Assembly: GCF_021233415.1 (NCBI RefSeq) | Contig: NZ_CP089466.1 | Span: 2,232,001 to 2,296,000, forward strand | DNA from: Halobacterium litoreum | Lineage (GTDB): Archaea; Halobacteriota; Halobacteria; Halobacteriales; Halobacteriaceae | Length of the DNA: 64,000 nucleotides | Reading direction: 5' to 3' | In this document: in pieces, positions 1-64,000 of the stretch | Position numbering within the stretch: the stretch's first letter is position 1 | How the letters are laid out: each line of letters begins with the position of its first letter | Position numbers and translations under genes: made by a program | Notes under the pieces: model-generated | Told to the model about the DNA's origin: nothing | Seen by the model: only the letters and a program-made list of their open reading frames with translations | Databases searched by the model: none

Positions 1-372
1 CTCCCGGCGCTGTTCGAATCCGGCGGCGGCGCCATCGTCAACGTCGCGTCGAAGGCAGGCATCCGCGGGAGTCCGGGGCGCACGCCGTACGGCGCGAGCA
101 AGCACGGCGTCGTCGGACTGACGCGGTCGGCCGCGCTGGAGGTGGCCGACGAGGCCGTCCGCATCAACGCGGTCTGCCCGACCATCGTGGACACGCCGGC
201 GCTCCAGTCGATGACCGAGCGCGAGCGCGAACAGGTCGTCGGGAACGTCCCGATGGGCCGGCCCGCCGACCCCGAGGAGGTGGCGAACGCCATCGCGTGG
301 CTGAGTTCGGACGAGGCGTCGTTCGTCACCGGCCACGCGCTCCCCGTCGACGGCGGCGAGACCCAACAGTAG
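1..372 (+). CDS. Short-chain dehydrogenase/reductase, C-terminal part
   Basis: The 5' end lies outside the window; the reading frame is open from base 1. The visible 123 residues carry the SDR catalytic pair YGASK (Tyr-x3-Lys, about residues 31-35 of the visible part), preceded by the strand NVASKAG with the catalytic Ser. The C-terminal half has the usual RINAVCPTIVDTP nucleotide-binding loop and a closing segment ending HALPVDGGE, typical of classical SDRs. The enzyme would oxidise or reduce an alcohol/ketone with NAD(P); the substrate cannot be read from this part. Family certain, function unknown. The next gene starts 72 bases on behind its own TATA-like box, so it is probably a separate unit. 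Confidence 0.9.
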   Translation, partial: LPALFESGGGAIVNVASKAGIRGSPGRTPYGASKHGVVGLTRSAALEVADEAVRINAVCPTIVDTPALQSMTEREREQVVGNVPMGRPADPEEVANAIAWLSSDEASFVTGHALPVDGGETQQ

Positions 373-405
373 CCGTTCCGACTGCGGCCCGAAGGCGAAC
401 GCGGG

Positions 406-416
406 CTAAATTTTAT
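406..416 (+). promoter_or_regulatory. TATA-like box of the acyl-CoA ligase gene
   Basis: CTAAATTTTAT stands out in GC-rich sequence and is centred about 33 bases before the ATG at 444. That places a predicted transcription start only a few bases ahead of the start codon, so the mRNA would be nearly leaderless. Inference from spacing and base composition. Confidence 0.5.
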
Positions 417-443
417 CTCCCCGACAGTTATACGTCGTGACGT

Positions 444-2123
444 ATGTCCCCACAGCACAACCTCGCGGACTACGAGTCGCGATACGAGTCGTTCGCCTGG
501 GACGACATCTACGCCGAAGCCGACTGGGACGCCCCCGAGTCGCTGAACATCGCCCACGAGGTCGCCGACCGCCACGCCGCTGGCGGCGACCGAATCGCCC
601 TCCAGCAGGTCGGCGTCGACGGCGACGCGACCCAATTGACGTTCGCGGAACTCGCCGACCAGACCAGCCAGTTCGCGAACGTCCTCGAATCCCTCGGCGT
701 CCAGCGGGGCGAACGCGTGTTCTCCTACATGCCCCGCATCCCCGAGCACTTCGTCGCGCTCGTCGGCACGCTCAAGCGCGGCGCGACGTGGGGGAGCATC
801 AACGAGCGCTTCGGCCCGGACGGCATCGCGTACCGCCTCGACGACTGCGACGCCACCACCGTCGTCACCACCTCCGAGAACCGCGACACCATCGAGCGAG
901 CGCTCGACGACGTGCCGAGCGTCGAGCACGTCGTCGTGGTCGACCGCGGCGACGGAATCCGCGACGGCGACGTGGACTTCGCGGACGCGATGGCCGACGC
1001 GAGCACCGACTACGAGACGGCCCAGACCGGCGGCGAGGACGACGCAATGCTCTACTACACGTCCGGAACGACCGGGCCCGCGAAGGGCGTGCGCCACAAG
1101 CACCGCTGGATTGCGGGCGTCGCCGCGACCCAGCGCTACAGCGTCGACCTCCAAGAGGGAGACCTCTACTGGTCGACCGGCGACCTCGGGTGGCTCACCG
1201 GCGCCATCAACGCGCTCGGCGCGTGGTTCTGGGGCACCACGCTGTTCGTCTACGAGGGCGAGTTCGACCCCGAGACGTGGGCCGACCTGCTCGACGACTA
1301 CCCCGTGTCGGTGCTGTTCTCGGTGCCGACCGCCTACCGGATGCTCCGCGAGAACGAGGGCGTCCTCGACGGCGCCGACCTCGACCTGCGGCACGCGCTG
1401 TCCATCGGCGAACCGCTGTCGGCGGGCGTCGTCGAGTGGGGCGAGGACGCCCTCGGCGTGACGATTCTGGACACCTACGGCCAGACCGAGACAGGGAACA
1501 TGATAATCAACAACTACCCGACGATGGAGTTGCGCCCCGGCTCCATGGGCAAACCCCTCCCCGGCATCGAGGCCGCCGTGGTCGACCCCGAGACCGGCGA
1601 GGTCCTGCCGCCCGGCGAGACGGGAGAAATCGCCCAGCGCGGCGACTACCCGTGTTTCTTCGCGGGCTACTGGGAGAACCCCGAGAAGACCGACGCCTGC
1701 TTCGTCGACGGCCCCGACGGCGAGTGGTATCTCTCGGGTGACCTCGCGCACGTCGACGAGGACGGCTACTTCTGGTTCGAGGGCCGCGCCGACGACGTCA
1801 TCCTCTCCTCGGGCTACCGCATCGGCCCCTTCGAGGTCGAGAGTTCCCTCGGCGAACACGACGCCGTCGCGGAGGCCGCCGTCGTCCCCAAACCACACCG
1901 CGAGCGCGGCAACATCGTGAAGGCGTACGTCGTCCCGAGCGAGGCCGCGACCCCCAGCGAGGACCTGAAGACCGACGTCCGCGACCACGTCAAATCCGAA
2001 CTCTCCGCCCACGAGTACCCCCGCGAAATCGAGTTCGTCGACGACCTCCCGAAGACGGTCACCGGGAAGATTCGCCGGACAGAACTGCAGGACGACGCCG
2101 AAGCGGAAGCCGACGTGGAGTGA
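444..2123 (+). CDS. Acyl-CoA synthetase (AMP-forming), ACSM/acetyl-CoA-ligase type
   Basis: A 559-residue member of the ANL adenylating superfamily, which activates a carboxylic acid to acyl-AMP and then acyl-CoA. The P-loop motif YYTSGTTGPAKG is at 204-215, YGQTE at 345-349, the hinge region SGYRIGPFEVE at about 450, and the C-terminal catalytic lysine in KTVTGKIRR at about 538. Length is normal for the family. The WSTGDLGWLTG segment and the overall form resemble medium-chain acyl-CoA ligases and short-chain acyl-CoA synthetases; chain length cannot be decided. Cytosolic. The preceding SDR may belong to the same fatty- or keto-acid metabolism, but a separate TATA box argues against one transcript. 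Start chosen at the ATG that gives the first acidic residues and fits the TATA spacing. Confidence 0.92.
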   Translation: MSPQHNLADYESRYESFAWDDIYAEADWDAPESLNIAHEVADRHAAGGDRIALQQVGVDGDATQLTFAELADQTSQFANVLESLGVQRGERVFSYMPRIPEHFVALVGTLKRGATWGSINERFGPDGIAYRLDDCDATTVVTTSENRDTIERALDDVPSVEHVVVVDRGDGIRDGDVDFADAMADASTDYETAQTGGEDDAMLYYTSGTTGPAKGVRHKHRWIAGVAATQRYSVDLQEGDLYWSTGDLGWLTGAINALGAWFWGTTLFVYEGEFDPETWADLLDDYPVSVLFSVPTAYRMLRENEGVLDGADLDLRHALSIGEPLSAGVVEWGEDALGVTILDTYGQTETGNMIINNYPTMELRPGSMGKPLPGIEAAVVDPETGEVLPPGETGEIAQRGDYPCFFAGYWENPEKTDACFVDGPDGEWYLSGDLAHVDEDGYFWFEGRADDVILSSGYRIGPFEVESSLGEHDAVAEAAVVPKPHRERGNIVKAYVVPSEAATPSEDLKTDVRDHVKSELSAHEYPREIEFVDDLPKTVTGKIRRTELQDDAEAEADVE

Positions 2124-2198
2124 AACCCACACCGAGCGCTTGCGAGGTACAGAATCCGCCACCGCTCGGTGTGAAGCGAGAACCGCCGAGGGAGTGGA

Positions 2199-2312
2199 TG
2201 GGCCCTGGCGGATTTGAACCACCGCTCACCCGGTGTCCCACAGTCCCGCCGCGCGAGGCGACGGGAGACTGGTATGAGCCGGGGGCTTTGAACCAGACTA
2301 AGCTAAGGGCCC
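2199..2312 (-). tRNA. tRNA-Met(CAT), elongator, with a 38-base intron
   Basis: Read on the minus strand, acceptor arms GGGCCCT/GGGCCC pair, the D-stem GCTT/AAGC pairs, the anticodon stem CCCGG/CCGGG pairs around loop C-T-CAT-A, and the T-arm contains GGTTCAAATCC. The anticodon CAT is at 2274-2276. Between positions 37 and 38 an insert at 2235-2272 interrupts the loop. The insert folds on itself (AGTC/GACT, CCCG/CGGG and CGCC/GGCG arms round a small loop), as expected for a bulge-helix-bulge intron cut by the archaeal splicing endonuclease. Introns in elongator tRNA-Met are known in haloarchaea. Discriminator base A; CCA is not encoded. Mature length 76. Confidence 0.92.
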
Positions 2313-2469
2313 TGTGTGCCCAGATTTCTGTGGGACGGCCTTTAGCGTATCGGGTTGCTCCAGGGCGTTCAGCGACACCGCCGCCGCGTGCGGTTCGTGG
2401 TCGGTGCTGTCGGCATCGTCGGTTCGGCACGCCGAGTAGAGAAAGCGGGCGTGCTGTCTCGGACGGCCG

Positions 2470-4278
2470 TCACCTGGTCTGAATTTCGAATCGGACGCCG
2501 TCGGAGGACTCGCTGTCGCCGATTTCGATGCGCCAGTCGTGCGCGAGGACGATCTGCCGGACGCTCGCCATCCCCATCCCGGTGCCGCCGTTGTACTCTT
2601 TCGTCGAGAATCCCTGTTCGAACACGCGCTCTCGGTTCTTCTCGGGGATTCCCGGCCCGTTGTCTTCGAGGTAGATGCCGTCCTCGAAGGAGCCGACGCG
2701 AACGTCCACCGGTGGTTCGCCGTGTTCTATCGAGTTCCCGAGGAGGTTGTCGAACATCCGACGGACGGCTTCCGGGTTCCCGTGAACCGTCGGCGTGCCG
2801 TCGACTTCGAGTGACCCCGTGTCCCCGTGTTGGTCCAGGGAGTCCCAGATGCCTTCGACGAGTTCTCGCACGTCGATTTTCTGGTGTTCGCCGACGATGG
2901 TGCCGGACTCCAGGGCGTCGGCGACGTCGTCTATCAGTTGGCTCATCCGGTCGAGGGACGGGAGCGCTTCCTCGACGTGTTCGACGTCCCCGGTCTCGAC
3001 CGCCAGCTCCAGTCGGCCGCGAATCGTCTGGAGCGGGTTCTGCATGTCGTGTGAGAGGACGCCGGCGAGCGACCCGAACTCCTCGAGCAGTTCTCGTCGC
3101 GCCGTGACGTCCTCCTGAAACCCGACGAAGTGTTCGGCGTCGCCGTCCGCGTCGGTCAGCGGGATTACCGTGACGCGGTTCCAGAACAGTTCCCCGTCTC
3201 GGCGGTAGTTCCGGAGTTCAACACTCACCGCTTCGCCGGCGTCGATGGCGGCGGCCAGTTCGGCGACCGGTTCGTCGCGCGTTCGCTCCCCTTGGAGGAA
3301 TCGACAGTTGCGGCCGAGGACGTCCGACTGGGAGTAGCCCGTCGTCTCGACGAATCCGTCGTTCGCGTAAACGATGGGGTTGTCCGGCTGGGCCGCGTCG
3401 GTGATGGTGATTCCGATGGGCGTCTCGTCCATCGCGCGTTCTTTCAGCGAGAGCTCGTCGCGGACCGCTTCGGCGTCGTCGGTCTCGGAGACGGTGCAGA
3501 CCAAGGTGTCCTCGTCCGTGTATATCAAGCGGTGGTCGACGGTGACGGTCTCGCCGTTCTTGTGGCGGTAGTCCGTTTCGCCGACCCATTCGCCGTCTCT
3601 CGCCTGCGGGAGCATCTCTTCGGCGACGCGGGCCGTTTCGTCCTCCGCGTACAGGATGTCCCAGTGTCGCCCGAGTAGTTCCGTCCGTTCGTAGCCGACG
3701 ATGTCCGCGTACGCCTCGTTGACGTAGACGAACTCGCCGTCGGTGTCGAGGAGGCTGATGCCGTCGTGGGCCGTTTCGATGGCGCGGAATCCGCACGCGA
3801 CCTGGCGTTCGGCGCGACGCCGGGAGACGGCCTGTTCGATGCGGTTCGCGAGCACCTCGTACTGCTCCGTGCCGCCCTCTTTCTGGAGGTATTCGGTGAC
3901 GCCGGCGGATATCGCCTCACTGGCGATTTCCTCGCTGCCTTTCCCGGTGAACAGGATGAACGGGAGGTCAGGGGCGTCCTCGCGGATGGCTTCGAGGACG
4001 TCCAGGCCGTCCATCGCTGGCATGTCGTAGTCACAGACGACGCAGTCGACGTCGCCCTCTCGGGCGAGTTCCACGCCGTCGGACGGCGTGGTCTCGGTTC
4101 GAACCTCGAAGAACTCGCGTTCCCGTTCGAGGAACACCGAGACGAGGTCGGCGAAGTCGTCGTCGTCTTCGATGTGGAGGACGGTAACGCCTTCGTCGAC
4201 GTCCGTGAGGAGGGCTTGGCGGTCCAGTTCTGACCCGATTGTGAGGCCGTCGGGCGGTGTGTTCGTCTCTTCGCTCAT
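2470..4278 (-). CDS. Hybrid sensor histidine kinase: receiver-PAS-LOV-HisKA-HATPase
   Basis: The 602-residue cytosolic protein has no membrane segment. It opens with a receiver domain (about 30-150; phospho-acceptor Asp83 in CDYDMP, Lys113), then a PAS domain (about 165-275) and a second PAS domain (about 280-395) with the LOV signature GRNCRFLQG. Cys325 is the expected flavin-adduct cysteine, and the other flavin-contacting residues N357, N367 and Q388 are also present. A HisKA H-box follows with His410 in LSHDMQNPL, then an HATPase domain with NLLGNSIEHG, DNGPGIP and GGTGMGM boxes. By family knowledge this is a candidate blue-light-responsive kinase. No partner regulator is adjacent; the nearest regulator gene is the divergent Lrp-type one. 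No Glu or Gln replaces the key Cys, so photochemistry is plausible but unproven. Confidence 0.9.
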   Translation of the reverse strand: MSEETNTPPDGLTIGSELDRQALLTDVDEGVTVLHIEDDDDFADLVSVFLEREREFFEVRTETTPSDGVELAREGDVDCVVCDYDMPAMDGLDVLEAIREDAPDLPFILFTGKGSEEIASEAISAGVTEYLQKEGGTEQYEVLANRIEQAVSRRRAERQVACGFRAIETAHDGISLLDTDGEFVYVNEAYADIVGYERTELLGRHWDILYAEDETARVAEEMLPQARDGEWVGETDYRHKNGETVTVDHRLIYTDEDTLVCTVSETDDAEAVRDELSLKERAMDETPIGITITDAAQPDNPIVYANDGFVETTGYSQSDVLGRNCRFLQGERTRDEPVAELAAAIDAGEAVSVELRNYRRDGELFWNRVTVIPLTDADGDAEHFVGFQEDVTARRELLEEFGSLAGVLSHDMQNPLQTIRGRLELAVETGDVEHVEEALPSLDRMSQLIDDVADALESGTIVGEHQKIDVRELVEGIWDSLDQHGDTGSLEVDGTPTVHGNPEAVRRMFDNLLGNSIEHGEPPVDVRVGSFEDGIYLEDNGPGIPEKNRERVFEQGFSTKEYNGGTGMGMASVRQIVLAHDWRIEIGDSESSDGVRFEIQTR

Positions 4279-4600
4279 GTGCTGTCGTACCTAGCCGGAG
4301 TCGGTCGGTGCGGGTGACCGCGAGCAGTCAATAGTGGAACTACAGGAGCCCCTACACCCACCCATAGCGGGCGTGACATTCCGAAATGTAATAAATCCCT
4401 TCCTAACTAATTCGAGGGTTTTCCGATGTTCGTAAAGAGGTTTGATTTTCGAAAACGAGACAGATTTTGCTTCGAGAAGTGTATTTCCTGGACCGGGTTT
4501 TTGTGTCGCCGCGTCACAAGTTGCGAGATTTTTACCGATAGAGAACGGCGTGAGTAATATTTTTACCACACCCCTCGTATTCTGGACGTAACCGAGCCGA
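4279..4600. promoter_or_regulatory. AT-rich divergent intergenic region
   Basis: This 322-base gap separates the histidine kinase (minus) from the Lrp-type gene (plus) and is clearly more AT-rich than its surroundings, with runs such as AAATGTAATAAATCC near 4384. Two similar T-runs, GATTTTTACC near 4529 and ATATTTTTACC near 4557, lie before the plus-strand gene; the second is about 40 bases from the ATG and is the likelier TATA element. No convincing protein-coding or structural RNA gene was seen in it. Confidence 0.5.
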
Positions 4601-5080
4601 ATGCCACACCAACTCGACGACACCGATAGGGAGTTACTCCGGCTCCTCCAGTCGAACGCACGGTACACCGCGACCGAGCTCGCCGACCGAATCGGTGTCT
4701 CCGACAACACGGTCCACAACCGAATGGCCCGCCTCGAAGACGCCGGCGTCATCACCGGCTACAAGGCCACCGTCGACCCCGGCGAAGCGGGCCTCGACCT
4801 CTTCTTTCATTTCATCTGCACGACCCGAATCAGCAACCGCGCCGACGTCGCCGAACAGATCATGACCTTCCCGGAGGTGCTCGAAGTGACCGAACTCATG
4901 ACCGGCCAGGAGAACCTCCACATCAAGATGGTCGGAGCGACCGACAGAGACGTCACGGACATGGCAGAGCGGCTCGACGAACTCCCGCTCGAAATCAACG
5001 ACGAGACGCTCATCCGCACCAACCACACCAAGCCCATCGACTTCACGAGCGTCCCGGGCACGGACCGAGACGACGAGTGA
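4601..5080 (+). CDS. Lrp/AsnC-family transcriptional regulator
   Basis: A 159-residue protein with an N-terminal winged helix-turn-helix (about 5-60: LDDTDRELLRLLQSNARYT, ELADRIGVSDNTVHNRMARL) followed by an AsnC/RAM-type effector domain from about 65 to 145. This is the normal size and order for an Lrp-like regulator, which binds DNA as dimers or higher oligomers, often with an amino acid or other small ligand. The effector half contains the pattern VLEVTELMTGQENLHIKMVG, typical of the Lrp sensor core. Target unknown. It is transcribed away from the light-sensor-like kinase and sits 119 bases from the convergent sulfur-type operon, so regulation of either neighbour is possible but not shown. 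Confidence 0.9.
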   Translation: MPHQLDDTDRELLRLLQSNARYTATELADRIGVSDNTVHNRMARLEDAGVITGYKATVDPGEAGLDLFFHFICTTRISNRADVAEQIMTFPEVLEVTELMTGQENLHIKMVGATDRDVTDMAERLDELPLEINDETLIRTNHTKPIDFTSVPGTDRDDE

Positions 5081-5198
5081 CGCGCCCGCGTTCCGGCGCG
5101 AACGCACACTCGGACCCCCGAAGGACTGGAATCCGGGAGGTAACGGAGGGTTCGACGCGCGTGTGGTCCCCCACCACAGAGGACGGAGTCGGGGCTGC

Positions 5199-5822
5199 TC
5201 ACTCCGGGGAGGACGCGCGCGCTCGGCCGACCGCGGCGGCGAGCGCGAACACGTACCCGAGTCCGTACTGGACGTCGGGGTCGCGAAGTTCACGGAGCAA
5301 CCCGACGGGGCCGACTCGCTCGGCGGGCTGGCGTTCGGTTTCGCCGACGGCCGCGAGGAGAGACTCGATGCCGTCTCGGGTGTCGTCGTCGGCGGCTGTC
5401 TGTGCGACCTCGCCGAGTGACGCGCCGGTCCCGGCGAGCGTGGTCACCATCTCGTCGTCGAGGGCCGCGGTGGCGAGCGACACGACCTCGGCGAGTTCCA
5501 CGAGTTCGTCGAGCGTGCCGCGCTCTTGGAGGTCGACCAGCGTCTCGAGAGCGTCCTGGAGTTCGGCGCCGTTCTCGCCGACCGCCGCGGCCAACTCGAC
5601 GGTCTCGTCGGTCGCGATCCCGTCCGCGGACTCGGCGAGCGTCGACCCGGTCGCCGAGAGGTCGCGGACCATCTCGTCGGAGAGCGCGCGCTCGCCCAAC
5701 GAGAGCACGTCGAGGAGTTCGTTGACGGCGTCGAGGTTCTCGACGAAGTCGGCGACCGCCTCGGGGTTCTCCTCGATTGCCGACTCGAGCGCCGACCGCT
5801 CGAGTTCTCCGTTCTCAGTCAT
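5199..5822 (-). CDS. DUF1641-family protein of a sulfur-type operon
   Basis: A 207-residue acidic protein, almost entirely helical in appearance, with repeated short hydrophobic segments (LDAVNELLDVLSLGERALSD, VVSLATAALDDEMVTTLAGT) and a C-terminal GLLRELRDPDVQYGLGYVFA motif that I associate with DUF1641. It begins two bases after the stop of the quinone-reductase-like gene, so it is the last gene of the tusA-sqr-like operon. DUF1641 proteins commonly accompany SQR/FAD oxidoreductases and formate dehydrogenase accessory genes; no reaction is known. Start chosen at the ATG at 5822; a longer open frame upstream would overlap the previous gene by about 150 bases and is not used. Confidence 0.8.
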   Translation of the reverse strand: MTENGELERSALESAIEENPEAVADFVENLDAVNELLDVLSLGERALSDEMVRDLSATGSTLAESADGIATDETVELAAAVGENGAELQDALETLVDLQERGTLDELVELAEVVSLATAALDDEMVTTLAGTGASLGEVAQTAADDDTRDGIESLLAAVGETERQPAERVGPVGLLRELRDPDVQYGLGYVFALAAAVGRARASSPE

Positions 5823-5824
5823 GG

Positions 5825-6967
5825 TCAGAGCAACCCCCGTGCGGTGAGCCAGTAGGACTCGTTGTACGCGAGTTTCGACCAGTGCAGTTTCTGGGACGGC
5901 GGCGCCGGCGACGGCGGGTTCTCGTAGTCGAACTCGACGAACGACGCCGCGTCCATGCCGGTCTCGATGAAACACAGCGTCTTCCCGTCGTAGGTCGCGG
6001 TCGCCGGGCGTCCGCGAATCTCGCTGGCGAGGCGCTGGCCGACCACGCCGGCCTGGTAGTGCGCGACGCTGCCCGCGTTCGGCACGCCCGTGTCGGCGGT
6101 GTCACCGAGCGCGTAGACGTCCTCGGCGGCCTCGGCTTCGAGCGTGTGCTTATCGACATCGACCCAGCCGTCGTCGCCGAGGCCGGCGTCCTCTACGAGG
6201 TCGATGCCGGCGTGGGGCGGAATCGCCACCAGCAGGTCGTAGTCGAGGTGGGCCCCCTCCATCGAGGTTATCGACTGCGCGTCGGGGTCGACCGATTCGG
6301 CGTTGAAGAACGTCTCCACCTCGATGTCGCGTTCGTCCATGATGGGGCGCGCCCACTCGGCGATGTGGGAGTTGCCGTGGACGCGCTGAATCGGGTACGT
6401 GTACGTGATGTCGACGTCCTCGCGGAGGCCGCGCTTCCGGAACCAGTCGTCGGCCATGAACACGAACTCGAGGGGCGCCGCGGGACACATGTGGGGCGAC
6501 CCGACGACGCTCAACACGAGGTGTCCCTCGGTGAACGACAGGAGTTCCTCGCGGAGCGCGGTGGCGCCCGACTCGCTGTAGTAGTCGTGGCCCGCCTGCT
6601 CGAGGCCGGGAATCCGTTCGGGTTCGAGTGTCGACCCGGTCGCCAACACGAGGTAGTCGTAACTGAGCGACGGACCGTCGCCGAATCCGAGGCGCTTGCT
6701 CTCGGTGTCGATGTCGGTCACGCGGTCGATTCGGAGGTCGACCTCGTCGGGGACGAGTTCGTCGAGGCGGCGCCGGCCGTCGGCCGGTTCGCGCTGGTCG
6801 AACGGCACGTACAGCCACACCGGCTTGTAGACGTGGTCGGGGTCGTCGTTGACGAGGGTGATGTGGACGTCCCCGGCTGCGACCTCGGCGTCGAGGCGCT
6901 CGGCGAGGTCGTTCGCGAGGACGGTCCCGCCAGTCCCGCCACCGACGACGACGACGTGTTCGGTCAT
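5825..6967 (-). CDS. FAD-dependent oxidoreductase, sulfide:quinone reductase-like
   Basis: A 380-residue flavoprotein. The FAD-binding VVVVGGGTGGTVLAN motif is at 5-19, the ATG-type second motif LVLATGS at 106-112, and the C-terminal FAD motif DVYALGDT at 283-290. Cys161 (HMCPAAPLE) and Cys332 (TLCFIETG) lie where the redox-active cysteines of sulfide:quinone oxidoreductases are found, so transfer of electrons from a sulfur compound to quinone at the membrane face is the favoured role. The C-terminus (LHWSKLAYNESYWLTARGLL) is amphipathic, as in membrane-associated SQRs. It overlaps the TusA gene by four bases (ATGA) and precedes DUF1641 by two bases. Substrate (sulfide, persulfide or other) is not fixed by sequence. 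Confidence 0.85.
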   Translation of the reverse strand: MTEHVVVVGGGTGGTVLANDLAERLDAEVAAGDVHITLVNDDPDHVYKPVWLYVPFDQREPADGRRRLDELVPDEVDLRIDRVTDIDTESKRLGFGDGPSLSYDYLVLATGSTLEPERIPGLEQAGHDYYSESGATALREELLSFTEGHLVLSVVGSPHMCPAAPLEFVFMADDWFRKRGLREDVDITYTYPIQRVHGNSHIAEWARPIMDERDIEVETFFNAESVDPDAQSITSMEGAHLDYDLLVAIPPHAGIDLVEDAGLGDDGWVDVDKHTLEAEAAEDVYALGDTADTGVPNAGSVAHYQAGVVGQRLASEIRGRPATATYDGKTLCFIETGMDAASFVEFDYENPPSPAPPSQKLHWSKLAYNESYWLTARGLL

Positions 6968-7200
6968 GCTTTCTCCACGTAGAACGCCGTGTGGTCGTCT
7001 CGCTCTTCGACGGCGAGGACGTCGTTCCCGGCTTCCTCGGCCCACTCGGGCACGTCGGTTCGGGACTGCTCGTTGTCACTCAGGAGGCGGACGACGTCCC
7101 CGGAGTCGGCACCCCGGATGGCGCTCACGAGGTCCATCAGTGGACCCGGGCACGCTGCGCCGCGCGCGTCGACCGTCGTCTTGGGTTCAATGTCTGGCAT
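6964..7200 (-). CDS. TusA-family sulfurtransferase
   Basis: A 78-residue protein with the family's signature CPGP at residues 17-20 (DARGAACPGPLMDLVSAI); Cys17 is the expected persulfide-carrying cysteine. The rest fits the small two-layer TusA fold, ending in a strand, HTAFYVEKA. TusA proteins pass sulfane sulfur between partners in the cytosol. As first gene of an operon with an SQR-like flavoprotein, it could accept or deliver sulfur for that enzyme; alternatively it could feed tRNA thiolation, but the operon context favours sulfur oxidation or detoxification. A palindrome overlaps the presumed promoter 36-50 bases upstream. Confidence 0.9.
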   Translation of the reverse strand: MPDIEPKTTVDARGAACPGPLMDLVSAIRGADSGDVVRLLSDNEQSRTDVPEWAEEAGNDVLAVEERDDHTAFYVEKA

Positions 7201-7235
7201 AGCGTCTCACGGGTGGGGCTACGCGCTCCCCCAAA

Positions 7236-7250
7236 ATAGTATTGTACTAT
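7236..7250 (-). promoter_or_regulatory. Palindrome in the tusA operon promoter
   Basis: ATAGTA-ttg-TACTAT is a perfect 6+6 dyad in an AT-rich patch (7231-7263) just before the TusA gene. On the minus strand it overlaps the TATA-like run TTATAGTACAA, so a repressor bound here would block promoter access. No matching site was noticed elsewhere in the window. The regulator is unknown. Confidence 0.45.
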
Positions 7251-7363
7251 AATTCCAATATTGTGGGAAAAGCAGGAGTCGGAACGCGAGTCAACACATC
7301 CGACCGACACCCGGAGAACGGACTGCACAGCCACGGAGGGCGGAGCAGCCACCAAGAGCGGTG

Positions 7364-7810
7364 TCATTCGGACGCGCGTCGGGCGTCGGCGAGCAGGCCG
7401 CGGATGGCGGTCGCGGCGTCCTCGAAGGCGTCGACGTTCATCGCGTCGGTGGTGAAGAGGACGCCGGCGTCGCCCTGAATGACCCGAACGACGAAGCCGT
7501 CGCGGTGGAAGCGCACGGTGAACTCGTAGGGACCGATGTCGGAGTCGCCAGCGCGGTCGGCGATGGCGGTGCGGACGGGGCCTTCGGCGAAGCCGGTTCG
7601 CTCGAACACGCGACCGCTCAGCGCGTTCTCGTTTCGCAGCACTGTGAGGGCGGCCGACACGTCCGGCTCTCGAACCGCGTTGAAGAACTCGGCGTTTATC
7701 GACTCGGTCTCGTCCTCGTCAAGTTCCGCGCCGGCCGGGATGGACACCGTGACGATATCGTTCTCGGTGCTGGTGTCGATACCACTGCGTCCGGTCTGTG
7801 ATTCGGGCAT
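7364..7810 (-). CDS. Hypothetical haloarchaeal protein
   Basis: A 148-residue soluble acidic protein that I do not recognise. Features seen: a serine/threonine-rich N-terminus, a segment FFNAVREPDVSAALTVLRNE, a central GYEFTV-like strand region (IGPYEFTVRFHRDGFVVRVI) and a C-terminal helix. It lacks cysteines and membrane segments. An in-frame ATG at 7837 would add nine residues; the later ATG was chosen because the added residues are not protein-like, but neither start is supported by a clear promoter. It stands alone between convergent and tandem neighbours, with about 90 bases to the next gene. Confidence 0.7.
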   Translation of the reverse strand: MPESQTGRSGIDTSTENDIVTVSIPAGAELDEDETESINAEFFNAVREPDVSAALTVLRNENALSGRVFERTGFAEGPVRTAIADRAGDSDIGPYEFTVRFHRDGFVVRVIQGDAGVLFTTDAMNVDAFEDAATAIRGLLADARRASE

Positions 7811-7899
7811 CGTCGGTTCGTCTCGGAGACCGGACAAGAACCACGCCGACGTGTTTCTCTCTCGGAGACACCTCCCTGCCCGACTCGGGGACGGCCGCG

Positions 7900-8580
7900 T
7901 CAGTCGTCGAGCAGTCCCCGGAGTTTCTCGCGGGGCGAATCGAGGACGGGGCCGTGCCCCGGACAGGCGTAGTCGAGGCCGCTTGCCGGGTCGAGGAGCG
8001 ACCGGACACTGTCCGGGACTCGCCCCACCGCGTAGCTCGTGAATCTTCCCGACGCCTTCAGGGAGTCGTCCCAGCCGTACGCGAGGTCACCGAGGAAGAC
8101 GGCGCCGGCGTCGTCGTGGACGTACGCGAGGTGGCCGGGCGTGTGCCCGGGGGTGTGGACGGCGCGGAAGCCCGCGATTTCGTCGCCGTCTCGGAGTTCG
8201 CGCACGTCGATCCCGTCGAGGTCGAGGCGCCGGTAGTAGAGCCGGTGGAGCGCCTCGATGCCGTTGCGCGCCGTCCAGGGCGGTCTCTCGTCGCCGCGAA
8301 CGAGCCCCGCCTCGTCGGCGTGGACGTAGACCGGCGCGTCGAGTTCGGGCAGTCGGGAGAGACCGCCGACGTGGTCGGCGTCGTAGTGCGTGAGCATGAC
8401 GCGGTCCACGTCCCCGAGTTCGAAGCCCGCGTCCCGCACGCCCTCGCGGACCGTCTCGTGGTCACCGGGCCAGCCCGCGTCGACCAGCGTGAGGCCGTCC
8501 CCGTCCAGAAGGAAGGCGTTCGGCTGGTCGAACGTCCGGCAGTCGAAACACCAGAGGCCGTCGGTCACGCGGTTCGCCAT
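7900..8580 (-). CDS. MBL-fold metallo-hydrolase
   Basis: A 226-residue metallo-beta-lactamase-fold protein. The metal motif is THYDADHVGG with His65, Asp67, Asp69 and His70, so the second His of the classical HxHxDH is Asp here. Further ligands are His in HTPGHTPGH (about 143-148), Asp in FLGDLAYG (about 165) and His in CPGHGPV near the C-terminus. These proteins hydrolyse thioesters, lactones or phosphodiesters; glyoxalase II-like and lactonase-like proteins share this size. Substrate cannot be given. It precedes tRNA-Asn on the same strand but there is no sign of cotranscription. Confidence 0.88.
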   Translation of the reverse strand: MANRVTDGLWCFDCRTFDQPNAFLLDGDGLTLVDAGWPGDHETVREGVRDAGFELGDVDRVMLTHYDADHVGGLSRLPELDAPVYVHADEAGLVRGDERPPWTARNGIEALHRLYYRRLDLDGIDVRELRDGDEIAGFRAVHTPGHTPGHLAYVHDDAGAVFLGDLAYGWDDSLKASGRFTSYAVGRVPDSVRSLLDPASGLDYACPGHGPVLDSPREKLRGLLDD

Positions 8581-8703
8581 GCGTGACAGTCCTCACGGCA
8601 CCACAATCGGTGTTTCCCTCACGGAGCCGATGCTCCGCGGGTGAGTGTGTGAGAAGAGCGCCGTCGACAGACTACGTCTGTCGGGCCGCAAAACGAAGTT
8701 TTA

Positions 8704-8776
8704 CGCCGCCACCAGGGCTCGAACCTGGGACAACGTGGGTAACAACCACGTGCTCTACCAACTGAGCTATGGCGGC
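8704..8776 (-). tRNA. tRNA-Asn(GTT)
   Basis: On the minus strand GCCGCCA pairs with TGGCGGC, the D-arm reads GCTCAGTTGGTAGAGC, the anticodon stem CGTGG/CCACG encloses TT-GTT-AC, and the T-arm has GGTTCGAGCC. Discriminator G, as for archaeal Asn. CCA is not encoded, so it depends on the CCA-adding enzyme whose gene lies 100 bases away on the other strand. Unlike tRNA-Val and tRNA-Phe in this window, no copy of its 3' end follows. Confidence 0.95.
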
Positions 8777-8875
8777 TTGCACCCCTTGCTATCCGGCGCG
8801 TTTTGATATGGCTTTCGTTTCGCAAGCAGGCAGGGCATCGACACGGCTTAGGTCGGGCCGGCTGAATTCGGGGCC

Positions 8876-10228
8876 ATGAGCGACTTCGAGTCGGTCGTCG
8901 AGCGCGTCCGCGAGCGGGTGGACCCGACGCCCGAGGAGCGGCGCGCGCTGACCGAGGCGACGGCGCGACTCGCCGACCGCGCGCGGGACGCCATCGCGGA
9001 CCTCCCGGTGGAGGCCGACGTGCTACAGGTCGGGAGTACGGCGCGCGGGACGTGGGTGGCGGGCGACCGCGACATCGACCTGTTCGTGCGCTTCCCCGCG
9101 GCCCTCCCCCGCGAGCAGTTGGAGGAGTACGGGCTGACGGTCGGAAACGACGTGCTACCCGAGGGGCGCGAGGAGTACGCCGAACACCCCTACGTGAAAG
9201 GCGAGTTCGAGGGGTACGACGTGGATTTGGTACCGTGCTACCGCTTGGACGACGCGACGGAGATTCAGTCGGCGGTCGACCGCACGCCGTTCCACAACGC
9301 CTACCTCGAAGCACGGCTGGACGACGACCTCGCGGCGGACGTGCGACTGTTCAAGCAGTTCCTCAAAGGCGTCGGCGCGTACGGCAGCGACCTGCGAACG
9401 CAGGGCTTCGCGGGCTACCTCGCGGAGTTACTGGTCGTCGAGTACGGCGGCTTCCGAGAGACCCTGGAAGCGATTCGGGACTGGCAGCCGCCGGTCGTAC
9501 TCGACCCGGAGGACCACGCCGAGGCGTCGTTCGACGACCCGCTCGTCGTGGTGGACCCGACGGACCCGGAGCGGAACGTCGCCGCGGTCGTCTCCGAGAC
9601 GAACGTAGCGCGAGCCATCCACCACGCCCGCGCGTTCCTCGACAACCCCGACGAGTCAGTGTTCGACCCGCGGGCGCCCGACCCGCTGGACGCGGCGGGC
9701 GTCCGCGACCACCTCGACCGGCGCGCGACGACGCCGCTCGCCGTCGTCTTCGACGCGCCGGACCTCGTCGAGGACCAACTCTACCCCCAACTCTACCGGT
9801 CCCGGGACGGCCTCGCGCGCGGCCTCGACGAGTACGGCTTCGACGTGTTGCGCGCGGCGACGTGGGCCGACGACCGCGCGGTGCTGTTCGCCGAACTGGA
9901 GGTCGCCGAACGCCCGGCAGTCGAGCGCCACAGCGGGCCGCCCGTCCACGTCTCCGGGCACGCTGAGGGGTTCTACGAGAAGTACGACGGCGACGACAGC
10001 GTGTACGGGCCGTTCGTCGAGGACGGTCGGTACGTCGTCGAGCGCGAACGCGACGTGCAGACCGCCCGCGAGTTCGCCGAGAACCGGCTCCTAGAGGTCG
10101 CACTCGGTGCGCACGTCGAATCCAGAATCGAAGCCGGGAACTACGAGGTGCTGGTCGGTGCGGAGGTTTCGGCGTTGGCAGACGAGTTCGGCGAGGAGTT
10201 GGCGCGCTACTTCGACCCGACGCCCTGA
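8876..10228 (+). CDS. cca: CCA-adding enzyme (archaeal tRNA nucleotidyltransferase, class I)
   Basis: A 450-residue protein, the usual length for archaeal class I CCA-adding enzymes. The nucleotidyltransferase head has GSTARGTWVAGDRDIDLFV (residues 53-71) with the catalytic carboxylates D66 and D68, and the third carboxylate in EGYDVDLVPCYR near 120. The central tRNA-binding region has ARLDDDLAADVRLFKQFLKG and GFAGYLAELLVVEYGGF, characteristic of the archaeal enzyme. It adds C-C-A to tRNA 3' ends, which is needed here because none of the tRNA genes in the window encodes CCA. Its last 22 bases overlap the convergent HDAC-family gene. Confidence 0.96.
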   Translation: MSDFESVVERVRERVDPTPEERRALTEATARLADRARDAIADLPVEADVLQVGSTARGTWVAGDRDIDLFVRFPAALPREQLEEYGLTVGNDVLPEGREEYAEHPYVKGEFEGYDVDLVPCYRLDDATEIQSAVDRTPFHNAYLEARLDDDLAADVRLFKQFLKGVGAYGSDLRTQGFAGYLAELLVVEYGGFRETLEAIRDWQPPVVLDPEDHAEASFDDPLVVVDPTDPERNVAAVVSETNVARAIHHARAFLDNPDESVFDPRAPDPLDAAGVRDHLDRRATTPLAVVFDAPDLVEDQLYPQLYRSRDGLARGLDEYGFDVLRAATWADDRAVLFAELEVAERPAVERHSGPPVHVSGHAEGFYEKYDGDDSVYGPFVEDGRYVVERERDVQTAREFAENRLLEVALGAHVESRIEAGNYEVLVGAEVSALADEFGEELARYFDPTP

Positions 10229-11223
10229 TGTGACTCGGCGACCTCCTCGATGAGGTCGCTGACGGCGTCGCTCGGCTCGTCGTCGAGTCCGACCGGGTCC
10301 CGACCGTCGAACGTCTCGTGGACGGCGCCGACGCCGTCCGCGAGCGTGTCGAGGCTGTACCCGCCTTCGAGCACGAACGCGAGCGCCGCGTCCGCGTCGT
10401 CGGCGAGCGTGCGCACGCGGTCGGTGAGCAGGCTGTACCCCTCCGTCGAGACGTGCATCCGGGAGATGGGGTCGTGGCGGTGCGCGTCGAAGCCCGCGCT
10501 CACAACCAGGAGATCGGGGTCGAACGCCTCGATGGCCGGCGCGATTAGTTCGTCCATCCCGGCGCAGTACTCGGCGTCCCCCGACCCCGCGGGGTACGGG
10601 AGGTTCAAGGTCGCGCCCTCGCCGTCGCCCTCGCCGGTCTCGTCGGCCTCACCGGTGCCGGGGTAGAGGCCGTCCTCGTGAATCGACGCGTAGAACACGT
10701 CGCCGCGGTCGTAGAAGATGTCCTGCGTGCCGTTGCCGTGGTGGACGTCCCAGTCGAAGATGGCGACGCGGTCGACGCCGAGGTCGTCGATGGCGTACTG
10801 CGCGGCGACCGCGGCGTTGTTCAGGAAACAAAACCCCATCGCGTCGTCCTCGACGGCGTGGTGTCCGGGCGGCCGCCCGAGCGAGAACGGCGTGTTCCGG
10901 CCGTCCGCACCGTTCAGCGCGGCGCGCGCGGCGTCCATCGCGAGGCCCGCGCTCGCGAGCGCGGCGGGCCACGTCGCCTCCGACGCGGCGGTGTCGGGGT
11001 CCCAGTTCCCGCCACCGGACTCGCAGAACTCCCGAATCTCTCGGACGTAGCCGTCCGTGTGGACGGCCATCGCGTCCGCCTCGTTGGCGGGAGACGCGCC
11101 CTCGTAGGTGACGCCGTGGCGCTTCGAGAGCCCGCGCTTGACGGCGCGCAGGCGGTCGGGGCTCTCGGGGTGTCGCGGCCCGGGGTCGTGGTCGAGACAC
11201 GTCTCGTCGAAGCCGAATCTCAT
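10207..11223 (-). CDS. Histone deacetylase/AcuC/acetylpolyamine amidohydrolase family protein
   Basis: A 338-residue zinc amidohydrolase. Signatures in order: GRPPGHHAVED with the catalytic His pair (about 116-126), FCFLNNAAVAA, DWDVHHGNGTQ (zinc Asp and His), SAGFDAHRHDP (second zinc Asp) and LEGGYS near 295. Length and motif set match HDAC superfamily deacetylases, which remove acetyl groups from lysine or polyamines. It begins four bases inside the end of the histone gene (ATGA), so the two are translationally coupled. That adjacency fits lysine deacetylation of chromatin or other proteins, but the substrate is inferred. The 3' end overlaps the convergent cca gene. Confidence 0.93.
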   Translation of the reverse strand: MRFGFDETCLDHDPGPRHPESPDRLRAVKRGLSKRHGVTYEGASPANEADAMAVHTDGYVREIREFCESGGGNWDPDTAASEATWPAALASAGLAMDAARAALNGADGRNTPFSLGRPPGHHAVEDDAMGFCFLNNAAVAAQYAIDDLGVDRVAIFDWDVHHGNGTQDIFYDRGDVFYASIHEDGLYPGTGEADETGEGDGEGATLNLPYPAGSGDAEYCAGMDELIAPAIEAFDPDLLVVSAGFDAHRHDPISRMHVSTEGYSLLTDRVRTLADDADAALAFVLEGGYSLDTLADGVGAVHETFDGRDPVGLDDEPSDAVSDLIEEVAESHQGVGSK

Positions 11224-11651
11224 CCCACGAGCTCGAAGTAGGTCGCCACGTCCTCGGCCTGTACGGTGCGTCGGCCGGCGTGCTCCGCGAGAATCGCCGC
11301 GCCTCGCGCGGCGTCGTCGGCGTACGCCTCCAGGAGGTCCGCGAGCGCGACCCGCGCGTCCTCGGAGACGCGGAAGCGGTCGTCGACGTCGAGGCGCGCG
11401 ATGCGGTCGACGGGCGCCACCGGGAGCGCGAGGCCCGCGTCGTCCGGCGTGGACGCCGCGCCGAAGTCCCCGGCCATCAACGTCTTCCGGCCGTCCGCGT
11501 CGGCGCGCTCGGCGGCGTCCGCGGCCAGTGTCGCCCCCCGTCGCTGGATGCGGCGCGCGAGTTCCTCCGCCGCGTCGGCGCTCACCCGCAAGTCACCCGC
11601 GTGTCGCCGGATGATGGTGTCGACCGGCGCGAACGGGAGTTCGACGCTCAT
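11220..11651 (-). CDS. Archaeal histone, tandem doublet (two fused histone folds)
   Basis: A 143-residue acidic protein with two histone-fold repeats. The first (about 1-65) contains LPFAPVDTIIRRHAGDLRVS and AADAAERADADGRKTLMAGD; the second (about 75-143) contains LPVAPVDRIARLD, FRVSEDARVALADLLEAYA and AGRRTVQAEDVATYFEL. Fused doublets of this length are the haloarchaeal form of histone; two folds pack like a dimer. Haloarchaeal histones are acidic and act more as gene regulators than as general packaging proteins. First gene of an operon with the HDAC-family gene, overlapping it by four bases. Start at 11651 gives the expected MSVELPFAPVD. Confidence 0.94.
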   Translation of the reverse strand: MSVELPFAPVDTIIRRHAGDLRVSADAAEELARRIQRRGATLAADAAERADADGRKTLMAGDFGAASTPDDAGLALPVAPVDRIARLDVDDRFRVSEDARVALADLLEAYADDAARGAAILAEHAGRRTVQAEDVATYFELVG

Positions 11652-11746
11652 GCGTCAATGGGTGGCTGTCGCACGCTTAACTGTTTCCGTTGTCGGGACA
11701 ACTGGCCACCACGCATTTCGGTGAGGCACGCGAACGTTGCGGCGTC

Positions 11747-11884
11747 ATGAGCGAGGACGAACCCGAGGAAGAACTCCGAGACGAATCGCCCCGCGAGGAC
11801 GTCGAAACCGACGAAGAGACCCGCGAACGGGCCCGGGAGACGAAGAATCCGGACAGCCACCGCGGCGACGAAGAGTACGACTAG
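11747..11884 (+). CDS. Small acidic hypothetical protein (45 residues)
   Basis: MSEDEPEEELRD onward is a 45-residue, very acidic, probably disordered protein ending SHRGDEEYD. It is transcribed away from the histone operon and its last four bases overlap the end of the convergent RPA gene. The ATG at 11747 was preferred; an upstream in-frame GTG/ATG near 11690 would run through the histone gene's promoter region. Such short Glu/Asp-rich proteins are common in haloarchaea. No function can be given. Confidence 0.5.
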   Translation: MSEDEPEEELRDESPREDVETDEETRERARETKNPDSHRGDEEYD

Positions 11885-13284
11885 CGCAGTTCTTCGGCGT
11901 TCAGGCGCCCGTCGCGTAGCGACCCCCGAACCGTGAGTTCCTGACCGAGCGTCACGTCGGCGTCCGTCTCGACGCTCATCGTCTCCTCGCCGTCGTCGAG
12001 GATGACGGGGTTCTGGGCCTGCACGACGACGCCCGTGAACTCCACTTCCTCGCCGTCGGCGCTCGCATCACTACTGGTGTCCTCGGCGTCCGCGCTCGCG
12101 CTCTCGTCGCCCTCGTCCTCGAAGGCGGCGAGGCCCTGAGCGCTCCCGGTGTCGTCTGCTTCGTCGCCGGTCGCGGCGCCGTCCGGAAGTTCCACGACGG
12201 AGGCCTGCCAGCCCGCAGAGGCTTCGAGGTCGTCCTGCCAGCCGTCCTGAATCTCCACGTCCACGAACGCCACCTCGTCGCCCGGCCCGATGTCGAGATC
12301 GGCCTTGTCCCCCCAGAGCGCGACGCGGATGTCGCCCGAGTCGTCCTGCACGCGCACATTCCGCACTTGGCCCTCGCTGCCGTCGTCGCGGTCGAACGTG
12401 CGCTTCGGGTCGGCGGAGCGAATCACGCCCGCGATGTCCGCCGTGTCGTCCATTTCGAGGGTGTCGATGGGCGTCGAGTCAGGCACGTACGCCACGTCGT
12501 CCTCAACTTCCTCGACGGCGCCGCGGTCGCCGACGTGGAGTTCCAGACTGCCGTCTCGCTCCCGGACGTAGCCGTCCACCACTTCGACGACGACGCCAGG
12601 TTCGAGTTCGGTCGCGCGGTCGGCGCGCTCGTCCCAGAGCGTCACCCGGACGCGACCCGTCTCGTCGCCGAGCACGAGATTCGACACCTTCCCCTCGCTG
12701 CCGTCGTCTCGGTCGAACGTCCGCACGGACTCGGCGGCCAGCACCTCGCCGACGAGGTTCACGTCCGAGACGCCCAGCGAGAGGTCCTCGACGCGGTACT
12801 CGTCCTGCACCGCGACGTCTATCTCCTCCTCGTCGTCGACCTCAATCTGGTCGGCGCTCACCTCCACGCCGTTGTAGCCGTCCTTCGGCCGACCCTTGAT
12901 GCGGAGCACTTCACCGACGGAGAGTTCCTCGCTGGCGGCCTCGGCCTGCTCGTCCCACAGCGAGACTCGCACGCTCCCCGACTCGTCGGCGACCTCGACG
13001 TTCACCACGCGGCCCTCCGGGTCCTCGTCGTCGTCGCGCTCGAACGTCCGCACCTCGCCGACGCTCGTCACCTTCGCGAGGAACTTCGCCTCGTCCATCT
13101 CCGGTTCGATGTCGGCGACCCCGTTGACCTCGCCGTCGTCGAGTTCGTGGGCGATGAGCATGGCGGCCGTCTCCTCGTCGGCCAGCCCGCCCATCTGCTC
13201 GACCTTCGACTCGACGGCCTCCCGGAACTCCTCCAGGGACACGTCGGTGTCGAGGTCCTCGTAAGTGTCCTCGATGTCGCCCAT
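11881..13284 (-). CDS. rpa2: Single-stranded DNA-binding protein, RPA-like with multiple OB folds
   Basis: A 467-residue protein built from repeated OB-fold cores. The repeat EVRTFERDD-x-RVVNVEVADESGSVRVSLWDE recurs as SVRTFDRDDGSEGKV...LWDERAD and KRTFDRDDGSEGQV...LWGDKAD, starting at about residues 75, 170 and 275. A Ser/Asp-rich linker at about 370-405 leads to a fourth, smaller OB-like end (EFTGVVVQAQNPVILDDGEE). It binds and protects ssDNA in replication and repair. The N-terminal 60 residues form a helical domain. The form matches the haloarchaeal RPA2-type ssDNA-binding protein; the symbol rests on recollection of the Haloferax protein near its histone gene. A TATA-like GCTTATGCG about 30 bases ahead indicates a leaderless transcript. 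Confidence 0.88.
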   Translation of the reverse strand: MGDIEDTYEDLDTDVSLEEFREAVESKVEQMGGLADEETAAMLIAHELDDGEVNGVADIEPEMDEAKFLAKVTSVGEVRTFERDDDEDPEGRVVNVEVADESGSVRVSLWDEQAEAASEELSVGEVLRIKGRPKDGYNGVEVSADQIEVDDEEEIDVAVQDEYRVEDLSLGVSDVNLVGEVLAAESVRTFDRDDGSEGKVSNLVLGDETGRVRVTLWDERADRATELEPGVVVEVVDGYVRERDGSLELHVGDRGAVEEVEDDVAYVPDSTPIDTLEMDDTADIAGVIRSADPKRTFDRDDGSEGQVRNVRVQDDSGDIRVALWGDKADLDIGPGDEVAFVDVEIQDGWQDDLEASAGWQASVVELPDGAATGDEADDTGSAQGLAAFEDEGDESASADAEDTSSDASADGEEVEFTGVVVQAQNPVILDDGEETMSVETDADVTLGQELTVRGSLRDGRLNAEELR

Positions 13285-13320
13285 AATCGTAGTTCACCAC
13301 AGGTACACGCCGCGCATAAG

Positions 13321-13339
13321 CGTTTTCGTTACCGAAACG
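13321..13339. promoter_or_regulatory. Inverted repeat just upstream of the rpa gene's TATA box
   Basis: CGTTTTCG-ttac-CGAAACG is an inverted repeat with one bulged base, placed directly upstream of the rpa TATA-like box at 13313-13321. The location suits an operator or BRE-overlapping activator site. It could equally serve the divergent membrane-protein gene, whose start is 117 bases away. Function inferred only from position. Confidence 0.3.
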
Positions 13340-13455
13340 ACTCCGCGCCGGCTGGCGATTCTCGCGGTCACACAGCCGGATGATTCGGCCTCGGGTTTGA
13401 ACTCTCGCACCCGCCCGAAGGTATTACCGTCACCCACCCGACACACGCAGTGTCC

Positions 13456-14448
13456 ATGGGCGACGACAGCGACGGCAGTTGGTCGGGCGCGACGGACCTC
13501 CCCGCGAAACGCTGGCTGTTGCTCACCGGCGACCGCGTCGCGCTCGCCGCCGGGTTCAGCCTCGTTCTCGTCACCCTCACGCTCGCGCTCGTCGAGACCG
13601 ACGTCGTCTACGTCGGGGACGGCAGCACGTACGCGAGCGTGCTGTCCAGCGGGATGCTCGGCGCGCTCGCCACCATCGTCACCGTCACGCTGTCCATCAA
13701 CCAACTCATCCTCTCCCGGGTGTTCGGGTCGCCGGCCGACCTCACCGACCAACTCGAAGGCAACCTCGACTTCCGGCGCACCGTCGAGGACATCGCCGAC
13801 CTGGACAGCAGCCCAAACGACCCCGGGTCCTTTCTCGCCGTCGTCGCCGAAACCCTCGAATCCGAGGCCGCGGCGCTCGAACGCACGGCGACCGACGCCG
13901 ACCTCGACGACGACGTGACCGAGACGGTGACGGAGTTCACGAGCAGCGTCGTGGAGTACGCCGACCGCCTCGCCGCCGGCCGCGACTCCGAGAGCACGTT
14001 CGAGGTGCTGTCGCTCACGTTCGGCACCGAGTACGCCGACCTGATGGACGACGCGCGCGGTATCCAGCGCGGCGTCGCCGCCGACCTCCCCGACGACGCG
14101 GACGGCAACCTCGACGCCATCCTCGAACTCCTGAAAGCCGTCGCGGTCGTCCGCCAGTTCTTCAAGACACTCGCCGTCCAGCAGGACCTCGCCAGCCTCT
14201 CCCGGCAACTCATCTACACGGGGGTCCCCGCCATCCTCGTGACGTACTACCTCGCGCAGGTCTACACCGCGGCGGCGCCGATGCTCCCGGGCGCGTGGCT
14301 TCCTGGCCTCGCGGCCGTCGCGACGGCGGTCGTGTTCTCGCCGCTGTCCGTCCTCGTCGCGTACATCCTCCGCGTCGCCACCGTCACGCTCTACACCGTC
14401 TCGGTGGGGTCGTTCATCCCGCCCGAGGAACGCGTCGACAGTCCCTGA
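13456..14448 (+). CDS. Haloarchaeal membrane protein of unknown function
   Basis: A 330-residue protein with two hydrophobic segments near the N-terminus (about 24-50 and 65-90: ALAAGFSLVLVTLTLALVET, GALATIVTVTLSINQLIL) and two or three near the C-terminus (about 245-315). Between them lies a soluble, acidic, helical region of about 150 residues rich in Glu/Asp that could be an extended sensor or coiled region. No enzyme motif was found. A GTG two codons upstream (13450) is a possible alternative start. The architecture, two membrane hairpins around a soluble helical domain, is seen in many uncharacterised haloarchaeal proteins. Confidence 0.75.
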   Translation: MGDDSDGSWSGATDLPAKRWLLLTGDRVALAAGFSLVLVTLTLALVETDVVYVGDGSTYASVLSSGMLGALATIVTVTLSINQLILSRVFGSPADLTDQLEGNLDFRRTVEDIADLDSSPNDPGSFLAVVAETLESEAAALERTATDADLDDDVTETVTEFTSSVVEYADRLAAGRDSESTFEVLSLTFGTEYADLMDDARGIQRGVAADLPDDADGNLDAILELLKAVAVVRQFFKTLAVQQDLASLSRQLIYTGVPAILVTYYLAQVYTAAAPMLPGAWLPGLAAVATAVVFSPLSVLVAYILRVATVTLYTVSVGSFIPPEERVDSP

Positions 14449-14453
14449 GTCAA

Positions 14454-14885
14454 TCAGAGCGCGACCGACGCGACCTCGCGTTCCCCGCCCCGCGACCGGT
14501 GGACGACCACAACGCGTTCCGGGAGGCCGCCGTCGAACGTCGCGGTCGCCTCGTAGTCGAGTTCGGTGATGCACTGCGCGCAACCCTGTACGTCCTCGCG
14601 CTCGACGGCCGCCACGACAACCCGGAGTTCACCGTCCGCGTCGGTCGCGTCCGCGAGTTCTGCGGTGTAACAGCCGTTCGGCGCCGTCGTCGTCCCCGCC
14701 ACGGTCACGACGCCGTCGCTCGCTGACACCGACGCCGACTCGCGCTCTACCCCACAGCCGGCGTCGACCAGTTCGAAGTCGGTGTCCACGAGCCCCGGCC
14801 CGGACGGCCCGTCGCCACCGCCAGCACCGAGACACCCGGCCGTCAAGAGGGTCGAAGCGGCCGCGAGCACCGTTCGTCGTCGCAT
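14454..14885 (-). CDS. Predicted secreted lipoprotein
   Basis: A 143-residue protein starting RRRTVLAAASTLLTAGC, which has the basic n-region, hydrophobic stretch and lipobox LTAGC of an archaeal lipoprotein; Cys18 would be lipidated after export. The mature part begins with a Gly/Asp/Ser linker and contains four further cysteines (DAGCGVE, PNGCYTAE, VQGCAQCITE). They could form two disulfides outside the cell. No family recognised. The start was moved to the ATG at 14885 because upstream codons do not fit a signal peptide. It ends six bases past the convergent membrane-protein gene. Confidence 0.72.
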   Translation of the reverse strand: MRRRTVLAAASTLLTAGCLGAGGGDGPSGPGLVDTDFELVDAGCGVERESASVSASDGVVTVAGTTTAPNGCYTAELADATDADGELRVVVAAVEREDVQGCAQCITELDYEATATFDGGLPERVVVVHRSRGGEREVASVAL

Positions 14886-14977
14886 ACCGGAACGCTGCCG
14901 GGGAAGCGTGAAAGACCTTCCCACCAGCACCATCCAATCGTAACCGCTTTACGTAGCCCCGGGCTATCCTGAATCGA

Positions 14978-15050
14978 GTCCGGATAGGGTAGTGGACTAT
15001 CCTCTTGGCTTGCGGAGCCAGGGACCGGCGTTCAAATCGCCGTCCGGACG
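14978..15050 (+). tRNA. tRNA-Arg(GCG)
   Basis: GTCCGGA pairs with TCCGGAC, the D-arm is GGGTAGTGGACTATCC, the anticodon stem TTGGC/GCCAG encloses TT-GCG-GA, and the T-arm contains GCGTTCAAATCGC. Discriminator G; no encoded CCA. The 3' end is repeated twice in the next 180 bases (see the repeat entry). Confidence 0.93.
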
Positions 15051-15229
15051 TTCTTCACTACGTTCATCACGACCGGACGAGCCCACGCTCACTTCGTTCG
15101 CGTGGACGCCGTCCGGACGTAATTTTTCGCGCTACCACGACGGTGAGCGACGGCCGTGTCGCTCGCGTGGACGCCGTCGAACCGGCGGTTCGACGTGCCC
15201 GCGGCTTCGCCGCGGACGCCGTCCGGACG
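15038..15229 (+). repeat. Copies of the tRNA-Arg 3' end trailing the gene
   Basis: The tRNA 3' end CGCCGTCCGGACGT (15038-15051) recurs exactly at 15107-15120 and, without its last base, at 15217-15229. Both copies, and a partial one near 15165, follow GCG(TG)GAC. Between them are palindrome-like GCTCACTTCGTTCGC segments and a T-run (15123-15127). No gene was seen in 15051-15270. The motif is short and GC-rich, so chance is a fair alternative, but the pattern parallels that after tRNA-Val and tRNA-Phe. Confidence 0.6.
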
Positions 15230-15270
15230 GTCTCTATCGCGTCGAACAGTGCTTGCTAAGAGTAGCGCAG

Positions 15271-15423
15271 TCAGTCCCGGAGGCCACGGGAGCGCGAACA
15301 GATGCCGCAGTAGGGTTGGCCGGCGTCGCCGCGGCGCCACTGTCGCCAGTCCTTCGAGGTGAAGGAGGCGCCGCAGTCGGCACACGAGTCGTCGGGGGAC
15401 AGGCCGTGTTCGACGCCGGGCAT
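15271..15423 (-). CDS. Small zinc-ribbon protein
   Basis: A 50-residue protein with two CxxC knuckles, CADC (about 19-22) and CGIC (about 41-44), spaced as in a single treble-clef or zinc-ribbon finger. Haloarchaea have many such tiny one-zinc proteins, some affecting swarming and biofilm formation; which function applies here is unknown. The ATG at 15423 gives MPGVEHGL; an earlier start would add a basic stretch unlike the rest. It overlaps the upstream part of the divergent DUF309 region but not its chosen coding sequence. Confidence 0.72.
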   Translation of the reverse strand: MPGVEHGLSPDDSCADCGASFTSKDWRQWRRGDAGQPYCGICSRSRGLRD

Positions 15424-15496
15424 CGACAACAGAGTGCGACGCCACCCCCTTGAAGGAATCGGCCGATTCTTCCGGCGCGCCCGCGAACTGAGTCGC

Positions 15497-16108
15497 ATGG
15501 ACGCGGCTCTGCGCGCCGGCGTCGCGGTGTACGACGCGGGCCACTACCACGCCGCCCACGACGCCTGGGAGGACGCGTGGCTGGCGCTGGACGACGGACG
15601 CGACGAGCGCTTGCTCCACGGACTCATCCAGTTCACGGCGGCGATTCACCACGCCCGCGACCGGAACTGGGCGGGCGCGGTCGGCCTCGCCGAGAGCGCG
15701 CGCGAGTACCTCGACACCCTGCCCGACGACTACCGGGGCGTGAACGTCGACGCGGTGCGCGCGTACCTCGCGGCGCTCCGCGACGACCCGGAGCGAGTCG
15801 AGCGCGCGCCGCCCCTCGAACTGACCTACGAGGGCGACCCGCTCGCGCTCGCTGACTTGGACGCGCCCGCGGCAATCGAGGCGGCGGTCGCGCTCGCGGC
15901 ACGCGAGGGGTACGACGAGGACGTGTTCGCGGACGGCGCCGAGTACGCCCGCGAGGGGCTCGTCGACGGCGACCTGAACGAGTTCGGCGTGCTGTTGTGT
16001 GATTTCGTCACCGAGCGCGAGCAGCGCGCGCTCATCGCGACGCGACTCCGCCAGCACGTCCAACGACGGCAGCGGCGAGAAGCGGACGTCTCGGGGCTGT
16101 TCGACTAG
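15497..16108 (+). CDS. DUF309 domain protein
   Basis: A 203-residue protein whose N-terminal half has the DUF309 pattern: YDAGHYHAAHDAWEDAWL (about 14-31) followed by LLHGLIQFTAAIHHARDR (about 39-56). The His and Trp of the first helix and the second helix are the family's hallmarks; they form a helical bundle that may bind metal. The C-terminal half is a helical, Ala/Glu-rich extension not found in short DUF309 proteins. No reaction is known for the family. It overlaps the convergent small membrane gene by four bases. Confidence 0.8.
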   Translation: MDAALRAGVAVYDAGHYHAAHDAWEDAWLALDDGRDERLLHGLIQFTAAIHHARDRNWAGAVGLAESAREYLDTLPDDYRGVNVDAVRAYLAALRDDPERVERAPPLELTYEGDPLALADLDAPAAIEAAVALAAREGYDEDVFADGAEYAREGLVDGDLNEFGVLLCDFVTEREQRALIATRLRQHVQRRQRREADVSGLFD

Positions 16109-16347
16109 AAGTTCTGGTACGCGATGAAGCCGGCGACGGCGATGCAGGCGACGCCGGCCGCGCGAACCAGCCACGCCGCCCAGTCGCCGAACGGGTGGTC
16201 GTCAGTGCCGTAGCGGCCGTCGTGTCGGCGGCGCCGGTTCGGACCGACGAACACCGACAGCATCAGCATCTCGCGGGGTTTCGCGAGGAGCGCGACCCCG
16301 AGGCCGACGCCGAGGACGACCGCGAGCAGTTCCCGAATCCCGGACAT
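16105..16347 (-). CDS. Small membrane protein, two predicted helices
   Basis: An 80-residue protein with one hydrophobic helix at about 5-22 (LLAVVLGVGLGVALL), a basic and acidic connecting loop (PNRRRRHDGRYGTDDH) and a second helix at about 58-77 (AWLVRAAGVACIAVAGFIAY). The first helix is followed by a Lys-Pro-Arg pattern that suggests a cytosolic loop. No family recognised. It starts just downstream of htpX on the same strand (5-base gap), so it is probably the second gene of an htpX operon and may be linked to membrane-protein quality control. Confidence 0.68.
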   Translation of the reverse strand: MSGIRELLAVVLGVGLGVALLAKPREMLMLSVFVGPNRRRRHDGRYGTDDHPFGDWAAWLVRAAGVACIAVAGFIAYQNF

Positions 16348-16352
16348 CTACG

Positions 16353-17189
16353 CTACGAGCGCAGGCGCTCGATGCGCTTTTCCATCGGCGGGTGCGTGGA
16401 GACGATTTTCGCGAGGAAACCCTGCCCCTCACCGAAGATGCAGAGCGCGGCGTTGGACTCGTCGATCTTCGACTCGCGGGCGGTCTCGTTGCCGCGGGAA
16501 ATCTTCTCCAGCGCGCGAGCGAGCGGGTCGCCGCTCCCGATGGCGCGGCGCGCGTCGGCGTCCGCGACGTACTCACGGTAGCGGCTGATGGCGAGCACGA
16601 ACAGCATCACGAAGAACTGCACGAGGTTGCCGACGACGATGGCGAGGAAGAAGTCGGCGAGGTCGTTGTCGCCCGTGAACAGCACGATGTACTGCGCGAC
16701 GATACCGACGACCGAGGCGATGCCCTGACCGATGACCATCGTGACGACGTCGCGGTTCGCGATGTGCGCGAGTTCGTGCGCGAGCACGCCGTCGAGTTCC
16801 TCGTTGTCGAGGAGGTGGATGAGTTCCTCGGAGACGACGACGACGCCGGCGCCCTTGCGCCCGACCGCGAACGCGTTCGGGACGCCCATCCGGGCGACCT
16901 TGAGTTTCGGCTTCTCGATGCCCATGTCCCGCGAGAGCGCTTCGACGCGCTGGTGGATGCGCGGGTACTGCTGTTCGGACATGTCTTCGGCGCCGACGCT
17001 CCTGAGCGCGGCCCACTTGCCAATCTTGTACTGGACGCCGACGAGCAGGATGCTGCCGACGATGGCGATGCCGAGAATCGTGGTGCTCTGCCCGAAGAAG
17101 AACCACGCGGCGGCTACCGCCACCGAGTAGAACGCGAAGAGGATGGCGCCGACGAGTGCCATCCGTATCTTGAGTCCTGTGTGTCTCAT
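16353..17189 (-). CDS. htpX: HtpX-type membrane zinc metalloprotease
   Basis: A 278-residue M48 peptidase. Two N-terminal hydrophobic helices (about 10-55) are followed by the cytosolic catalytic domain with HELAH at about 139-143 (zinc His pair and catalytic Glu) and the third ligand Glu in YREYVADADARRAIG. Two more hydrophobic segments (about 150-205) flank that part, matching HtpX topology. HtpX degrades misfolded membrane proteins. Cys in ALCIFGEG and the C-terminal STHPPMEKRIERL are typical of the family. A small membrane protein follows within five bases. Confidence 0.93.
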   Translation of the reverse strand: MRHTGLKIRMALVGAILFAFYSVAVAAAWFFFGQSTTILGIAIVGSILLVGVQYKIGKWAALRSVGAEDMSEQQYPRIHQRVEALSRDMGIEKPKLKVARMGVPNAFAVGRKGAGVVVVSEELIHLLDNEELDGVLAHELAHIANRDVVTMVIGQGIASVVGIVAQYIVLFTGDNDLADFFLAIVVGNLVQFFVMLFVLAISRYREYVADADARRAIGSGDPLARALEKISRGNETARESKIDESNAALCIFGEGQGFLAKIVSTHPPMEKRIERLRS

Positions 17190-17304
17190 GTGCGTGGGTT
17201 ACGCACTCCGACATATAAAAGCACCTTCGTCCGTGCCACCGCAACACACGGAGACGGCGGGGAGACGGCGGCGTGAACGAGAGCAGCGGCGTCAGGCGTC
17301 GGCG

Positions 17305-18069
17305 TCAGGCGTCGGCGTCCTTCTCGTCGCCGTCCCACTCCGCGGAGTTGTCCTCGGGGTCGTAGCCGAGCACCTCCTTCGCGCGGTCGATGGAGTAGTA
17401 CTTGCGGTCGTTGTCGGAGATGCCGTAGACAATTTCGTAGCCGTAGTCCGCGGACAGACAGCAGTCGAAGAGGTGCGCGCAGTCGCGGTGGGAGAGCCAC
17501 ATCGCCTGCCCGCGCTCGTAGTCGATCGGCGGGTGGCCATTCGTGAGGTTCCCGATGCGGACGGCGACGAAGGACAGGTCGTGTTCGTCGTGGTAGTAGC
17601 GTCCGAGCGTCTCGCCCGTCGCTTTCGAGACGCCGTAGAGGTTGCCGGGACGCGGGAGTTCGGTGCCGTCGAGGCGGAAGTCGTCGTCGCTGCGGTAGAG
17701 GCCGGGCTTTCGCTCGGTCTCGTAGTGGCCGACGGCGTGGTTCGAGGACGCGAACGCGAACTTCTCGACGCCGGCGTCGACGGCGGCTTCGAGGACGTTC
17801 CGGGTGCCGTCGATGTTGTTCCGGAGGACGCTCTCCCAGGGCGCCTCGGGGCGGGGGTCGCCGGCGAGGTGGACGACGGCGCCGACGCCGTCGACGGCGT
17901 CGCGGAGGGCGGCCTCGTCGGTGACGTCCGCGACGACGAACTCGTGGTCGGTGTCGCCCGTCGGCGGTTCGCGGTCGAGGAGGCGCCAGTCGTAGTCGTC
18001 ACCGAGGCCGTCGAGGATGGCCTGCCCGACGCGCCCCGACGCGCCAGTGAGGAGAACCGGGTCGTCCAT
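17305..18069 (-). CDS. azf: Extended-SDR NAD-dependent dehydrogenase, likely Azf-type glucose-6-phosphate dehydrogenase
   Basis: A 254-residue extended short-chain dehydrogenase with the N-terminal GASGRVGQAI nucleotide-binding motif (about 8-17), the VVHLAGDPRP strand and the active-site YGVSK (Tyr-x3-Lys, about 145-149). The length and segments such as SSNHAVGHYE and DYERGQAMWLSHRDCAHLF resemble the archaeal Zwischenferment (Azf), an NAD-dependent glucose-6-phosphate dehydrogenase that starts the oxidative pentose phosphate route in haloarchaea. Related proteins are often annotated only as epimerases, so the specific activity is inferred. ATG at 18069 starts MDDPVLLTGASG directly at the Rossmann fold. 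Confidence 0.8.
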   Translation of the reverse strand: MDDPVLLTGASGRVGQAILDGLGDDYDWRLLDREPPTGDTDHEFVVADVTDEAALRDAVDGVGAVVHLAGDPRPEAPWESVLRNNIDGTRNVLEAAVDAGVEKFAFASSNHAVGHYETERKPGLYRSDDDFRLDGTELPRPGNLYGVSKATGETLGRYYHDEHDLSFVAVRIGNLTNGHPPIDYERGQAMWLSHRDCAHLFDCCLSADYGYEIVYGISDNDRKYYSIDRAKEVLGYDPEDNSAEWDGDEKDADA

Positions 18070-18150
18070 TCGGTTGGAAATCTCGCGCACCGCCGGTATG
18101 AAAGGTGCGGTTCGCGGCGTTTAACACGTCGGCGGCCAGACAGGCCGGTG

Positions 18151-18516
18151 ATGGCGAACGGGACGGAGCGGTTGCTCTCGGGGTTCGTGGCGGCGTTCGG
18201 GGCTGGAATCGCGGCGGTAGCGGCGCTCGCGCTGTTCGGCGACCCGGTGTCGTCGACGACGGTCGCGGCGGTGCGCGCAGTGGCGCTGCTCGCGGCGGCG
18301 GCCGTCGCCGTCGGGGCGCTGTTCGCGACCGCGGGTCGGCTCCCCGTCCAGCCGGTGGTGCCGCTGGCGGGCGCACCGGCGGCGCTCGCCGGCGCGACGG
18401 TCGCGGTGTCGATGGGGGACGCGGCGGCGTGGCTCTCCGTCGCCACGGGGGCGGCGACGGCCCTCGGACTCGTCGGGCTCGCGGTGGTCGCGGTGACGGC
18501 AGACGACAAGGCTTAG
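18151..18516 (+). CDS. Small hydrophobic membrane protein
   Basis: A 121-residue Ala/Val-rich protein with four likely membrane helices (about 9-27, 36-58, 67-83 and 92-115) and very short connecting loops. No conserved motif recognised. The unusually even Ala/Gly/Val composition and high GC make any frame look hydrophobic, so the call rests on the ATG, the stop shortly before the next gene and the absence of a better frame. It lies 24 bases ahead of the MptD gene and may share its transcript. Confidence 0.6.
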   Translation: MANGTERLLSGFVAAFGAGIAAVAALALFGDPVSSTTVAAVRAVALLAAAAVAVGALFATAGRLPVQPVVPLAGAPAALAGATVAVSMGDAAAWLSVATGAATALGLVGLAVVAVTADDKA

Positions 18517-18540
18517 CCGCGCCCGCTCGCAGACCCGGGT

Positions 18541-18867
18541 ATGGCATCCGACGCCGAGGAGGCGTGTTTCGAGGCAGGCATCAAGTTCGGAGCGCTCTAC
18601 CACCAGTTCGCGGGGACGCCGGTGAGCCCGGAGAGCGCGCCGAGCCTGGAGACGGCCATCGAGGAGTCGATCGAGAACCAGCCGTTCTGCGAGTCCGTGA
18701 CCGTCGACATCCTCACGGAGAAACTGGACACGAGCCACGGCTACACGGAACTGACGGGCGAGTACATGGAGGTCGAGATAGTGGTCGACTACGAGGGCCG
18801 GGAGGTCGTCGCGGAGATGGCGATGCGGGACGGCTACCCGCTGATGGAGTTGGCGAGCGTGGAGTAG
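18541..18867 (+). CDS. mptD: Archaeal dihydroneopterin aldolase, MptD family
   Basis: A 108-residue protein with the diagnostic start EACFEAGIKFGALYHQFAGTPVSPESAPSLE-like segment (about 7-37), followed by IEESIENQPFCESVTVDI. This is the archaeal MptD family (formerly DUF372), which cleaves 7,8-dihydroneopterin to 6-hydroxymethyl-7,8-dihydropterin in the methanopterin/tetrahydrofolate pathway. The Lys/Tyr/His cluster at the N-terminus includes the residues expected at the active site. Start at the ATG at 18541. A creatininase-family gene 476 bases on could also act in pterin or flavin metabolism. Confidence 0.85.
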   Translation: MASDAEEACFEAGIKFGALYHQFAGTPVSPESAPSLETAIEESIENQPFCESVTVDILTEKLDTSHGYTELTGEYMEVEIVVDYEGREVVAEMAMRDGYPLMELASVE

Positions 18868-18893
18868 CCCGCAGGCGCCCGGTTCCGGGGGTG

Positions 18894-18903
18894 CTTTTAA
18901 ATC
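18894..18903 (+). promoter_or_regulatory. TATA box of the DUF5790-type gene
   Basis: CTTTTAAATC is centred 28 bases before the ATG at 18926, the spacing expected when transcription starts at or next to the start codon. It is the only AT-rich run in this gap. Confidence 0.6.
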
Positions 18904-18925
18904 AGATGCGGGCGAACCACCTGAC

Positions 18926-19342
18926 ATGAGTCAGTCATCGCTCGACGACGACGAACTGTTCGGGGAGGCCGCCGAGGAGATGCGCGCGGACGTAGAAGAG
19001 CACCTCGACGCCGCCCGCGCGGAACTGCCGGAAGCGGACGCAATCTGGGACGTGGAGTCGGACAACACGCTCGGCGTGCTGAACGCGCTCCGGTCGGCCC
19101 TCGACGTGGGCGACGTGGAGGCCCACCTGCGCGACGCGAAGAAGGCGTTCGTGATGGGGCAGCGCGCCGACGCGTTCGAGGACGCCGACGACCTCGAAGC
19201 CGACCTCGAAGCCATCGAGGGCGTACTCGCGGACATCGAGACGGCCAGAGAGCAGGTCGGCGAACTCGCGTCTACGGTGCCGGAACTCCGGTCCGCACTC
19301 GACGAGGCGCACGCAGACGCCGACGACGAGGACGACGAGTAA
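18926..19342 (+). CDS. DUF5790-like acidic helical protein
   Basis: A 138-residue, strongly acidic and almost entirely helical protein (MSQSSLDDDELFGEAAEEMRA...). Segments ADAIWDVESDNTLGVLNALRSAL and LRDAKKAFVMGQRADAFEDAD are what I recall of the haloarchaeal family DUF5790. Heptad-like Leu/Ala spacing after residue 80 suggests a coiled coil. No function is known; no cysteine and no membrane segment. It has its own leaderless promoter and abuts the convergent creatininase-family gene with no gap. Confidence 0.75.
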   Translation: MSQSSLDDDELFGEAAEEMRADVEEHLDAARAELPEADAIWDVESDNTLGVLNALRSALDVGDVEAHLRDAKKAFVMGQRADAFEDADDLEADLEAIEGVLADIETAREQVGELASTVPELRSALDEAHADADDEDDE

Positions 19343-20080
19343 CTACTTGTGGGGCGGCCGGGAGACGTCTCGGTCGGCCACCGCGTCCAGTAAGTCACAG
19401 AGCGCGTCCGTCGCGAGCGCGAGCAGTTCCTCGCCGCGTTCGGCGTCCCCCTCGCTCGGGTCGCCGACGACGCCGTTCTCGGAGAACTCGGCGACGTCGT
19501 GGGCGAGGTTCGCGTGCGACGTCCACTCCCCCCAGCCGTCGCTGGCGCCGTCGCGCGCTTCCTCGATTCGGTCCTCGCGCACGAGGTTCGGGTGGGTGTG
19601 CCGGAGGAACGCGGTCTCCAGCGGGCCGGCGTGGCCCATGTCGGCGCTGTGGTCGCCGACCGCGTCGAACCACGTGAACGGGACGGCGTAGGCGTCGTCC
19701 TCGCGGGTGAGCCGCGAGCAGACTTCGCCGAGCGCGGGGACGTTCCCGCCGTGGCCGTTCACGACGACCACTCGGTCCCAGCCGTGGCTCGCGAGGCTGG
19801 CGACGACTTCTCGGACGTTCGCGCGGAACGTGTCGGGTGACACCCACAGCGTCCCCGTGAACTGGCGGTGTTCCTCGCTCACGCCGACGGTCAAGGGCGG
19901 TGCAACGACTACCTCGTCGTCGTAGTTCGTGGCGGCGGCCTCGGCGACCGTCTCGGCGGCGAGGTGGTCCGTGCCGAGGGGGGCGTGCGGGCCGTGCTGT
20001 TCAGTGCTGCCGACCGGCAAGAGTGCGAGGTCCGTGTCGGCGGCGTCGGCGTCCGTCCACGTCGCGTCCGCGAGTCGCAT
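19343..20080 (-). CDS. Creatininase-family amidohydrolase, candidate ArfB-type deformylase
   Basis: A 245-residue metal-dependent amidohydrolase. Diagnostic motifs are LLPVGSTEQHGPHAPLGTD (about 20-38, metal ligands Glu, His and Asp), VVVNGHGGN (about 107-115, ligand His) and DMGHAGPLETAFL (about 147-159, Glu ligand). The family includes creatininase and ArfB, the archaeal enzyme that removes a formyl group in riboflavin and F420 precursor synthesis. The nearby MptD gene makes ArfB attractive, but substrate cannot be proved from sequence. The C-terminal part carries the usual acidic extension. Confidence 0.82.
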   Translation of the reverse strand: MRLADATWTDADAADTDLALLPVGSTEQHGPHAPLGTDHLAAETVAEAAATNYDDEVVVAPPLTVGVSEEHRQFTGTLWVSPDTFRANVREVVASLASHGWDRVVVVNGHGGNVPALGEVCSRLTREDDAYAVPFTWFDAVGDHSADMGHAGPLETAFLRHTHPNLVREDRIEEARDGASDGWGEWTSHANLAHDVAEFSENGVVGDPSEGDAERGEELLALATDALCDLLDAVADRDVSRPPHK

Positions 20081-20165
20081 ATGCGGTCCAACGCGGCGGT
20101 GGGATTTGTAGCCTGCCCTCCGGAACGGGGACGGCGACGGCGGCGGGACGCCGACAGCGACGGCG

Positions 20166-20375
20166 TCAGGACTGGGTCGCTCTCGTGACGATGGCGAGTG
20201 CGCCGACGAGCACCGCGAGTATCGCGGCGTCCGCGGCGGGGCCGGTGGCGAGCGCGTAGAGAATCCACGGGACGCCCGCGGCGTAGACGGCGGCGTCCGG
20301 GTCGAAGCGCGACGCGACGAGCGCCGCGGCGGCCACGCTGGCGACGAACAGGCCGACGACGACAGCGACAGTCAT
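20166..20375 (-). CDS. Small membrane protein (two to three helices)
   Basis: A 69-residue hydrophobic protein with segments at about 2-21 (VAVVVGLFVASVAAAALVA), 28-43 (AVYAAGVPWILYALA) and 48-63 (AADAAILAVLVGALAI). No family is recognised. It sits upstream of the creatininase-family gene on the same strand with an 85-base gap and downstream of the ABC exporter on the same strand. Confidence 0.55.
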   Translation of the reverse strand: MTVAVVVGLFVASVAAAALVASRFDPDAAVYAAGVPWILYALATGPAADAAILAVLVGALAIVTRATQS

Positions 20376-20426
20376 CGTGCGTGGTACGAGCGGGAGAGAG
20401 AAGTAGGTTCGGACGGAGCGGCGGAA

Positions 20427-22352
20427 TCAGTCGTCGTCGTCTTCCGCGTCGGCGTCGACGGCGGCGGTGCGCTCGGCGGCGCGCTCCACGAACTCGTCGG
20501 GGAGTTCGTCGATTTCGCCGGCCTGCACGCCCCAGAGGTTCGCGTAGAGGCCCTGCTCGGCGAGCAAGTCCTCGTGGGTGCCCCGTTCCACGACCTCGCC
20601 GCCCTCGAGGACGACGATCTGGTCGGCGTCCTTGATGGTGGAGAGGCGGTGGGCGATGGAGAACGTCGTGCGGTCCTCGGTGAGGCGGTCGAGCGAGCGC
20701 TGGATGAGCATCTCGGTCTCGGTGTCGACGTCGCTCGTGGCTTCGTCGAGGACCAGAATCTCGGGGTCCTTGAGGATGGCGCGCGCGATGTCGATGCGCT
20801 GACGCTGGCCGCCCGAGAGTTTCACGCCGCGCTCCCCGACTTTCGTGTCGTAGCCCTCGGGGAGGTTCTGGATGAACTCGTGGGCTTCCGCGGCCTTCGC
20901 CGCCTCCACGACGTCCTCCTCGTCGGCGTCGAACGTCCCGTACTTGATGTTCTCCACGACGGTGCCGTAGAACAGGAACGTGTCCTGGCTGACGTAGCCG
21001 ATGTGGCGGCGGAGACTCGGCAGCGTCACGTCCGAGATGTCCTGGCCGTCGATGCGAATCTCGCCCTCGTCCACGTCGTACATCCGCAACAGGAGTTTCA
21101 GGACGGTGGACTTCCCGGCGCCCGTCGGTCCGACGAGCGCGAGCGTCTCCCCGCCCTCGACCTCGAAGTCGATGTCCTCGACGATGGCCTCCTCGCCGTA
21201 CCCGAAGGAGACGTCGTCGTAGACGACCTCGCCGTCTGCCACGTCGAGTTCGGCGGCGTCCGGGTTCTCCTCGATGCGCGAGGGCTCGCTCATCAGGCCG
21301 AAGATGCGCTCACTGGACGCGCGAGCGCGCTGGTACATGTTGATGATTTGCCCGAACTGCGCCATCGGCCAGATGAACTGCTGGCTGAGCAGGATGAACG
21401 TCACGAACTCCCCCTCGTCGAGCGTCCCCGAGAAGAAAAACGGCGCGCCCTCCACGACCCAGAGGCCGCCGACGACGAACGTCAACACGAAGCCGACGCC
21501 GGAGATGATGCGGAGCGCCGGGAAGAACTTGATGCGAATCGTAATCGCGCCCCAGTTCGCGTCGAAGTAGCCCTGCGAGACGTCGTCCACGCGCTCGGAC
21601 TCGTAGTCCTCCGTGTTCGAGGTCTTGATGACCTGGATGCCGCCGAGGTTGTTCTCCAGTCGGGAGTTCATCTGCCCGACGGACGACCGAACGTCGGCGT
21701 ACTTCGGCTGAATCGCCTTCACGAACCGGTACGTGAACAACGCGATGATGGGCACCGGCAGCATCGTGAGGACTGCGAGTTGCCAGTTCACGACGAACAG
21801 GTAGACGCCGATGGCGACCACCATCACGGACAACCGGAACGCCGAGTTCAGGCCGTCGTTGAGGAACCGCTCTAAGCGGTTCACGTCGTTCGAGAGGATG
21901 GACATCATCTCGCCGGTCTGCTTCGTGGCGAAGAAGTCCATGTTCAGCCGCTGCATCTTGTTGTACGTGTCAGTGCGAATCGAGTGCTGGATGTGCTGGC
22001 TAAAGGAGTTCCAGCCCCAGTTCCGAATCCAGTGGAAGCCCGCGCCGAACAGGAACGACCCCGCGATGAGGCCGCCCATGAACAGGAGTTTGCCGCCGTC
22101 CGACGGCGGCACCCAGGCGTCGGGGAGGAACGGCAGGAACGGCTTGTTCTTCTGGATGACGGAGTCGATAGCGAGACCGAGGAGAATAGGCGGCGCGAGG
22201 TCGAGGACCCGAGCGAAGACGCTGGCGACGATGGCGACGACGGCGGCGAACCGGTTGTCCCGCCCGTACTCGTCGAACAGGCGGAACATCGCGTCGTCGA
22301 CCTCCTCGCGTTGGTCCTCGAAGGGGTCGTCGTCTTCTGTCGCGGTACTCAT
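20427..22352 (-). CDS. ABC exporter, fused transmembrane and ATPase domains
   Basis: A 641-residue half-transporter of the MsbA/multidrug type. The N-terminal 340 residues hold six predicted membrane helices (first pair at about 40-115). The ATPase domain (about 370-610) has Walker A GPTGAGKST, the Q-loop region GYVSQDTFLF, signature LSGGQRQRIDIARAI, Walker B ILVLDEATSDVD and the switch His in FSIAHRLSTI. It should work as a homodimer exporting lipids, drugs or peptides; the direction follows from the fused architecture. Substrate unknown. The start at 22352 (MSTATEDDDP) was chosen because the upstream extension has no protein-like features. Confidence 0.93.
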   Translation of the reverse strand: MSTATEDDDPFEDQREEVDDAMFRLFDEYGRDNRFAAVVAIVASVFARVLDLAPPILLGLAIDSVIQKNKPFLPFLPDAWVPPSDGGKLLFMGGLIAGSFLFGAGFHWIRNWGWNSFSQHIQHSIRTDTYNKMQRLNMDFFATKQTGEMMSILSNDVNRLERFLNDGLNSAFRLSVMVVAIGVYLFVVNWQLAVLTMLPVPIIALFTYRFVKAIQPKYADVRSSVGQMNSRLENNLGGIQVIKTSNTEDYESERVDDVSQGYFDANWGAITIRIKFFPALRIISGVGFVLTFVVGGLWVVEGAPFFFSGTLDEGEFVTFILLSQQFIWPMAQFGQIINMYQRARASSERIFGLMSEPSRIEENPDAAELDVADGEVVYDDVSFGYGEEAIVEDIDFEVEGGETLALVGPTGAGKSTVLKLLLRMYDVDEGEIRIDGQDISDVTLPSLRRHIGYVSQDTFLFYGTVVENIKYGTFDADEEDVVEAAKAAEAHEFIQNLPEGYDTKVGERGVKLSGGQRQRIDIARAILKDPEILVLDEATSDVDTETEMLIQRSLDRLTEDRTTFSIAHRLSTIKDADQIVVLEGGEVVERGTHEDLLAEQGLYANLWGVQAGEIDELPDEFVERAAERTAAVDADAEDDDD

Positions 22353-22414
22353 CCCCTCAGCCAAAGATACCACTCGCCAAAAGAGTTTCCTACGAATCGA
22401 AACACCTCCGGCCG

Positions 22415-22930
22415 TCAGGTATCGACGCGCACCACGTCACCGACTTCGACGCCGTGCTCGACGGTCCAGTTGTACGGCACTTCGAGCACCCACTTTCCGC
22501 GGCCGGGATACCGCGTCAAGTCCTCGTTGTCGTCCTCGACGGGCGCGTGGTGAATCTCGGTGATGCGGCCGTCCGCGTCCACGTACACGATGTCGATGGG
22601 GAACGACATCGACCGCATCACGTACGTGTGCCGGCCCTCGTCCGCGTACACGAACAACATCCCCTCGTTCGGCCCGAGCGACTCGGTGTCGCTGAGGCCC
22701 GTGTACCGCTCGCTCGGCGTGTCCGCCACCATCACGTCCACCGCGCCGAGTTCCGTCCCGTTCCGCGCGAGCACCGTCACGCTCGGCCCCGACTCCGTCG
22801 TCACCGCCGTCTCGCGAGTCGTATCTGCGACCGTCTCGGCGGGCGTCGTCGTCGAGTCGGCGGCCGGCGTGCCGCCCACACAGCCCGCCACAGCGAGCAG
22901 ACACACCACCGCGAGCGCGCGTCGAACCAT
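22415..22930 (-). CDS. DUF192-domain lipoprotein
   Basis: A 171-residue protein with a signal peptide and lipobox VAGC (LLAVAGCVGG, Cys17), then a Thr-rich linker (about 22-48) and a DUF192 domain (about 50-171). The DUF192 motifs ERYTGLSDTESLGPNEGMLF and RSMSFPIDIVYVDADGRI are clear. DUF192 domains form small beta-barrels of unknown biochemical role, often in exported lipoproteins of haloarchaea. Start codon at 22930 gives the basic MVRR n-region. It stands immediately upstream (opposite strand) of tRNA-Val, at the edge of the surface-protein region. Confidence 0.88.
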   Translation of the reverse strand: MVRRALAVVCLLAVAGCVGGTPAADSTTTPAETVADTTRETAVTTESGPSVTVLARNGTELGAVDVMVADTPSERYTGLSDTESLGPNEGMLFVYADEGRHTYVMRSMSFPIDIVYVDADGRITEIHHAPVEDDNEDLTRYPGRGKWVLEVPYNWTVEHGVEVGDVVRVDT

Positions 22931-23013
22931 GCCCGCTGATACGTCATCCCACGGTTTGGGCGTTCCGACGAAGGGAAACGGTTTTTGCCGCCCGACGGCT
23001 GATTCCGACTGTC

Positions 23014-23087
23014 GGGTTCGTGGTCTAGTTGGTTATGACGCGGCCCTTACAAGGCCGAGGTCGGTGGTTCGAATCCGCCCGAACCCA
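23014..23087 (+). tRNA. tRNA-Val(TAC)
   Basis: GGGTTCG pairs with CGAACCC, the D-arm contains GGTCTAGTTGGTTATGAC, the anticodon stem CGGCC/GGCCG encloses CT-TAC-AA, and the T-arm GGTGG/CCGCC encloses TTCGAAT. Discriminator A; CCA not encoded. Nineteen bases of its 3' end are duplicated 142 bases downstream. Confidence 0.95.
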
Positions 23088-23339
23088 CTTACTGAGACGT
23101 CGCCGAGTAGCGACGCGTGTGTCGCTACGAGCGACCGAAGTAGTGGGTCGCGAATTCGAACCCTGGAAGACGCAGCGCCGAGCGCAGCGAGGCGACCGTC
23201 TTCCTCCGGTGAGAATCCGCCCGAACCCACTCACTTTCTGCGACGAGCGAACGCGAGGAGCGAGATGAGCGTGAGGGCGATTCGAGTTCTGGAAGACGAG
23301 CGACAACGAATCTTCCACCGGTGAGCGTCCGCCCGAGAC
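23071..23339 (+). repeat. Tandem modules carrying copies of the tRNA-Val 3' end
   Basis: GAATCCGCCCGAACCCACT (23071-23089, tRNA 3' end plus two bases) recurs exactly at 23213-23231. A third, decayed copy (TCCGCCCGA) lies at 23328-23336. Copies two and three share a preceding segment CTTCC(T/A)CCGGTGAG. Each is preceded by a T-loop-like ATTCGA(A/G) stretch (23154 and 23280) followed by TGGAAGACG, whose GGAAGA pairs with the TCTTCC just ahead of CCGGTGAG to make a hairpin. CGACGAGCG...GCGAGGAGCG at 23241-23262 also occurs after tRNA-Phe at 26289-26309. No gene was seen in 23088-23388. Confidence 0.8.
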
Positions 23340-23388
23340 AGACCGACTGCTGCGCCCATCGGCCGCCGCTCTCGGGAACTTGTTGGTA

Positions 23389-23398
23389 ACTAAACTTA
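23389..23398 (+). promoter_or_regulatory. TATA-like box of the surface cassette
   Basis: ACTAAACTTA is centred about 31 bases before the ATG at 23425 and is the only AT-rich run between the tRNA-Val repeats and the first cassette gene. It predicts a nearly leaderless transcript covering the four coupled genes to 26124. Confidence 0.5.
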
Positions 23399-23424
23399 TG
23401 CGCGTTCTGGCTGTTCTGTGGGCC

Positions 23425-24015
23425 ATGGCCAAACGGTGGCGTTCCCTCCGACGGCGTGGTTTTCTCACTGGGTTGGTGTCCGGTATGGTGGCTGTCGCCG
23501 GGTGCAGTTCGACGCCGTCCGACGCGCCCGATTCGACGGCGACGCGACCGACGACGACGTTCGGGTACGGCGGGACGCCGGTCGAGACGACAACGGCGAC
23601 CACTACGCGAGCGCCGTCGGCGACGACGCGAACCACGGTAGTCACGACGGCGACGGAGACGCAGATGACCACGGAGACGCAGACGACCGCGACCACGCCG
23701 ACGACGGCAGCGGAGACGACATCGGAGTCGAGTGACGAGAGTGGGCGGGGTGGCGGCAGTCCGGGCGGCGGTGGCGGAAATCCGGGCAGCGGGAACGCCG
23801 GTGGCGGAAATCCGAGCGAGGGCGGTGGCAGTCGTGGCGGCGGTGGGAACGCAGGCGGCGGCGGAGACACGGAAAGCGGTGGCGGACCGGTGACCACGGC
23901 GGTGGGTTCGACGAACGAGCGAACGACCGCCGAGCCGACGCGGACGACCACGGAGGCGTCGTCGGAGTTCGGCGTGCAGGGGTACGGCGAGTACGGCTAC
24001 GGGGGGACGGCATGA
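23425..24015 (+). CDS. Thr/Gly-rich Tat lipoprotein, first gene of surface cassette
   Basis: A 196-residue protein. The N-terminus has a twin-arginine signal (SLRRRGFLTGLVSGMVAVAGC) with lipobox VAGC, so folded export and lipid anchoring on the outer face are predicted. The mature protein is low complexity: a Thr/Ala stalk (about 40-105), a Gly/Asn/Ser-rich middle (about 110-155) and a second Thr-rich run, ending in EFGVQGYGEYGYGG. A matching FGYGG occurs near residue 50. Thr-rich stretches would carry O-linked sugars. The last four bases overlap the next gene (ATGA). No family is certain; a stalk or anchor for the following fibre-like proteins is my inference. Confidence 0.72.
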   Translation: MAKRWRSLRRRGFLTGLVSGMVAVAGCSSTPSDAPDSTATRPTTTFGYGGTPVETTTATTTRAPSATTRTTVVTTATETQMTTETQTTATTPTTAAETTSESSDESGRGGGSPGGGGGNPGSGNAGGGNPSEGGGSRGGGGNAGGGGDTESGGGPVTTAVGSTNERTTAEPTRTTTEASSEFGVQGYGEYGYGGTA

Positions 24016-24446
24016 GCCAGGAGTACCCGACGACCGACAACCACGACTTGAACACGCCGACGAGGGGCGCGCGAGACTGGAACCGCCCGCTGAACGAGAA
24101 CTTCGAGGTGCTGGACGAACTGCTCGCAGGCGTCACCGAGGACGCGGTGTACGCGGACTACGTGTTCCTTCGACGACGCGACGACGAACCCGACGACGAC
24201 GAATACGACGACGACGAGGTGGCGCTGTACGTCGACGACGACGGCGACCTCTACACGCGGCGCTACGACGAGGACGAGGAACGAGTGGCTGGCGACGGCG
24301 GCGACGGCAAAGGGGTCGACCTCGCGGCGGACGGCGACGTCGTCGCGTCCGGGGTGCGACGAATCGAGGTCGGACGGGGGTTGCGGGTGGAAGAAGACGG
24401 TGACAGCGCGAGAATCGAGGCGGACTTCGACATGGGGACGCTGTAG
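24012..24446 (+). CDS. Fibre-associated acidic protein of the surface cassette
   Basis: A 144-residue protein. The start NHDLNTPTRGARDWNRPLNENFEVLDELL (about 9-37) resembles the N-terminal segment of tail-fibre and beta-helix surface proteins in haloarchaea and viruses. An Asp/Glu run at about 55-70 is followed by a segment of repeated Asp/Gly turns and a strand-like end (RGLRVEEDGDSARIEADFDM). It overlaps the lipoprotein gene by four bases and is followed after two bases by the esterase gene, so coupling is tight. Function unknown; a linker or fibre subunit is plausible. Confidence 0.65.
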   Translation: MSQEYPTTDNHDLNTPTRGARDWNRPLNENFEVLDELLAGVTEDAVYADYVFLRRRDDEPDDDEYDDDEVALYVDDDGDLYTRRYDEDEERVAGDGGDGKGVDLAADGDVVASGVRRIEVGRGLRVEEDGDSARIEADFDMGTL

Positions 24447-24448
24447 CC

Positions 24449-25363
24449 GTGCCGGCTATCGACGTGTTCGCGGTGGGCGGGCAGAGCAACGCCGTCGGCA
24501 GAGGGCGGCGGTCGCGGAGCCCGCGCCCCGAGCGAGGGACCGCCATCGAGTACCGGCATACGACCGACTCGCTCGCGGACCCGCTCCGAGACCCCGTGCT
24601 GGGGAACGGGGACGCCGCGGACACGGGGAGCGCGTGGCCGGCGTTCGCAATCGAGTACCACGAGCGCGTCGGGCGGCCGGTGGGAATCGTCGGGGCGGCG
24701 CGCGGGTCGACGGCGCAGTCGTCGCGGGCGGGCGGCCGGCCCGGCGACTGGGACGGCGGGGCGCTGGACGAGGACTTGATTCGGCTCGCCGAGGACGCGC
24801 TCGCGGCGTTCGAGGCCGCGGGCTACGACCCGACGTTCCGGGGCGTGCTCTGGCACCAGGGCGAGCGCGACGCGATGGAGATAGACCGCGGGAGCGCGAC
24901 CCGGCGGGACTACCGACGCGCGCTGGAGGGGATGATAGCGAGGTACCGTGACGCGTTCGGCGCCGGGATGCCGGTCTGGCTGTTCGAACTCGGGCGTCGC
25001 GCGTCGGGCGACACATCGGGGTTCCGGGCCGTTCGCGAGGCCCAGCGCGAGGTCGTGCGCGAACAGTCCCGCACCTACCTCGTGTCGGACAAACAGGCGT
25101 CGTTCCCGGAGCGCGGCCTCCAAGAGAACGAACTCCACTACGCCCAGGCGGGGTACGACGAGATGGGGCGCGTCGGCGCGCGGAACGTCGCCGCACGCGT
25201 CGACGGCGAGTCGTTCCAGGCGAAACGCAGCGCGGGCCGGCGGGTCGACGCCTACACGGGCGCGCCGGGCGAGCCAGTGATGAGTCTGGACGACGGCCGG
25301 CTCTCGGTTCACGACGGCGAGACGCCGGGCGGGAACGACCTCGCGAGGGAGGACGAGCGATGA
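24449..25363 (+). CDS. SASA/GDSL-type esterase with C-terminal fibre domain
   Basis: A 304-residue protein starting at GTG (two bases after the previous stop). The first 250 residues are a sialate-O-acetylesterase (SASA, SGNH) domain with nucleophile Ser13 in GGQSNAVG, block RGVLWHQGERD (His136, Glu139) and catalytic His230 in ENELHYAQAGYDEMG. Such enzymes remove acetyl groups from sugars. The last 45 residues (about 259-296, KRSAGRRVDAYTGAPGEP... HDGETPGG) resemble the small N-terminal domain of phage tail-fibre or receptor-binding proteins (Mtd_N-like), as in the next gene. No signal peptide was seen, so export would have to come with the lipoprotein partner or otherwise. It overlaps the next gene by four bases. 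Confidence 0.78.
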   Translation: MPAIDVFAVGGQSNAVGRGRRSRSPRPERGTAIEYRHTTDSLADPLRDPVLGNGDAADTGSAWPAFAIEYHERVGRPVGIVGAARGSTAQSSRAGGRPGDWDGGALDEDLIRLAEDALAAFEAAGYDPTFRGVLWHQGERDAMEIDRGSATRRDYRRALEGMIARYRDAFGAGMPVWLFELGRRASGDTSGFRAVREAQREVVREQSRTYLVSDKQASFPERGLQENELHYAQAGYDEMGRVGARNVAARVDGESFQAKRSAGRRVDAYTGAPGEPVMSLDDGRLSVHDGETPGGNDLAREDER

Positions 25364-26124
25364 CCGTCTTCCAGTTCAAGCGCGGGACGCGAGAGGAACA
25401 CGAGGACTACGTCGGCGACCCCGGCGAGATTACGGTGCTCGTGGACGACGGCTACCGCCCGGTCGTCCACGACGGCGTGACGAGCGGCGGCATCCCGCTG
25501 GCGTTCGCGGACGAGGACGCGGACCGCCAGCCCAGCGACGACGGCGGCCGCGGCATCCCGGCGTTCGTGCGGGACTTCGAGACGGGCGACGCGGCGCTGT
25601 GGGACGCGGACGCCGGCTTCGAGGTTCGGTGGCCGGGGTCGCTCGCGGGCGACTACAGCCTCCACTTCGACGGCCGCGGCGACACGGACGACAGTTTCGT
25701 GGCCGAGACGACGTTCGAACGCGACGAGTACGCGGGCGTCTCGTGGCTGTGGCGCGTGCCGTCCGTCCGCGAAGACGGCCGCCCCCAGGTCTGGGCGCGC
25801 TCCGGAGAGACGGACGCGTTCCTCGTCGCGGTCGACGACGGCGGCGTCGCGGGCGCCGGCCACCTCCTGACGTGGGACGGCGACGAGTACGTCGACACCG
25901 GCGTCGAACTCGACGCCGACACGACCTACGAGGTGACGGTGTCGAACGTCGACTACGACGACGGTCGGTTCGACGTGAGCGCGCGAACGCTCGACGGCGA
26001 CCGCGTCGGGCGCTCTTCGAATCACGCGTTCTGGGGCGACGCCACGGGTGTCGACGCGCTGCGAGTCGTCGGCGCGGGCACCGAGCAGTACGTCGACAAC
26101 GTCGCCGTCGACCGGCCAGCGTAG
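25360..26124 (+). CDS. Protein with Mtd_N-like fibre domain and lectin/LamG-like domain
   Basis: A 254-residue protein. Residues 4-49 (FKRGTREEHEDYVGDPGEIT... VVHDGVTSGGIPLA) match the short receptor-binding-protein N-terminal domain that in viruses joins fibres to tails. Residues about 65-254 look like a concanavalin/LamG-type beta-sandwich (GIPAFVRDFETGDAALWD, GDYSLHFDGRGDTDDS, closing VDNVAVDRPA). The protein is acidic, without cysteines or membrane segments. It ends the cassette 43 bases before a T-run. Sugar binding is inferred; I found no secretion signal. Confidence 0.72.
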   Translation: MTVFQFKRGTREEHEDYVGDPGEITVLVDDGYRPVVHDGVTSGGIPLAFADEDADRQPSDDGGRGIPAFVRDFETGDAALWDADAGFEVRWPGSLAGDYSLHFDGRGDTDDSFVAETTFERDEYAGVSWLWRVPSVREDGRPQVWARSGETDAFLVAVDDGGVAGAGHLLTWDGDEYVDTGVELDADTTYEVTVSNVDYDDGRFDVSARTLDGDRVGRSSNHAFWGDATGVDALRVVGAGTEQYVDNVAVDRPA

Positions 26125-26166
26125 CGACGCGTCCGGACCGCGTCGCCGTCGCCGATTCGAAATCCT

Positions 26167-26172
26167 TTTTTC
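26167..26172 (+). terminator. T-run after the surface cassette
   Basis: Six T residues (26167-26172) follow the last cassette stop by 43 bases, in GC-rich sequence. T-tracts of this kind terminate archaeal transcription. The run also lies about 28 bases before tRNA-Phe and could instead be part of that promoter. Confidence 0.4.
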
Positions 26173-26199
26173 GGTAGTCCCCCTCGTTCGGAGTGCGAG

Positions 26200-26273
26200 C
26201 CGCCTTAGCTCAGACTGGGAGAGCACTCGACTGAAGATCGAGCTGTCCCCCGTTCAAATCGGGGAGGCGGCAC
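26200..26273 (+). tRNA. tRNA-Phe(GAA)
   Basis: GCCGCCT pairs with AGGCGGC, the D-arm reads GCTCAGACTGGGAGAGC, the anticodon stem CTCGA/TCGAG encloses CT-GAA-GA, and the T-arm has CCCCGTTCAAATCGGGG. Discriminator A; CCA not encoded. Its last 22 bases reappear intact 131 bases downstream. Confidence 0.95.
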
Positions 26274-26404
26274 TTCTGTGATTCTAACCGACGAGCGTAG
26301 CGAGGAGCGTTCGAATCCAGAACGTGTCCTGACCCGATTTGTGCTCGTGAGTCGCGCGCAGCGAAGCGAGCACGTCTCACGGCGTTCAAATCGGGGAGGC
26401 GGCA
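26252..26404 (+). repeat. Duplicated tRNA-Phe 3' end with intervening module
   Basis: The 22 bases 26252-26273 (CGTTCAAATC ... GGCGGCA) recur exactly at 26383-26404. The spacer holds CGACGAGCG-ta-GCGAGGAGCG (26289-26309), also found after tRNA-Val, then a T-loop-like GTTCGAATCC with pairing ends (CGTTC/GAACG), and an inverted repeat GTGCTCG...CGAGCAC (26341-26373). No protein gene was seen in 26274-26440. Confidence 0.85.
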
Positions 26405-26440
26405 TTTTCCTGCGAACCAGCGAGGGAGCGTAGAGCGTAG

Positions 26441-27508
26441 TTAGCCGCAGAAGTTCTGCGTGACGTAGACCTCGCCTCCGTCGGTGACGTAGACGCCGAT
26501 GCCTTCCTCGTTCCAAGCGGCCGAGAGGATGTTCTGGCGGTGACCGCTCGAGTCCATCCACATGTCGACGACGCGGTTCGCGACCGAATCCTCCGTCGCG
26601 TCCGGTCCGACGGTGACCATCGCGATGTTCTCGCCGAAGGTCCGGCAGGGCGAGTCGGCGACGTCGCCGTACCGGTCCCAGGGCTGTTCGCCGTCGGGGT
26701 TGGTGTGGGCGAAGTAGTCTCGGTCCGCCATGTCCTCGCTGTGTGCCCGCGCGACTGACGCGACCGTCACGTCGGAACCGAGCGGGTCTTGGCCCTGCTG
26801 GCTACGGATTTCGTTCACTCGCTGGTGGATGAGGGACTCGATTCCCGACGCGGTGATGGTCTCCTCTCCCGTCGCGTAGCTCGATTCGCCCGGGTCGTCG
26901 GGGTCCGTCGGCTGCGTCGTCGTTGTCGTCGGCTGCGTGGTAGTCGGCTGCGTCGTCTCCGTGGTAGTCGGCTGCGTCGTCGTTGTCGTGGTCGGTTGCG
27001 TCGTCTCCGTGGTAGTCGGCTGCGTCGTCGTTGTCGTCGTTGTCGTCGGCTGCGTCGTCTCCGTGGTGGTCGGCGAAGGAGTCGTTGGTGGAGCAGCCGT
27101 GGTAGTTGGCGAGATAGTCGTCGTAGTGGTCGGCGTAGAGGTCGATGGAGAAGTGGTCGTCGGTGGGTTCTCCGTCGTGGTCGGCGAGGGCGTCGTCTTC
27201 GTCTCGGAAGTAGGTGAGGGCGTCGTCGGCGGCGCTGTGGTCGTTTCGGTACCGGTCGCGTTCTGGTCACAGTCACACTCCGACGGTTCGCCTCCCGCCG
27301 ACTGATTCGCGTCCGGAGACTGCTCACTCGTCGACGGTGACCGTGTCGACTCCGCGGGTTCGTCGGTAGCCGAGTCGGTCGACGCCGGCGGTGGCGCAGT
27401 CGTCGACGTGGCGTCCGGGTTCTGTGGAGATGCTGTCGGGTCCGTCGCGCACCCGGCGAGAGAGACCAGGACGACGACGGCGACCGTGAGCCAGTGTGCT
27501 CGTCGCAT
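26441..27508 (-). CDS. CAP/SCP-domain lipoprotein with Thr-Pro repeat stalk
   Basis: A 355-residue protein with a signal peptide and lipobox SLAGC (Cys20, MRRAHWLTVAVVVLVSLAGC). A stalk of about 190 residues follows, dominated by Thr, Pro, Glu and Gln with the near-perfect repeat TTETTQPTTTTTTQP. The C-terminal domain (about 225-355) is a CAP (CRISP/antigen 5/PR-1) fold: HQRVNEIRSQQGQDPL, ARAHSEDMADRDYFAHTNPD, CRTFGENIA and SSGHRQNILSAAWNEEGIG. The active-site-like His and Glu pairs are present. Bacterial and archaeal CAP domains are exported and of mostly unknown activity. A TATA-like CATAAGTTA at about 27538 lies 30 bases before the ATG, so the transcript is nearly leaderless. Confidence 0.88.
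   Translation of the reverse strand: MRRAHWLTVAVVVLVSLAGCATDPTASPQNPDATSTTAPPPASTDSATDEPAESTRSPSTSEQSPDANQSAGGEPSECDCDQNATGTETTTAPPTTPSPTSETKTTPSPTTTENPPTTTSPSTSTPTTTTTISPTTTAAPPTTPSPTTTETTQPTTTTTTTTQPTTTETTQPTTTTTTQPTTTETTQPTTTQPTTTTTQPTDPDDPGESSYATGEETITASGIESLIHQRVNEIRSQQGQDPLGSDVTVASVARAHSEDMADRDYFAHTNPDGEQPWDRYGDVADSPCRTFGENIAMVTVGPDATEDSVANRVVDMWMDSSGHRQNILSAAWNEEGIGVYVTDGGEVYVTQNFCG
26905..27075 (-). repeat. Thr-Pro-Glu-Gln coding repeat in the CAP lipoprotein
   Basis: The GTCGGCTGCGT-containing unit encoding QPTTT(E)TT recurs six or so times with small length changes. Such in-frame triplet-rich repeats can expand or contract by slippage and change the stalk length. Exact copy boundaries are blurred because units vary by one or more Thr codons. 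Confidence 0.7.
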
Positions 27509-27759
27509 GAGCCGAGTCGGGCGCTGGGATACTAACTTATGAGGATGGTAAACGCGGCTGAGCGCGCGGACTGGCGGCTTCGAGCCGAGGAGGCGACAGT
27601 TTCTGCGGGCCAACGGGGTCGCGGCCGCGCCGGGCGTAATGAGTGCGAGAAAGTCCGACGTGCCGCCGGTTTCCCGGGGCGAACCGTGGTCGCTCGTGCT
27701 AGCACTCGCCGCGGCGGGCGCGCTGAAACGCTTATCCGTGCGAGCGCTCAATAGAGGGT

Positions 27760-28419
27760 ATGACCTACGACACCGTCGTGTTCGACAACGACGGCGTCCT
27801 CGTCGGCCGGACGCGGTACGACGTGCTGGAGGCGGCCGCGGAGGACACCTTCGAGCAGTTCGGCGTCAGCGACCCCGACCCCGAGGACGTAGAAGAGATG
27901 ACCGTCGGAGCGACCCCGAAGACCGTCAGCGACGTCTGTAGCCGGTACGGACTCTCGCCGAAGGACTTCTGGCCGGAGCGCGACCGCACCACGGCCGAAG
28001 CCCAGTACGAGGAGGTCCGCGCGGGCCGGAAGACGCTGTACGACGACATCGACGAACTACACGACTTAGACGTCTCGATGGGCATCGTCAGTTCGAACCA
28101 GCAGGCGACCGTCGACTTCGTGCTCGATCACTTCGACGTGCGGGACATGTTCGGCGCGGCCTACGGGCGTGAACCGACGATTCAGAGCCTGCGTCGCCGG
28201 AAGCCGAACTCCCACTACATCGACCGCGCGCTCGCCGACCTCGACGCCGACTCCGCGCTGTTCGTCGGTGACAACGAGAGCGACGTGCGCGCCGCCGAGA
28301 ACGCCGGCATCGACTCCGCGTTCATCCGGCGGCCCCACCGCCGCGACTGGGACCTGAACACGTGGCCGACGTGGATCATCGACGACCTCGAAGACCTCCA
28401 CGACATCGTGGAGCGCTGA
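27760..28419 (+). CDS. HAD-superfamily hydrolase
   Basis: A 219-residue protein. Motif I VVFDNDGVLVG (nucleophile Asp9, acid Asp11), motif II VSSNQQ (about 109-114), motif III Lys in RRRKPNSHY and motif IV ALFVGDNESDVRAAENAG (about 165-183) are in the correct order. A helical cap at about 15-95 places it among phosphoglycolate phosphatase-like enzymes; substrate not identified. Start at ATG 27760 follows a TATA-like GCTTATCC about 25 bases before. Independent unit. Confidence 0.9.
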   Translation: MTYDTVVFDNDGVLVGRTRYDVLEAAAEDTFEQFGVSDPDPEDVEEMTVGATPKTVSDVCSRYGLSPKDFWPERDRTTAEAQYEEVRAGRKTLYDDIDELHDLDVSMGIVSSNQQATVDFVLDHFDVRDMFGAAYGREPTIQSLRRRKPNSHYIDRALADLDADSALFVGDNESDVRAAENAGIDSAFIRRPHRRDWDLNTWPTWIIDDLEDLHDIVER

Positions 28420-28537
28420 CAGGCCGCGGCCCGAGTTTCGAGCGCTCGCCTGCCGGGAGAGCGCCCGTAGCGGTATCTCCGGTGCGAACGCGCGCCCCAC
28501 AAGGATTATCAACTACAAGCGCGTCTGGTAGCCTGCA

Positions 28538-28732
28538 ATGGCGAAAGGGAAGGTTGACTTCTTCAACGACACTGGCGGTTACGGTTTCATCGAGACTGAG
28601 GACGCGGACGAGGACGTTTTCTTCCACATGGAGGACGTTGGCGGTCCGGACCTCGAGGAAGGGCAGGAAGTGGAGTTCGACATCGAGCAGGCCGACAAGG
28701 GCCCGCGCGCGACGAACCTCACCCGCCTGTAG
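28538..28732 (+). CDS. cspA: Cold-shock domain protein CspA-type
   Basis: A 64-residue single CSD protein with RNP1-like [10 protein letters not shown] (about 13-22) and RNP2-like DVFFHMEDV (about 26-34), binding single-stranded nucleic acid as RNA chaperone. Length and motif order are typical. GGATTATCAA near 28505 is the likely TATA box; a start some 25-30 bases on leaves almost no leader, unlike bacterial cspA genes with long leaders. It is encoded alone. Confidence 0.95.
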
Positions 28733-28851
28733 TTCGGTGAACTGCCAGCCTCGCGCTGGCGTGGACGCACAGTTTTCAGACGCTCACGCCCCCCAGCGAC
28801 GCGTCCGCTCCGGCCACAACCCATTCCCGTCCGGACGCCGTCTCTGGTAGC

Positions 28852-28977
28852 GTGCGCGCATCCACAGTAGCACTCGCGTTCGGCGCGTTCCTGTTCGTGC
28901 TCCCGATTCCCGGGACGTTCGTCACCGGCGCACTCGTGATGTTGGCTGCCGGCGCCGCGCGATACCTCGGTAGTTGA
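28852..28977 (+). CDS. Small hydrophobic protein (41 residues)
   Basis: From GTG at 28852 the frame reads 41 residues to TGA at 28977: a basic start (VRAST), then a continuous hydrophobic stretch (VALAFGAFLFVLPIPGTFVT, then GALVMLAAGAA) and RYLGS at the end. Two short helices with a Pro-Ile-Pro turn are suggested. Small membrane proteins like this are easily missed in annotation. There is no visible Shine-Dalgarno element and the TATA element is unclear, so support is composition and reading-frame length only. Confidence 0.45.
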   Translation: MRASTVALAFGAFLFVLPIPGTFVTGALVMLAAGAARYLGS

Positions 28978-29025
28978 GCGCGTCAGGGCCCGACTCGCTC
29001 GGCGCCGCGAGCCGAAGCCGGTTTT

Positions 29026-29865
29026 TCAGTCGAGTCGCGCGCGGTCGTCGTCGGTGAGTTCGAGGTGGCTGGCGGCGACGTTCGATTCGAGGTGGTCGAC
29101 CGACGAGGTGCCGGGAATCGGAAGCGTAACCGGCGAGTAGTCAAGGAGCCACGCGAGCGCGACCTGTCGAATCGTCGCGTCGTGGGCGTCGGCGACGGCT
29201 TCGAGGTCCGAGCGCGTCTCGCCGAGGTCGCCGCCGCCGATGGGGAAGTACGGGATGAACCCGATGTCGTAGTCCTCGCAGGCCGCGAGCACGTCGCCGT
29301 GTTCGCGGTTGGCGACGTTGAAGTTGTTCTGGACAGTCGCCACGTCCACGATGTCGCGGGCGGTCTCCAGTTGCTCGACGGAGACGTTACTGAGACCGAC
29401 GTGGTCGACGAGGTCGTCGTCTTTCAGTTCCGCGAACGCGTGGACGGAGTCCTCGAAGGGCGTGTCCGGGTCGGGGCGGTGGAACTGGTAGAGGTCGATG
29501 GAGTCGACGCCGAGGCGGTCGATGGAACACAGCGCCTGGTTCCGGATGTAGTCCGGGTCGCCGTGCGGGAGCCAGTCGCCGTCGCTGTTCCGGAGGAGGC
29601 CGGCTTTCGTCGCGACGAGCGCGTCGTCGGGGTCGAGTGCCTCACCGATGAGTCGTTCGCTCACGCCCGGCCCGTAGGAGTCCGCGGTGTCGACGAAGTC
29701 GACGCCGAGTTCGACGGCGCGACGGAGGACGCGGTGTGCTTCGTCCTCGTCGTCGGGTCGGCCGATGATGTCGGCGCCGGTGATTCGCATCGCGCCGAAC
29801 CCGAGTCGGTGGACGGTGTACTCGCCGCCGACGTCGAACGTGTCGCTCGCGTTCTCGGAAGCCAT
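29026..29865 (-). CDS. Aldo/keto reductase
   Basis: A 279-residue (beta/alpha)8 oxidoreductase. Catalytic residues in order: Asp in FVDTADSYGPG (about 57-67), Tyr of the same motif, Lys in ALVATKAGLL (about 86) and His in LYQFHRPDP (about 126). NADPH-binding elements LPIPGTSSVDHLESN (about 247-261) follow. Activity would be NADPH-dependent reduction of an aldehyde or ketone; substrate unknown. Size and motif order are normal. It is followed on the same strand by nothing closely coupled. Confidence 0.92.
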   Translation of the reverse strand: MASENASDTFDVGGEYTVHRLGFGAMRITGADIIGRPDDEDEAHRVLRRAVELGVDFVDTADSYGPGVSERLIGEALDPDDALVATKAGLLRNSDGDWLPHGDPDYIRNQALCSIDRLGVDSIDLYQFHRPDPDTPFEDSVHAFAELKDDDLVDHVGLSNVSVEQLETARDIVDVATVQNNFNVANREHGDVLAACEDYDIGFIPYFPIGGGDLGETRSDLEAVADAHDATIRQVALAWLLDYSPVTLPIPGTSSVDHLESNVAASHLELTDDDRARLD

Positions 29866-29911
29866 ACCGGACGTGGGGTCGCGACGCCGTTAGGTGTTGG
29901 CGTGGCGGAAC

Positions 29912-31666
29912 CTACGGCTCCCACTGGTCGCGGAGTTCCGTCCGCGGCTTCGAGGGGTCGTCCTGCTCGACCAGTTCGCGGAGGCGGTCGACGTGGAAGG
30001 CGTACTCGCGGTTCTGCCGGAGAACGAGGTCTCGGGACTTGAGTTCGCTGAGGAGCGTGTGGGCTGCCTCCACGTCGACGTCTGCGGCGTCCGCGAGGTC
30101 GTGGGCGGTCGCGCCCGGCGTCGTCGCGAGTTCGGAGACGACACTCCACGCCGCGTCCTCGTTACAGCGGGACTCGCGGCGCGCCGCGTTCACGCGCGTC
30201 ACCACCGGCGGCGCCTGCAGGAGGTCGACGACCGCCTCCGGGTTCGGCTGGTCGCTCTCGCCGTCGCTCTCGTCGTCACCGTCCTGTAACTGCATGCGCT
30301 CGCCGCGCCGCCGCAGGCGCTTCTGGACAGCGTCTACGACCACGTCGCTCGGGCCGTCGTCGCCCTCGGCGTCTTCGTCGTCGGACACGGAATAGGCGTC
30401 TGCGGCGGCGTCGGGACTGCCATCGGCAGCGTCCGTCGAAGGTGTGTCAGCCGTGTCGGCGTCCGGCTCGTCGTCCTCGCCGTCGTCCGGGTCGGCTTCG
30501 GCGTCTGCGCTCGGGTCACCGTCGTCGGCGTCGACGCGCTCGGCGAGTTCGTCCACGCGGGCTTCGAGGCGCTCTATCTGTTCGTTTTTCGTCTGGAGGG
30601 TCGACTGGTAGCCGTCCGGCGGCGACCCGTCGCCGTGCGCGAGCGCGTTCGCCATCTTCCGCGCCGCCGCCGACACGTCGCGGGCCGTCTCCAGTTCGGA
30701 TTCGAGTTCGGCGATGCGCTCCTCGCGGTTCTCGACCTTCTCCTCCAGTTCCGCGATGCGGTCGCGTTCCTGTTCCTTCCGAGTGGTGATGTCGTCTAAG
30801 TCCTCCATCAGCGACCCGGAGACGGACTTCAGGTCGGGGCGCTCGAAGTCGTCGAGACCGGGCGTCGCGCCCGCGTCGAACGTGCGCTTGCGCTTGAACT
30901 GCACCGGCGTCACCGCGTCGTCTCGCCAGTCCATCTGCACGAACGCCGCGCCGTCGTCCAAATCCACCACGTCGTCGGCGTACTCCGACCCGACGATTCG
31001 CTTCACGACGTTCGTGTCGTTCTCCCACGTCAGTCGGTGCCACACCAGCCAGTTCGCCTGCGTGATGAAGTCCTTTTTCACGTCCGCCGGACGCTGGCTG
31101 ATGCCGACGATGCCGAGGCCGTGTTTCCGCCCGCGTTTCCCCACCTTGATGAGGAGGTTCCCCGTCTCGTCCATCCCGCCGCCCTCCGGGATGTACTCGT
31201 GGCACTCCTCGACCACCAGCAGGAACGGCTTCTTCAGCTTCTTCTCCTTCGCGAACAGGTGTCTGACCGTCTCCCGGAGCAGTTCGTCGGCCACGTCGTC
31301 GTCCAAGTACCCCGAAACGTCGAGGATGATGGGGACGTTCTCCTCCAACGCGAGGTGCGCGAGTTTCTCCGCGTGCTCGACGTCCACCTGGATGTCGCAC
31401 TCCTCGTCGGCGCCCGCGTGCAGGAGTTCGTACTCCTCTTTCAGGCCGTAGTACTCGCCGTCCGTGTCCACGATGAGGACGGGATACCCGGCTTCGAGGA
31501 GTTCCTCCACCACCACGCTGGTCGTGTTCGACTTCCCGGACCCCGACTTCCCGGTGATGAACGCGCGCCCCGTCAACACCTCCACGATGGGGAACGAGAG
31601 GTCGTCGCCGTCCGCAGTCTCCCCCACGTGAATACGCTGGTCGCCGTCCTCGGCGCTGTCTGCCAT
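29912..31666 (-). CDS. HerA-like P-loop ATPase (DUF87) with coiled coil and winged helix
   Basis: A 584-residue protein. The ATPase domain (about 25-270) has Walker [13 protein letters not shown], Walker [13 protein letters not shown] and [13 protein letters not shown], typical of HerA/FtsK-type ATPases of the VirB4/DUF87 group. A coiled coil (about 285-345, [19 protein letters not shown] and a second heptad [13 protein letters not shown]), an acidic low-complexity linker (about 380-455) and a C-terminal winged-helix-like end (about 490-575) follow. The mix of translocase ATPase and DNA-binding end suggests a role on DNA. No NurA, Mre11 or Rad50 gene is near, so it is not the standard end-resection HerA. 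The chosen start is [10 protein letters not shown] at 31666. Confidence 0.85.
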
Positions 31667-31806
31667 CGGGCGGGACCACGCAATCCGGTGGGAAAACCGT
31701 TGCCCCACGCCCGCCGGCCCGCGTCCGCCGGGCGTCGCGGCCCGAGCCGACGGAACTGGTTCGAAGCCTTTATTCGCGGGCTGACCCTGAGATACGGGTA
31801 GTAACC

Positions 31807-32337
31807 ATGTCCGAGAAGCCGGCCTCCATGTACCGGAAGATCGACAAGCCGTCGTACACCCGTCGAGACTACGTCACGGGCATTCCGGGCTCGAAGATCG
31901 CACAGCACCAGATGGGCGACCTCCAGAAGGACGCCGATGACTACCCCGTTCAGATCAGCCTCGTTCCCGAGGAGGAGTGTCAGCTCCGCCACGGCTCGCT
32001 GGAGGCCTCCCGCCTCTCGGCGAACCGCCACCTCATCAAGGAACTCGGCGAGGGCAACTACAAGATGAGCCTCCGCAAGTTCCCCCACCAGATCATCCGG
32101 GAGAACAAGCAGGCGACCGGCGCGGGTGCGGACCGTGTCTCCGACGGGATGCGTCAGGCGTTCGGCGTCCCGGTCGGCACCGCCGCCCGCATCTGGCCGG
32201 GCGAACCGCTGTTCACGGCGTACTGCGACGTCGACCAGGCCGACGCCGTCAAGGAGGCGTTCCGCCGCGCGTACAACAAGATTACGCCGCCGTGCAAAAT
32301 CAAGGTCGAGCGCGGCGAGGAACTGCTCGTCCGGTAA
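31807..32337 (+). CDS. rpl10e: 50S ribosomal protein L10e (uL16)
   Basis: A 176-residue protein of the L16/L10e family: [19 protein letters not shown] at the start and [48 protein letters not shown]-like [15 protein letters not shown], then [17 protein letters not shown]. The protein joins the large subunit near the A-site and the 5S RNA region. Length is normal for archaeal L10e. A TATA-like CCTTTATTCG lies about 36 bases before the ATG. It is encoded away from other ribosomal protein operons here, alone on its strand. Confidence 0.96.
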
Positions 32338-32453
32338 GCCGGCTCCCGCTTCTCTCCGGGTTCTCCACTCGTAGCCGTCGCTCTCGAGGATTCGCGTCGA
32401 CAGCAGTCGAATTCGGAATCACTTTCGGAACGACCGGACAACCGTCATCGTAC

Positions 32454-33239
32454 GTGGCTATCGAGGTACTCGTGGTTCTACTGGCTGGTATCGGCGCGGG
32501 TGTCGTCACTGGCTTGATCGGTGCGTCCGCGGTGGTGATCGTGACGCCCGTTCTCGTCACGGTTCTCGGGTACGACCCCTACACGGCAATCGGAATCAGT
32601 CTCGCGACGGACGTGTTCGCGTCGTCTGTCTCCGCGGCGACGTACTGGCGGAACGGAAACGTCCGACTGCGGAACGGCCTCGCTATCGCCGTCACAGCAG
32701 TCCTCGCGGCGGTCGCGGGGAGTTGGCTGTCCGGCGACGTCGACCCGACTGCACTCGGCGGCCTGTCCGGACTCGTCATCCTCCTCATGGGCGTCTCGTT
32801 CACGCGGAAGTCCCTCGACGAACGGCTCGCGTCGTTCAGGGAGAACACCGACCTCTCGTCGGTACGCGAGCACAAGACGGTGGCGTCGGTACTCTCCGGC
32901 GCCTTCATCGGGACGATGACCGGCGTCTTCGGAGCGGGCGGCGGCGTCATGATTCTCATCATCCTCACGTTCGTCCTCGAGTACGAGGTCCACACCGCGG
33001 TCGGGACGTCCGTGCTCATCATGGTATTCACGGCGCTGTCCGGCGGCGCGAGTCACTTCGTCGTCGAGTCTTCCGTCCCGTTTGCAACACTGGCCGTCAG
33101 CGGGTTCGGCGGCGTCGCCGGCGCGTTCCTCGCGTCCCGGTACGCGAATCTGGTGTCCGAGGAACGACTCTCGACGCTCATCGGCGTCGCGTTCATCGGG
33201 CTCGGCGGGTTCGTCGTCGTCCAGCAACTCTCGCCTTGA
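32454..33239 (+). CDS. Sulfite exporter TauE/SafE-family permease
   Basis: A 261-residue protein beginning at GTG, with eight or so membrane helices. Repeated half domains show the TauE/SafE pattern: GIGAGVVTGLIGASAVVIVTP near the start and SGAFIGTMTGVFGAGGGVMI in the second half (about 140-165), each with Gly-rich re-entrant segments. The family exports sulfite, sulfoacetate or other small anions; which anion is not shown. The GTG start was chosen because it precedes the first helix by only a few residues. It follows rpl10e at 116 bases and may have its own promoter. Confidence 0.85.
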   Translation: MAIEVLVVLLAGIGAGVVTGLIGASAVVIVTPVLVTVLGYDPYTAIGISLATDVFASSVSAATYWRNGNVRLRNGLAIAVTAVLAAVAGSWLSGDVDPTALGGLSGLVILLMGVSFTRKSLDERLASFRENTDLSSVREHKTVASVLSGAFIGTMTGVFGAGGGVMILIILTFVLEYEVHTAVGTSVLIMVFTALSGGASHFVVESSVPFATLAVSGFGGVAGAFLASRYANLVSEERLSTLIGVAFIGLGGFVVVQQLSP

Positions 33240-33369
33240 ATCCGCCACCGGAAGGCCACGGAGCGACATCGCCGGTTGGACCGCGACCCGCGAGTGAACG
33301 ACTGACGGTCCGCTCGCCGTCGGAACTGGCTAACCGCAGATTTTAGACTCGCGTCCCCCACTATCGGGT

Positions 33370-34224
33370 ATGGTCGGACTCGCTGTCGCCAACGACGCGG
33401 AGACGTTCGAGCGGATGCGCGGCCCGCTCGCGGACCGCGGGATTCGTGCCGAACACGTCTCCGTCCGAGGCGACGTGACGCCGCTCGCCGACCCGCCCGT
33501 CGACCCGAGTCGGTTCGACGCGGGGTTCGTCTACCCCGGCCGACTGATGGAGGGCGGCGTGGTGGACGCGTTCCTCGGCGTGCCGTGGGTGAACGGCCGG
33601 GACGCGGTGCTCCGGTCGCGGAACAAGGCGGGAGCGCTCGCGACGCTCGCGGACGCGGGCGTGCCCGTGCCCGAGACGGTGTACGTGTCGAACCCCGCCG
33701 ACGAGGACGCCGTCCGCGAGGCGTTCGAGCGCGTCGGGTCGCCAGTCGTCGTGAAGCCGAACTCGACGACGCGGGGCGTCGGCGTGACGAAAGTCCACGA
33801 CGCGGACTCGCTTTCCGGGGTCGCGGACTACCTCGATTTGGTCCACGACTACCGCGCGACCGGCGACAAGTCCTACCTGATTCAGGAGTACGTCCCGGAC
33901 GCCGCGGACTACCGCGTGATGGTGCTGGACGGCGAGGTGGTCGGGGCGGTCCGGCGGGAAGCCTCGGACGGCTGGAAGCACAACGTCCACCGGGGCGCGA
34001 CCGCCGAGGGCGTCGCGCTCCCCGACGAACTCCGGGCCCTCGCGGTCGACGCCGCCGACGCGCTCGGCGTCGACTTCCTCGGCGTTGACGTGCTCGTGTC
34101 CGGGGATCAGGCGGTGGTCAACGAGACGAACGCGCGCCCGACAATCGACGACGACGCGAAGTACGAGGACGGCTTCTACGACCGGCTCGCGGCGCTCGTC
34201 GAGCGAACTGCCGAAGAGAACTGA
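33370..34224 (+). CDS. RimK-like ATP-grasp ligase
   Basis: A 284-residue protein with an ATP-grasp domain (about 80-275): KAGALATLADAGVPVPETVYV, SPVVVKPNSTTRGVGVTKV (adenine/phosphate loop with Lys), LIQEYVPDAADYRVMVLDGEVVGAVRR and VVNETNARPTI with metal-binding Asn/Glu residues. Such enzymes link amino acids or other carboxylates to amines with ATP; LysX and RimK are relatives. Substrate cannot be deduced here. ATTTTAGAC about 30 bases upstream is a good TATA element. No neighbours belong to lysine or glutathione-like pathways. Confidence 0.85.
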   Translation: MVGLAVANDAETFERMRGPLADRGIRAEHVSVRGDVTPLADPPVDPSRFDAGFVYPGRLMEGGVVDAFLGVPWVNGRDAVLRSRNKAGALATLADAGVPVPETVYVSNPADEDAVREAFERVGSPVVVKPNSTTRGVGVTKVHDADSLSGVADYLDLVHDYRATGDKSYLIQEYVPDAADYRVMVLDGEVVGAVRREASDGWKHNVHRGATAEGVALPDELRALAVDAADALGVDFLGVDVLVSGDQAVVNETNARPTIDDDAKYEDGFYDRLAALVERTAEEN

Positions 34225-34257
34225 AGAGAGAGCGGGGCGGACAGCGTCGCTGACGGG

Positions 34258-34644
34258 CTACTGGACGTCGATGTTCGTGGAGTTGTTCGTGCGCTCGAAC
34301 GCGACTTCGAGGACGCCGTTGTTGTAGGTGGCGTCGCCGGAGCGCGCGTCGACGTGCCCGGGGAGCGCGACGCGCTCGTCGTACTCGCGGGTGTCGGTGT
34401 GCGCGCTGATGGTGACGTGTTCGCCGTCGCACTTGATGGAGATGTCCTCCTTCTCGACGCCGGGGAGGTCCGCGATGACGCGAATCGTGTCGTCGTTCTC
34501 GTGGACGTCCACGTGCGTGCCCGAGGAGAACCCGGACTGGTCGCCGCCGTCGAGCCCCTGTGCGTCCCCCATCATCTCGTCCATCATCCGCTCGATCTCG
34601 CGGAAGATGTCGTCGAACGGGTCGTCCCGGTCGTCTCGTCTCAT
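34258..34644 (-). CDS. Hsp20/alpha-crystallin-type small heat-shock protein
   Basis: A 128-residue small chaperone. After a flexible acidic N-terminal segment (MRRDDRDDPFDDIFREIERM) comes the alpha-crystallin domain (about 43-125): DTIRVIADLPGVEKEDISIK, VTISAHTDTREYDERVALPG and GVLEVAFERTNN. It lacks the C-terminal IxI tail motif of many family members. The protein binds unfolding proteins without ATP. The downstream end is 34 bases from the ATP-grasp gene on the opposite strand. Start at 34644 excludes an extended frame of non-protein character. Confidence 0.93.
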   Translation of the reverse strand: MRRDDRDDPFDDIFREIERMMDEMMGDAQGLDGGDQSGFSSGTHVDVHENDDTIRVIADLPGVEKEDISIKCDGEHVTISAHTDTREYDERVALPGHVDARSGDATYNNGVLEVAFERTNNSTNIDVQ

Positions 34645-34732
34645 GTCCCCGGCTAAGCGAGGAGTGTGGAAAAGGGTTCGGGCTGTGTCAGCCTGCGTGA
34701 GAAGACCAGACGGCATTCGCGAGTCGCGAGCG

Positions 34733-35308
34733 TCACGAACCGGTGAGCGAGCCGGCGATGCCGGCGAGCGACGCGAGTGTGACGAGCGCGCCGGCGGCGA
34801 GCGCGACCTGTACGCCGGTCGCGGGTTCGACAGCGGCGATGGGCACCTCGTTGCCGTTTATCTGCACGAACCCGTACGTGGTCGTCTCCGAGATGGTCGC
34901 CCGGAAGACGAACGCGACGGCGGCGATGCCGGCGCCGGCGAGGCCGGTGAGAATCATCGACAGCCACCCCCAGCCGCGGCCCCAACTCACACCGGCGAAG
35001 ACGAGCGCAGCGGCGACACCCGCCATCAACACGGGCGCGAACTCGGTCGCCATCCCGTCGGCGGAGAAGCTGCCGCGGACGGCGGTCACCCACGGGAGAA
35101 AGAGACTCACACCGGCGAGCGCGCCACCGCCCGCGGCGAGCAGGCGACTGGTCGCCCACCCGGAGTCGGTTTCGCGGCCGTCGCGTTGCGGGTTCCGTTC
35201 GGCGGTCCCCGCCGAGTCCTGGCCGGCGGCGCCGTCGACCGCCGCCCCGCACTCGGTACAGAACGCGGCGTCGTCGCCGACTGCCGCGCCGCAGTCAGTA
35301 CAGTACAT
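34733..35308 (-). CDS. Membrane protein with N-terminal zinc ribbon
   Basis: A 191-residue protein starting MYCTDCGAAVGDDAAFCTEC, a one-zinc ribbon with two CxxC pairs at residues 3-6 and 17-20. A linker rich in Arg/Asp is followed by three or four membrane helices (about 57-80, 90-108, 115-135 and 165-190). Haloarchaea carry many such zinc-ribbon membrane proteins without known role. The start is fixed by the zinc finger. Independent transcription unit. Confidence 0.8.
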   Translation of the reverse strand: MYCTDCGAAVGDDAAFCTECGAAVDGAAGQDSAGTAERNPQRDGRETDSGWATSRLLAAGGGALAGVSLFLPWVTAVRGSFSADGMATEFAPVLMAGVAAALVFAGVSWGRGWGWLSMILTGLAGAGIAAVAFVFRATISETTTYGFVQINGNEVPIAAVEPATGVQVALAAGALVTLASLAGIAGSLTGS

Positions 35309-35371
35309 GACACCGAGCGATACTGGTCCGACACCAAATAAGTAGGGATTCCGACAACCGCGGCGTCGGCG

Positions 35372-36379
35372 TCAGATGCCCATCGCGTCGTTCGTCGTGG
35401 CGACGGACTCGGCGGCGTCGGCACTCTCGGTGATGGCGCGGATGGCGTCGACGTTCTCGGGCACCACGTCGGACTCCTGGTGAATCGCCTGGAAGCAGTA
35501 GAAGTCCCGGCCCTCGGTGGTGACGGACTCGCCCCAGAGGCAGTTCTCCCAGAGGTCGGCGCGCGGGCGCCCCATGTCCATCGCGTACTCCTTCAGCGGG
35601 CCGGTGCCCTCGATGTCGAGGGATTCGTCGATGACCATGATGCGGGACTGGTCGGCGAGCAGTTCGCGGACCTCCTCGGCGTCGGGTTCGGCTTCGAGCG
35701 TGACGTTCACGCTGTGCATGTGCATCAGGGTCGCGGGCACCTTCATCCCGAGCGTGTCGATGTCGAGGTCCGGGAAGATGGTGTTGACGTCCGGGCCGTG
35801 GTGGCTCGGAATCGAGATGGGGTTCGGGAGGATGTCGTTGATGGGGCCGCGACCGGTCTGGGCGGGGTCGCCGCCGCGTCGCACGAGCGTCGCGCGCACC
35901 TTCTCGACGCCGTAGGCCTCGCGGAGCGGCGCGACCAGACGGGAGAGGCCGGTGGTGTTACAGGAGACGACGCGGACGTGGTCGGCGCCCCGGACCTCGT
36001 CGTAGTTCGAGCGCGCGTTGAACGACACGTCGGCCACGTCGGCGTCCTCGCCGCCCTGGTAGATGGCGGGCGTGTCGTACTCCTCGTAGAGGTCGCGGTT
36101 CTGCGCGCCGATGCCGGAGGGCGTGGCGTCCACGACCACGTCACTCTGGGCGACGAGTTCGTCGACGAGGCCGGCGGTCTCCATGCCGGCGTCGGCGAAC
36201 TTGTGCGCGCGGTCCTCGATGGCGGCGTAGAGGTCGTAGCCGCGCTCGAGGGCCTGTTCGGCCTCGTAGTTCGGTCGGGTCTTGGCGACGCCGACGACCT
36301 CCATGTCGGGCTGGTCGCGGACGGCGTCTGCGACGCGCTTCCCGATGGTGCCGTAGCCGTTGATGCCGACGCGAATCAT
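35372..36379 (-). CDS. gapB: Type II glyceraldehyde-3-phosphate dehydrogenase (archaeal, phosphorylating)
   Basis: A 335-residue archaeal GAPDH. The N-terminal Rossmann motif [19 protein letters not shown] is at 2-20, and the catalytic Cys is in [13 protein letters not shown] (about Cys138). Substrate-contacting residues appear in [13 protein letters not shown] and [13 protein letters not shown]. The enzyme interconverts glyceraldehyde 3-phosphate and 1,3-bisphosphoglycerate with NAD(P). The type II form is used in gluconeogenesis in haloarchaea, alongside a type I form; that role is known from the family, not shown here. The start was placed at the Rossmann motif; upstream codons form no sensible extension. 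Confidence 0.92.
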
Positions 36380-36498
36380 ACCGGAGCATCCCACGGGACG
36401 CCGGATAATCGTTTCGTAGAAGCGATTTACAACGGGGAGAGTAAGGACGCCGCGCCGGATGAGCAAGACCTAACGCGACCCCGGCAGAAACACGAGCC

Positions 36499-37446
36499 AT
36501 GACAGAGTTGCGCGCGGCGGCGGAGACCGCGGTCGAACAGTGCCTCGGCCTCCAGCCCGAGGAGTCCTGCGTAATCGTCACCGACGACAAGCGACAGCCC
36601 ATCGGCGAGGCGCTCTACGACGTCGCGAGCGAAATCACCGAGGACGCCACTATCGTCCGGTATCCGCCGGGCGACCAGCACGGCGAGGAGCCGCCGGCGC
36701 CGGTCGCGGCCGCGATGGAGTCCGCGGACGTGTTCCTCGCGCCGACGACGAAGAGCCTGAGTCACACGCGAGCGCGGGGCGCCGCGAACGAGGCGGGCGC
36801 CCGCGGCGCGACGCTCCCCGGCATCACCGAGGAGGTGTTCACCACGGGGCTGGACGCTGACTACGAGACCATCGCCCAGCACTGCGAGGACGTGCTCGCG
36901 CAGGTCGAGGGCGCCGACGAGATTCGCGTGACGACGTCGAAGGGGACGGACATCACGTTCGAACCGGGCGACCGCGCGTGGCGCGACGACACCGGCATCG
37001 TCCACGACGACGGCGACTTCTCGAATCTCCCCGCGGGCGAGGTGTTCGTCTCCCCCGAGGACGCCAACGGCACGTACGTCGTGGACGGCACGATGATGCC
37101 CCACGAACTGCTCGCCGACGGCGAGGAACTCGAATTCGAGGTCGAGGACGGCTACGTCACCCACATCTCTGACGACGACGTGCGCGAGCAGGTCGAAGCA
37201 GCCAGCGAGGAAGTCGGCCGGGACGCCTACAACCTCGCGGAACTCGGCATCGGCACGAACGTCGCCGTCACCAGCCTCGTCGGGAGCGTCCTCCTCGACG
37301 AGAAGGCCGCCGGCACCGTCCACATCGCCATCGGCGACGACGCCGGCATCGGCGGCGACACCGACGCCCCCCTCCACCTCGACGGCATCATCCGAGAGCC
37401 GACCGTGTACGCGGACGGCGAGGAAGTCGAGTTGCCGCGAGCGTAG
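36499..37446 (+). CDS. M29-like aminopeptidase family protein
   Basis: A 315-residue acidic protein. Signatures of the thermophilic aminopeptidase/M29 group are DKRQPIGEALYDVASE, ESADVFLAPTTKSLSHTRA, KGTDITFEPGDR and the C-terminal ELGIGTNVAVTS... DEKAAGTVHIAIGDD... HLDGIIREPTVY, which brings the metal-binding Glu/His/Asp residues. The catalytic domain order matches the family, but the protein is shorter than classical M29 peptidases (about 400). It could act on other amides; NicX-like ring-cleaving enzymes share the fold. Cytosolic. Confidence 0.82.
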   Translation: MTELRAAAETAVEQCLGLQPEESCVIVTDDKRQPIGEALYDVASEITEDATIVRYPPGDQHGEEPPAPVAAAMESADVFLAPTTKSLSHTRARGAANEAGARGATLPGITEEVFTTGLDADYETIAQHCEDVLAQVEGADEIRVTTSKGTDITFEPGDRAWRDDTGIVHDDGDFSNLPAGEVFVSPEDANGTYVVDGTMMPHELLADGEELEFEVEDGYVTHISDDDVREQVEAASEEVGRDAYNLAELGIGTNVAVTSLVGSVLLDEKAAGTVHIAIGDDAGIGGDTDAPLHLDGIIREPTVYADGEEVELPRA

Positions 37447-37475
37447 CGAGCGAAACGAGACTTCCGCCTAGAATC

Positions 37476-38246
37476 TCAAACTGACGCCGCCGAGAGTTGG
37501 GTGGCCCGGCGTTGGAGCCGCGAGAGTCGGTCGGCCGCCCACTCGACAGCCCGGGTTCCCGTGTTCTGAATCACCGCCGAAAGGTGATTCGAGTCGGCGT
37601 ACAGCGCGACGTAGAGCCGTTCGCCGTCGACGAGGAAGAGTGTATAGTCGGGAGGTTCGTCCACGGCGTACACTGTCGCTCCGGAGTCGATGCACTCGCG
37701 GAGTACCGAATGCTGTGCGTCCGGCATCGCATCGATCATCTCTTCGTCGACCAGTAACTCGAGGTCCATCTCGCCGCTCGCTCCACGAGACATGGTTTGG
37801 TCCACGTACGGTGAGAGGAATACGCGGGTGACCGCGACCAGCGAATCTGCCCGGCTGAGGTCCTCGTAAAGGGGTTCGATTCGCTCGTACGGAGCACGCG
37901 CCGGCGGTTGAAACACCGAGCCGTCACGGAAGAGGGTAGACGGCAGGTCCGCGTCCGGTGAGAGAGCCGACAGTTCCGGTGTTACGTCGTCGAGGACGGC
38001 AAACGACTCCTCGACGTCGACGTACAGTTCACAGGCCTTCGCTCCGGCGAGTGTCGGCTTACACTGGCCGTCCGTCCGATACACGAGGTCGTGCTCTTCG
38101 AGTTCGCGGACAGCCCGGTCGACCGTCGCGCGCGATTTCGAGGCTGCGTCCGCTAACTTCCGTTTGGAGGGGTGTTGGTCGCAGACGTACCGCAGTATGT
38201 CCAAGCGCTTGTGAACGACCTGGAGAACCCCGGAACTGGCCGACAT
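37476..38246 (-). CDS. FilR1-domain winged-HTH transcriptional regulator
   Basis: A 256-residue regulator. The N-terminal helix-turn-helix (about 12-70) reads HKRLDILRYVCDQHPSKRKLADAASKSRATVDRAVRELEEHDLV. The C-terminal domain (about 105-235) has the FilR1-type sensor pattern (ERIEPLYEDLSRADSLVAVTRVFL, YTLFLVDGERLYVALYADSN). Such regulators are frequent in haloarchaea, and many control a neighbouring gene. A strong dyad directly upstream at 38251-38282 suggests that it controls itself. It diverges from the Tat-exported protein gene and both share an AT-rich promoter region. Confidence 0.88.
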   Translation of the reverse strand: MSASSGVLQVVHKRLDILRYVCDQHPSKRKLADAASKSRATVDRAVRELEEHDLVYRTDGQCKPTLAGAKACELYVDVEESFAVLDDVTPELSALSPDADLPSTLFRDGSVFQPPARAPYERIEPLYEDLSRADSLVAVTRVFLSPYVDQTMSRGASGEMDLELLVDEEMIDAMPDAQHSVLRECIDSGATVYAVDEPPDYTLFLVDGERLYVALYADSNHLSAVIQNTGTRAVEWAADRLSRLQRRATQLSAASV

Positions 38247-38250
38247 ATTA

Positions 38251-38282
38251 CGGTATTCTATTAGTTTAGAATAAGTATACCG
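38251..38282. promoter_or_regulatory. Compound inverted repeat, likely operator of the FilR1-type regulator
   Basis: TATTCTA-ttagtt-TAGAATA (38254-38273) is a perfect 7+7 inverted repeat, nested in an outer CGGTAT/ATACCG pair (38251-38256 and 38277-38282). It begins five bases ahead of the regulator's start codon and overlaps the expected promoter, so it is a candidate autoregulatory site. It is more AT-rich than the surrounding coding DNA. Confidence 0.5.
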
Positions 38283-38544
38283 TGTAATTTCACCATCAGT
38301 GAGAAGTACCCGAAATTACATTGTGGAGGACAATTTGTGGACACACTTCTCTTTATTCGACTGGCAGGAACCTCGGTTTCCGGCCAGTTGTTGTGACGAA
38401 GCGACTGCCAGCGTTGTGAAAGTCCGCGACTAACGAGAGAAACGTCAATCGTCGAGCGAGCACCCAATGTCCGAGTGATTGCTTCCGCCGCGTAATTATA
38501 TTATCCAGTAATGCTATAATTTTACGATTGGAAATGGTGTTTTG
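38283..38544. promoter_or_regulatory. AT-rich intergenic region upstream of the Tat-exported protein gene
   Basis: The region has many AT-rich runs (TAATTATATTATCC near 38496, ATAATTTTACG near 38516) and a much lower GC content than its neighbours. The latter two lie 30-50 bases before the ATG at 38545 and contain the probable TATA box. No gene was found in it. Low GC suggests recent acquisition of the regulator and exported-protein pair. Confidence 0.5.
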
Positions 38545-39408
38545 ATGTCTGGTGAACGATCCACTTCCGAGCACGTCGAGTCGGACGATTCAACTACTGT
38601 CCCTCGCCGGACGTTCCTCCAGGGAATCGGCGGCACCGCCGTGGCCGGAGCCACCATCGCTGGGTTCTCGAATAACGCCGCCGCTACCGATAGTACTGGG
38701 CAGCCGAACGTCGACATCAAGTCCGTCCGGAAGGTCGGTGAAACCGACCACCCGACGAAGGCGTCGACAGTCCTCCAATACGTCGTTAAGGTCGTCAAAT
38801 ACGACGGCAACGGGAAGGTCGAGGCGACGGACTACTTCAAGACCCGGGTCGTTCGGCCAACGGACGCAACGGCCACGAGCGACGCGGCGATTTCGGGGCC
38901 TGGAGTCAGCGACGGCACCGACGACGAGCTAGCGGTGGCGCAAATCGACGAATCCGAGTTCAAATCACTGACCAGGCGGCAGCCGGAGCCGACTGTGACG
39001 GCGACCGGCGTCCAGCCCATGGACAATGAGGGAGTCATCGAGCGACAGAAGATGGTCAGCGCCGAGACGGGGTCTTGCTCGGTGCACGGCAACTACACCC
39101 ACAAGTTCAAGGGCGGCGCAATCGAGTTCACTCAGCGAGTCAACGACATCGGCATCACGACTGTGGCCGCCGCAATCGCCACCTACGTGTCGTCTGCCGG
39201 GCTCGCCGTTGCGGTCACGCTCCTGGGTGGAGCGATTGCGCTCGTCTCGGACACGGACTCCATCACCGCGGGCGTGAACGAAGTCGACACGATATTCGGG
39301 ACAGTTCCGAACTACATCCCGGTGGCTGCCGTCGGCTACGACGTCACCGACGAGTCGCACTTCGTGTCGCCCACCGACACGGCTCCGCCCGGCCACCCGT
39401 TCCGGTAA
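38545..39408 (+). CDS. Tat-exported protein of unknown function
   Basis: A 287-residue protein. The N-terminal twin-arginine signal (VPRRTFLQGIGGTAVAGATI, followed by AAATDS) predicts folded export. A soluble acidic region with many Thr/Ser follows (about 50-175). Near residues 210-245 lies a long hydrophobic, Ala/Gly-rich segment (TVAAAIATYVSSAGLAVAVT, LLGGAIALVSD). The only cysteine is in TGSCSVHGNYTH. Architecture (Tat signal, acidic region, internal hydrophobic stretch) resembles halocin H4-like secreted toxins, but there is no sequence evidence for that. The divergent regulator and the downstream small membrane protein could be control and protection, which is inference. Start at ATG 38545 (TTG just upstream not used). 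Confidence 0.7.
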   Translation: MSGERSTSEHVESDDSTTVPRRTFLQGIGGTAVAGATIAGFSNNAAATDSTGQPNVDIKSVRKVGETDHPTKASTVLQYVVKVVKYDGNGKVEATDYFKTRVVRPTDATATSDAAISGPGVSDGTDDELAVAQIDESEFKSLTRRQPEPTVTATGVQPMDNEGVIERQKMVSAETGSCSVHGNYTHKFKGGAIEFTQRVNDIGITTVAAAIATYVSSAGLAVAVTLLGGAIALVSDTDSITAGVNEVDTIFGTVPNYIPVAAVGYDVTDESHFVSPTDTAPPGHPFR

Positions 39409-39478
39409 CTGCACGTCCAATCGGAGAATCGCCCGCCACCAGCCAAAACTTTCCTTCAACCAAACCACGTGTTTTCGT

Positions 39479-39685
39479 ATGGCCAGTTCCAACGAGTCAG
39501 ACGACGGTTCGTTCGTCCGGAGTCGAATCGGTCTCCAGGGAGAGGCGCTGCTCATCGGAGGCGTCGTGCTGGCGACGCTCGCCACGGTCCTCTACCTCAA
39601 CGACAACTCCCTGCGGTTCAGCCTCCTCGCGGGCGTCGCACTCGGGCTCGTCGTCGCAGTTCTCCGTCTCGCGGTCCATCGCTAA
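39479..39685 (+). CDS. Small membrane protein (two helices)
   Basis: A 68-residue protein with an acidic, Ser-rich N-terminus (MASSNESDDGSFVRSRIG), a helix at about 24-39 (ALLIGGVVLATLATVLYL) and a second at about 47-64 (LLAGVALGLVVAVLRLAV). No family recognised. A TATA-like run of A and T near 39443-39450 (AAAACTTTCC) lies about 30 bases before the ATG. It follows the exported protein gene by 70 bases and could be cotranscribed or be its partner. Confidence 0.62.
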   Translation: MASSNESDDGSFVRSRIGLQGEALLIGGVVLATLATVLYLNDNSLRFSLLAGVALGLVVAVLRLAVHR

Positions 39686-39864
39686 CCCCGGCCACCGACC
39701 TCGCTACCACTCGGCTGTCGGGCGGCGTGAAAGCCGAGGGGGCCTGTGGCCACCCACCGTTTCGCCGCTACGTCGGGTCCGTCCAAGATTGCGCGGTGGC
39801 ACCTCGCTGCGAGCGGTTCGCGCGGACTCAGCGCGCTTTTACGTTCGCGGACGCTAACGCCTGT

Positions 39865-40524
39865 ATGAGCGTTACCGCTGGGGAGCACGTCCCCGTGGAG
39901 TGTCCGTCGTGTTCGCCGGACCTCGAAACCGTGCACGAAGTGTTGACGACCGGCGGGGGACAGGCGACGATAGAGTGTACCGACTGCGGCCACGTCCACA
40001 AGGAGGCCTTCGAGGACGAGACGACCGTACAACGAGAGGTCGTCGTCTCGCAGGACGGCGATTCCTTCACCGGGAAGCGGGAGTTCGACCCGGAGGAGAC
40101 GGTCTACGAGGGCGACGAGTTCATCGTGGAGACCGAGGAGACCATCGCACAGGTGCGCGTGACGAGCATCGAGGTCGGTCCGGAGGACCGGACGACGCGC
40201 GCCGACGCCGAAGACATCGAGACGCTGTGGACGCGCGCCGTGGACAACGTCTCCGTGGACGTGACGGTCCACCCGAAGGAGGGCGACGACGAGCACTCGC
40301 GGAGTCTCACTATCCACGTGCCGGGCGACGAGGAGTTCGTCGTCGGGGACAGCGTGGAGTTCGGCGACGAGGAGTTCTCCGTGACGGGCATCCACGTCCG
40401 GGAGAGCGCCGTCGACTCGTACAAGTTCCCGAAACTCGGCGAGGAGGGCGACTCGGTGTTCGCGAAAGACGTGAAACGCGTCTACGGCGAGGACGAGTCG
40501 AGTCGCGCGTGGTCCGCCTGGTAG
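39865..40524 (+). CDS. HVO_0476-family zinc-finger protein
   Basis: A 219-residue protein with an N-terminal zinc ribbon, ECPSCSPD (Cys pair at about 13-16) and ECTDCGHVHKE (about 39-42), followed by two repeated beta-rich parts (about 55-215) with Glu/Asp-rich strands: KREFDPEETVYEGDEFIVETEE and DSVEFGDEEFSVTGIHV. It matches the haloarchaeal family named after HVO_0476 as I recall it, and the ribbon points to nucleic-acid or protein binding. Its stop codon is one base before the pcm start, so the two genes form an operon. A TATA-like GCTTTTACG lies about 30 bases upstream of the ATG. Confidence 0.82.
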   Translation: MSVTAGEHVPVECPSCSPDLETVHEVLTTGGGQATIECTDCGHVHKEAFEDETTVQREVVVSQDGDSFTGKREFDPEETVYEGDEFIVETEETIAQVRVTSIEVGPEDRTTRADAEDIETLWTRAVDNVSVDVTVHPKEGDDEHSRSLTIHVPGDEEFVVGDSVEFGDEEFSVTGIHVRESAVDSYKFPKLGEEGDSVFAKDVKRVYGEDESSRAWSAW

Positions 40525-40525
40525 G

Positions 40526-41158
40526 ATGACGCTCGCCGACGACCGAGCGGAACTGGCCGACGCGCTCGCCGCGCGCCCGAACGTCACCGACCGGGTGGCG
40601 GACGCGATTCGCGCGGTGCCACGCCACGAATTTCTCGACGACGACCAGCGACACGCCGCGTACGACGACCGCCCGCTCGAAATCGGGGAGGGGCAGACGG
40701 TGAGCGCACCGCACATGGTCGCCATCGTCGCCAGCGTCCTCGACTTGCAGGAGGGCGAGGCGGTGCTCGAAATCGGCGCGGGGTGTGGCTACCACGCCGC
40801 CGTCACCGCCGAACTGGTCGGCGCGGAGAACGTCCACTCGGTGGAGTACGTCCAGTCGCTCGCCGAGCGAGCGCGAGAGAACCTCGCGAGCATGGGCTAC
40901 GGCGACGTCTCGGTTCGCGTCGGCGACGGCCACGACGGGTGGCCCGAGCGCGCGCCCTACGACGCCGCCTACCTGACGTGTGCCGCGCCCAGCCTCCCGG
41001 ACGCCGTCGTCGACCAAGTCCGAGACGGAGGTCGGCTGGTCGCGCCACTCGGGACCGACCGGCAGCGCCTCGTGTACGCCGCAAAACGCGAGGACGGCAC
41101 GCTGGACGAACGCGACGAGGGCGCGGTGCGGTTCGTCCGGATGCAGGGCGGCGAGTAG
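40526..41158 (+). CDS. pcm: Protein-L-isoaspartate O-methyltransferase
   Basis: A 210-residue methyltransferase. The substrate motif GQTVSAPHM (Ser60, His63) and the SAM-binding motif VLEIGAGCGYHAA (about 80-92) are both present, with the C-terminal RLVAPLGTDRQRLVYAAKR typical of the family. The enzyme repairs isoaspartyl residues in damaged proteins. It follows the zinc-finger gene by one base. The next gene downstream has its own TATA-like box (GTTTATCC at about 41182), so it is probably not in the same unit. Confidence 0.93.
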   Translation: MTLADDRAELADALAARPNVTDRVADAIRAVPRHEFLDDDQRHAAYDDRPLEIGEGQTVSAPHMVAIVASVLDLQEGEAVLEIGAGCGYHAAVTAELVGAENVHSVEYVQSLAERARENLASMGYGDVSVRVGDGHDGWPERAPYDAAYLTCAAPSLPDAVVDQVRDGGRLVAPLGTDRQRLVYAAKREDGTLDERDEGAVRFVRMQGGE

Positions 41159-41213
41159 TCGAAATCCGGGCCGCGGCGAGAGCGTTTATCCGGGCGGCGC
41201 TGTATCGGCGAGT

Positions 41214-42122
41214 ATGGACTACCGCGAACTGCTGTTGCTGCGGGCGGCCCGCGAGACGGGCGTGCTGGACGCGCTCGTCTCCGACGCCGACACGCCGAGC
41301 GACGTCGCCGAGAGCGCGGGCATCACGCCGCGTGCGGCCGAACTCACCGTCGACGCGCTCTGTGACATGGGGCTGTTGGAACGCGTGAGCGACGGCGTCG
41401 AACCGACCAACCGGATGCTCGGGTTCATCACGAAGACGGACGTGCGCTCTATCGGCACGCTCCCCCAACGGCTCGACCACGTGGACGCGCTCGTCGCGCT
41501 CCCGGAGACGATGGAGCGCGGCCACCCGCCGAAGCCCCGGGGCGACGAACTCCGGAACCGGCTCGGCGCGGCCGCCGCCGAGGACGACGCGAGCGTGCGC
41601 GCCGCGGTCACGGCCGCGGTCCGCGAGCACGCCGACGCGGACTCCGTGCTCGTCGTCGCGGGCGCCGGCCACCACGCCCGCGAGTTCGCGCGCCGCGGGT
41701 TCGACGTGACGCTGCTCGCCGAACCGGGCGTCGTGGACGCCGTCGAACCCCTGCTGGACAGCGAGCGCGTCGAACTTGTCGCCGGCGACCCCCTCGAAGG
41801 AATCGAGAGCGACTTCGACCTCGTGTTCCACGCCGGCGTCGCCCGCGAGCACGGCGCCGAGGAGAACCGACGCCTGCTCGAAGCCGCGCGAGACGCGACT
41901 GCCGAGGGCGGGTACGCCGTCCACGTCGACGTGTTGCGGGGCGAGACGCCGGACGCCGCCGTGACCGCGGAACTGCTCGCGACGACCGACGCCGGCGAGT
42001 GCCACGCGGCCGCGACGCTCGGCGAGTGGTTCGGGGACGCCGGCTTCGAGGGCGTCAGGGAGAGCGACGTCCCGGGGACGGCGTACCGACTCGTCGCGGG
42101 GCGCAGGCGCGCAGTTGAATAG
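41214..42122 (+). CDS. Methyltransferase-like protein with N-terminal HTH
   Basis: A 302-residue protein. The first 65 residues are a winged-helix-like element (ARETGVLDALVSDADTPSDVAESAG, ITPRAAELTVDALCDMGLLE) as found at the start of O-methyltransferases and related regulators. The rest (about 130-300) shows a Rossmann-like SAM fold: SVLVVAGAGHHAREFARRGFD for motif I, then VTLLAEPGVVDAVEP and a DLVFHAGVAREHG strand. The Gly-rich loop is degenerate (GAGHHA for GxGxG), so SAM binding is uncertain. Position between two Pcm-like genes suggests a related role. Start at ATG 41214. Confidence 0.78.
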   Translation: MDYRELLLLRAARETGVLDALVSDADTPSDVAESAGITPRAAELTVDALCDMGLLERVSDGVEPTNRMLGFITKTDVRSIGTLPQRLDHVDALVALPETMERGHPPKPRGDELRNRLGAAAAEDDASVRAAVTAAVREHADADSVLVVAGAGHHAREFARRGFDVTLLAEPGVVDAVEPLLDSERVELVAGDPLEGIESDFDLVFHAGVAREHGAEENRRLLEAARDATAEGGYAVHVDVLRGETPDAAVTAELLATTDAGECHAAATLGEWFGDAGFEGVRESDVPGTAYRLVAGRRRAVE

Positions 42123-42143
42123 GCTGGGCGCGAATCCGAACGT

Positions 42144-42875
42144 ATGGAGTTCGCGGCGCTCCGGGACGAGATGGTCGACGCGCTCGCGTCGAAGGGGAGC
42201 GTCGACGCGCACCCGACGGGGACGGCGATGCGGGAGGTGCCGCGCCACGAGTTCGTGGACGCGGGCCACCGCGCGTACACCGACCAGGCCTTCGAGCACC
42301 GCGGCACGCGAGTGCTCGCGCCCACGACGGTCGGGCGAATGGTGGACGCTCTCCTGCCCGAGCCCGGCGACGACGTGCTCGTCGTCGGCGCGGGCGTCGG
42401 CTACACGGTCGCCGTGCTCGCCGAAATAGTCGGTGCCGCACACGTCCACGCCGTCGACATCGACCGCGCGCTCGTGTACGACGCGCGCGAGAACCTCGCG
42501 GACGCCGGCTACGGCGACGTGCTCGTGGACTGCCGCGACGGGAGCGACGGCCTCCCGGCGTACGCGCCGTTCGACCGCGTGCTCGTGGAGGCGGCGACCG
42601 TCGAAGTACCGCGCGCGCTCGTCGACCAACTCGCAGACGGCGGCCGGGTCGTCTACCCCGAGGGCGCCAGCGACCAGCGACTCGTCGCCGCCGACGGCGA
42701 CGGCGTCGCCGGCGTGTTCGGCCCCATCGCGTTCGCGCCGCTGCTCGTGGACGGCGAGCAGGCGAGCGCCGTCGAGCGAAACCGGACGGTGCGCGAGGAC
42801 CGCGAGCGCTCGGCGGCGCGCGCCGAGTCCCGGGCCGGCTGGGAACAGGAGTGGATCGACTGGGAGCGCCGCTAG
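42144..42875 (+). CDS. Pcm-like methyltransferase with altered active site
   Basis: A 243-residue protein clearly related to L-isoaspartyl methyltransferases: MREVPRHEFVDAGHRAYTDQAF at the start, SAM motif VLVVGAGVGYTVAVLAEIVG (about 78-97) and NLADAGYGDVLVDCRDGSDG. The substrate motif that in Pcm reads GQTxSAPHM is here GTRVLAPTTVGRM, so the conserved Ser and His are replaced by Leu58 and Thr61. The C-terminus is longer and very rich in Glu/Arg (SAVERNRTVREDRERSAARAE). It may methylate another substrate or only bind it. It starts 21 bases after the methyltransferase-like gene, and its last four bases overlap the convergent membrane-anchored gene. Confidence 0.82.
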   Translation: MEFAALRDEMVDALASKGSVDAHPTGTAMREVPRHEFVDAGHRAYTDQAFEHRGTRVLAPTTVGRMVDALLPEPGDDVLVVGAGVGYTVAVLAEIVGAAHVHAVDIDRALVYDARENLADAGYGDVLVDCRDGSDGLPAYAPFDRVLVEAATVEVPRALVDQLADGGRVVYPEGASDQRLVAADGDGVAGVFGPIAFAPLLVDGEQASAVERNRTVREDRERSAARAESRAGWEQEWIDWERR

Positions 42876-43351
42876 TCCGCGACCACCAGCACCGCCGTGT
42901 TCTCGCGGCGGTCGACGTACTCTGTGCCAGCAGGCGGTTTCAGCGATATTTTCAGGGTTCCCTCGGCCTGGTTCGGGCCGAGTTCGGGCGCGACGTCGAG
43001 CGTCGCGACGCCGTCGTCGCCGGTGGTAGCGGTGGCGACGCCGTCGACGTCGGCGGTGCCGGCTTTCACGACGACAGTCGCGCCCGAGACGGGGTCGCCG
43101 TCGGCGTCCACCGCGGTCACGTCGATGGTCTGGTCGCCGGGCGTCACCACGTCGGGGCTGGGTTTCGCGTCGAGTTCGCTGACGCCGAGCGTGTTCACGC
43201 CCGACACCATGCTGAGCATCACGCTGAGCGTCGCGACGCCGACGACGAACGCGATGACGAGGCGCACCGGCAGCCCCTCGATTGCGCGCTCGTCGGTCGC
43301 GAACGCGCCGTAGTGCAGCGAATCAGGCAGGTACGGACTCGGGTCGAACAT
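42872..43351 (-). CDS. Membrane-anchored Ig-like/carboxypeptidase-regulatory-like protein
   Basis: A 159-residue protein with one membrane helix at about 32-53 (VRLVIAFVVGVATLSVMLSM) and a predicted extracellular domain at about 60-159. This domain has beta-sandwich repeats DVVTPGDQTIDVTAVDADGDPV and GATVVVKAGTADVDGVATATTG, a common form of carboxypeptidase-regulatory or bacterial Ig-like domains. Only one helix is seen, so it would sit as a type II-like membrane protein. Function unknown. The start at 43351 gives MFDPSPYLPD before the helix. Confidence 0.75.
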   Translation of the reverse strand: MFDPSPYLPDSLHYGAFATDERAIEGLPVRLVIAFVVGVATLSVMLSMVSGVNTLGVSELDAKPSPDVVTPGDQTIDVTAVDADGDPVSGATVVVKAGTADVDGVATATTGDDGVATLDVAPELGPNQAEGTLKISLKPPAGTEYVDRRENTAVLVVAD

Positions 43352-43427
43352 GGGAGGCGGTGGTCGTGCTCTCCGGCATAAAGCCTCGTGCGAGAGTTCT
43401 TGTCCGGGAAGGCGACCAGCCCGGGCC

Positions 43428-44453
43428 ATGGACGTACTCGGTGGCGACGGGCGACCGCACGGCACGCTCGGGCACTACCTCGCGGCGGACGGGAGCGTCG
43501 GCGAGCGCGTGGGCGTCGACCTCTCGGGGCCGCACGCGGGCGTCGTCGTGGGAAAGCGCGGGAGCGGGAAGTCCTACACGCTCGGCGTGCTCGCCGAGGC
43601 GCTGACGGACGCGTCGGGCGTCGCGCCCGTTGTCGTGGACCCGATGGGGGCGTTCGGCGGGCTGTCGGCGGCGGGAATAGAGGTAGTTCGGGCGCGCACG
43701 CGAGCGAGCGCGCTGCCGCCGCGGGCGTGGTGTGACCTGCTCGGTTTGGACGCGACGAGTCCGGCGGGGACGCTGGTGTGGCGGGCGGCCGAAGCCGAGA
43801 CGACACTCGACGGGATGCGGTCGTGGGTCGAGTCGCGGGACGCCGACCCGGCGGCGGTGCGGGCGGCGTCGAACCACCTCGCACTCGCGGCGTCGTGGGA
43901 CTGCTTCAGCCCGAGCGCGCCGGGCGTCGCGTCGCTGCTCGACGGCGGCGCGGTGCTGGACTGCACGCACCTGCAGGGCGCGGCGCTCCGGGCGGTCGTG
44001 TACGCCGTCGCGACGGCGCTGTATCGGGCGGCGGTCGACGACCGCGCGAGCCGGCTCCCGTGGTTGTTAGTGGACGAGGCGCACGCGTGCGCGAGCGGTG
44101 TCGCGGCGTCGGCGGTGGAGACGCTGTTCACGCGCGGGCGAGCGCCCGGCGCGAGCGTCGTGCTCGCGACCCAGCGCCCGAGCGCGCTCCCGGAGGTGGC
44201 GGTCTCGCAGTCCGACCTGCTCGTCGCGCACCGACTGACGAGCGAGCGCGACGTGGCGGCGCTCGCCGACGCGCGACCGACGTTCCTCTCGGGCGACGTG
44301 GCGTCCCGGCTCCCGCATTCCACGGGGGACGCGCTGGTGGTCGACGACGCGACGGAGGCGGCGTGTTCGGTTCGCGTGCGCGAGCGACGGACCGAGCACG
44401 AAGGTCGTAGCGCATCCGCAAACGCGCCGACGAACCGTCGAAACCTTACTTAA
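43428..44453 (+). CDS. HerA/VirB4-type P-loop ATPase
   Basis: A 341-residue ATPase with Walker A VVVGKRGSGKSYTLGVLAEA (about 40-59), a Walker B-like strand LLVDEAHACAS (about 212-222) and a closing sensor region SVVLATQRPSALPEVAVSQSD (about 240-260) that places it in the DUF87/HerA-like group. Normal HerA partners (NurA, Rad50, Mre11) are absent. It sits between a membrane-anchored protein and the S-layer gene. The longer possible start at 43350 gives no structured residues, so MDVLGGDGRPHG at 43428 was used. DNA pumping is the expected activity, but unproven. Confidence 0.8.
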   Translation: MDVLGGDGRPHGTLGHYLAADGSVGERVGVDLSGPHAGVVVGKRGSGKSYTLGVLAEALTDASGVAPVVVDPMGAFGGLSAAGIEVVRARTRASALPPRAWCDLLGLDATSPAGTLVWRAAEAETTLDGMRSWVESRDADPAAVRAASNHLALAASWDCFSPSAPGVASLLDGGAVLDCTHLQGAALRAVVYAVATALYRAAVDDRASRLPWLLVDEAHACASGVAASAVETLFTRGRAPGASVVLATQRPSALPEVAVSQSDLLVAHRLTSERDVAALADARPTFLSGDVASRLPHSTGDALVVDDATEAACSVRVRERRTEHEGRSASANAPTNRRNLT

Positions 44454-44523
44454 ACGTTCGGTGTGCGGGTGCGTGACACCGAGAGCGCGACCGGCGGTTT
44501 CAGCGCCTCTCGCGCCCACTATC

Positions 44524-44540
44524 GTGTGAGACAGTCACAC
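44524..44540. promoter_or_regulatory. Inverted repeat upstream of the S-layer promoter
   Basis: GTGTGA-gacag-TCACAC is a perfect 6+6 inverted repeat lying 37 bases upstream of the S-layer TATA box. The arms resemble a half-site-type operator. It could also terminate the preceding gene (71 bases downstream of its stop), though it has no T-run after it. Confidence 0.4.
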
Positions 44541-44576
44541 AGATTCGTGCCACTAAGAAGTGAAAATAACACAAAG

Positions 44577-44582
44577 TATTTA
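44577..44582 (+). promoter_or_regulatory. TATA box of the S-layer gene
   Basis: TATTTA in the AT-rich run AAAATAACACAAAGTATTTA is the only good TATA element ahead of the S-layer gene. A start about 25 bases on leaves a leader of about 85 bases to the ATG at 44693, similar to the leader of about 110 bases I recall for the Halobacterium csg mRNA. Confidence 0.55.
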
Positions 44583-44692
44583 CCGATAACGCCTGTTGTC
44601 CCGTACACCCCTACCCACTGGTGCCAGCGTCCAGTATCGCCCTCCGTGGGTGAGGACGACAACGGTGCCGACCGATGCAGTTCAACAAAACC

Positions 44693-47305
44693 ATGACAGA
44701 AACCACAAACAAGCTCCGCGCGGTCTTCCTGACTGCGCTGATGATCGGCAGCGTCTTCGCAGCCGGCATCGCGTTCACGGGAGGAGCCGCTGCGGCGTCG
44801 ACGAACGGCGGCAGCATTTCGCCGGCGGCAGTCGACGAAGGTACGACTAACACGCACACGGTGACGCTCGAAGCGACGGGCGTCAACACGAGTGGTAACG
44901 GTAATCAGGTATTCGCAGTGGCCCTGCCGGACGCTCTCGATACGTCCAGCGCCGGTGTGACGAACACCGCTGTTAACGCTGGTAACGTTACGTTCGGTTC
45001 GAACAACGTTAACTCGACCACCAACGTTGTCACTGTTACGCTGCAGGACTCCGGTGGCGTCAACAGTGAGACGGTGAACGTCACGTTCGACATTGAGACG
45101 GTTGCCGCGCCTAGCGATGTCGACGGGACGGTGACGGCACAGGCCGAGTTCGCAGTCGACGCCAACGCGGACCAGGACTACAGTGACGCCAACGACAGCG
45201 CGTTCACTGACTTCCAGCAGCTGACCATCTACGACACTGACGCACCCTCTGCAGACCGCACGTTCAGCAGTGGGAGCCAGCTTGCAGACTCGCTGGTCTA
45301 CTCCGGTCAGACTGTGACGGTCGACGTTGACGGTGAAAACCTCAACCGCGGCGACGATGTCGTGCTGCGTCAGAGCACCGGCAGCGGCTCCTCGACGCCG
45401 GCCCAGACGCTGACCGTCAGTGACAGCCTCTACGTCACCTTCGACACGTCCAGCCTCGAAACGAGCGACTACTTCCTCAGCGGCGGCGACCTCAACCGGA
45501 GCACCACCGAGTTCGAGATCGTCGAGCAGTCCATCTCCGCTGAGTTCGGCGCTGGCTCCGTCGTCAACGACGGTACCACAGTCGACCTCTCCGTCGCTTC
45601 CGACCTCCGCAACGACTACGACGCGACGGTGACCGTCCCCGGCTTCGCTAAGGCCGACTTCGCGCAGGCCTTCTCCGGGATTAGCGAAGGTGACGTCGAG
45701 CAGAACGACGACGGTGAATACTTCATCACTGTCTCCGACATCGAAGCAACCAGCCCGCACACCCTCAACTTCGACGGTGTGGCAGCGGGCAACTACACGT
45801 TCGAGGTCGACGTGACGGACACGACGGCCACGGACACCGCGACCATCGAGGTCACGCAGGCGCAGGACGCGGAAGCGACCTTCGTCACGGGTACCGTTGA
45901 ACAGCAGCGCGGCGACATCGCGACGTTCAACGTCTCCCTGACCTCCGCCAACACGGCCAACATCACCATCGGTTCCGACAGCGCCGGCTACGTCGCCGAC
46001 CTGACGGTCACCGACAACAACGGTGACGGCTACGTCGAATTCAAGGCCAACACCTACACGATGGGTGCGAACCGCGGCGACATGCAGGGCAACGACGCCT
46101 ACTACGTCGCTGACGACTCCGGCGACACGGTCGCCGTCAACGACGAGTCCACCCTGCCGGCGCCCATCACGACGGGTACCTACCAGACCACTGTCCGCGC
46201 GAGCGGTGTGAGCAACGCGCAGGACATCGGTCAGCTCTACCTCCGTCAGGGCAGCATCAACAGCCAGAACATCTGGACTGCACCGGGCACCGTCGCGCAG
46301 GCTGACGTCATCGCCGACGGCCCGCTCACGCAGGACGACACGATCGCCTCCGGCGACTACGCCGTTCACGAGTTCAGCGCCTCCGGTATCTACGGCGCCA
46401 TCGACGCGTACAACGGCAGCACCGTCGAGCAGAAGTTCATCAACGCGAGCGAGGACGGCGCAGTCAGCCTGTCCATCCAGCAGACCGCGGCCACGGTCGG
46501 TCAGAACCGTGAAGCCAAGGTCATCAACGTGAGCACCGCCCTGCAGCAGGGTAACGCCACGGTCGCTCTCGACGCCGCGAACGACACGTTCTACGTCGTT
46601 AGCGACGTCGACATGCTCCCGTACGACGACGGCCGCTCGCTCGAAACGGGCGACGCCTACAACGCGACCTTCACGGTGACGAGCGCGACGCAGCTCGTCA
46701 GCGAGGACCAGAGCGTCTCCGCTGAGTACTCCGTCGTCGAGGAGACGACCGAGCTCACGTACGAGGGCGACCAGATCGAAATCGCGAACGCGGACGGTCA
46801 GACCATCTCCGGGACGACCACGCTCGCGGACGGCACGCAGGTCACGATCCGCGTGCAGTCCCAGCAGACCCCCGGTGAAGGCTTCATCAAGTCCGCGAAG
46901 CAGCTGACCGTCGAAGACGGCCAGTTCTCCGGTACGATGAACTTCAGCGACACGGCCGTGGACTCCACGTTCACTGTCTCCGTCACTGAAGTCGCGACCG
47001 GCGGTGAGCTCGTCACCGGTGTGTCTGGCATGATCGTCGAATCCACTGGTACGGACACCACGGAGCAGACGACTGAGCAGACCACCGAGCAGACCACCGA
47101 GCAGACCACCGAACAGACGACTGAGCAGACCACCGAGCAGACCACCGAGCAGACCACCGAGCAGACCACCGAGGACACTGGTGGCAACGGTGGCGACGAC
47201 ACCACCGAGGATGACGGTTCCTCCGGCGGTGGCGTCCCCGGCTTCGGTGTCGGCATCGCGCTGGTCGCGGTCCTCGGCGCTGCGCTCCTCGCCCTGCGCG
47301 AGTAA
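44693..47305 (+). CDS. csg: S-layer glycoprotein with PGF-CTERM
   Basis: An 870-residue cell-surface glycoprotein. The first 34 residues (NKLRAVFLTALMIGSVFAAG then IAFTGGAAA) are a Sec-type signal peptide like that of Halobacterium csg. The body has at least fifteen N-glycosylation sequons (for example NTSGN, NVTFG, NRSTT, NYTFE, NATVA). Residues about 789-828 are nine and a half TTEQ repeats, then a Gly-rich linker, and the protein ends PGFGVGIALVAVLGAALLAL-RE. This is the PGF-CTERM signal which archaeosortase A processes and lipidates, anchoring it in the membrane. The ArtA gene follows. Thr-rich repeats would be O-glycosylated. An upstream ATG at 44675 could add six residues; the one used matches the known signal-peptide length. 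Confidence 0.93.
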   Translation: MTETTNKLRAVFLTALMIGSVFAAGIAFTGGAAAASTNGGSISPAAVDEGTTNTHTVTLEATGVNTSGNGNQVFAVALPDALDTSSAGVTNTAVNAGNVTFGSNNVNSTTNVVTVTLQDSGGVNSETVNVTFDIETVAAPSDVDGTVTAQAEFAVDANADQDYSDANDSAFTDFQQLTIYDTDAPSADRTFSSGSQLADSLVYSGQTVTVDVDGENLNRGDDVVLRQSTGSGSSTPAQTLTVSDSLYVTFDTSSLETSDYFLSGGDLNRSTTEFEIVEQSISAEFGAGSVVNDGTTVDLSVASDLRNDYDATVTVPGFAKADFAQAFSGISEGDVEQNDDGEYFITVSDIEATSPHTLNFDGVAAGNYTFEVDVTDTTATDTATIEVTQAQDAEATFVTGTVEQQRGDIATFNVSLTSANTANITIGSDSAGYVADLTVTDNNGDGYVEFKANTYTMGANRGDMQGNDAYYVADDSGDTVAVNDESTLPAPITTGTYQTTVRASGVSNAQDIGQLYLRQGSINSQNIWTAPGTVAQADVIADGPLTQDDTIASGDYAVHEFSASGIYGAIDAYNGSTVEQKFINASEDGAVSLSIQQTAATVGQNREAKVINVSTALQQGNATVALDAANDTFYVVSDVDMLPYDDGRSLETGDAYNATFTVTSATQLVSEDQSVSAEYSVVEETTELTYEGDQIEIANADGQTISGTTTLADGTQVTIRVQSQQTPGEGFIKSAKQLTVEDGQFSGTMNFSDTAVDSTFTVSVTEVATGGELVTGVSGMIVESTGTDTTEQTTEQTTEQTTEQTTEQTTEQTTEQTTEQTTEQTTEDTGGNGGDDTTEDDGSSGGGVPGFGVGIALVAVLGAALLALRE
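47057..47176 (+). repeat. 12-base tandem repeat coding for TTEQ
   Basis: The unit ACC-AC(C/G)-GA(G/A)-CAG occurs nine times between 47057 and 47164, then once as TTED to 47176. Third-base differences (ACG or ACC, GAG or GAA) show the repeat is not brand new but has moderate age. It forms a spacer between the surface domain and the membrane anchor; length changes by slippage would alter the reach of the S-layer. Confidence 0.9.
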
Positions 47306-47343
47306 CGCACCCCGAGACCACTCCAGTCGCTGACCCGAATTCG

Positions 47344-47353
47344 TTTTTTCTTT
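47344..47353 (+). terminator. T-rich terminator after the S-layer gene
   Basis: TTTTTTCTTT lies 38 bases after the S-layer stop codon, in GC-rich sequence, and is the clearest poly-T terminator in the window. It would separate the very abundant S-layer mRNA from the ArtA gene about 100 bases downstream. Confidence 0.65.
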
Positions 47354-47450
47354 CGCACGCTACGCCGGGTAGCGGCGGCGCTGTCGCGGGACGCGTCCCA
47401 CCGGGACCGACACGCATATTTGCGGGACGGTCGTGGTTTCCGACGAGATT

Positions 47451-48353
47451 ATGACGGCCGTGACTGACGCGCTCGCGTGGTTCGTCGTCGGGGCGTTCGG
47501 GACGAGCGCGCTCCTGCAGGGACAGTCGCGGCAGTGGAGTCGATACCTCGCAGTCACTGCGTGGGTGTTGTTCGCGGCGTTCTGGGGGTTGTTGACGCCG
47601 CATTTCGCGTTCACTCAGCAGAGCATCATCGAGGGCGTGCTGGCGGCGGCGGCAGTACCCGCGTGCCTGTACACGGCGTACCTCGTCGGCGCGGGGAAGC
47701 GCAACCCCGAGACGTTGACGCGCGCGGTCGCCATCATGGGGTTGCTGTACTTGCCGTTCCAGACCATCGAGGTGCTGCGCCAGTTCATGATCGAGACGGT
47801 CGCCCAGCAGGGCGAGTGGGTGATGGCGCAACTCGGCTACTATCCGCCCATCGTGGACGGCGACCACGGCTACCACGCGAAGTACGTGTTCCTCGGCGAG
47901 AATCAGGTGACTGGGGAGGCCGGCCACCGGTTCACGACGACGGTGCTGTTGGCGTGTACGGGCGTCGGGAGCATGTCCATCGTCGGCGGGCTGGCGCTCG
48001 CCGTCGACGCGCCGCTGCGGCGTCGGCTGCTGGCGGTCGCGATTACGTTCCCCATCATCTACGGGCTGAACATCGTGCGCGTGGTGTTCATCGCCATCGC
48101 GCACGGCGAGCAGTGGTTCGCGGGCGGCGTCGTGGAGTCACTCGTAGACATGATGTTCGGGTCGCCGAGCCCGAACATGGTGTCGTACCTGTTCGCGGAC
48201 CGCGTGCTCGCACAGTCGCTTTCCGTCGTCGTGCTCGTGGTGTTGACGCTCGCGCTCCTGCGCATCATCCCCGAGTTGGGGGGCGTCATCGAGGACGTGT
48301 TGTACATCGCGACGGGGAAAGAGTACGACGTGACAGCGCGGTTCGCGCAGTAG
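47451..48353 (+). CDS. artA: Archaeosortase A
   Basis: A 300-residue membrane protein with seven or eight helices (about 8-24, 32-50, 57-80, 91-113, 160-186, 190-215, 255-275). The active-site residues of archaeosortase A are at matching spacing: Cys169 in LLACTGVGS, Arg210 in GLNIVRVVFI and Arg251 in FADRVLAQS. ArtA cuts the PGF-CTERM tail of surface proteins and promotes their lipid anchoring. The S-layer glycoprotein directly upstream ends in this tail, so enzyme and main substrate are neighbours. An alternative GTG at 47433 would add six residues. Confidence 0.93.
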   Translation: MTAVTDALAWFVVGAFGTSALLQGQSRQWSRYLAVTAWVLFAAFWGLLTPHFAFTQQSIIEGVLAAAAVPACLYTAYLVGAGKRNPETLTRAVAIMGLLYLPFQTIEVLRQFMIETVAQQGEWVMAQLGYYPPIVDGDHGYHAKYVFLGENQVTGEAGHRFTTTVLLACTGVGSMSIVGGLALAVDAPLRRRLLAVAITFPIIYGLNIVRVVFIAIAHGEQWFAGGVVESLVDMMFGSPSPNMVSYLFADRVLAQSLSVVVLVVLTLALLRIIPELGGVIEDVLYIATGKEYDVTARFAQ

Positions 48354-48531
48354 TCGCGACGGAGTTTTCGAGACGGCGTCGTGAGGTCACCGAGCGGTTG
48401 TTCTGCGTCGGTCTAGGGGACGAGTTTGAGTCAAAGTCTACGAGGAGACGCGTCGCTTCGCGGTCGGCGGTTCGGAGAAACGCCGAAGCGGAACAGAACC
48501 GTCTCTCGGCGGATTGCGTCAGTTAAGAAAG

Positions 48532-48604
48532 CGCCCGGAGCGGGATTTGAACCCGCGTCACAACCGTGACAGGGTTGTATGATGGGCCACTACACCATCC
48601 GGGC
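48532..48604 (-). tRNA. tRNA-Asp(GTC)
   Basis: On the minus strand GCCCGGA pairs with TCCGGGC, the D-arm contains GGTGTAGTGGCCCATC, the anticodon stem CAACC/GGTTG encloses CT-GTC-AC, and the T-arm is GCGGGTTCAAATCCCGC. Discriminator G; CCA not encoded. The 177 bases between it and artA hold no repeat of its 3' end and no gene. Confidence 0.95.
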
Positions 48605-48707
48605 TTGCCTGCACTCCTTCGTAGCCGGGTGTTATGCTTAAGGCTTTCCAAACGGACGGCGTGTGGGTCGTGATGCCGTGCAGGACGCCTGAAACAGTAG
48701 TTGACAA

Positions 48708-48717
48708 GAGTTAAATG
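48708..48717 (+). promoter_or_regulatory. TATA-like box of the RNA polymerase operon
   Basis: GAGTTAAATG lies about 70 bases before the rpoH start and is the clearest AT run in the gap 48605-48782. A start at about 48740 would leave a leader of about 43 bases, unlike the leaderless genes elsewhere, in keeping with a long ribosomal and polymerase operon. Confidence 0.5.
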
Positions 48718-48782
48718 CGCTGCGGGACAATTGGCCTGTAGTATCTCGTGAGAGTCAGTTCTCCCCCCACCCAGGTGTACCC

Positions 48783-49010
48783 ATGGTAGACGTAAGCCAA
48801 CACGAACTCGTCCCGGAGCATACGGTCCTCGACGAGGCCGAGGTCGAGGACATGCTCGCGGACTACGACATCGACCGCACGGAGCTCCCCAAGATCAAAC
48901 GCAAGGACCCCGCGCTCCCCGACGACGCCGAACCGGGGGACGTCCTGAAGATCGTCCGGGACTCGCGAACGACAGACACAGCCGTCGTGTACCGACTGGT
49001 GATCGAATAG
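48783..49010 (+). CDS. rpoH: DNA-directed RNA polymerase subunit H
   Basis: A 75-residue protein equal to the C-terminal domain of eukaryotic Rpb5: [20 protein letters not shown], then [18 protein letters not shown] and [17 protein letters not shown]. Normal for archaeal subunit H. It contacts the jaw region of the polymerase. First gene of the rpoH-B2-B1-A1-A2 operon; its stop codon is directly followed by the rpoB2 ATG (no gap). Confidence 0.97.
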
Positions 49011-50573
49011 ATGAACGAGGTTGACCGACGCGAACTGTCGAAATCGTACTTCTCGAAGGAACGACTCGCCGAACACCACTACCGCTCGTTCAACTCCTTC
49101 CTCGAGCGCGGCATGCAGGACGTCGTCACCGAGAAGGAGAAAATCGAGACCGACATCGGCGACAAGGAAGAGGAAGAGCCGGTGTGGGTGGAACTCGGCG
49201 ACGTCCGCATCGTCACGCCCCGCGTGCGCGAGGCGGATGGCTCCGAGGAACTCCTCTACCCGCAGGAAGCCCGCCTGCGGAACATCACGTACTCCGCGCC
49301 GGTGTTCATGGAGATGAGCATCGTGCGCGGCGGCGAAGAGGAAGAAGAGCGCGTCCTCGACACGACCGAGACGAAGGTGGGTCGGATGCCCATCATGGTC
49401 GGGTCGGACAAGTGTAACATCGCTGGGTTCAGCGACGAGGAACTCATCGAGATCGGCGAGGACCCCGCCGACCCCGGTGGCTACTTCATCATCAACGGCA
49501 GCGAGCGCGTGCTGATGACCAGCGAGGACCTCGCGCCGAACAAGATTCTCGCCGAGTACGACTCGAAGTACGGCGACGAGATTCAGGTCGCGAAGACGTT
49601 CAGTCAGCGCCGCGGCTACCGCGCGCTGGTGCTCGTCGAACGCAACCGCGAGGGGCTACTCGAGGTTTCGTTCCCCTCGGTCTCGGGTTCGATCAACTTC
49701 GTGACGCTGGTGCGCGCGCTCGGCCTCGAATCCGACGAGGAGATCGTCCACCGCGTCAGCGAGGACCCCGAGATCGTGAAGTTCATGCTGGAGAACTTAG
49801 AGGAGGCCGAGGTCCAGACCCAGGAGGAGGCCATCGAGAAACTCGGCCAGCGGGTCGCCTCCGGCCAGGGGAAGAACTACCAGTTGAAGCGCGCGAACTA
49901 CGTCATCGACCGCTACCTCCTCCCGCACCTGCACGAGGAGGGCGTCGAGGACGAGGAGACGCGCATCAACAAGTCCTACTACCTCTGCCGGATGGCCGAG
50001 GCGTGTTTCGAACTCGCACTCGACCGCCGGGAGGCCGACGACAAGGACCACTACGCGAACAAGCGCCTGAAGGTCTCCGGCGACCTGATGAAAGACCTGT
50101 TCCGGACCGCGCTGAACAAACTCGCGCGGGACGTGAAGTACCAACTCGAGCGCGCGAACATGCGGAACCGCCAACTCACCGTGAGCACGGTGGTTCGGTC
50201 GGACGTGCTGACCGAGCGCCTCGAACACCCCATCGCGACGGGGAACTGGGTCGGTGGCCGGTCGGGCGTCAGCCAGCTCGTCGACCGCACCGACTTCATG
50301 GGGGTTCTCAGTCACCTTCGGCGACTGCGCAGCCCGCTCAGTCGCTCGCAACCCCACTTCGAGGCGCGTGACCTGCACGCGACCCAGTGGGGTCGCATCT
50401 GCCCGTCGGAGACGCCCGAGGGGCCGAACTGTGGGCTGGTGAAGAACTTCGCGCAAGCGATGGAACTCTCACAGAACGTCGACGACGAGCGCGAACTGAA
50501 ACGCGAGCTGTCGTCGATGGGGGTAGAGGGTATCCCTGGAATCAACACGGAACCGACGTCTGCGGACGACTAA
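49011..50573 (+). CDS. rpoB2: DNA-directed RNA polymerase subunit B''
   Basis: A 520-residue protein equal to the N-terminal half of the beta-type subunit, which haloarchaea encode as two genes. Features include [20 protein letters not shown], the lobe region [20 protein letters not shown] and [18 protein letters not shown], and the fork region with [20 protein letters not shown] near the end. The split with rpoB1 lies just beyond this region. One base separates it from the next start codon. Confidence 0.97.
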
Positions 50574-50574
50574 C

Positions 50575-52401
50575 ATGAGCACGGAACGCGAAGCCAAAGT
50601 ATACGTCAACGGTAGCCTCGTCGGGACGCACGACGACCCCGAGGAGCTCGCAGCACAGATTCGGGAGGCGCGACGCCGCGGAGAGGTCTCCGAGATGGTG
50701 AACGTCTCCGTGAAGGAGCGCACCGGCGAAGTCATCGTGAACGCGGACGCGGGGCGCGCCCGCCGTCCGCTGCTCGTCGTGGAGGACGGCGAGACGCTCG
50801 TAACCGACGAGGAGATGGACGCCCTGGAGAACGGCGACATCGACTTCGAGGACCTCGTTCGCGCGGGGAAGGTGGAGTTCATCGACGCCGAGGAAGAGGA
50901 GGACATTCTCGTCGGCGTCGACAACGACGAACTCACCGTCGACCACACCCACCTCGAGATCGACCCGCAGCTCATCTTCGGCATCGGCGCGGGGATGATT
51001 CCGTACCCCGAGCACAACGCCAGTCCGCGCATTACGATGGGCGCGGGGATGATGAAACAGAGCCTGGGGCTGCCGGCGGCGAACTACCGCATCCGCCCGG
51101 ACACCCGCCAGCACCTCATGCACTACCCGCAGAAGGCGATGGTGGACACGCAGACCACCAAGCAAATCGGGTACAACGACCGCCCGGCGGGACAGAACTT
51201 CGTCGTCGCCGTGATGTCCTACGAGGGGTTCAACATCGAGGACGCCCTCGTCATGAACAAGGGCTCGGTCGAGCGCGCGCTCGCTCGCTCGCACTTCTTC
51301 CGCACCTACGAGGGCGAGGAGCGACGCTACCCCGGCGGTCAGGAGGACCGCTTCGAGATTCCGAGCGACGACGTGCGCGGCGCACGCGGCGAGGACGCGT
51401 ACAAGCACTTAGACGAGGACGGCCTCGTCAACCCCGAGACGCGCGTCGACGAGAACAGCGTGTTGCTCGGGAAGACGAGTCCGCCGCGGTTCCTCGAAGA
51501 GCCCGAGGACATGGGCGGGCTCAGCCCGCAGAAGCGACGCGAGACCTCCGTCACGATGCGCTCGGGCGAGGACGGCGTCGTGGACACGGTGACGCTGATG
51601 GAGGGCGAGGACGGCTCGAAGCTCGCGAAGGTCAGCGTGCGCGACGAGCGCATCCCCGAGTTGGGGGACAAGTTCGCGAGCCGACACGGCCAGAAGGGCG
51701 TCGTCGGCCACCTCGCGCCCCACGAGGACATGCCGTTCACGCAGGACGGCGTCGTCCCGGACCTGGTCCTGAACCCGCACGCGCTGCCGTCCCGGATGAC
51801 GGTCGGCCACGTGCTTGAGATGCTCGGCGGGAAGGCGGGCGCCATGGACGGGCGGTCCGTCGACGGCACCGCGTTCACCGGCGAGGACGAGGACGAGATT
51901 CGCGGCACGCTGGAGGACCGCGGCTTCATGTCCTCCGGGAAGGAAGTGCTGTACTCCGGAGTTTCGGGGGAGAAGATCGAGGCCGAAATCTTCGTCGGCA
52001 CCATCTTCTACCACAAGCTCTACCACATGGTGTCGAACAAGATTCACGCTCGCTCCAAGGGCCCCGTGCAGGTGCTCACGCGCCAGCCCACGGAGGGGCG
52101 CGCCCGCGAGGGCGGTCTCCGCGTCGGGGAGATGGAACGTGACACCGTCATCGGGCACGGCGCCGCGATGGTGCTCAAGGAGCGCCTGCTCGACTCCTCG
52201 GACCGCGAGGACGTCCACGTCTGTGGGAACTGCGGCATGACCGCCGTGGAGAACTACGAGCAGCGTCGAGTCTACTGTCCGAACTGCGAGGAGGAGACGG
52301 ACGTGCACAGCATCGAGATGAGTTACGCGTTCAAGCTGCTGCTTGACGAGATGAAGGCGCTCGGCATCGCGCCGCGCCTCGAACTGGAGGACGCAGTATG
52401 A
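50575..52401 (+). CDS. rpoB1: DNA-directed RNA polymerase subunit B'
   Basis: A 608-residue protein forming the C-terminal half of the beta-type subunit. It contains the catalytic-centre segments [20 protein letters not shown] and [20 protein letters not shown], and a C-terminal zinc ribbon CGNCG...CPNC (about 542-570). The stop codon overlaps the rpoA1 start (ATGA). Split point and length are normal for haloarchaea. Confidence 0.97.
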
Positions 52402-55313
52402 GTGCAGGCCAATCACCCAAGGAAATCGGGGAAATCAGCTTCGGGCTGATGGACCCGGAGGAGTACCGGGACATGTCCGCGACGAAGGTCATCACCGCGG
52501 ACACGTACGACGACGACGGCTTCCCCATCGACATGGGGCTGATGGACCCGCGCCTGGGCGTCATCGACCCGGGGCTGGAGTGCAAGACGTGCGGCCAGCG
52601 CTCCGGGAGCTGTAACGGCCACTTCGGCCACATCGAACTCGCGGCGCCCGTCATCCACGTCGGGTTCGCGAAGCTCATCCGCCGCCTGCTGCGCGGGACG
52701 TGCCGGGAGTGCGCGCACCTCCTGCTCACCGAGGAGGAGAAAGACGAGTACCGCGACGACCTCGAGCGCACCCGCAGCCTCCGTCAGGACGTCTCCGACG
52801 TGATGACGGCGGCGATTCGGGAGGCCCGGAAGAAAGACCACTGCCCGCACTGCGGCGAGGTCCAGTACGACATCAAACACGAGAAGCCGACGACGTACTA
52901 CGAGGTCCAGCAGGTGCTGGCGTCGGACTACTCCGAGCGCATCGCGGCGTCGATGCAGCCGGACCCCGACGACGAGGACGACGCGGGCATCAGCCCGCAG
53001 GAACTCGCCGAGCAGACGGACATCGAAATCGACCGCATCAACGAGATTCTGTCCGGCGAGTTCCGGCCGCGACGCGACGACCGGGAGGCCATCGAGGCCG
53101 CCATCGGCGCGGACCTCACCACCGAGGACATGAACAAGCTGATGCCGTCGGACATCCGGGACTGGTTCGAGGACATCCCGGACGAGGACCTCGGCGCGCT
53201 CGGCGTGGACGCCGAACGCAGCCGGCCGGAGTGGATGATTCTCACGGTCCTGCCGGTGCCGCCGGTGACGGCGCGTCCCTCCATCACGCTGGACAACGGC
53301 CAGCGCAGCGAGGACGACCTCACTCACAAACTGGTGGACATCATCCGCATCAACCAGCGGTTCATGGAGAACCGCGAGGCGGGTGCGCCCCAGCTCATCA
53401 TCGAGGACCTCTGGGAGCTGCTCCAGTACCACGTCACGACGTTCATGGACAACGAGATTTCGGGGACGCCGCCCGCCCGTCACCGCTCCGGGCGCCCGCT
53501 GAAGACGCTCAGCCAGCGCCTGAAGGGCAAGGAGGGGCGGTTCCGCGGCTCGCTGTCCGGGAAGCGCGTGAACTTCTCCGCGCGGACCGTCATCAGTCCG
53601 GACCCGACGCTCTCTTTGAACGAGGTCGGGGTTCCCGACCGCGTGGCGACTGAGATGACCCAGACGATGGTCGTCAACGAGCAGAACGTCGAGCGCGCGC
53701 GACGCTACGTGCGCAACGGGCCGGAGGGCCATCCGGGCGCGAACTACGTCACGCGACCCGACGGCCGCCGCGTCCGCGTCACCGAGAAGGTCTGCGAGGA
53801 ACTCGCGGAGCGCGTCGAACCGGGCTGGGAGGTCCAGCGACACCTCATCGACGGCGACATCGTCATCTTCAACCGCCAGCCGTCGCTGCACCGGATGTCC
53901 ATCATGGCCCACGAAGTGGTCGTGATGCCGTACAAGACGTTCCGCCTGAACACGGTCGTCTGTCCGCCGTACAACGCCGACTTCGACGGCGACGAGATGA
54001 ACATGCACGCCCTCCAGAACGAGGAGGCGCGTGCCGAGGCGCGCGTGCTGATGCGCGTCCAGGAGCAGATTCTCTCGCCGCGCTTCGGTGAGAACATCAT
54101 CGGCGCGATTCAGGACCACATCAGCGGGACGTACCTGCTCACGAACTCGAACCCGCACTTCAACGAGACGCAGGCCTCGGACCTGCTCCGGCAGACGCGC
54201 ATCGACGAACTGCCCGAGCCGGTCGGCACCGAGGACGGCGAGCCGTACTGGACGGGTCGCCAGCTGTTCAGCGAACTGCTGCCCGACGACCTGAACCTCG
54301 ACTTCACGGGGACCGTCGGCGAGAGCGTCGTCATCGAGGACGGCCAACTCGTCGAGGGCACCATCGCCGAGGACGAGGTCGGCGGGTTCGGCGGCGAAAT
54401 CGTCGACACCATCGCGAAGGTCCACGGTCGGACGCGCGCCCGCATCTTCATCAACGAAGTCGCGGCGCTCGCGATGCGTTCTATCATGCACTTCGGATTC
54501 TCCATCGGCATCGACGACGAGACGGTGTCGACGGAGGCCCGAGAGCGCATCGACGAAGCAATCGAGTCCGCGTACGACCGCGTGCAGGAACTCATCGAGA
54601 CGTACGAGAACGGCGACCTCGAGTCGCTGCCGGGCCGCACCGTCGACGAGACCCTGGAGATGAAGATTATGCAGACCCTCGGGAAGGCTCGTGACTCCGC
54701 CGGCGACGTCGCCGAGGAGAACTTCGACGAGGACAACCCGGCGGTCGTGATGGCGAACTCCGGCGCGCGTGGGTCGATGCTGAACCTCACGCAGATGGCC
54801 GGCTGCGTCGGCCAGCAGGCAGTCCGGGGCGAGCGCATCAACCGCGGGTACGAGGACCGAACGCTCTCGCACTTCAAGCCCAACGACCTCTCCAGCGAGG
54901 CTCACGGCTTCGTGGAGAACTCCTACACGAGCGGGCTGACGCCCAAGGAGTTCTTCTTCCACGCGATGGGGGGCCGCGAGGGGCTGGTGGACACGGCAGT
55001 CCGCACCTCGAAGTCCGGCTACCTGCAGCGCCGTCTCATCAACGCGCTCTCCGAACTGGAGACGCAGTACGACGGCACCGTCCGGGACACCTCGGACACC
55101 ATCGTGCAGTTCGAGTTCGGCGAGGACGGCACCTCGCCGGTAGAGGTGGCGTCGGACGCCGAGACCGAAATCGACGTGGAGTCCATCGCGGACCGCATCG
55201 TGGAGTCCGAGTTCGACAGCGAGGACGAGAAAGAGGAGTTCCTCGGCGTGCAGGAGCCGCCGACGAATCTCTCCGAGCACGGTGCGAGCTGGGAGGTGGA
55301 GTCCGATGACTGA
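52398..55313 (+). CDS. rpoA1: DNA-directed RNA polymerase subunit A'
   Basis: A 971-residue protein holding the clamp, active centre and funnel. N-terminal zinc sites are [17 protein letters not shown] (about 58-74) and CPHCGEV (about 150). The metal-binding loop [19 protein letters not shown] is near residue 530, and the bridge-helix/trigger region has [20 protein letters not shown] near the end. It lacks the C-terminal jaw, which is encoded by rpoA2. The last eight bases overlap rpoA2. Confidence 0.97.
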
Positions 55314-56487
55314 CGCCTTCGAAGCCATCGTCGAAGACACGGAGTTGCCGCGACGCCTGAAAGACCGCGTCCTCGAGACCATCGAGGGCCGGGACGGCGT
55401 CACCGAGTCGCAGGCCGAGGAAATCGCGGCGGCCGTCGAGGCGCAGTACCTCGACACGCGCGTCGACCCCCTCGACCCGGTCGGCACCGTCTCCGCGCAG
55501 TCCATCGGGGAGCCGGGGACGCAGATGACGATGAACACGTTCCACTACGCGGGCGTCGCGGAGATGGACGTGACACAGGGCCTGCCGCGGCTCATCGAAC
55601 TCGTGGACGCGCGGAAGACGCCGGACACGCCGGTGATGAACGTGTTCCTCGAGGACGAGTACGCAGAGGAGCGCGAGCGCGCCCACGAGGTCGTCTGGAA
55701 GCTGGAGGCGACGAAGATTCTGGCGCTCGGGGACATCTCCACGAACGTCGCGGACATGGTCGTCCGCATCGACCTGAACGAGGACACGCTCCAGGAGCGC
55801 TGGCCGCGGGTCGACAACACCACCGAAATCGCGGGCGAAATCGCCGAGACCATCGAGGGGAGCCTCGGCGTGAAGGTGACCCAGGAGGGCACCGTTCTGG
55901 AGTTCGGCCCGAGCGAGCCGTCCTACCGCGAACTGCTCCAGCTCGTCGAGCAGCTCCGGGACATCGTGTTCAAAGGCATCGAGGACGTCTCCCGCGTCGT
56001 CATCCGCCGCGAGGAGATGGACGACGGGCACGAGGAGTTCGTCCTCTACACCGAGGGGTCGGCGTTCAAGAAGGCGCTGAACATCGAGGGCGTGGACGCG
56101 TCGCGGACGACGTGTAACAACATCCACGAGGTCCACAAGACCCTCGGCATCGAGGCGGCCCGCGAGGCCATCATCGACGAGACGATGACCACCCTCGAGG
56201 AGCAGGGTCTCGGCGACGTGAACATCCGCCACCTGATGTTGGTCGCGGACATCATGACCAACGACGGCACCATCGAGTCCATCGGCCGGCACGGCATCTC
56301 CGGCAACAAGGACTCCGTGCTGGCGCGTGCGGCGTTCGAGGTGACGGTGAACCACCTCCTCGACGCCGCCATCTACGGGGAGGCCGACGACCTCGACGGC
56401 GTCATCGAGAACGTCATCGTCGGGAAGCCGGTGCGGCTCGGCACCGGGGACGTGAACCTCCGGATGGGCGCCGGCAAGGGCGACTGA
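55306..56487 (+). CDS. rpoA2: DNA-directed RNA polymerase subunit A''
   Basis: A 393-residue subunit forming the jaw and cleft part of the largest subunit. Typical segments are [40 protein letters not shown] and [23 protein letters not shown] at 55306 overlaps the end of rpoA1 and opens [20 protein letters not shown]; an upstream GTG/ATG was not needed. Its last base is the first of the nusA start codon. Confidence 0.97.
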
Positions 56488-56912
56488 TGACGGTCCGGCT
56501 CTCCGACGAGGCGCGCCGTCTCATCGCCGCGTTCGAGGACGAAACCGACGCGACGGCCGTGGACTGCGTCGTCGACGACGACCGCGGGCGCGTCGTGTTC
56601 GTCGTGACCGCCGGCGAGATGGGGTCGGCCATCGGTCCGGGCGGTAGCCGCGTCGAGGAGCTGGAGGAGAAACTCGGCCGGGACGTAATGCTGGTGGAGG
56701 ACGCGCCGACGGCGGAGGGGTTCGTGGCGAACGCGCTCTCGCCGGCGGCGGTGTACAACGTCACCATCAGCGAGAACGACACGACGGTGGCGTACGCGGA
56801 GGTCGCCCACGACGACAAGGGCGTCGCCATCGGCGCGGACGGCCAGAACATCGAGACCGCGAAGGAACTGGCCAAGCGTCACTTCGACGTCGACGACATC
56901 CAGTTGACGTGA
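56487..56912 (+). CDS. nusA: NusA-like transcription elongation/termination factor
   Basis: A 141-residue protein made of two KH domains (about 1-70 and 75-141) with GSAIGPGGSRVEELEEKLG and GVAIGADGQNIETAKELAK, each showing the GxxG loop. Archaeal NusA lacks the N-terminal polymerase-binding domain of bacteria. It overlaps rpoA2 by one base and normally lies ahead of rps12; here a membrane channel gene separates them. Confidence 0.95.
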   Translation: MTVRLSDEARRLIAAFEDETDATAVDCVVDDDRGRVVFVVTAGEMGSAIGPGGSRVEELEEKLGRDVMLVEDAPTAEGFVANALSPAAVYNVTISENDTTVAYAEVAHDDKGVAIGADGQNIETAKELAKRHFDVDDIQLT

Positions 56913-56997
56913 GGGGGCGGGGCACGGTCGCCCCGTAGCCGTTCCTTACTCGGGTAGTCGCCGCATAGCAACGGCGTTCGCCCGCCACCGTGGTGGC

Positions 56998-57825
56998 GTG
57001 TTCGCGAGTTGGGAGCAGATAGCGGTGACCGTCGGGACGACCGTCGTGGTAGCCGCCGGCGCGTATCTCGCGGTGGTGTGGCTAGTGACGCCGGGCGTGG
57101 TTCGGGCGGTCAGGGCGCGGAATCCGCGCAACGAGACGCTCGTGAACGCGGTTCGGGCGTACGGGCGGGTCGTCGGGGTGGTGGCGGCGGCGGTGGCGGC
57201 GCTGGTCGCGTCGGGCTACGGGTGGGTGCTCTCGGAGTCGGCCGTCGTCGTGGCAGCGGCGACGCTGGCGGTCGGCGTCGCGGGACAGGACGTGTTCGAG
57301 AACGTCGTGAGCGGGGGGTTCCTCGTCGCAGACCGGAACTTCAACGTCGGCGACTGGGTGGCGTGGGGCGAGGGGACGGGCGGCGTCGTGGAGGTCGTCG
57401 GATTCAGGTCGACGCGCGTGCGGACGGCGGCGAACGAAATCGTGACCGTGCCGAACGCGGAGTTGGCGACGCGGGCGGTGCGGGCGCCGTACGCTCGCGG
57501 TCGGTACCGGACGGCCGTCTCGGTGGCGGTGGCACACGACGCCGACCTCGCGGCGGCGACCGACGCGGCGGGCGAGGCGGCGGCGGGCGTGCCGGACGTG
57601 GCGTCGTCGCCGCCGCCGGAGACCCTCGCCTCGTTCGGGGACGGCGTCGTGGTGTTGACCGTCCGCGTCTGGATTCGGGAGCCGACGCACGCCGAGGTGG
57701 CCCGCGTGGAGTCGCGGTTGACGCGAGCGGTCCGGGATGCGCTGGCGGACGCGGGGGTGGACGCGAGTCCGACGCCCGGTCGGGAGCTTTCGGGGCGCGT
57801 CACGGTGAATTCGGTCGAGTCGTGA
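56998..57825 (+). CDS. MscS-family mechanosensitive channel
   Basis: A 275-residue protein starting at GTG. Three N-terminal helices (about 8-30, 50-72, 80-98) end with the pore-lining sequence [20 protein letters not shown] and the typical [19 protein letters not shown]; a beta-domain (about 115-165, [27 protein letters not shown]) and a C-terminal alpha/beta domain follow. MscS channels open under membrane stretch and release solutes, a useful role in a halophile. Location inside the polymerase-ribosomal operon is unusual and codon use is not obviously different from its neighbours. Confidence 0.9.
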
Positions 57826-57841
57826 CGGAACCGGAAAAGGA

Positions 57842-57851
57842 GTGGTTTAAG
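57842..57851 (+). promoter_or_regulatory. TATA-like box of the rps12-rps7 unit
   Basis: GTGGTTTAAG is centred about 29 bases before the rps12 ATG at 57876. It indicates that rps12 and rps7 can be transcribed separately from the polymerase genes, nearly leaderless, even with the MscS gene in between. Confidence 0.5.
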
Positions 57852-57875
57852 TGGCTCCATCGGGTAATCGGCGGT

Positions 57876-58304
57876 ATGGCGAACGGCAAGTACGCCGCTC
57901 GGAAACTCAAGAACGACCGCCAGAAGCACCGGTGGTCGGACTCTGAGTACGCGCGGCGAGAGCGGGGGCTCGGCGAGAAGTCCGACCCCCTCGACGGCGC
58001 ACCGCAGGGACGAGGTATCGTCCTGGAAAAGATTGGCATCGAAGCCAAGCAGCCGAACTCCGCGATTCGGAAGTGCGTTCGGGTGCAGCTCATCAAGAAC
58101 GGGAAGCAGGTCACTGCGTTCCTGCCGGGTGACGGCGCGGTGTCCTTCATCGACGAGCACGACGAAGTCACCATCGCCGGCATCGGCGGCGCGAAGGGTC
58201 GCGCGATGGGTGACCTCGGTGGTGTGAACTACAAGGTCGAGAAGGTCAACGGCGTCTCGCTCGAAGAACTGGTTCGCGGTAACGCGGAGAAGCCGGTCAG
58301 ATAA
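57876..58304 (+). CDS. rps12: 30S ribosomal protein S12
   Basis: A 142-residue protein of normal archaeal length. The decoding-centre sequences [20 protein letters not shown] and [20 protein letters not shown] are intact. The protein sits at the small-subunit A-site and affects accuracy. It is one base ahead of rps7. Confidence 0.97.
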
Positions 58305-58305
58305 C

Positions 58306-58920
58306 ATGAGCGAGGAAGAAGCCCCAGAACCCGACGCGCCCGCTGGTACCGACGACGAGGACGTCGACGCGCAGCTCTTCGGCAAGTGGGACGTGACGGG
58401 CATCCAGTACGCGGACCCGAGCACCCGTCGCTACCTCTCCGTGACGCCGGTCGCCCACACGATGGGCCGACACGCGTCCAAGCAGTTCCAGAAGAGCGAG
58501 ATTAGCGTCGTCGAGCGTCTCGCGAACCGTCTGATGAAGACGGGCGACAACACGGGCAAGAAGCAGAAGGCCCTCAAAATCGTGGACGACGCGTTCGACC
58601 AGGTCGCCGACCGCACGGACGAGAATCCGGTGCAGGTGCTGGTGACCGCGGTCGAGAACGCGGCGCCCCGTGAGGAGACCGTCCGCCTGAAGTACGGCGG
58701 TATCTCGGTCCCGCAGGCCGTCGACGTGGCGCCCCAGCGTCGCGTCGACCAGGGTCTGAAGTTCATCGCCGACGGCGCGTACTCGGCGTCGTTCAAGTCG
58801 CCGACGGACGCGGCCGAGGCGCTGGCGAACCAGCTCATCGGCGCGGCCGACTACGACGTGCAGACGTACGCGGTCGGGCAGAAAGAAGAGAAGGAACGCG
58901 TCGCCGCCGCGGCGCGGTAA
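58306..58920 (+). CDS. rps7: 30S ribosomal protein S7
   Basis: A 204-residue protein with the S7 core HASKQFQKSEISVVERLANR, KIVDDAFDQVADRTDENPVQ and VTAVENAAPREETVRLKYGG; an acidic N-terminal extension (EEEAPEPDAPAGTDDEDVDA) is usual for haloarchaea. It organises the 3' domain of 16S rRNA. It is followed by a 114-base gap with the iron-box promoter rather than by fusA. Confidence 0.97.
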   Translation: MSEEEAPEPDAPAGTDDEDVDAQLFGKWDVTGIQYADPSTRRYLSVTPVAHTMGRHASKQFQKSEISVVERLANRLMKTGDNTGKKQKALKIVDDAFDQVADRTDENPVQVLVTAVENAAPREETVRLKYGGISVPQAVDVAPQRRVDQGLKFIADGAYSASFKSPTDAAEALANQLIGAADYDVQTYAVGQKEEKERVAAAAR

Positions 58921-58982
58921 GTCGGTTCTTCTCCCCCTCCCGCTCTCCGAGCCGGTAGGCGTGAGGCCGCCGCGCAGATTCT

Positions 58983-58996
58983 TTAGGCCAGCCTAA
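58983..58996. promoter_or_regulatory. Upstream DtxR-type iron box
   Basis: TTAGGC-ca-GCCTAA is a perfect inverted repeat with a two-base spacer. The sequence is close to the TTAGGnTnnnCTAA form bound by DtxR/IdeR-type iron-dependent repressors, including Idr proteins of haloarchaea. It is centred 26 bases from the second site. Confidence 0.6.
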
Positions 58997-59006
58997 TTCG
59001 GTACTG

Positions 59007-59024
59007 TTTTAGGCTAGCCTAAAA
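59007..59024. promoter_or_regulatory. Second DtxR-type iron box, overlapping the TATA position
   Basis: TTTTAGGCTAGCCTAAAA is an 18-base perfect palindrome ending 10 bases before the ATG of the sugar dehydrogenase. Its TTTTAGG half sits where the TATA box of a leaderless transcript should be, so a bound repressor would block initiation when metal is plentiful. Confidence 0.7.
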
Positions 59025-59034
59025 CTTCTGTGGC

Positions 59035-60354
59035 ATGGACGATTCGCGCCGCCGATTCCTCGCCGCCGCCTCCACAGCGACGGCGTTCGGCCTCGCTGGC
59101 TGTCTCGCTTCCGGGAGTCGCCCGGACGACGACCTGCGACACGACCCGACTGCGTGGAGTGGCTACGACCCAGACTGGACAGCGCCGAGCACCGCGCCCG
59201 CGATGGACGTCGTCGCCGAGGACGTGCTCACCGGCCTGAAAGTGCCGTGGGACGTGACGTTCGCGCCCGACGGCACGCTGTTCGTCACCGAGCGCGTCGG
59301 CCGGATTCGGCGCTTCGACGGCGACGAACTGTCGACGGTCACCGAGCCGGCGGACGCCATCGACGTATCGGCTGTCGACGACGAACCCCACGACACACCG
59401 TACTACGAGCGCTGGTGGGTGGCAGGCGGCGAGGGCGGGACCCTCGGCGTCGCCGTCCACCCCGAGTACCCGGACCCCGGCTGGCTGTACGTCTACTACA
59501 CGGCGACCGACGGCGGCGACTGGGAGAACCGCGTCGCGCGCTACGACGCCACCGCCGACGACCCCGCGAGCACGCACGAGATTCTCGTCGACGGCATCCC
59601 CGCGGACAAAGTCCACAACGGCGGTCGGCTCGCGTTCGGCCCGGACAACTACCTCTGGATTACCACCGGCGACGCCGGGAACGGACCGGACGCCCAGGAC
59701 CCGCAGTCGCTGGCGGGGAAGGTGCTCCGCGTGCAGGCGACGGGCGCGCCCGCCGAAGACAACCCACGGAAGGACGGCTGGGACGACCGCGTCTACACGC
59801 TCGGCCACCGGAATCCCCAGTGCATCACGTGGCTCCCGGACGCGACGCCCGTGCTGACCGAGCACGGGACGAGCGGCCTCGACGAGGTGAACGTCCTCGA
59901 AGCCGGAGGGAACTACGGTTGGCCCGAAGTCCGGAAACCGGCGGCGTACCGCGGCCGTCCCGAATTCGACCGACCGGTCCTGAGCACGGCGTTCGAGGAC
60001 TCGTGGGCGCCCACCGGCGGGACGTTCTACACGGGCGACGCCGTGCCCGAGTGGCAGAACCGCCTCGTGTTCGGCCAACTCATCGCCCAGCGCGTCGGTG
60101 TCGCGTCGTTGACGCCCGACGACCAGGAGCGGCCCCCAGCGGCGGGCGGCGAGCGATTCGACGCGGACTGGCTGGCCGACGACTACGACGCGACGGCGTG
60201 GCACACGCTCCGGTCGCTGGGGCGCGTCCGATGTGTCGCCGAGGGGCCGGACGGCGAACTGTACGCCACTACGTCGAACCGCGACGGCCGCGCACGCGAG
60301 GGGTTCCCGAAAGAAGGGGACGACCGACTGGTGCGGATTTGCCCGGCCGAGTAG
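59035..60354 (+). CDS. PQQ-dependent sugar dehydrogenase-like Tat lipoprotein
   Basis: A 439-residue exported protein. The Tat signal and lipobox SRRRFLAAASTATAFGLAGC put the mature domain outside, anchored by Cys23. The rest is a six-bladed beta-propeller of the aldose sugar dehydrogenase/sorbosone dehydrogenase type: GLKVPWDVTFAPDGTLFVTE, GGTLGVAVHPEYPDPGWLYV, KVHNGGRLAFGPDNYLWITT, LGHRNPQCITW and WAPTGGTFYTG. It oxidises sugars or polyols with PQQ; the cofactor is inferred from the fold. Two iron boxes directly in front suggest iron-dependent expression, which is odd for such an enzyme. It sits between rps7 and fusA, where a core operon is normally continuous. Confidence 0.88.
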   Translation: MDDSRRRFLAAASTATAFGLAGCLASGSRPDDDLRHDPTAWSGYDPDWTAPSTAPAMDVVAEDVLTGLKVPWDVTFAPDGTLFVTERVGRIRRFDGDELSTVTEPADAIDVSAVDDEPHDTPYYERWWVAGGEGGTLGVAVHPEYPDPGWLYVYYTATDGGDWENRVARYDATADDPASTHEILVDGIPADKVHNGGRLAFGPDNYLWITTGDAGNGPDAQDPQSLAGKVLRVQATGAPAEDNPRKDGWDDRVYTLGHRNPQCITWLPDATPVLTEHGTSGLDEVNVLEAGGNYGWPEVRKPAAYRGRPEFDRPVLSTAFEDSWAPTGGTFYTGDAVPEWQNRLVFGQLIAQRVGVASLTPDDQERPPAAGGERFDADWLADDYDATAWHTLRSLGRVRCVAEGPDGELYATTSNRDGRAREGFPKEGDDRLVRICPAE

Positions 60355-60355
60355 G

Positions 60356-60400
60356 CAGTCGGCGGCCGGCCCCGTCAGTCAGTCGGCGGCCGGCCCCGTC
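60356..60400. repeat. Tandem 24-base duplication at the end of the DUF5781 gene
   Basis: CAGTCGGCGGCCGGCCCCGT plus one C occurs at 60356-60376 and again at 60380-60400 with a period of 24. The second copy codes for the last residues of the DUF5781 protein plus its stop; the first lies beyond its stop and just after the sugar dehydrogenase stop (60354). Both copies are identical, so the duplication is young or recently corrected. Confidence 0.85.
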
Positions 60401-61143
60401 GTGGTTTCCTGTGCGTCGACGTAGGTGCGGATGGCGTCGACGAGGCCGCGCCGGCAGTCGCTCTCGTCGGGGTCGCGGGCGAGCGCGCCGAATCGCTCGC
60501 GGAAGCCGTCCACGTCGATTTCGGGGGCGTCCTCGCCGGCGGCGTGCGCGAGGTCGTAGATGCGGTGGTCGCCGGGGACGGCGTCGTGGCGTTCGAGGAG
60601 CGCGAGCGCGAACGCCGCGTTCACCGCCGTCATCGACGGGTCGGCGCCCGCAGTGAGGCGCTGGCCGCTGGGCTGGCCCGGCGTCGGGCGGTCGGCGACG
60701 GCGGCCGCGAGTTCGGATTCGAGGAACGTCACGAGTTTGTCCGTCGGGCCGACCGAGAGCGTGATGTCGTCGGCGTAGATGTCCTTGACGTGGTTGGCAA
60801 TCTGATAGCAGTGCGCGAGCACGCGGCGCTCGACCTCGCGGCCGGTGAGCGCGAGGAAGAGGACTTCGTCCATCGAGAGGACGTGACTCGGGTGGGCGTC
60901 CTCGTGGCGACGCATGTGCGCGAACTCGTGGAGCGCGAGTTCGCGAGCCATCACGCTGGTGGCGGCCTGCCGGGAGATGTTGAGGACGTGGTGGTCGTCG
61001 TAGTGGCCGGCCCACGTGCGCTCGTCGGGGTTCTCTCGCACGCGGACGTGGACGGGGTGGTCGAGGTCGTGGGCCGTCTCGAACACGTCGCGGGCGCCGA
61101 GGAAGGGGGCCGAGGGACCGGGTCCGGTGACGCGCAACTCCAT
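60379..61143 (-). CDS. DUF5781-family protein with HExxH motif
   Basis: A 254-residue protein. Near the middle is LALHEFAHMRRHEDAHPSHV (about 69-88), a metalloprotease-type HEFAH with more His/Glu downstream that could complete a zinc site. An alpha-helical C-terminal half follows (NAAFALALLERHDAVPGDHR). Haloarchaeal family DUF5781 is what I recall; peptidase activity has not been shown to my knowledge. The minus-strand gene lies opposite the fusA gene, whose promoter it faces. ATG at 61143 gives MELRVTGPGPSAPFLGARDV; open frame upstream is not used. Confidence 0.82.
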   Translation of the reverse strand: MELRVTGPGPSAPFLGARDVFETAHDLDHPVHVRVRENPDERTWAGHYDDHHVLNISRQAATSVMARELALHEFAHMRRHEDAHPSHVLSMDEVLFLALTGREVERRVLAHCYQIANHVKDIYADDITLSVGPTDKLVTFLESELAAAVADRPTPGQPSGQRLTAGADPSMTAVNAAFALALLERHDAVPGDHRIYDLAHAAGEDAPEIDVDGFRERFGALARDPDESDCRRGLVDAIRTYVDAQETTTGPAAD

Positions 61144-61257
61144 GATACAATTTACCAAGGGAGTTCCGACAAAGACTCTTACGCCACCGGCAGCCCCCCG
61201 AACCGAACTCTGTAATCTGGGGCCGTACAGGCGTGTTCCGGCGTACCGTGGTCCACG

Positions 61258-61275
61258 CAAAACACTATCCTTTTG
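61258..61275 (+). promoter_or_regulatory. Probable fusA promoter
   Basis: AAAACACTATCCTTTTGA is the AT-rich element about 35 bases ahead of the fusA ATG at 61301 and the most likely TATA region. It makes EF-2 expression independent of the intervening genes. Confidence 0.4.
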
Positions 61276-61300
61276 AACCCGCTGGCAGTATGAATCCCCA

Positions 61301-63487
61301 ATGGGCCGACGAAAGAAGATTGTCGAACAGTGCGAACGGCTGATGGACGAACCGAAGCAAATTCGGAACATCGCCATCGCCGCGCACGTCGACCACGGGA
61401 AGACGACGCTCACTGACAACCTCCTCGCCGGCGCCGGCATGATTTCGCAGGACACCGCGGGCGAACAGCTCGCGATGGACACCGAGGAGGACGAGCAGGA
61501 GCGCGGTATCACCATCGACGCGGCGAACGTCTCGATGACCCACGAGTACGAGGACGAGGACCACCTCATCAACCTCATCGACACGCCGGGCCACGTCGAC
61601 TTCGGCGGCGACGTGACCCGCGCGATGCGCGCCGTCGACGGCGCGCTCGTCGTCGTGGACGCCGTCGAGGGCGCGATGCCCCAGACGGAGACGGTCGTGC
61701 GGCAGGCGCTCCGCGAGGGCGTCAAGCCCGCGCTGTTCATCAACAAGGTCGACCGCCTCATCTCCGAACTGCAGGAGGGTCCCGAGGAGATGCAAGAGCG
61801 CCTGCTCTCTGTCATCCACGAGGTCAACGAGCTCATCCGCGGCATGACCGAGGAGATGGACGACATCGAGGACTGGACGGTCTCCGTCGAGGACGGCACC
61901 GTCGGCTTCGGTTCCGCGCTCTACAAGTGGGGCGTCTCGATGCCGTCGATGCAGCGCACCGGCATGGACTTCGGCGACATCATGGACCTCGAGCGCAACG
62001 ACAAGCGCCAGGAACTCCACGAGCGCACGCCGCTCTCGGACGTCGTGCTCGACATGGTCTGTGAGCACTTCCCGGACCCCATCGACGCCCAGCCTCGCCG
62101 CATCCCGCGCATCTGGCGCGGCGACAACGAGAGCGAAATCGCGGAGGGCATGCAGCTCGTCGACGAGAACGGCGAAGTCGTCCTGATGGTCACCGACATC
62201 GGTATCGACCCGCACGCCGGCGAAATCGCCGCGGGTCGCGTCTTCTCCGGCACCATCGAGAAGGGCCAGGAACTGTACGTCTCCGGCACCGCGGGCAAGA
62301 ACCGCGTGCAGAGCGTCGGCATCTACATGGGCGGCGAGCGCGAGGAAGTCGAGCACGTCCCCGCCGGGAACATCGCGGCCGTCACCGGCCTCAAGGACGC
62401 CATCGCGGGCTCCACCGTCTCCAGCGTCGAGATGACGCCGTTCGAGTCCATCGAACACATCTCGGAGCCGGTCATCACGAAGTCCATCGAGGCACAGAAC
62501 ATGGACGACCTGCCGAAGCTCATCGAGACGCTTCGACAAGTCTCCAAGGAGGACCCGACCATCTCCATCGAGATCAACGAGGACACCGGCGAACACCTCA
62601 TCTCCGGGCAGGGCGAACTCCACCTGGAAGTCCAGACCCAGCGCATCGAGCGCAACCAGGGCATCCCGGTGAACACAGGCGAACCCATCGTCGTCTACCG
62701 CGAGACGCCCACCACGTCCTCCCAGGAGGTCGAGGGCGTCTCCCCGAACCGCCACAACAAGTTCTACATCACCGTCGACCCGCTCAGCGACGAGGTTCTC
62801 GACAAACTCCGCCTCGGCGACGTCTCCATGGACATGCCCGAGCAGGAACGCCGCGAAGTCCTGCAGGACGCCGGCATGGACAAGGAGACCTCCCAGAACG
62901 TCGAGAACATCATCGGGAAGAACATCTTCATCGACGACACGAAGGGTATCCAGCACCTGAACGAGACGATGGAACTCGTCGTGGACGGCCTCCAGGACTC
63001 CCTCGAAGACGGCCCGCTCGCCGCGGAACCCGTCGAGGGCGCCCTCATCCGTCTCCACGACGCGCGCCTCCACGAGGACGCCATCCACCGCGGTCCCGCA
63101 CAGGTCATCCCGGCGACGCGTGACGCCGTCCACCGCGCGCTCATCGACGCCGAGATTCGCCTCCTCGAACCGATTCAGGACGTCCGCATCGACGTGCCCT
63201 CGGAGCACATGGGCGCCGCGTCCGGCGAGATTCAGGGCCGCCGCGGCCGCGTCGACGACATGTACCAGGAGGGCGACCTCATGGTCGTCGAAGGCATCGC
63301 ACCGGTCGACGAGATGATCGGCTTCTCCAGTGACATCCGCTCCGCGACCGAGGGTCGCGCGTCGTGGAACACGGAGAACGCCGGCTTCCGCGTCATGGCC
63401 GACAACCTTCAGCCGGAGATTATCGACGAGATTCGCCAGCGCAAGGGCATGAAGACGGAACTGCCCGAGAGCATCAACTACTTCTAA
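61301..63487 (+). CDS. fusA: Translation elongation factor EF-2
   Basis: A 728-residue GTPase of normal archaeal length. G1 AHVDHGKTT (28-36), the switch I region QERGITID, G3 [12 protein letters not shown] and G4 NKVDRL are intact. Near residue 596 is the His of DAIHRGPAQ, the site changed to diphthamide in archaeal and eukaryotic EF-2. Domains II-V follow in order. It moves tRNA-mRNA through the ribosome. In the usual archaeal arrangement it follows rps7; here two other genes separate them. Confidence 0.97.
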
Positions 63488-63613
63488 ACGCTCGCTCGAC
63501 GCGGTTCTCTCCTCTCTGTCTCCACCCCTCGACGGGGTGTCTTCAGCGTTCGAACAGCGGTAGGATTTGACCGAGCCGAAGGCTTATACCGTGGACGCGC
63601 CCCATCTCGGGGC

Positions 63614-63721
63614 ATGCACGCACGGCGACGCACCACGCGTGGCATCGGCACGGAGCGACGGCAGTCTCGCTTCCGGCCGACAACAGTCGGTGCGTCGGCC
63701 GTGGAGGGCCGCGATGAGTGA
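63614..63721 (+). CDS. Possible leader peptide (35 residues) before the ACT-domain gene
   Basis: The TATA-like GGCTTATACC (63581-63590) predicts transcription from about 63611. The first ATG is then at 63614 and opens a 35-residue, Arg/Thr-rich frame (MHARRRTTRGIGTERRQSRF...) that ends at 63721, eight bases inside the ACT gene. Overlap of stop and start (ATGAGTGA) would allow termination-reinitiation. The peptide has no known homologue that I recognise. Alternatively the true transcription start is further downstream and this frame is not used. Confidence 0.35.
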   Translation: MHARRRTTRGIGTERRQSRFRPTTVGASAVEGRDE

Positions 63722-64000
63722 CACCGCGGACCGCGCGCACACCCTCCGGTTGGAACTCGTCGACGAGCCCGGGGAGTTGTTGCGCGCGCTCGCACCCATC
63801 GCGGAGAACGGCGGGAACCTCCTCTCTATCTTCCACGAGCGCGGGTCGCTGACGCCCCGCGGACACATCCCCGTGGAGGTGGACTTGGAGTGTGCGCCCG
63901 AGCGCTTCGACCAGATAATCGACGCGCTCCGGGACGCGGGCGTGACGGTCATCGCGGCGGACGCCGAGCGGTACGGCGAAGCAGTGACCGTCCTGCTCGT
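63714..64000 (+). CDS. ACT-domain amino-acid-binding protein, N-terminal part
   Basis: The frame is open to the window end and the gene continues beyond it. The first residues are a classical ACT fold: HTLRLELVDEPGELLRALAP, then IAENGGNLLSIFHERGSLTP and a third segment HIPVEVDLECAPERFDQIID. ACT domains bind amino acids and control enzymes; in haloarchaea a gene of this type often precedes homoserine dehydrogenase. The downstream gene is out of view, so the pathway is only a suggestion. The start at 63714 fits the fold; the leader frame overlaps its first codons. Confidence 0.8.
   Translation, partial: MSDTADRAHTLRLELVDEPGELLRALAPIAENGGNLLSIFHERGSLTPRGHIPVEVDLECAPERFDQIIDALRDAGVTVIAADAERYGEAVTVLL

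Follow-up and report, generated by a model that had tools for sequence, protein, structure and literature searches.

The window, that is, the whole 64,000-nucleotide stretch of the Halobacterium litoreum contig NZ_CP089466.1 that was analysed, contains two tRNA genes that are followed by short repeated units; all features of these two loci lie on the forward strand. The anchor gene of the first locus encodes tRNA-Val(UAC) (23014-23087), was identified with Rfam and ARAGORN, and has its tail, from G53 in the T-loop to the discriminator N73, at 23067-23087. Val unit 1 begins with hairpin A (GTAGCGACGCGTGTGTCGCTAC, 23107-23128), recognized from its sequence and of a type common after many tRNAs. 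An inverted T-loop arm (GCGAATTCGAAC, 23150-23161) follows, which is an inverted repeat of the tRNA tail and conforms to the arm pairing seen in 187 elements. Next is core hairpin B (AAGACGCAGCG..GCGACCGTCTT with the tip CGAGCGCAGCGAG, and then CTCCG; 23162-23208), which is supported by covariation and by a match to model R1 (C1:2255148-2255222). The unit ends in a direct copy of G53-N73 of tRNA-Val (23209-23229, 19 of 21 positions matching), found by repeat comparison and by the tail-copy search.

A decayed second unit spans 23230-23341. Its hairpin A (23241-23262) is located by a pattern match and belongs to a unit that adjoins the tRNA directly in a related genome, G002. The decayed inverted T-loop arm (GCGATTCGAGTT, 23277-23288) is a direct repeat of that in unit 1, and repeat comparison also places a decayed core hairpin B at 23289-23320 and a strongly decayed copy of the tRNA tail at 23321-23341. 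The other anchor gene, tRNA-Phe(GAA) (26199-26272, Rfam and ARAGORN; tail at 26252-26272), carries a hairpin A region with T-loop-like arms of its own (GATTCTAAC .. GTTCGAATC, 26280-26317) and an inverted T-loop/T-stem arm apparent in the sequence and in the predicted fold (CCCGATTTGTG, 26333-26343). Its core hairpin B (GTGAGTCGCGCGCAGCGAAGCGAGCACGTCTCAC, 26344-26383), assigned by an R1 match and core comparison, is identical at tRNA-Phe of genome G011 and at tRNA-Tyr of G003. The direct copy of G53-N73 (26384-26404) matches at all 21 positions in the repeat comparison and tail-copy search.

An initial annotation had reported a 19-nt exact repeat after tRNA-Val, which we recovered at 23071-23089 and 23213-23231 with the reported offset of 142. 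Its 22-nt exact repeat for tRNA-Phe (26251-26272 and 26383-26404) is also present, but the offset is 132 rather than 131. T-loop-like hairpins do lie near the repeats, as it had described. It had also proposed a module, CGACGAGCG(N2-3)GCGAGGAGCG, as the part common to the two loci. The two matches are where it placed them (23241-23262 and 26289-26309), but the module occurs only these two times in the 2.7-Mb genome, within the variable hairpin A, which rules it out as a shared core. What is truly shared is the inverted T-loop arm, together with core hairpin B and the copied G53-N73 segment; the inverted copy before each direct copy, the core hairpin, the decayed second Val unit and the occurrence of the element at about half of the tRNAs were absent from the annotation.

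The gap between the two loci (23380-26124) holds tail-fibre-like cargo: one gene encodes a SASA esterase-domain protein (24449-25363), and the other a protein whose N-terminus is Mtd_N-like (25360-26124). Since tRNA-Val and tRNA-Phe are only ~170 bp apart in G013, a genome of the same family, this interval seems to be a hot spot for variable insertions.

Own-tail copies and their borders

Copies of a tRNA's own 3' end are common in this 2.71-Mb haloarchaeal genome (G000). When the last 30 nt of each of 41 tRNA genes (matches to the Rfam tRNA model) were used as queries, exact copies of at least 13 nt were found within 500 bp downstream of 17 genes, and copies of at least 17 nt downstream of 8. 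The same exact-match criterion yields 0 of 41 upstream, and control pairs of a tRNA with the flank of a different locus have a tail copy in 1.3% of cases. Downstream own-tail copies are thus far above chance. The 17 of 41 is an unbiased frequency for this genome, whereas loci in related genomes were chosen by element matches and do not estimate frequency. Reading all downstream regions in this genome revealed a shared plan, in which the tRNA end is followed by a pyrimidine-rich stretch and hairpin A; an inverted T-loop segment then leads to core hairpin B, and a direct repeat of the tRNA end closes the unit. The element is present at about half of the tRNAs, with two or more units at the His, Val-UAC, Gln-CUG and Arg-UCU loci. 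Copies of 3' ends are found at 0 of 379 protein genes, which rules out a general copying of gene 3' ends.

Several further arrangements deviate from this plan. A second, shorter class of copy lies 3' of tRNA-Arg(GCG) (window positions 15051-15300), where hairpins are followed by the T-stem 3' strand and acceptor only (CGCCGTCCGGACG, two copies); similar short copies occur at Gly-CCC, Gly-UCC and Arg-CCU. Core hairpin B also lies directly 3' of an apparent aspartyl-tRNA synthetase gene, aspS (L106, G000 C1:2108900-2110600), with imperfect copies of the apparent aspS 3' end (GTTCCCGCGAGACC..) farther downstream, a weak exception to the rule for protein genes and possibly a non-tRNA use of the same design. 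Intergenic core hairpins whose arms match no tRNA were seen at L105 (G000 C1:308300-310000), where an arm overlaps the end of an apparent purS gene, and at L110 and L111 in G021.

We aligned 225 copies to their own tRNAs at the discriminator. The block of identity corresponds to G53-N73 with sharp borders on both sides; identity is mostly 0.95-1.0 inside the block, lower at the last two positions, and ~0.3-0.45 outside. The requirement for at most 3-4 mismatches in copy detection inflates the inside values and leaves the borders unaffected. None of the 225 copies is followed by CCA, which rules out copying from mature tRNA by reverse transcription. The copies also track their host: of 191 sites where a genome's tRNA departs from the tail most common for its isoacceptor, 178 have a copy that agrees with its own tRNA.

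These borders bear on the possibility that the units are passive, functionless repeats, produced by slippage, unequal crossing-over and short gene conversion among chance copies of tRNA ends. Arrays that differ between species are in keeping with such an origin, as are near-identical tandem units, for example at tRNA-Leu(UAG) of G013 (L120), where three 72-bp units lie head to tail and have one mutated tail base in common. However, plain tandem duplication would not respect both G53 and N73 as limits, and simple duplication is ruled out as the whole story by the sharpness of both borders. Passive repeats also do not predict a shared covarying core with an inverted arm, nor absence from protein genes (0/379) and from genomes outside Halobacteriales, and we consider this explanation distinctly unlikely.

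Folding and covariation of the units

Units are 70-320 bp long. Each opens with hairpin A, continues with the inverted T-loop arm and the covarying core hairpin B, and closes with positions G53 to N73 of the host tRNA, copied in direct orientation. Single-sequence folds and an alignment of 17 sequences yield the same stem. In the alignment, 88% of stem cells hold a standard pair, and 19 of 29 stem pairs exhibit two-sided changes. The covariation score was reached by none of 500 shuffles; relatedness among sequences can by itself lift a score above shuffles, but slid controls fall far below the observed value. Among 187 elements, the inverted arm pairs with the copy over G53 to about position 63, and the acceptor part is unpaired. 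Because ungapped pairing with the inverted arm ends near position 63, mimicry of an acceptor/T-arm minihelix is ruled out as a general rule.

Of 189 cores, 103 carry the core tip GA.CGNAG.GA on the tRNA-sense strand, and 1 carries it on the opposite strand. Mini-hairpins with GNA loops are exceptionally stable in DNA (PMC4686876), so a stable tip of this kind would fit folded DNA, and would be compatible with RNA as well. The palindromic tip GARCGNAGYGAG occurs 103 times in this genome (G000) versus 59 times for the reversed control, and many occurrences are distant from tRNAs; it is therefore a general intergenic hairpin of this genome. At tRNA-Phe of G021 (L136) and in Natribaculum breve (L151), array units repeat a longer part of tRNA-Phe, starting from the anticodon arm (GAAGATCGAGCTGTCCCC), and their hairpins are sited inside the T-arm.

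Because the element is on the transcribed strand, its structure could equally act in RNA. The main rival to an explanation at the DNA level is a structured trailer RNA, transcribed with the tRNA and involved in termination, control of read-through, or RNase Z cleavage at the copied N73, in which selection on pairing or processing would keep the tail copy. A conserved covarying structure on the sense strand, a copy whose end coincides with the RNase Z site, N73, and structure that outlasts sequence among orthologues are all consistent with this function. However, the inverted arm pairs with positions 53-63 and not with the acceptor, so that pairing does not account for the exact copy of 64-73, and the gain, loss and reordering of units, exchange of hairpins A and B, and inversion of cores described below are signs of events in DNA. 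We regard the trailer as unlikely.

Distribution and rearrangement between species

We searched 84,980 species genomes with a core pattern that contains almost nothing of the tRNA. It matched 63 stretches, 62 of them haloarchaeal and one in a planctomycete that looks like a chance match; viral contigs contained no match. Fifty-seven of 65 pattern matches have a same-strand tRNA at most 600 bp upstream, and several others are at contig edges, extend beyond the examined stretch, or are beside N-masked tRNAs. The tRNA-adjacent matches span at least 25 isoacceptor types in Halobacteriales. In a sample of the phylum, model R1, whose E-values are rough, found matches in all 7 Halobacteriales genomes and in none of the 53 others; a separate search of G027, also from Halobacteriales, yielded no R1 match. 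Plasmid and phage records likewise contained no element match, which gives a viral or plasmid origin no support. The Rfam search returned no family for the element besides tRNA, and no earlier description was found in the open-access literature. The element is a class-wide haloarchaeal feature of tRNA loci and, as far as Rfam and the open-access literature reveal, seemingly undescribed. The suggestion of the initial annotation that these are an uncharacterized repeat family recruiting tRNA 3' ends is supported by this class-wide range, the tRNA specificity and the conserved structure. One core match, in Halobacteria archaeon HArc-gm2 (L204), is near 17 predicted tRNA genes that lie on one strand within ~5 kb.

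Within the genus, most cores descend together with their tRNA. In 33 cases, versus 3.9 expected, the closest core belongs to the same tRNA in another genome; in 13, versus 9 expected, it belongs to a different tRNA of the same genome, which is no excess and leaves recent genome-wide transposition unsupported. The predominance of descent with the own tRNA (33 versus 3.9 expected) indicates that exchange between different tRNAs is rare. Near-identical cores across tRNAs do occur (Phe/Tyr identical; Arg-CCU/Gly-CCC 0.96), and these, together with the 25 isoacceptor types, are what a selfish miniature mobile element would produce by inserting at tRNA T-loops and copying the tail upon insertion. 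We nonetheless hold such an element to be very unlikely, given cores that descend with the tRNA, the lack of excess among same-genome relatives, and absence from viral contigs, plasmids and phages.

Among orthologous pairs, mean identity is 0.90 for the copy, 0.77 for the core, 0.65 for the spacer (random 0.44) and 0.54 for the downstream flank (random 0.52). Individual pairs can depart from this gradient: for tRNA-Phe, G009 and G011 have spacer and core identities of 0.98 and 0.62, and G000 and G011 have 0.54 and 1.00. These opposite identities indicate that hairpins A (in the spacer) and B (in the core) were exchanged independently. The sequence that follows a tRNA in one species can also follow the tail copy in another, as seen in 35 pairs with at least 75% identity and in 0 of 514 control pairs. 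Whole units differ as well. At Ser-CGA, G002 has one extra tRNA-proximal unit relative to G012, and G001 has one extra relative to G010. At Leu-UAG, two spacers occur in opposite order in G002 and G012. At Val, G002 lacks unit 1, and the module-bearing unit, which is second in the window, directly follows tRNA-Val in G002. The junctions of these gains, losses and reorderings, observed between species within a genus, are exactly at the tRNA end, N73. In G020, the Phe and Ser cores are inverted between their arms.

Proposed cassette exchange, and integrative elements, at tRNA tails

With even confidence for and against, we propose that these are arrays of non-coding cassettes, anchored on tRNA genes, that recombine at the T-loop and tail. 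A tandem array of small non-coding cassettes sits directly 3' of many haloarchaeal tRNA genes, and the observed gain, loss and reordering of cassettes and swapping of A and B modules would come about through recombination at the T-loop and tail repeats. Every cassette would end in a working tRNA 3' end, so the tRNA would stay intact whichever tail became its own, and since any tail might do so, selection would repeatedly test each copy and keep copies and tRNA alike. Since a T-loop crossover has to leave the end of the gene restored, this process would account for a block of exactly 21 nt with two sharp borders and for the tracking of the own tRNA. The exact N73 junctions in reordered arrays, along with A/B module exchange, point to recombination at T-loop arms and tails, which we infer to be the maintaining process; the cassette structure may matter as folded DNA. 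Homologous recombination or slippage between the 21-bp repeats would yield the same gains and losses of units, and the least certain part of our proposal is the involvement of a site-specific recombinase in place of ordinary homologous exchange. Cassette exchange leaves the spread to at least 25 isoacceptors unexplained.

Several known systems resemble these arrays in part. The consensus of the integron attC R box is RYYYAAC / GTTRRRY. The haloarchaeal arms, GATTYGAAC / GTTCRAATC, differ from it in having C as base 4, so that the T-loop GTTCRAA is off consensus. In a folded attC site (PMC2727003), the outer arms pair, the asymmetric spacer is unpaired, the inner stem has an asymmetric loop, and the tip is variable. 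In predicted folds and covariation, the haloarchaeal units resemble this layout of arms, spacer, inner stem and tip. As in integron arrays, units are gained, lost and reordered at one anchor, although here between species rather than in real time; unlike integrons, the haloarchaeal units have no coding cassettes, the anchor is a tRNA gene, and the arms follow the host tRNA. An extended proposal is that tRNA genes are the anchor of a haloarchaeal cassette recombination system in which T-loop-armed hairpins would be folded single-strand sites for a putative recombinase, and tail copies would keep the anchor gene functional and also be spare attachment sites for invading integrative elements. This reading is tentative, and on balance improbable.

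Among bacteria, the tyrT (rtT) repeats of E. coli are tandem 178-bp units, each beginning with the last 19 bp of tRNA-Tyr, at one tRNA. They share with the haloarchaeal arrays the tandem arrangement 3' of a tRNA and the presence of the tRNA's own 3' end in each unit, but the units described here are archaeal, occur at 25 or more isoacceptors, include an inverted T-loop arm and a covarying core hairpin with an exact G53-N73 border, and match no catalogued RNA family (in Rfam, tRNA only). Palindrome-associated transposable elements (PATEs) of Haloquadratum are dispersed and linked to IS605 ends (PMC3119063). PATEs and other small Haloquadratum repeats are likewise short, non-coding and haloarchaeal with palindromes; unlike such elements or MITEs, the matches to our pattern are not dispersed, 57 of 65 being downstream of a tRNA. 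The combination of a G53-N73 copy, an inverted T-loop arm and the core hairpin is a testable signature; it points to a DNA-exchange system anchored on tRNA genes, or else to a structured trailer of the tRNA. The arrays also bear on the question of why genomes change so often at tRNA genes.

The initial annotation had considered the copies as scars of tRNA-targeting elements. Duplications of tRNA 3' ends as attL and attR flank kilobases of DNA with an integrase gene, for example in Haloquadratum (PMC3119063). The copies resemble such sites in that each extends from a crossover point within the tRNA as far as the gene end, as the G53-N73 block does, but units of 70-320 bp are too short for an integrase, contain a conserved paired hairpin, and are inherited with the tRNA, so a simple scar reading is not supported. 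The tails are nonetheless used by real integrative elements. In this genome, the Lys-CUU array is ~28 kb from tRNA-Lys, past a gene for an integrase (Pfam Phage_integrase, E = 8e-9) that lies next to an att-like 3'-end copy (L104, G000 C1:1325500-1327200; L013, C1:1352891-1355964); this is the only case of an integrase adjoining an att copy. This arrangement indicates that an integrative element entered at tRNA-Lys and displaced the Lys array. Tail copies may be spare attachment sites, apparently usable by tRNA-targeting integrative elements, as one case suggests: the left end of the element joins tRNA-Lys itself in this genome, and a related left end (80% identity over 135 nt) joins a tail copy in G009, so that in at least this instance a tail copy could take the role of the attachment site.
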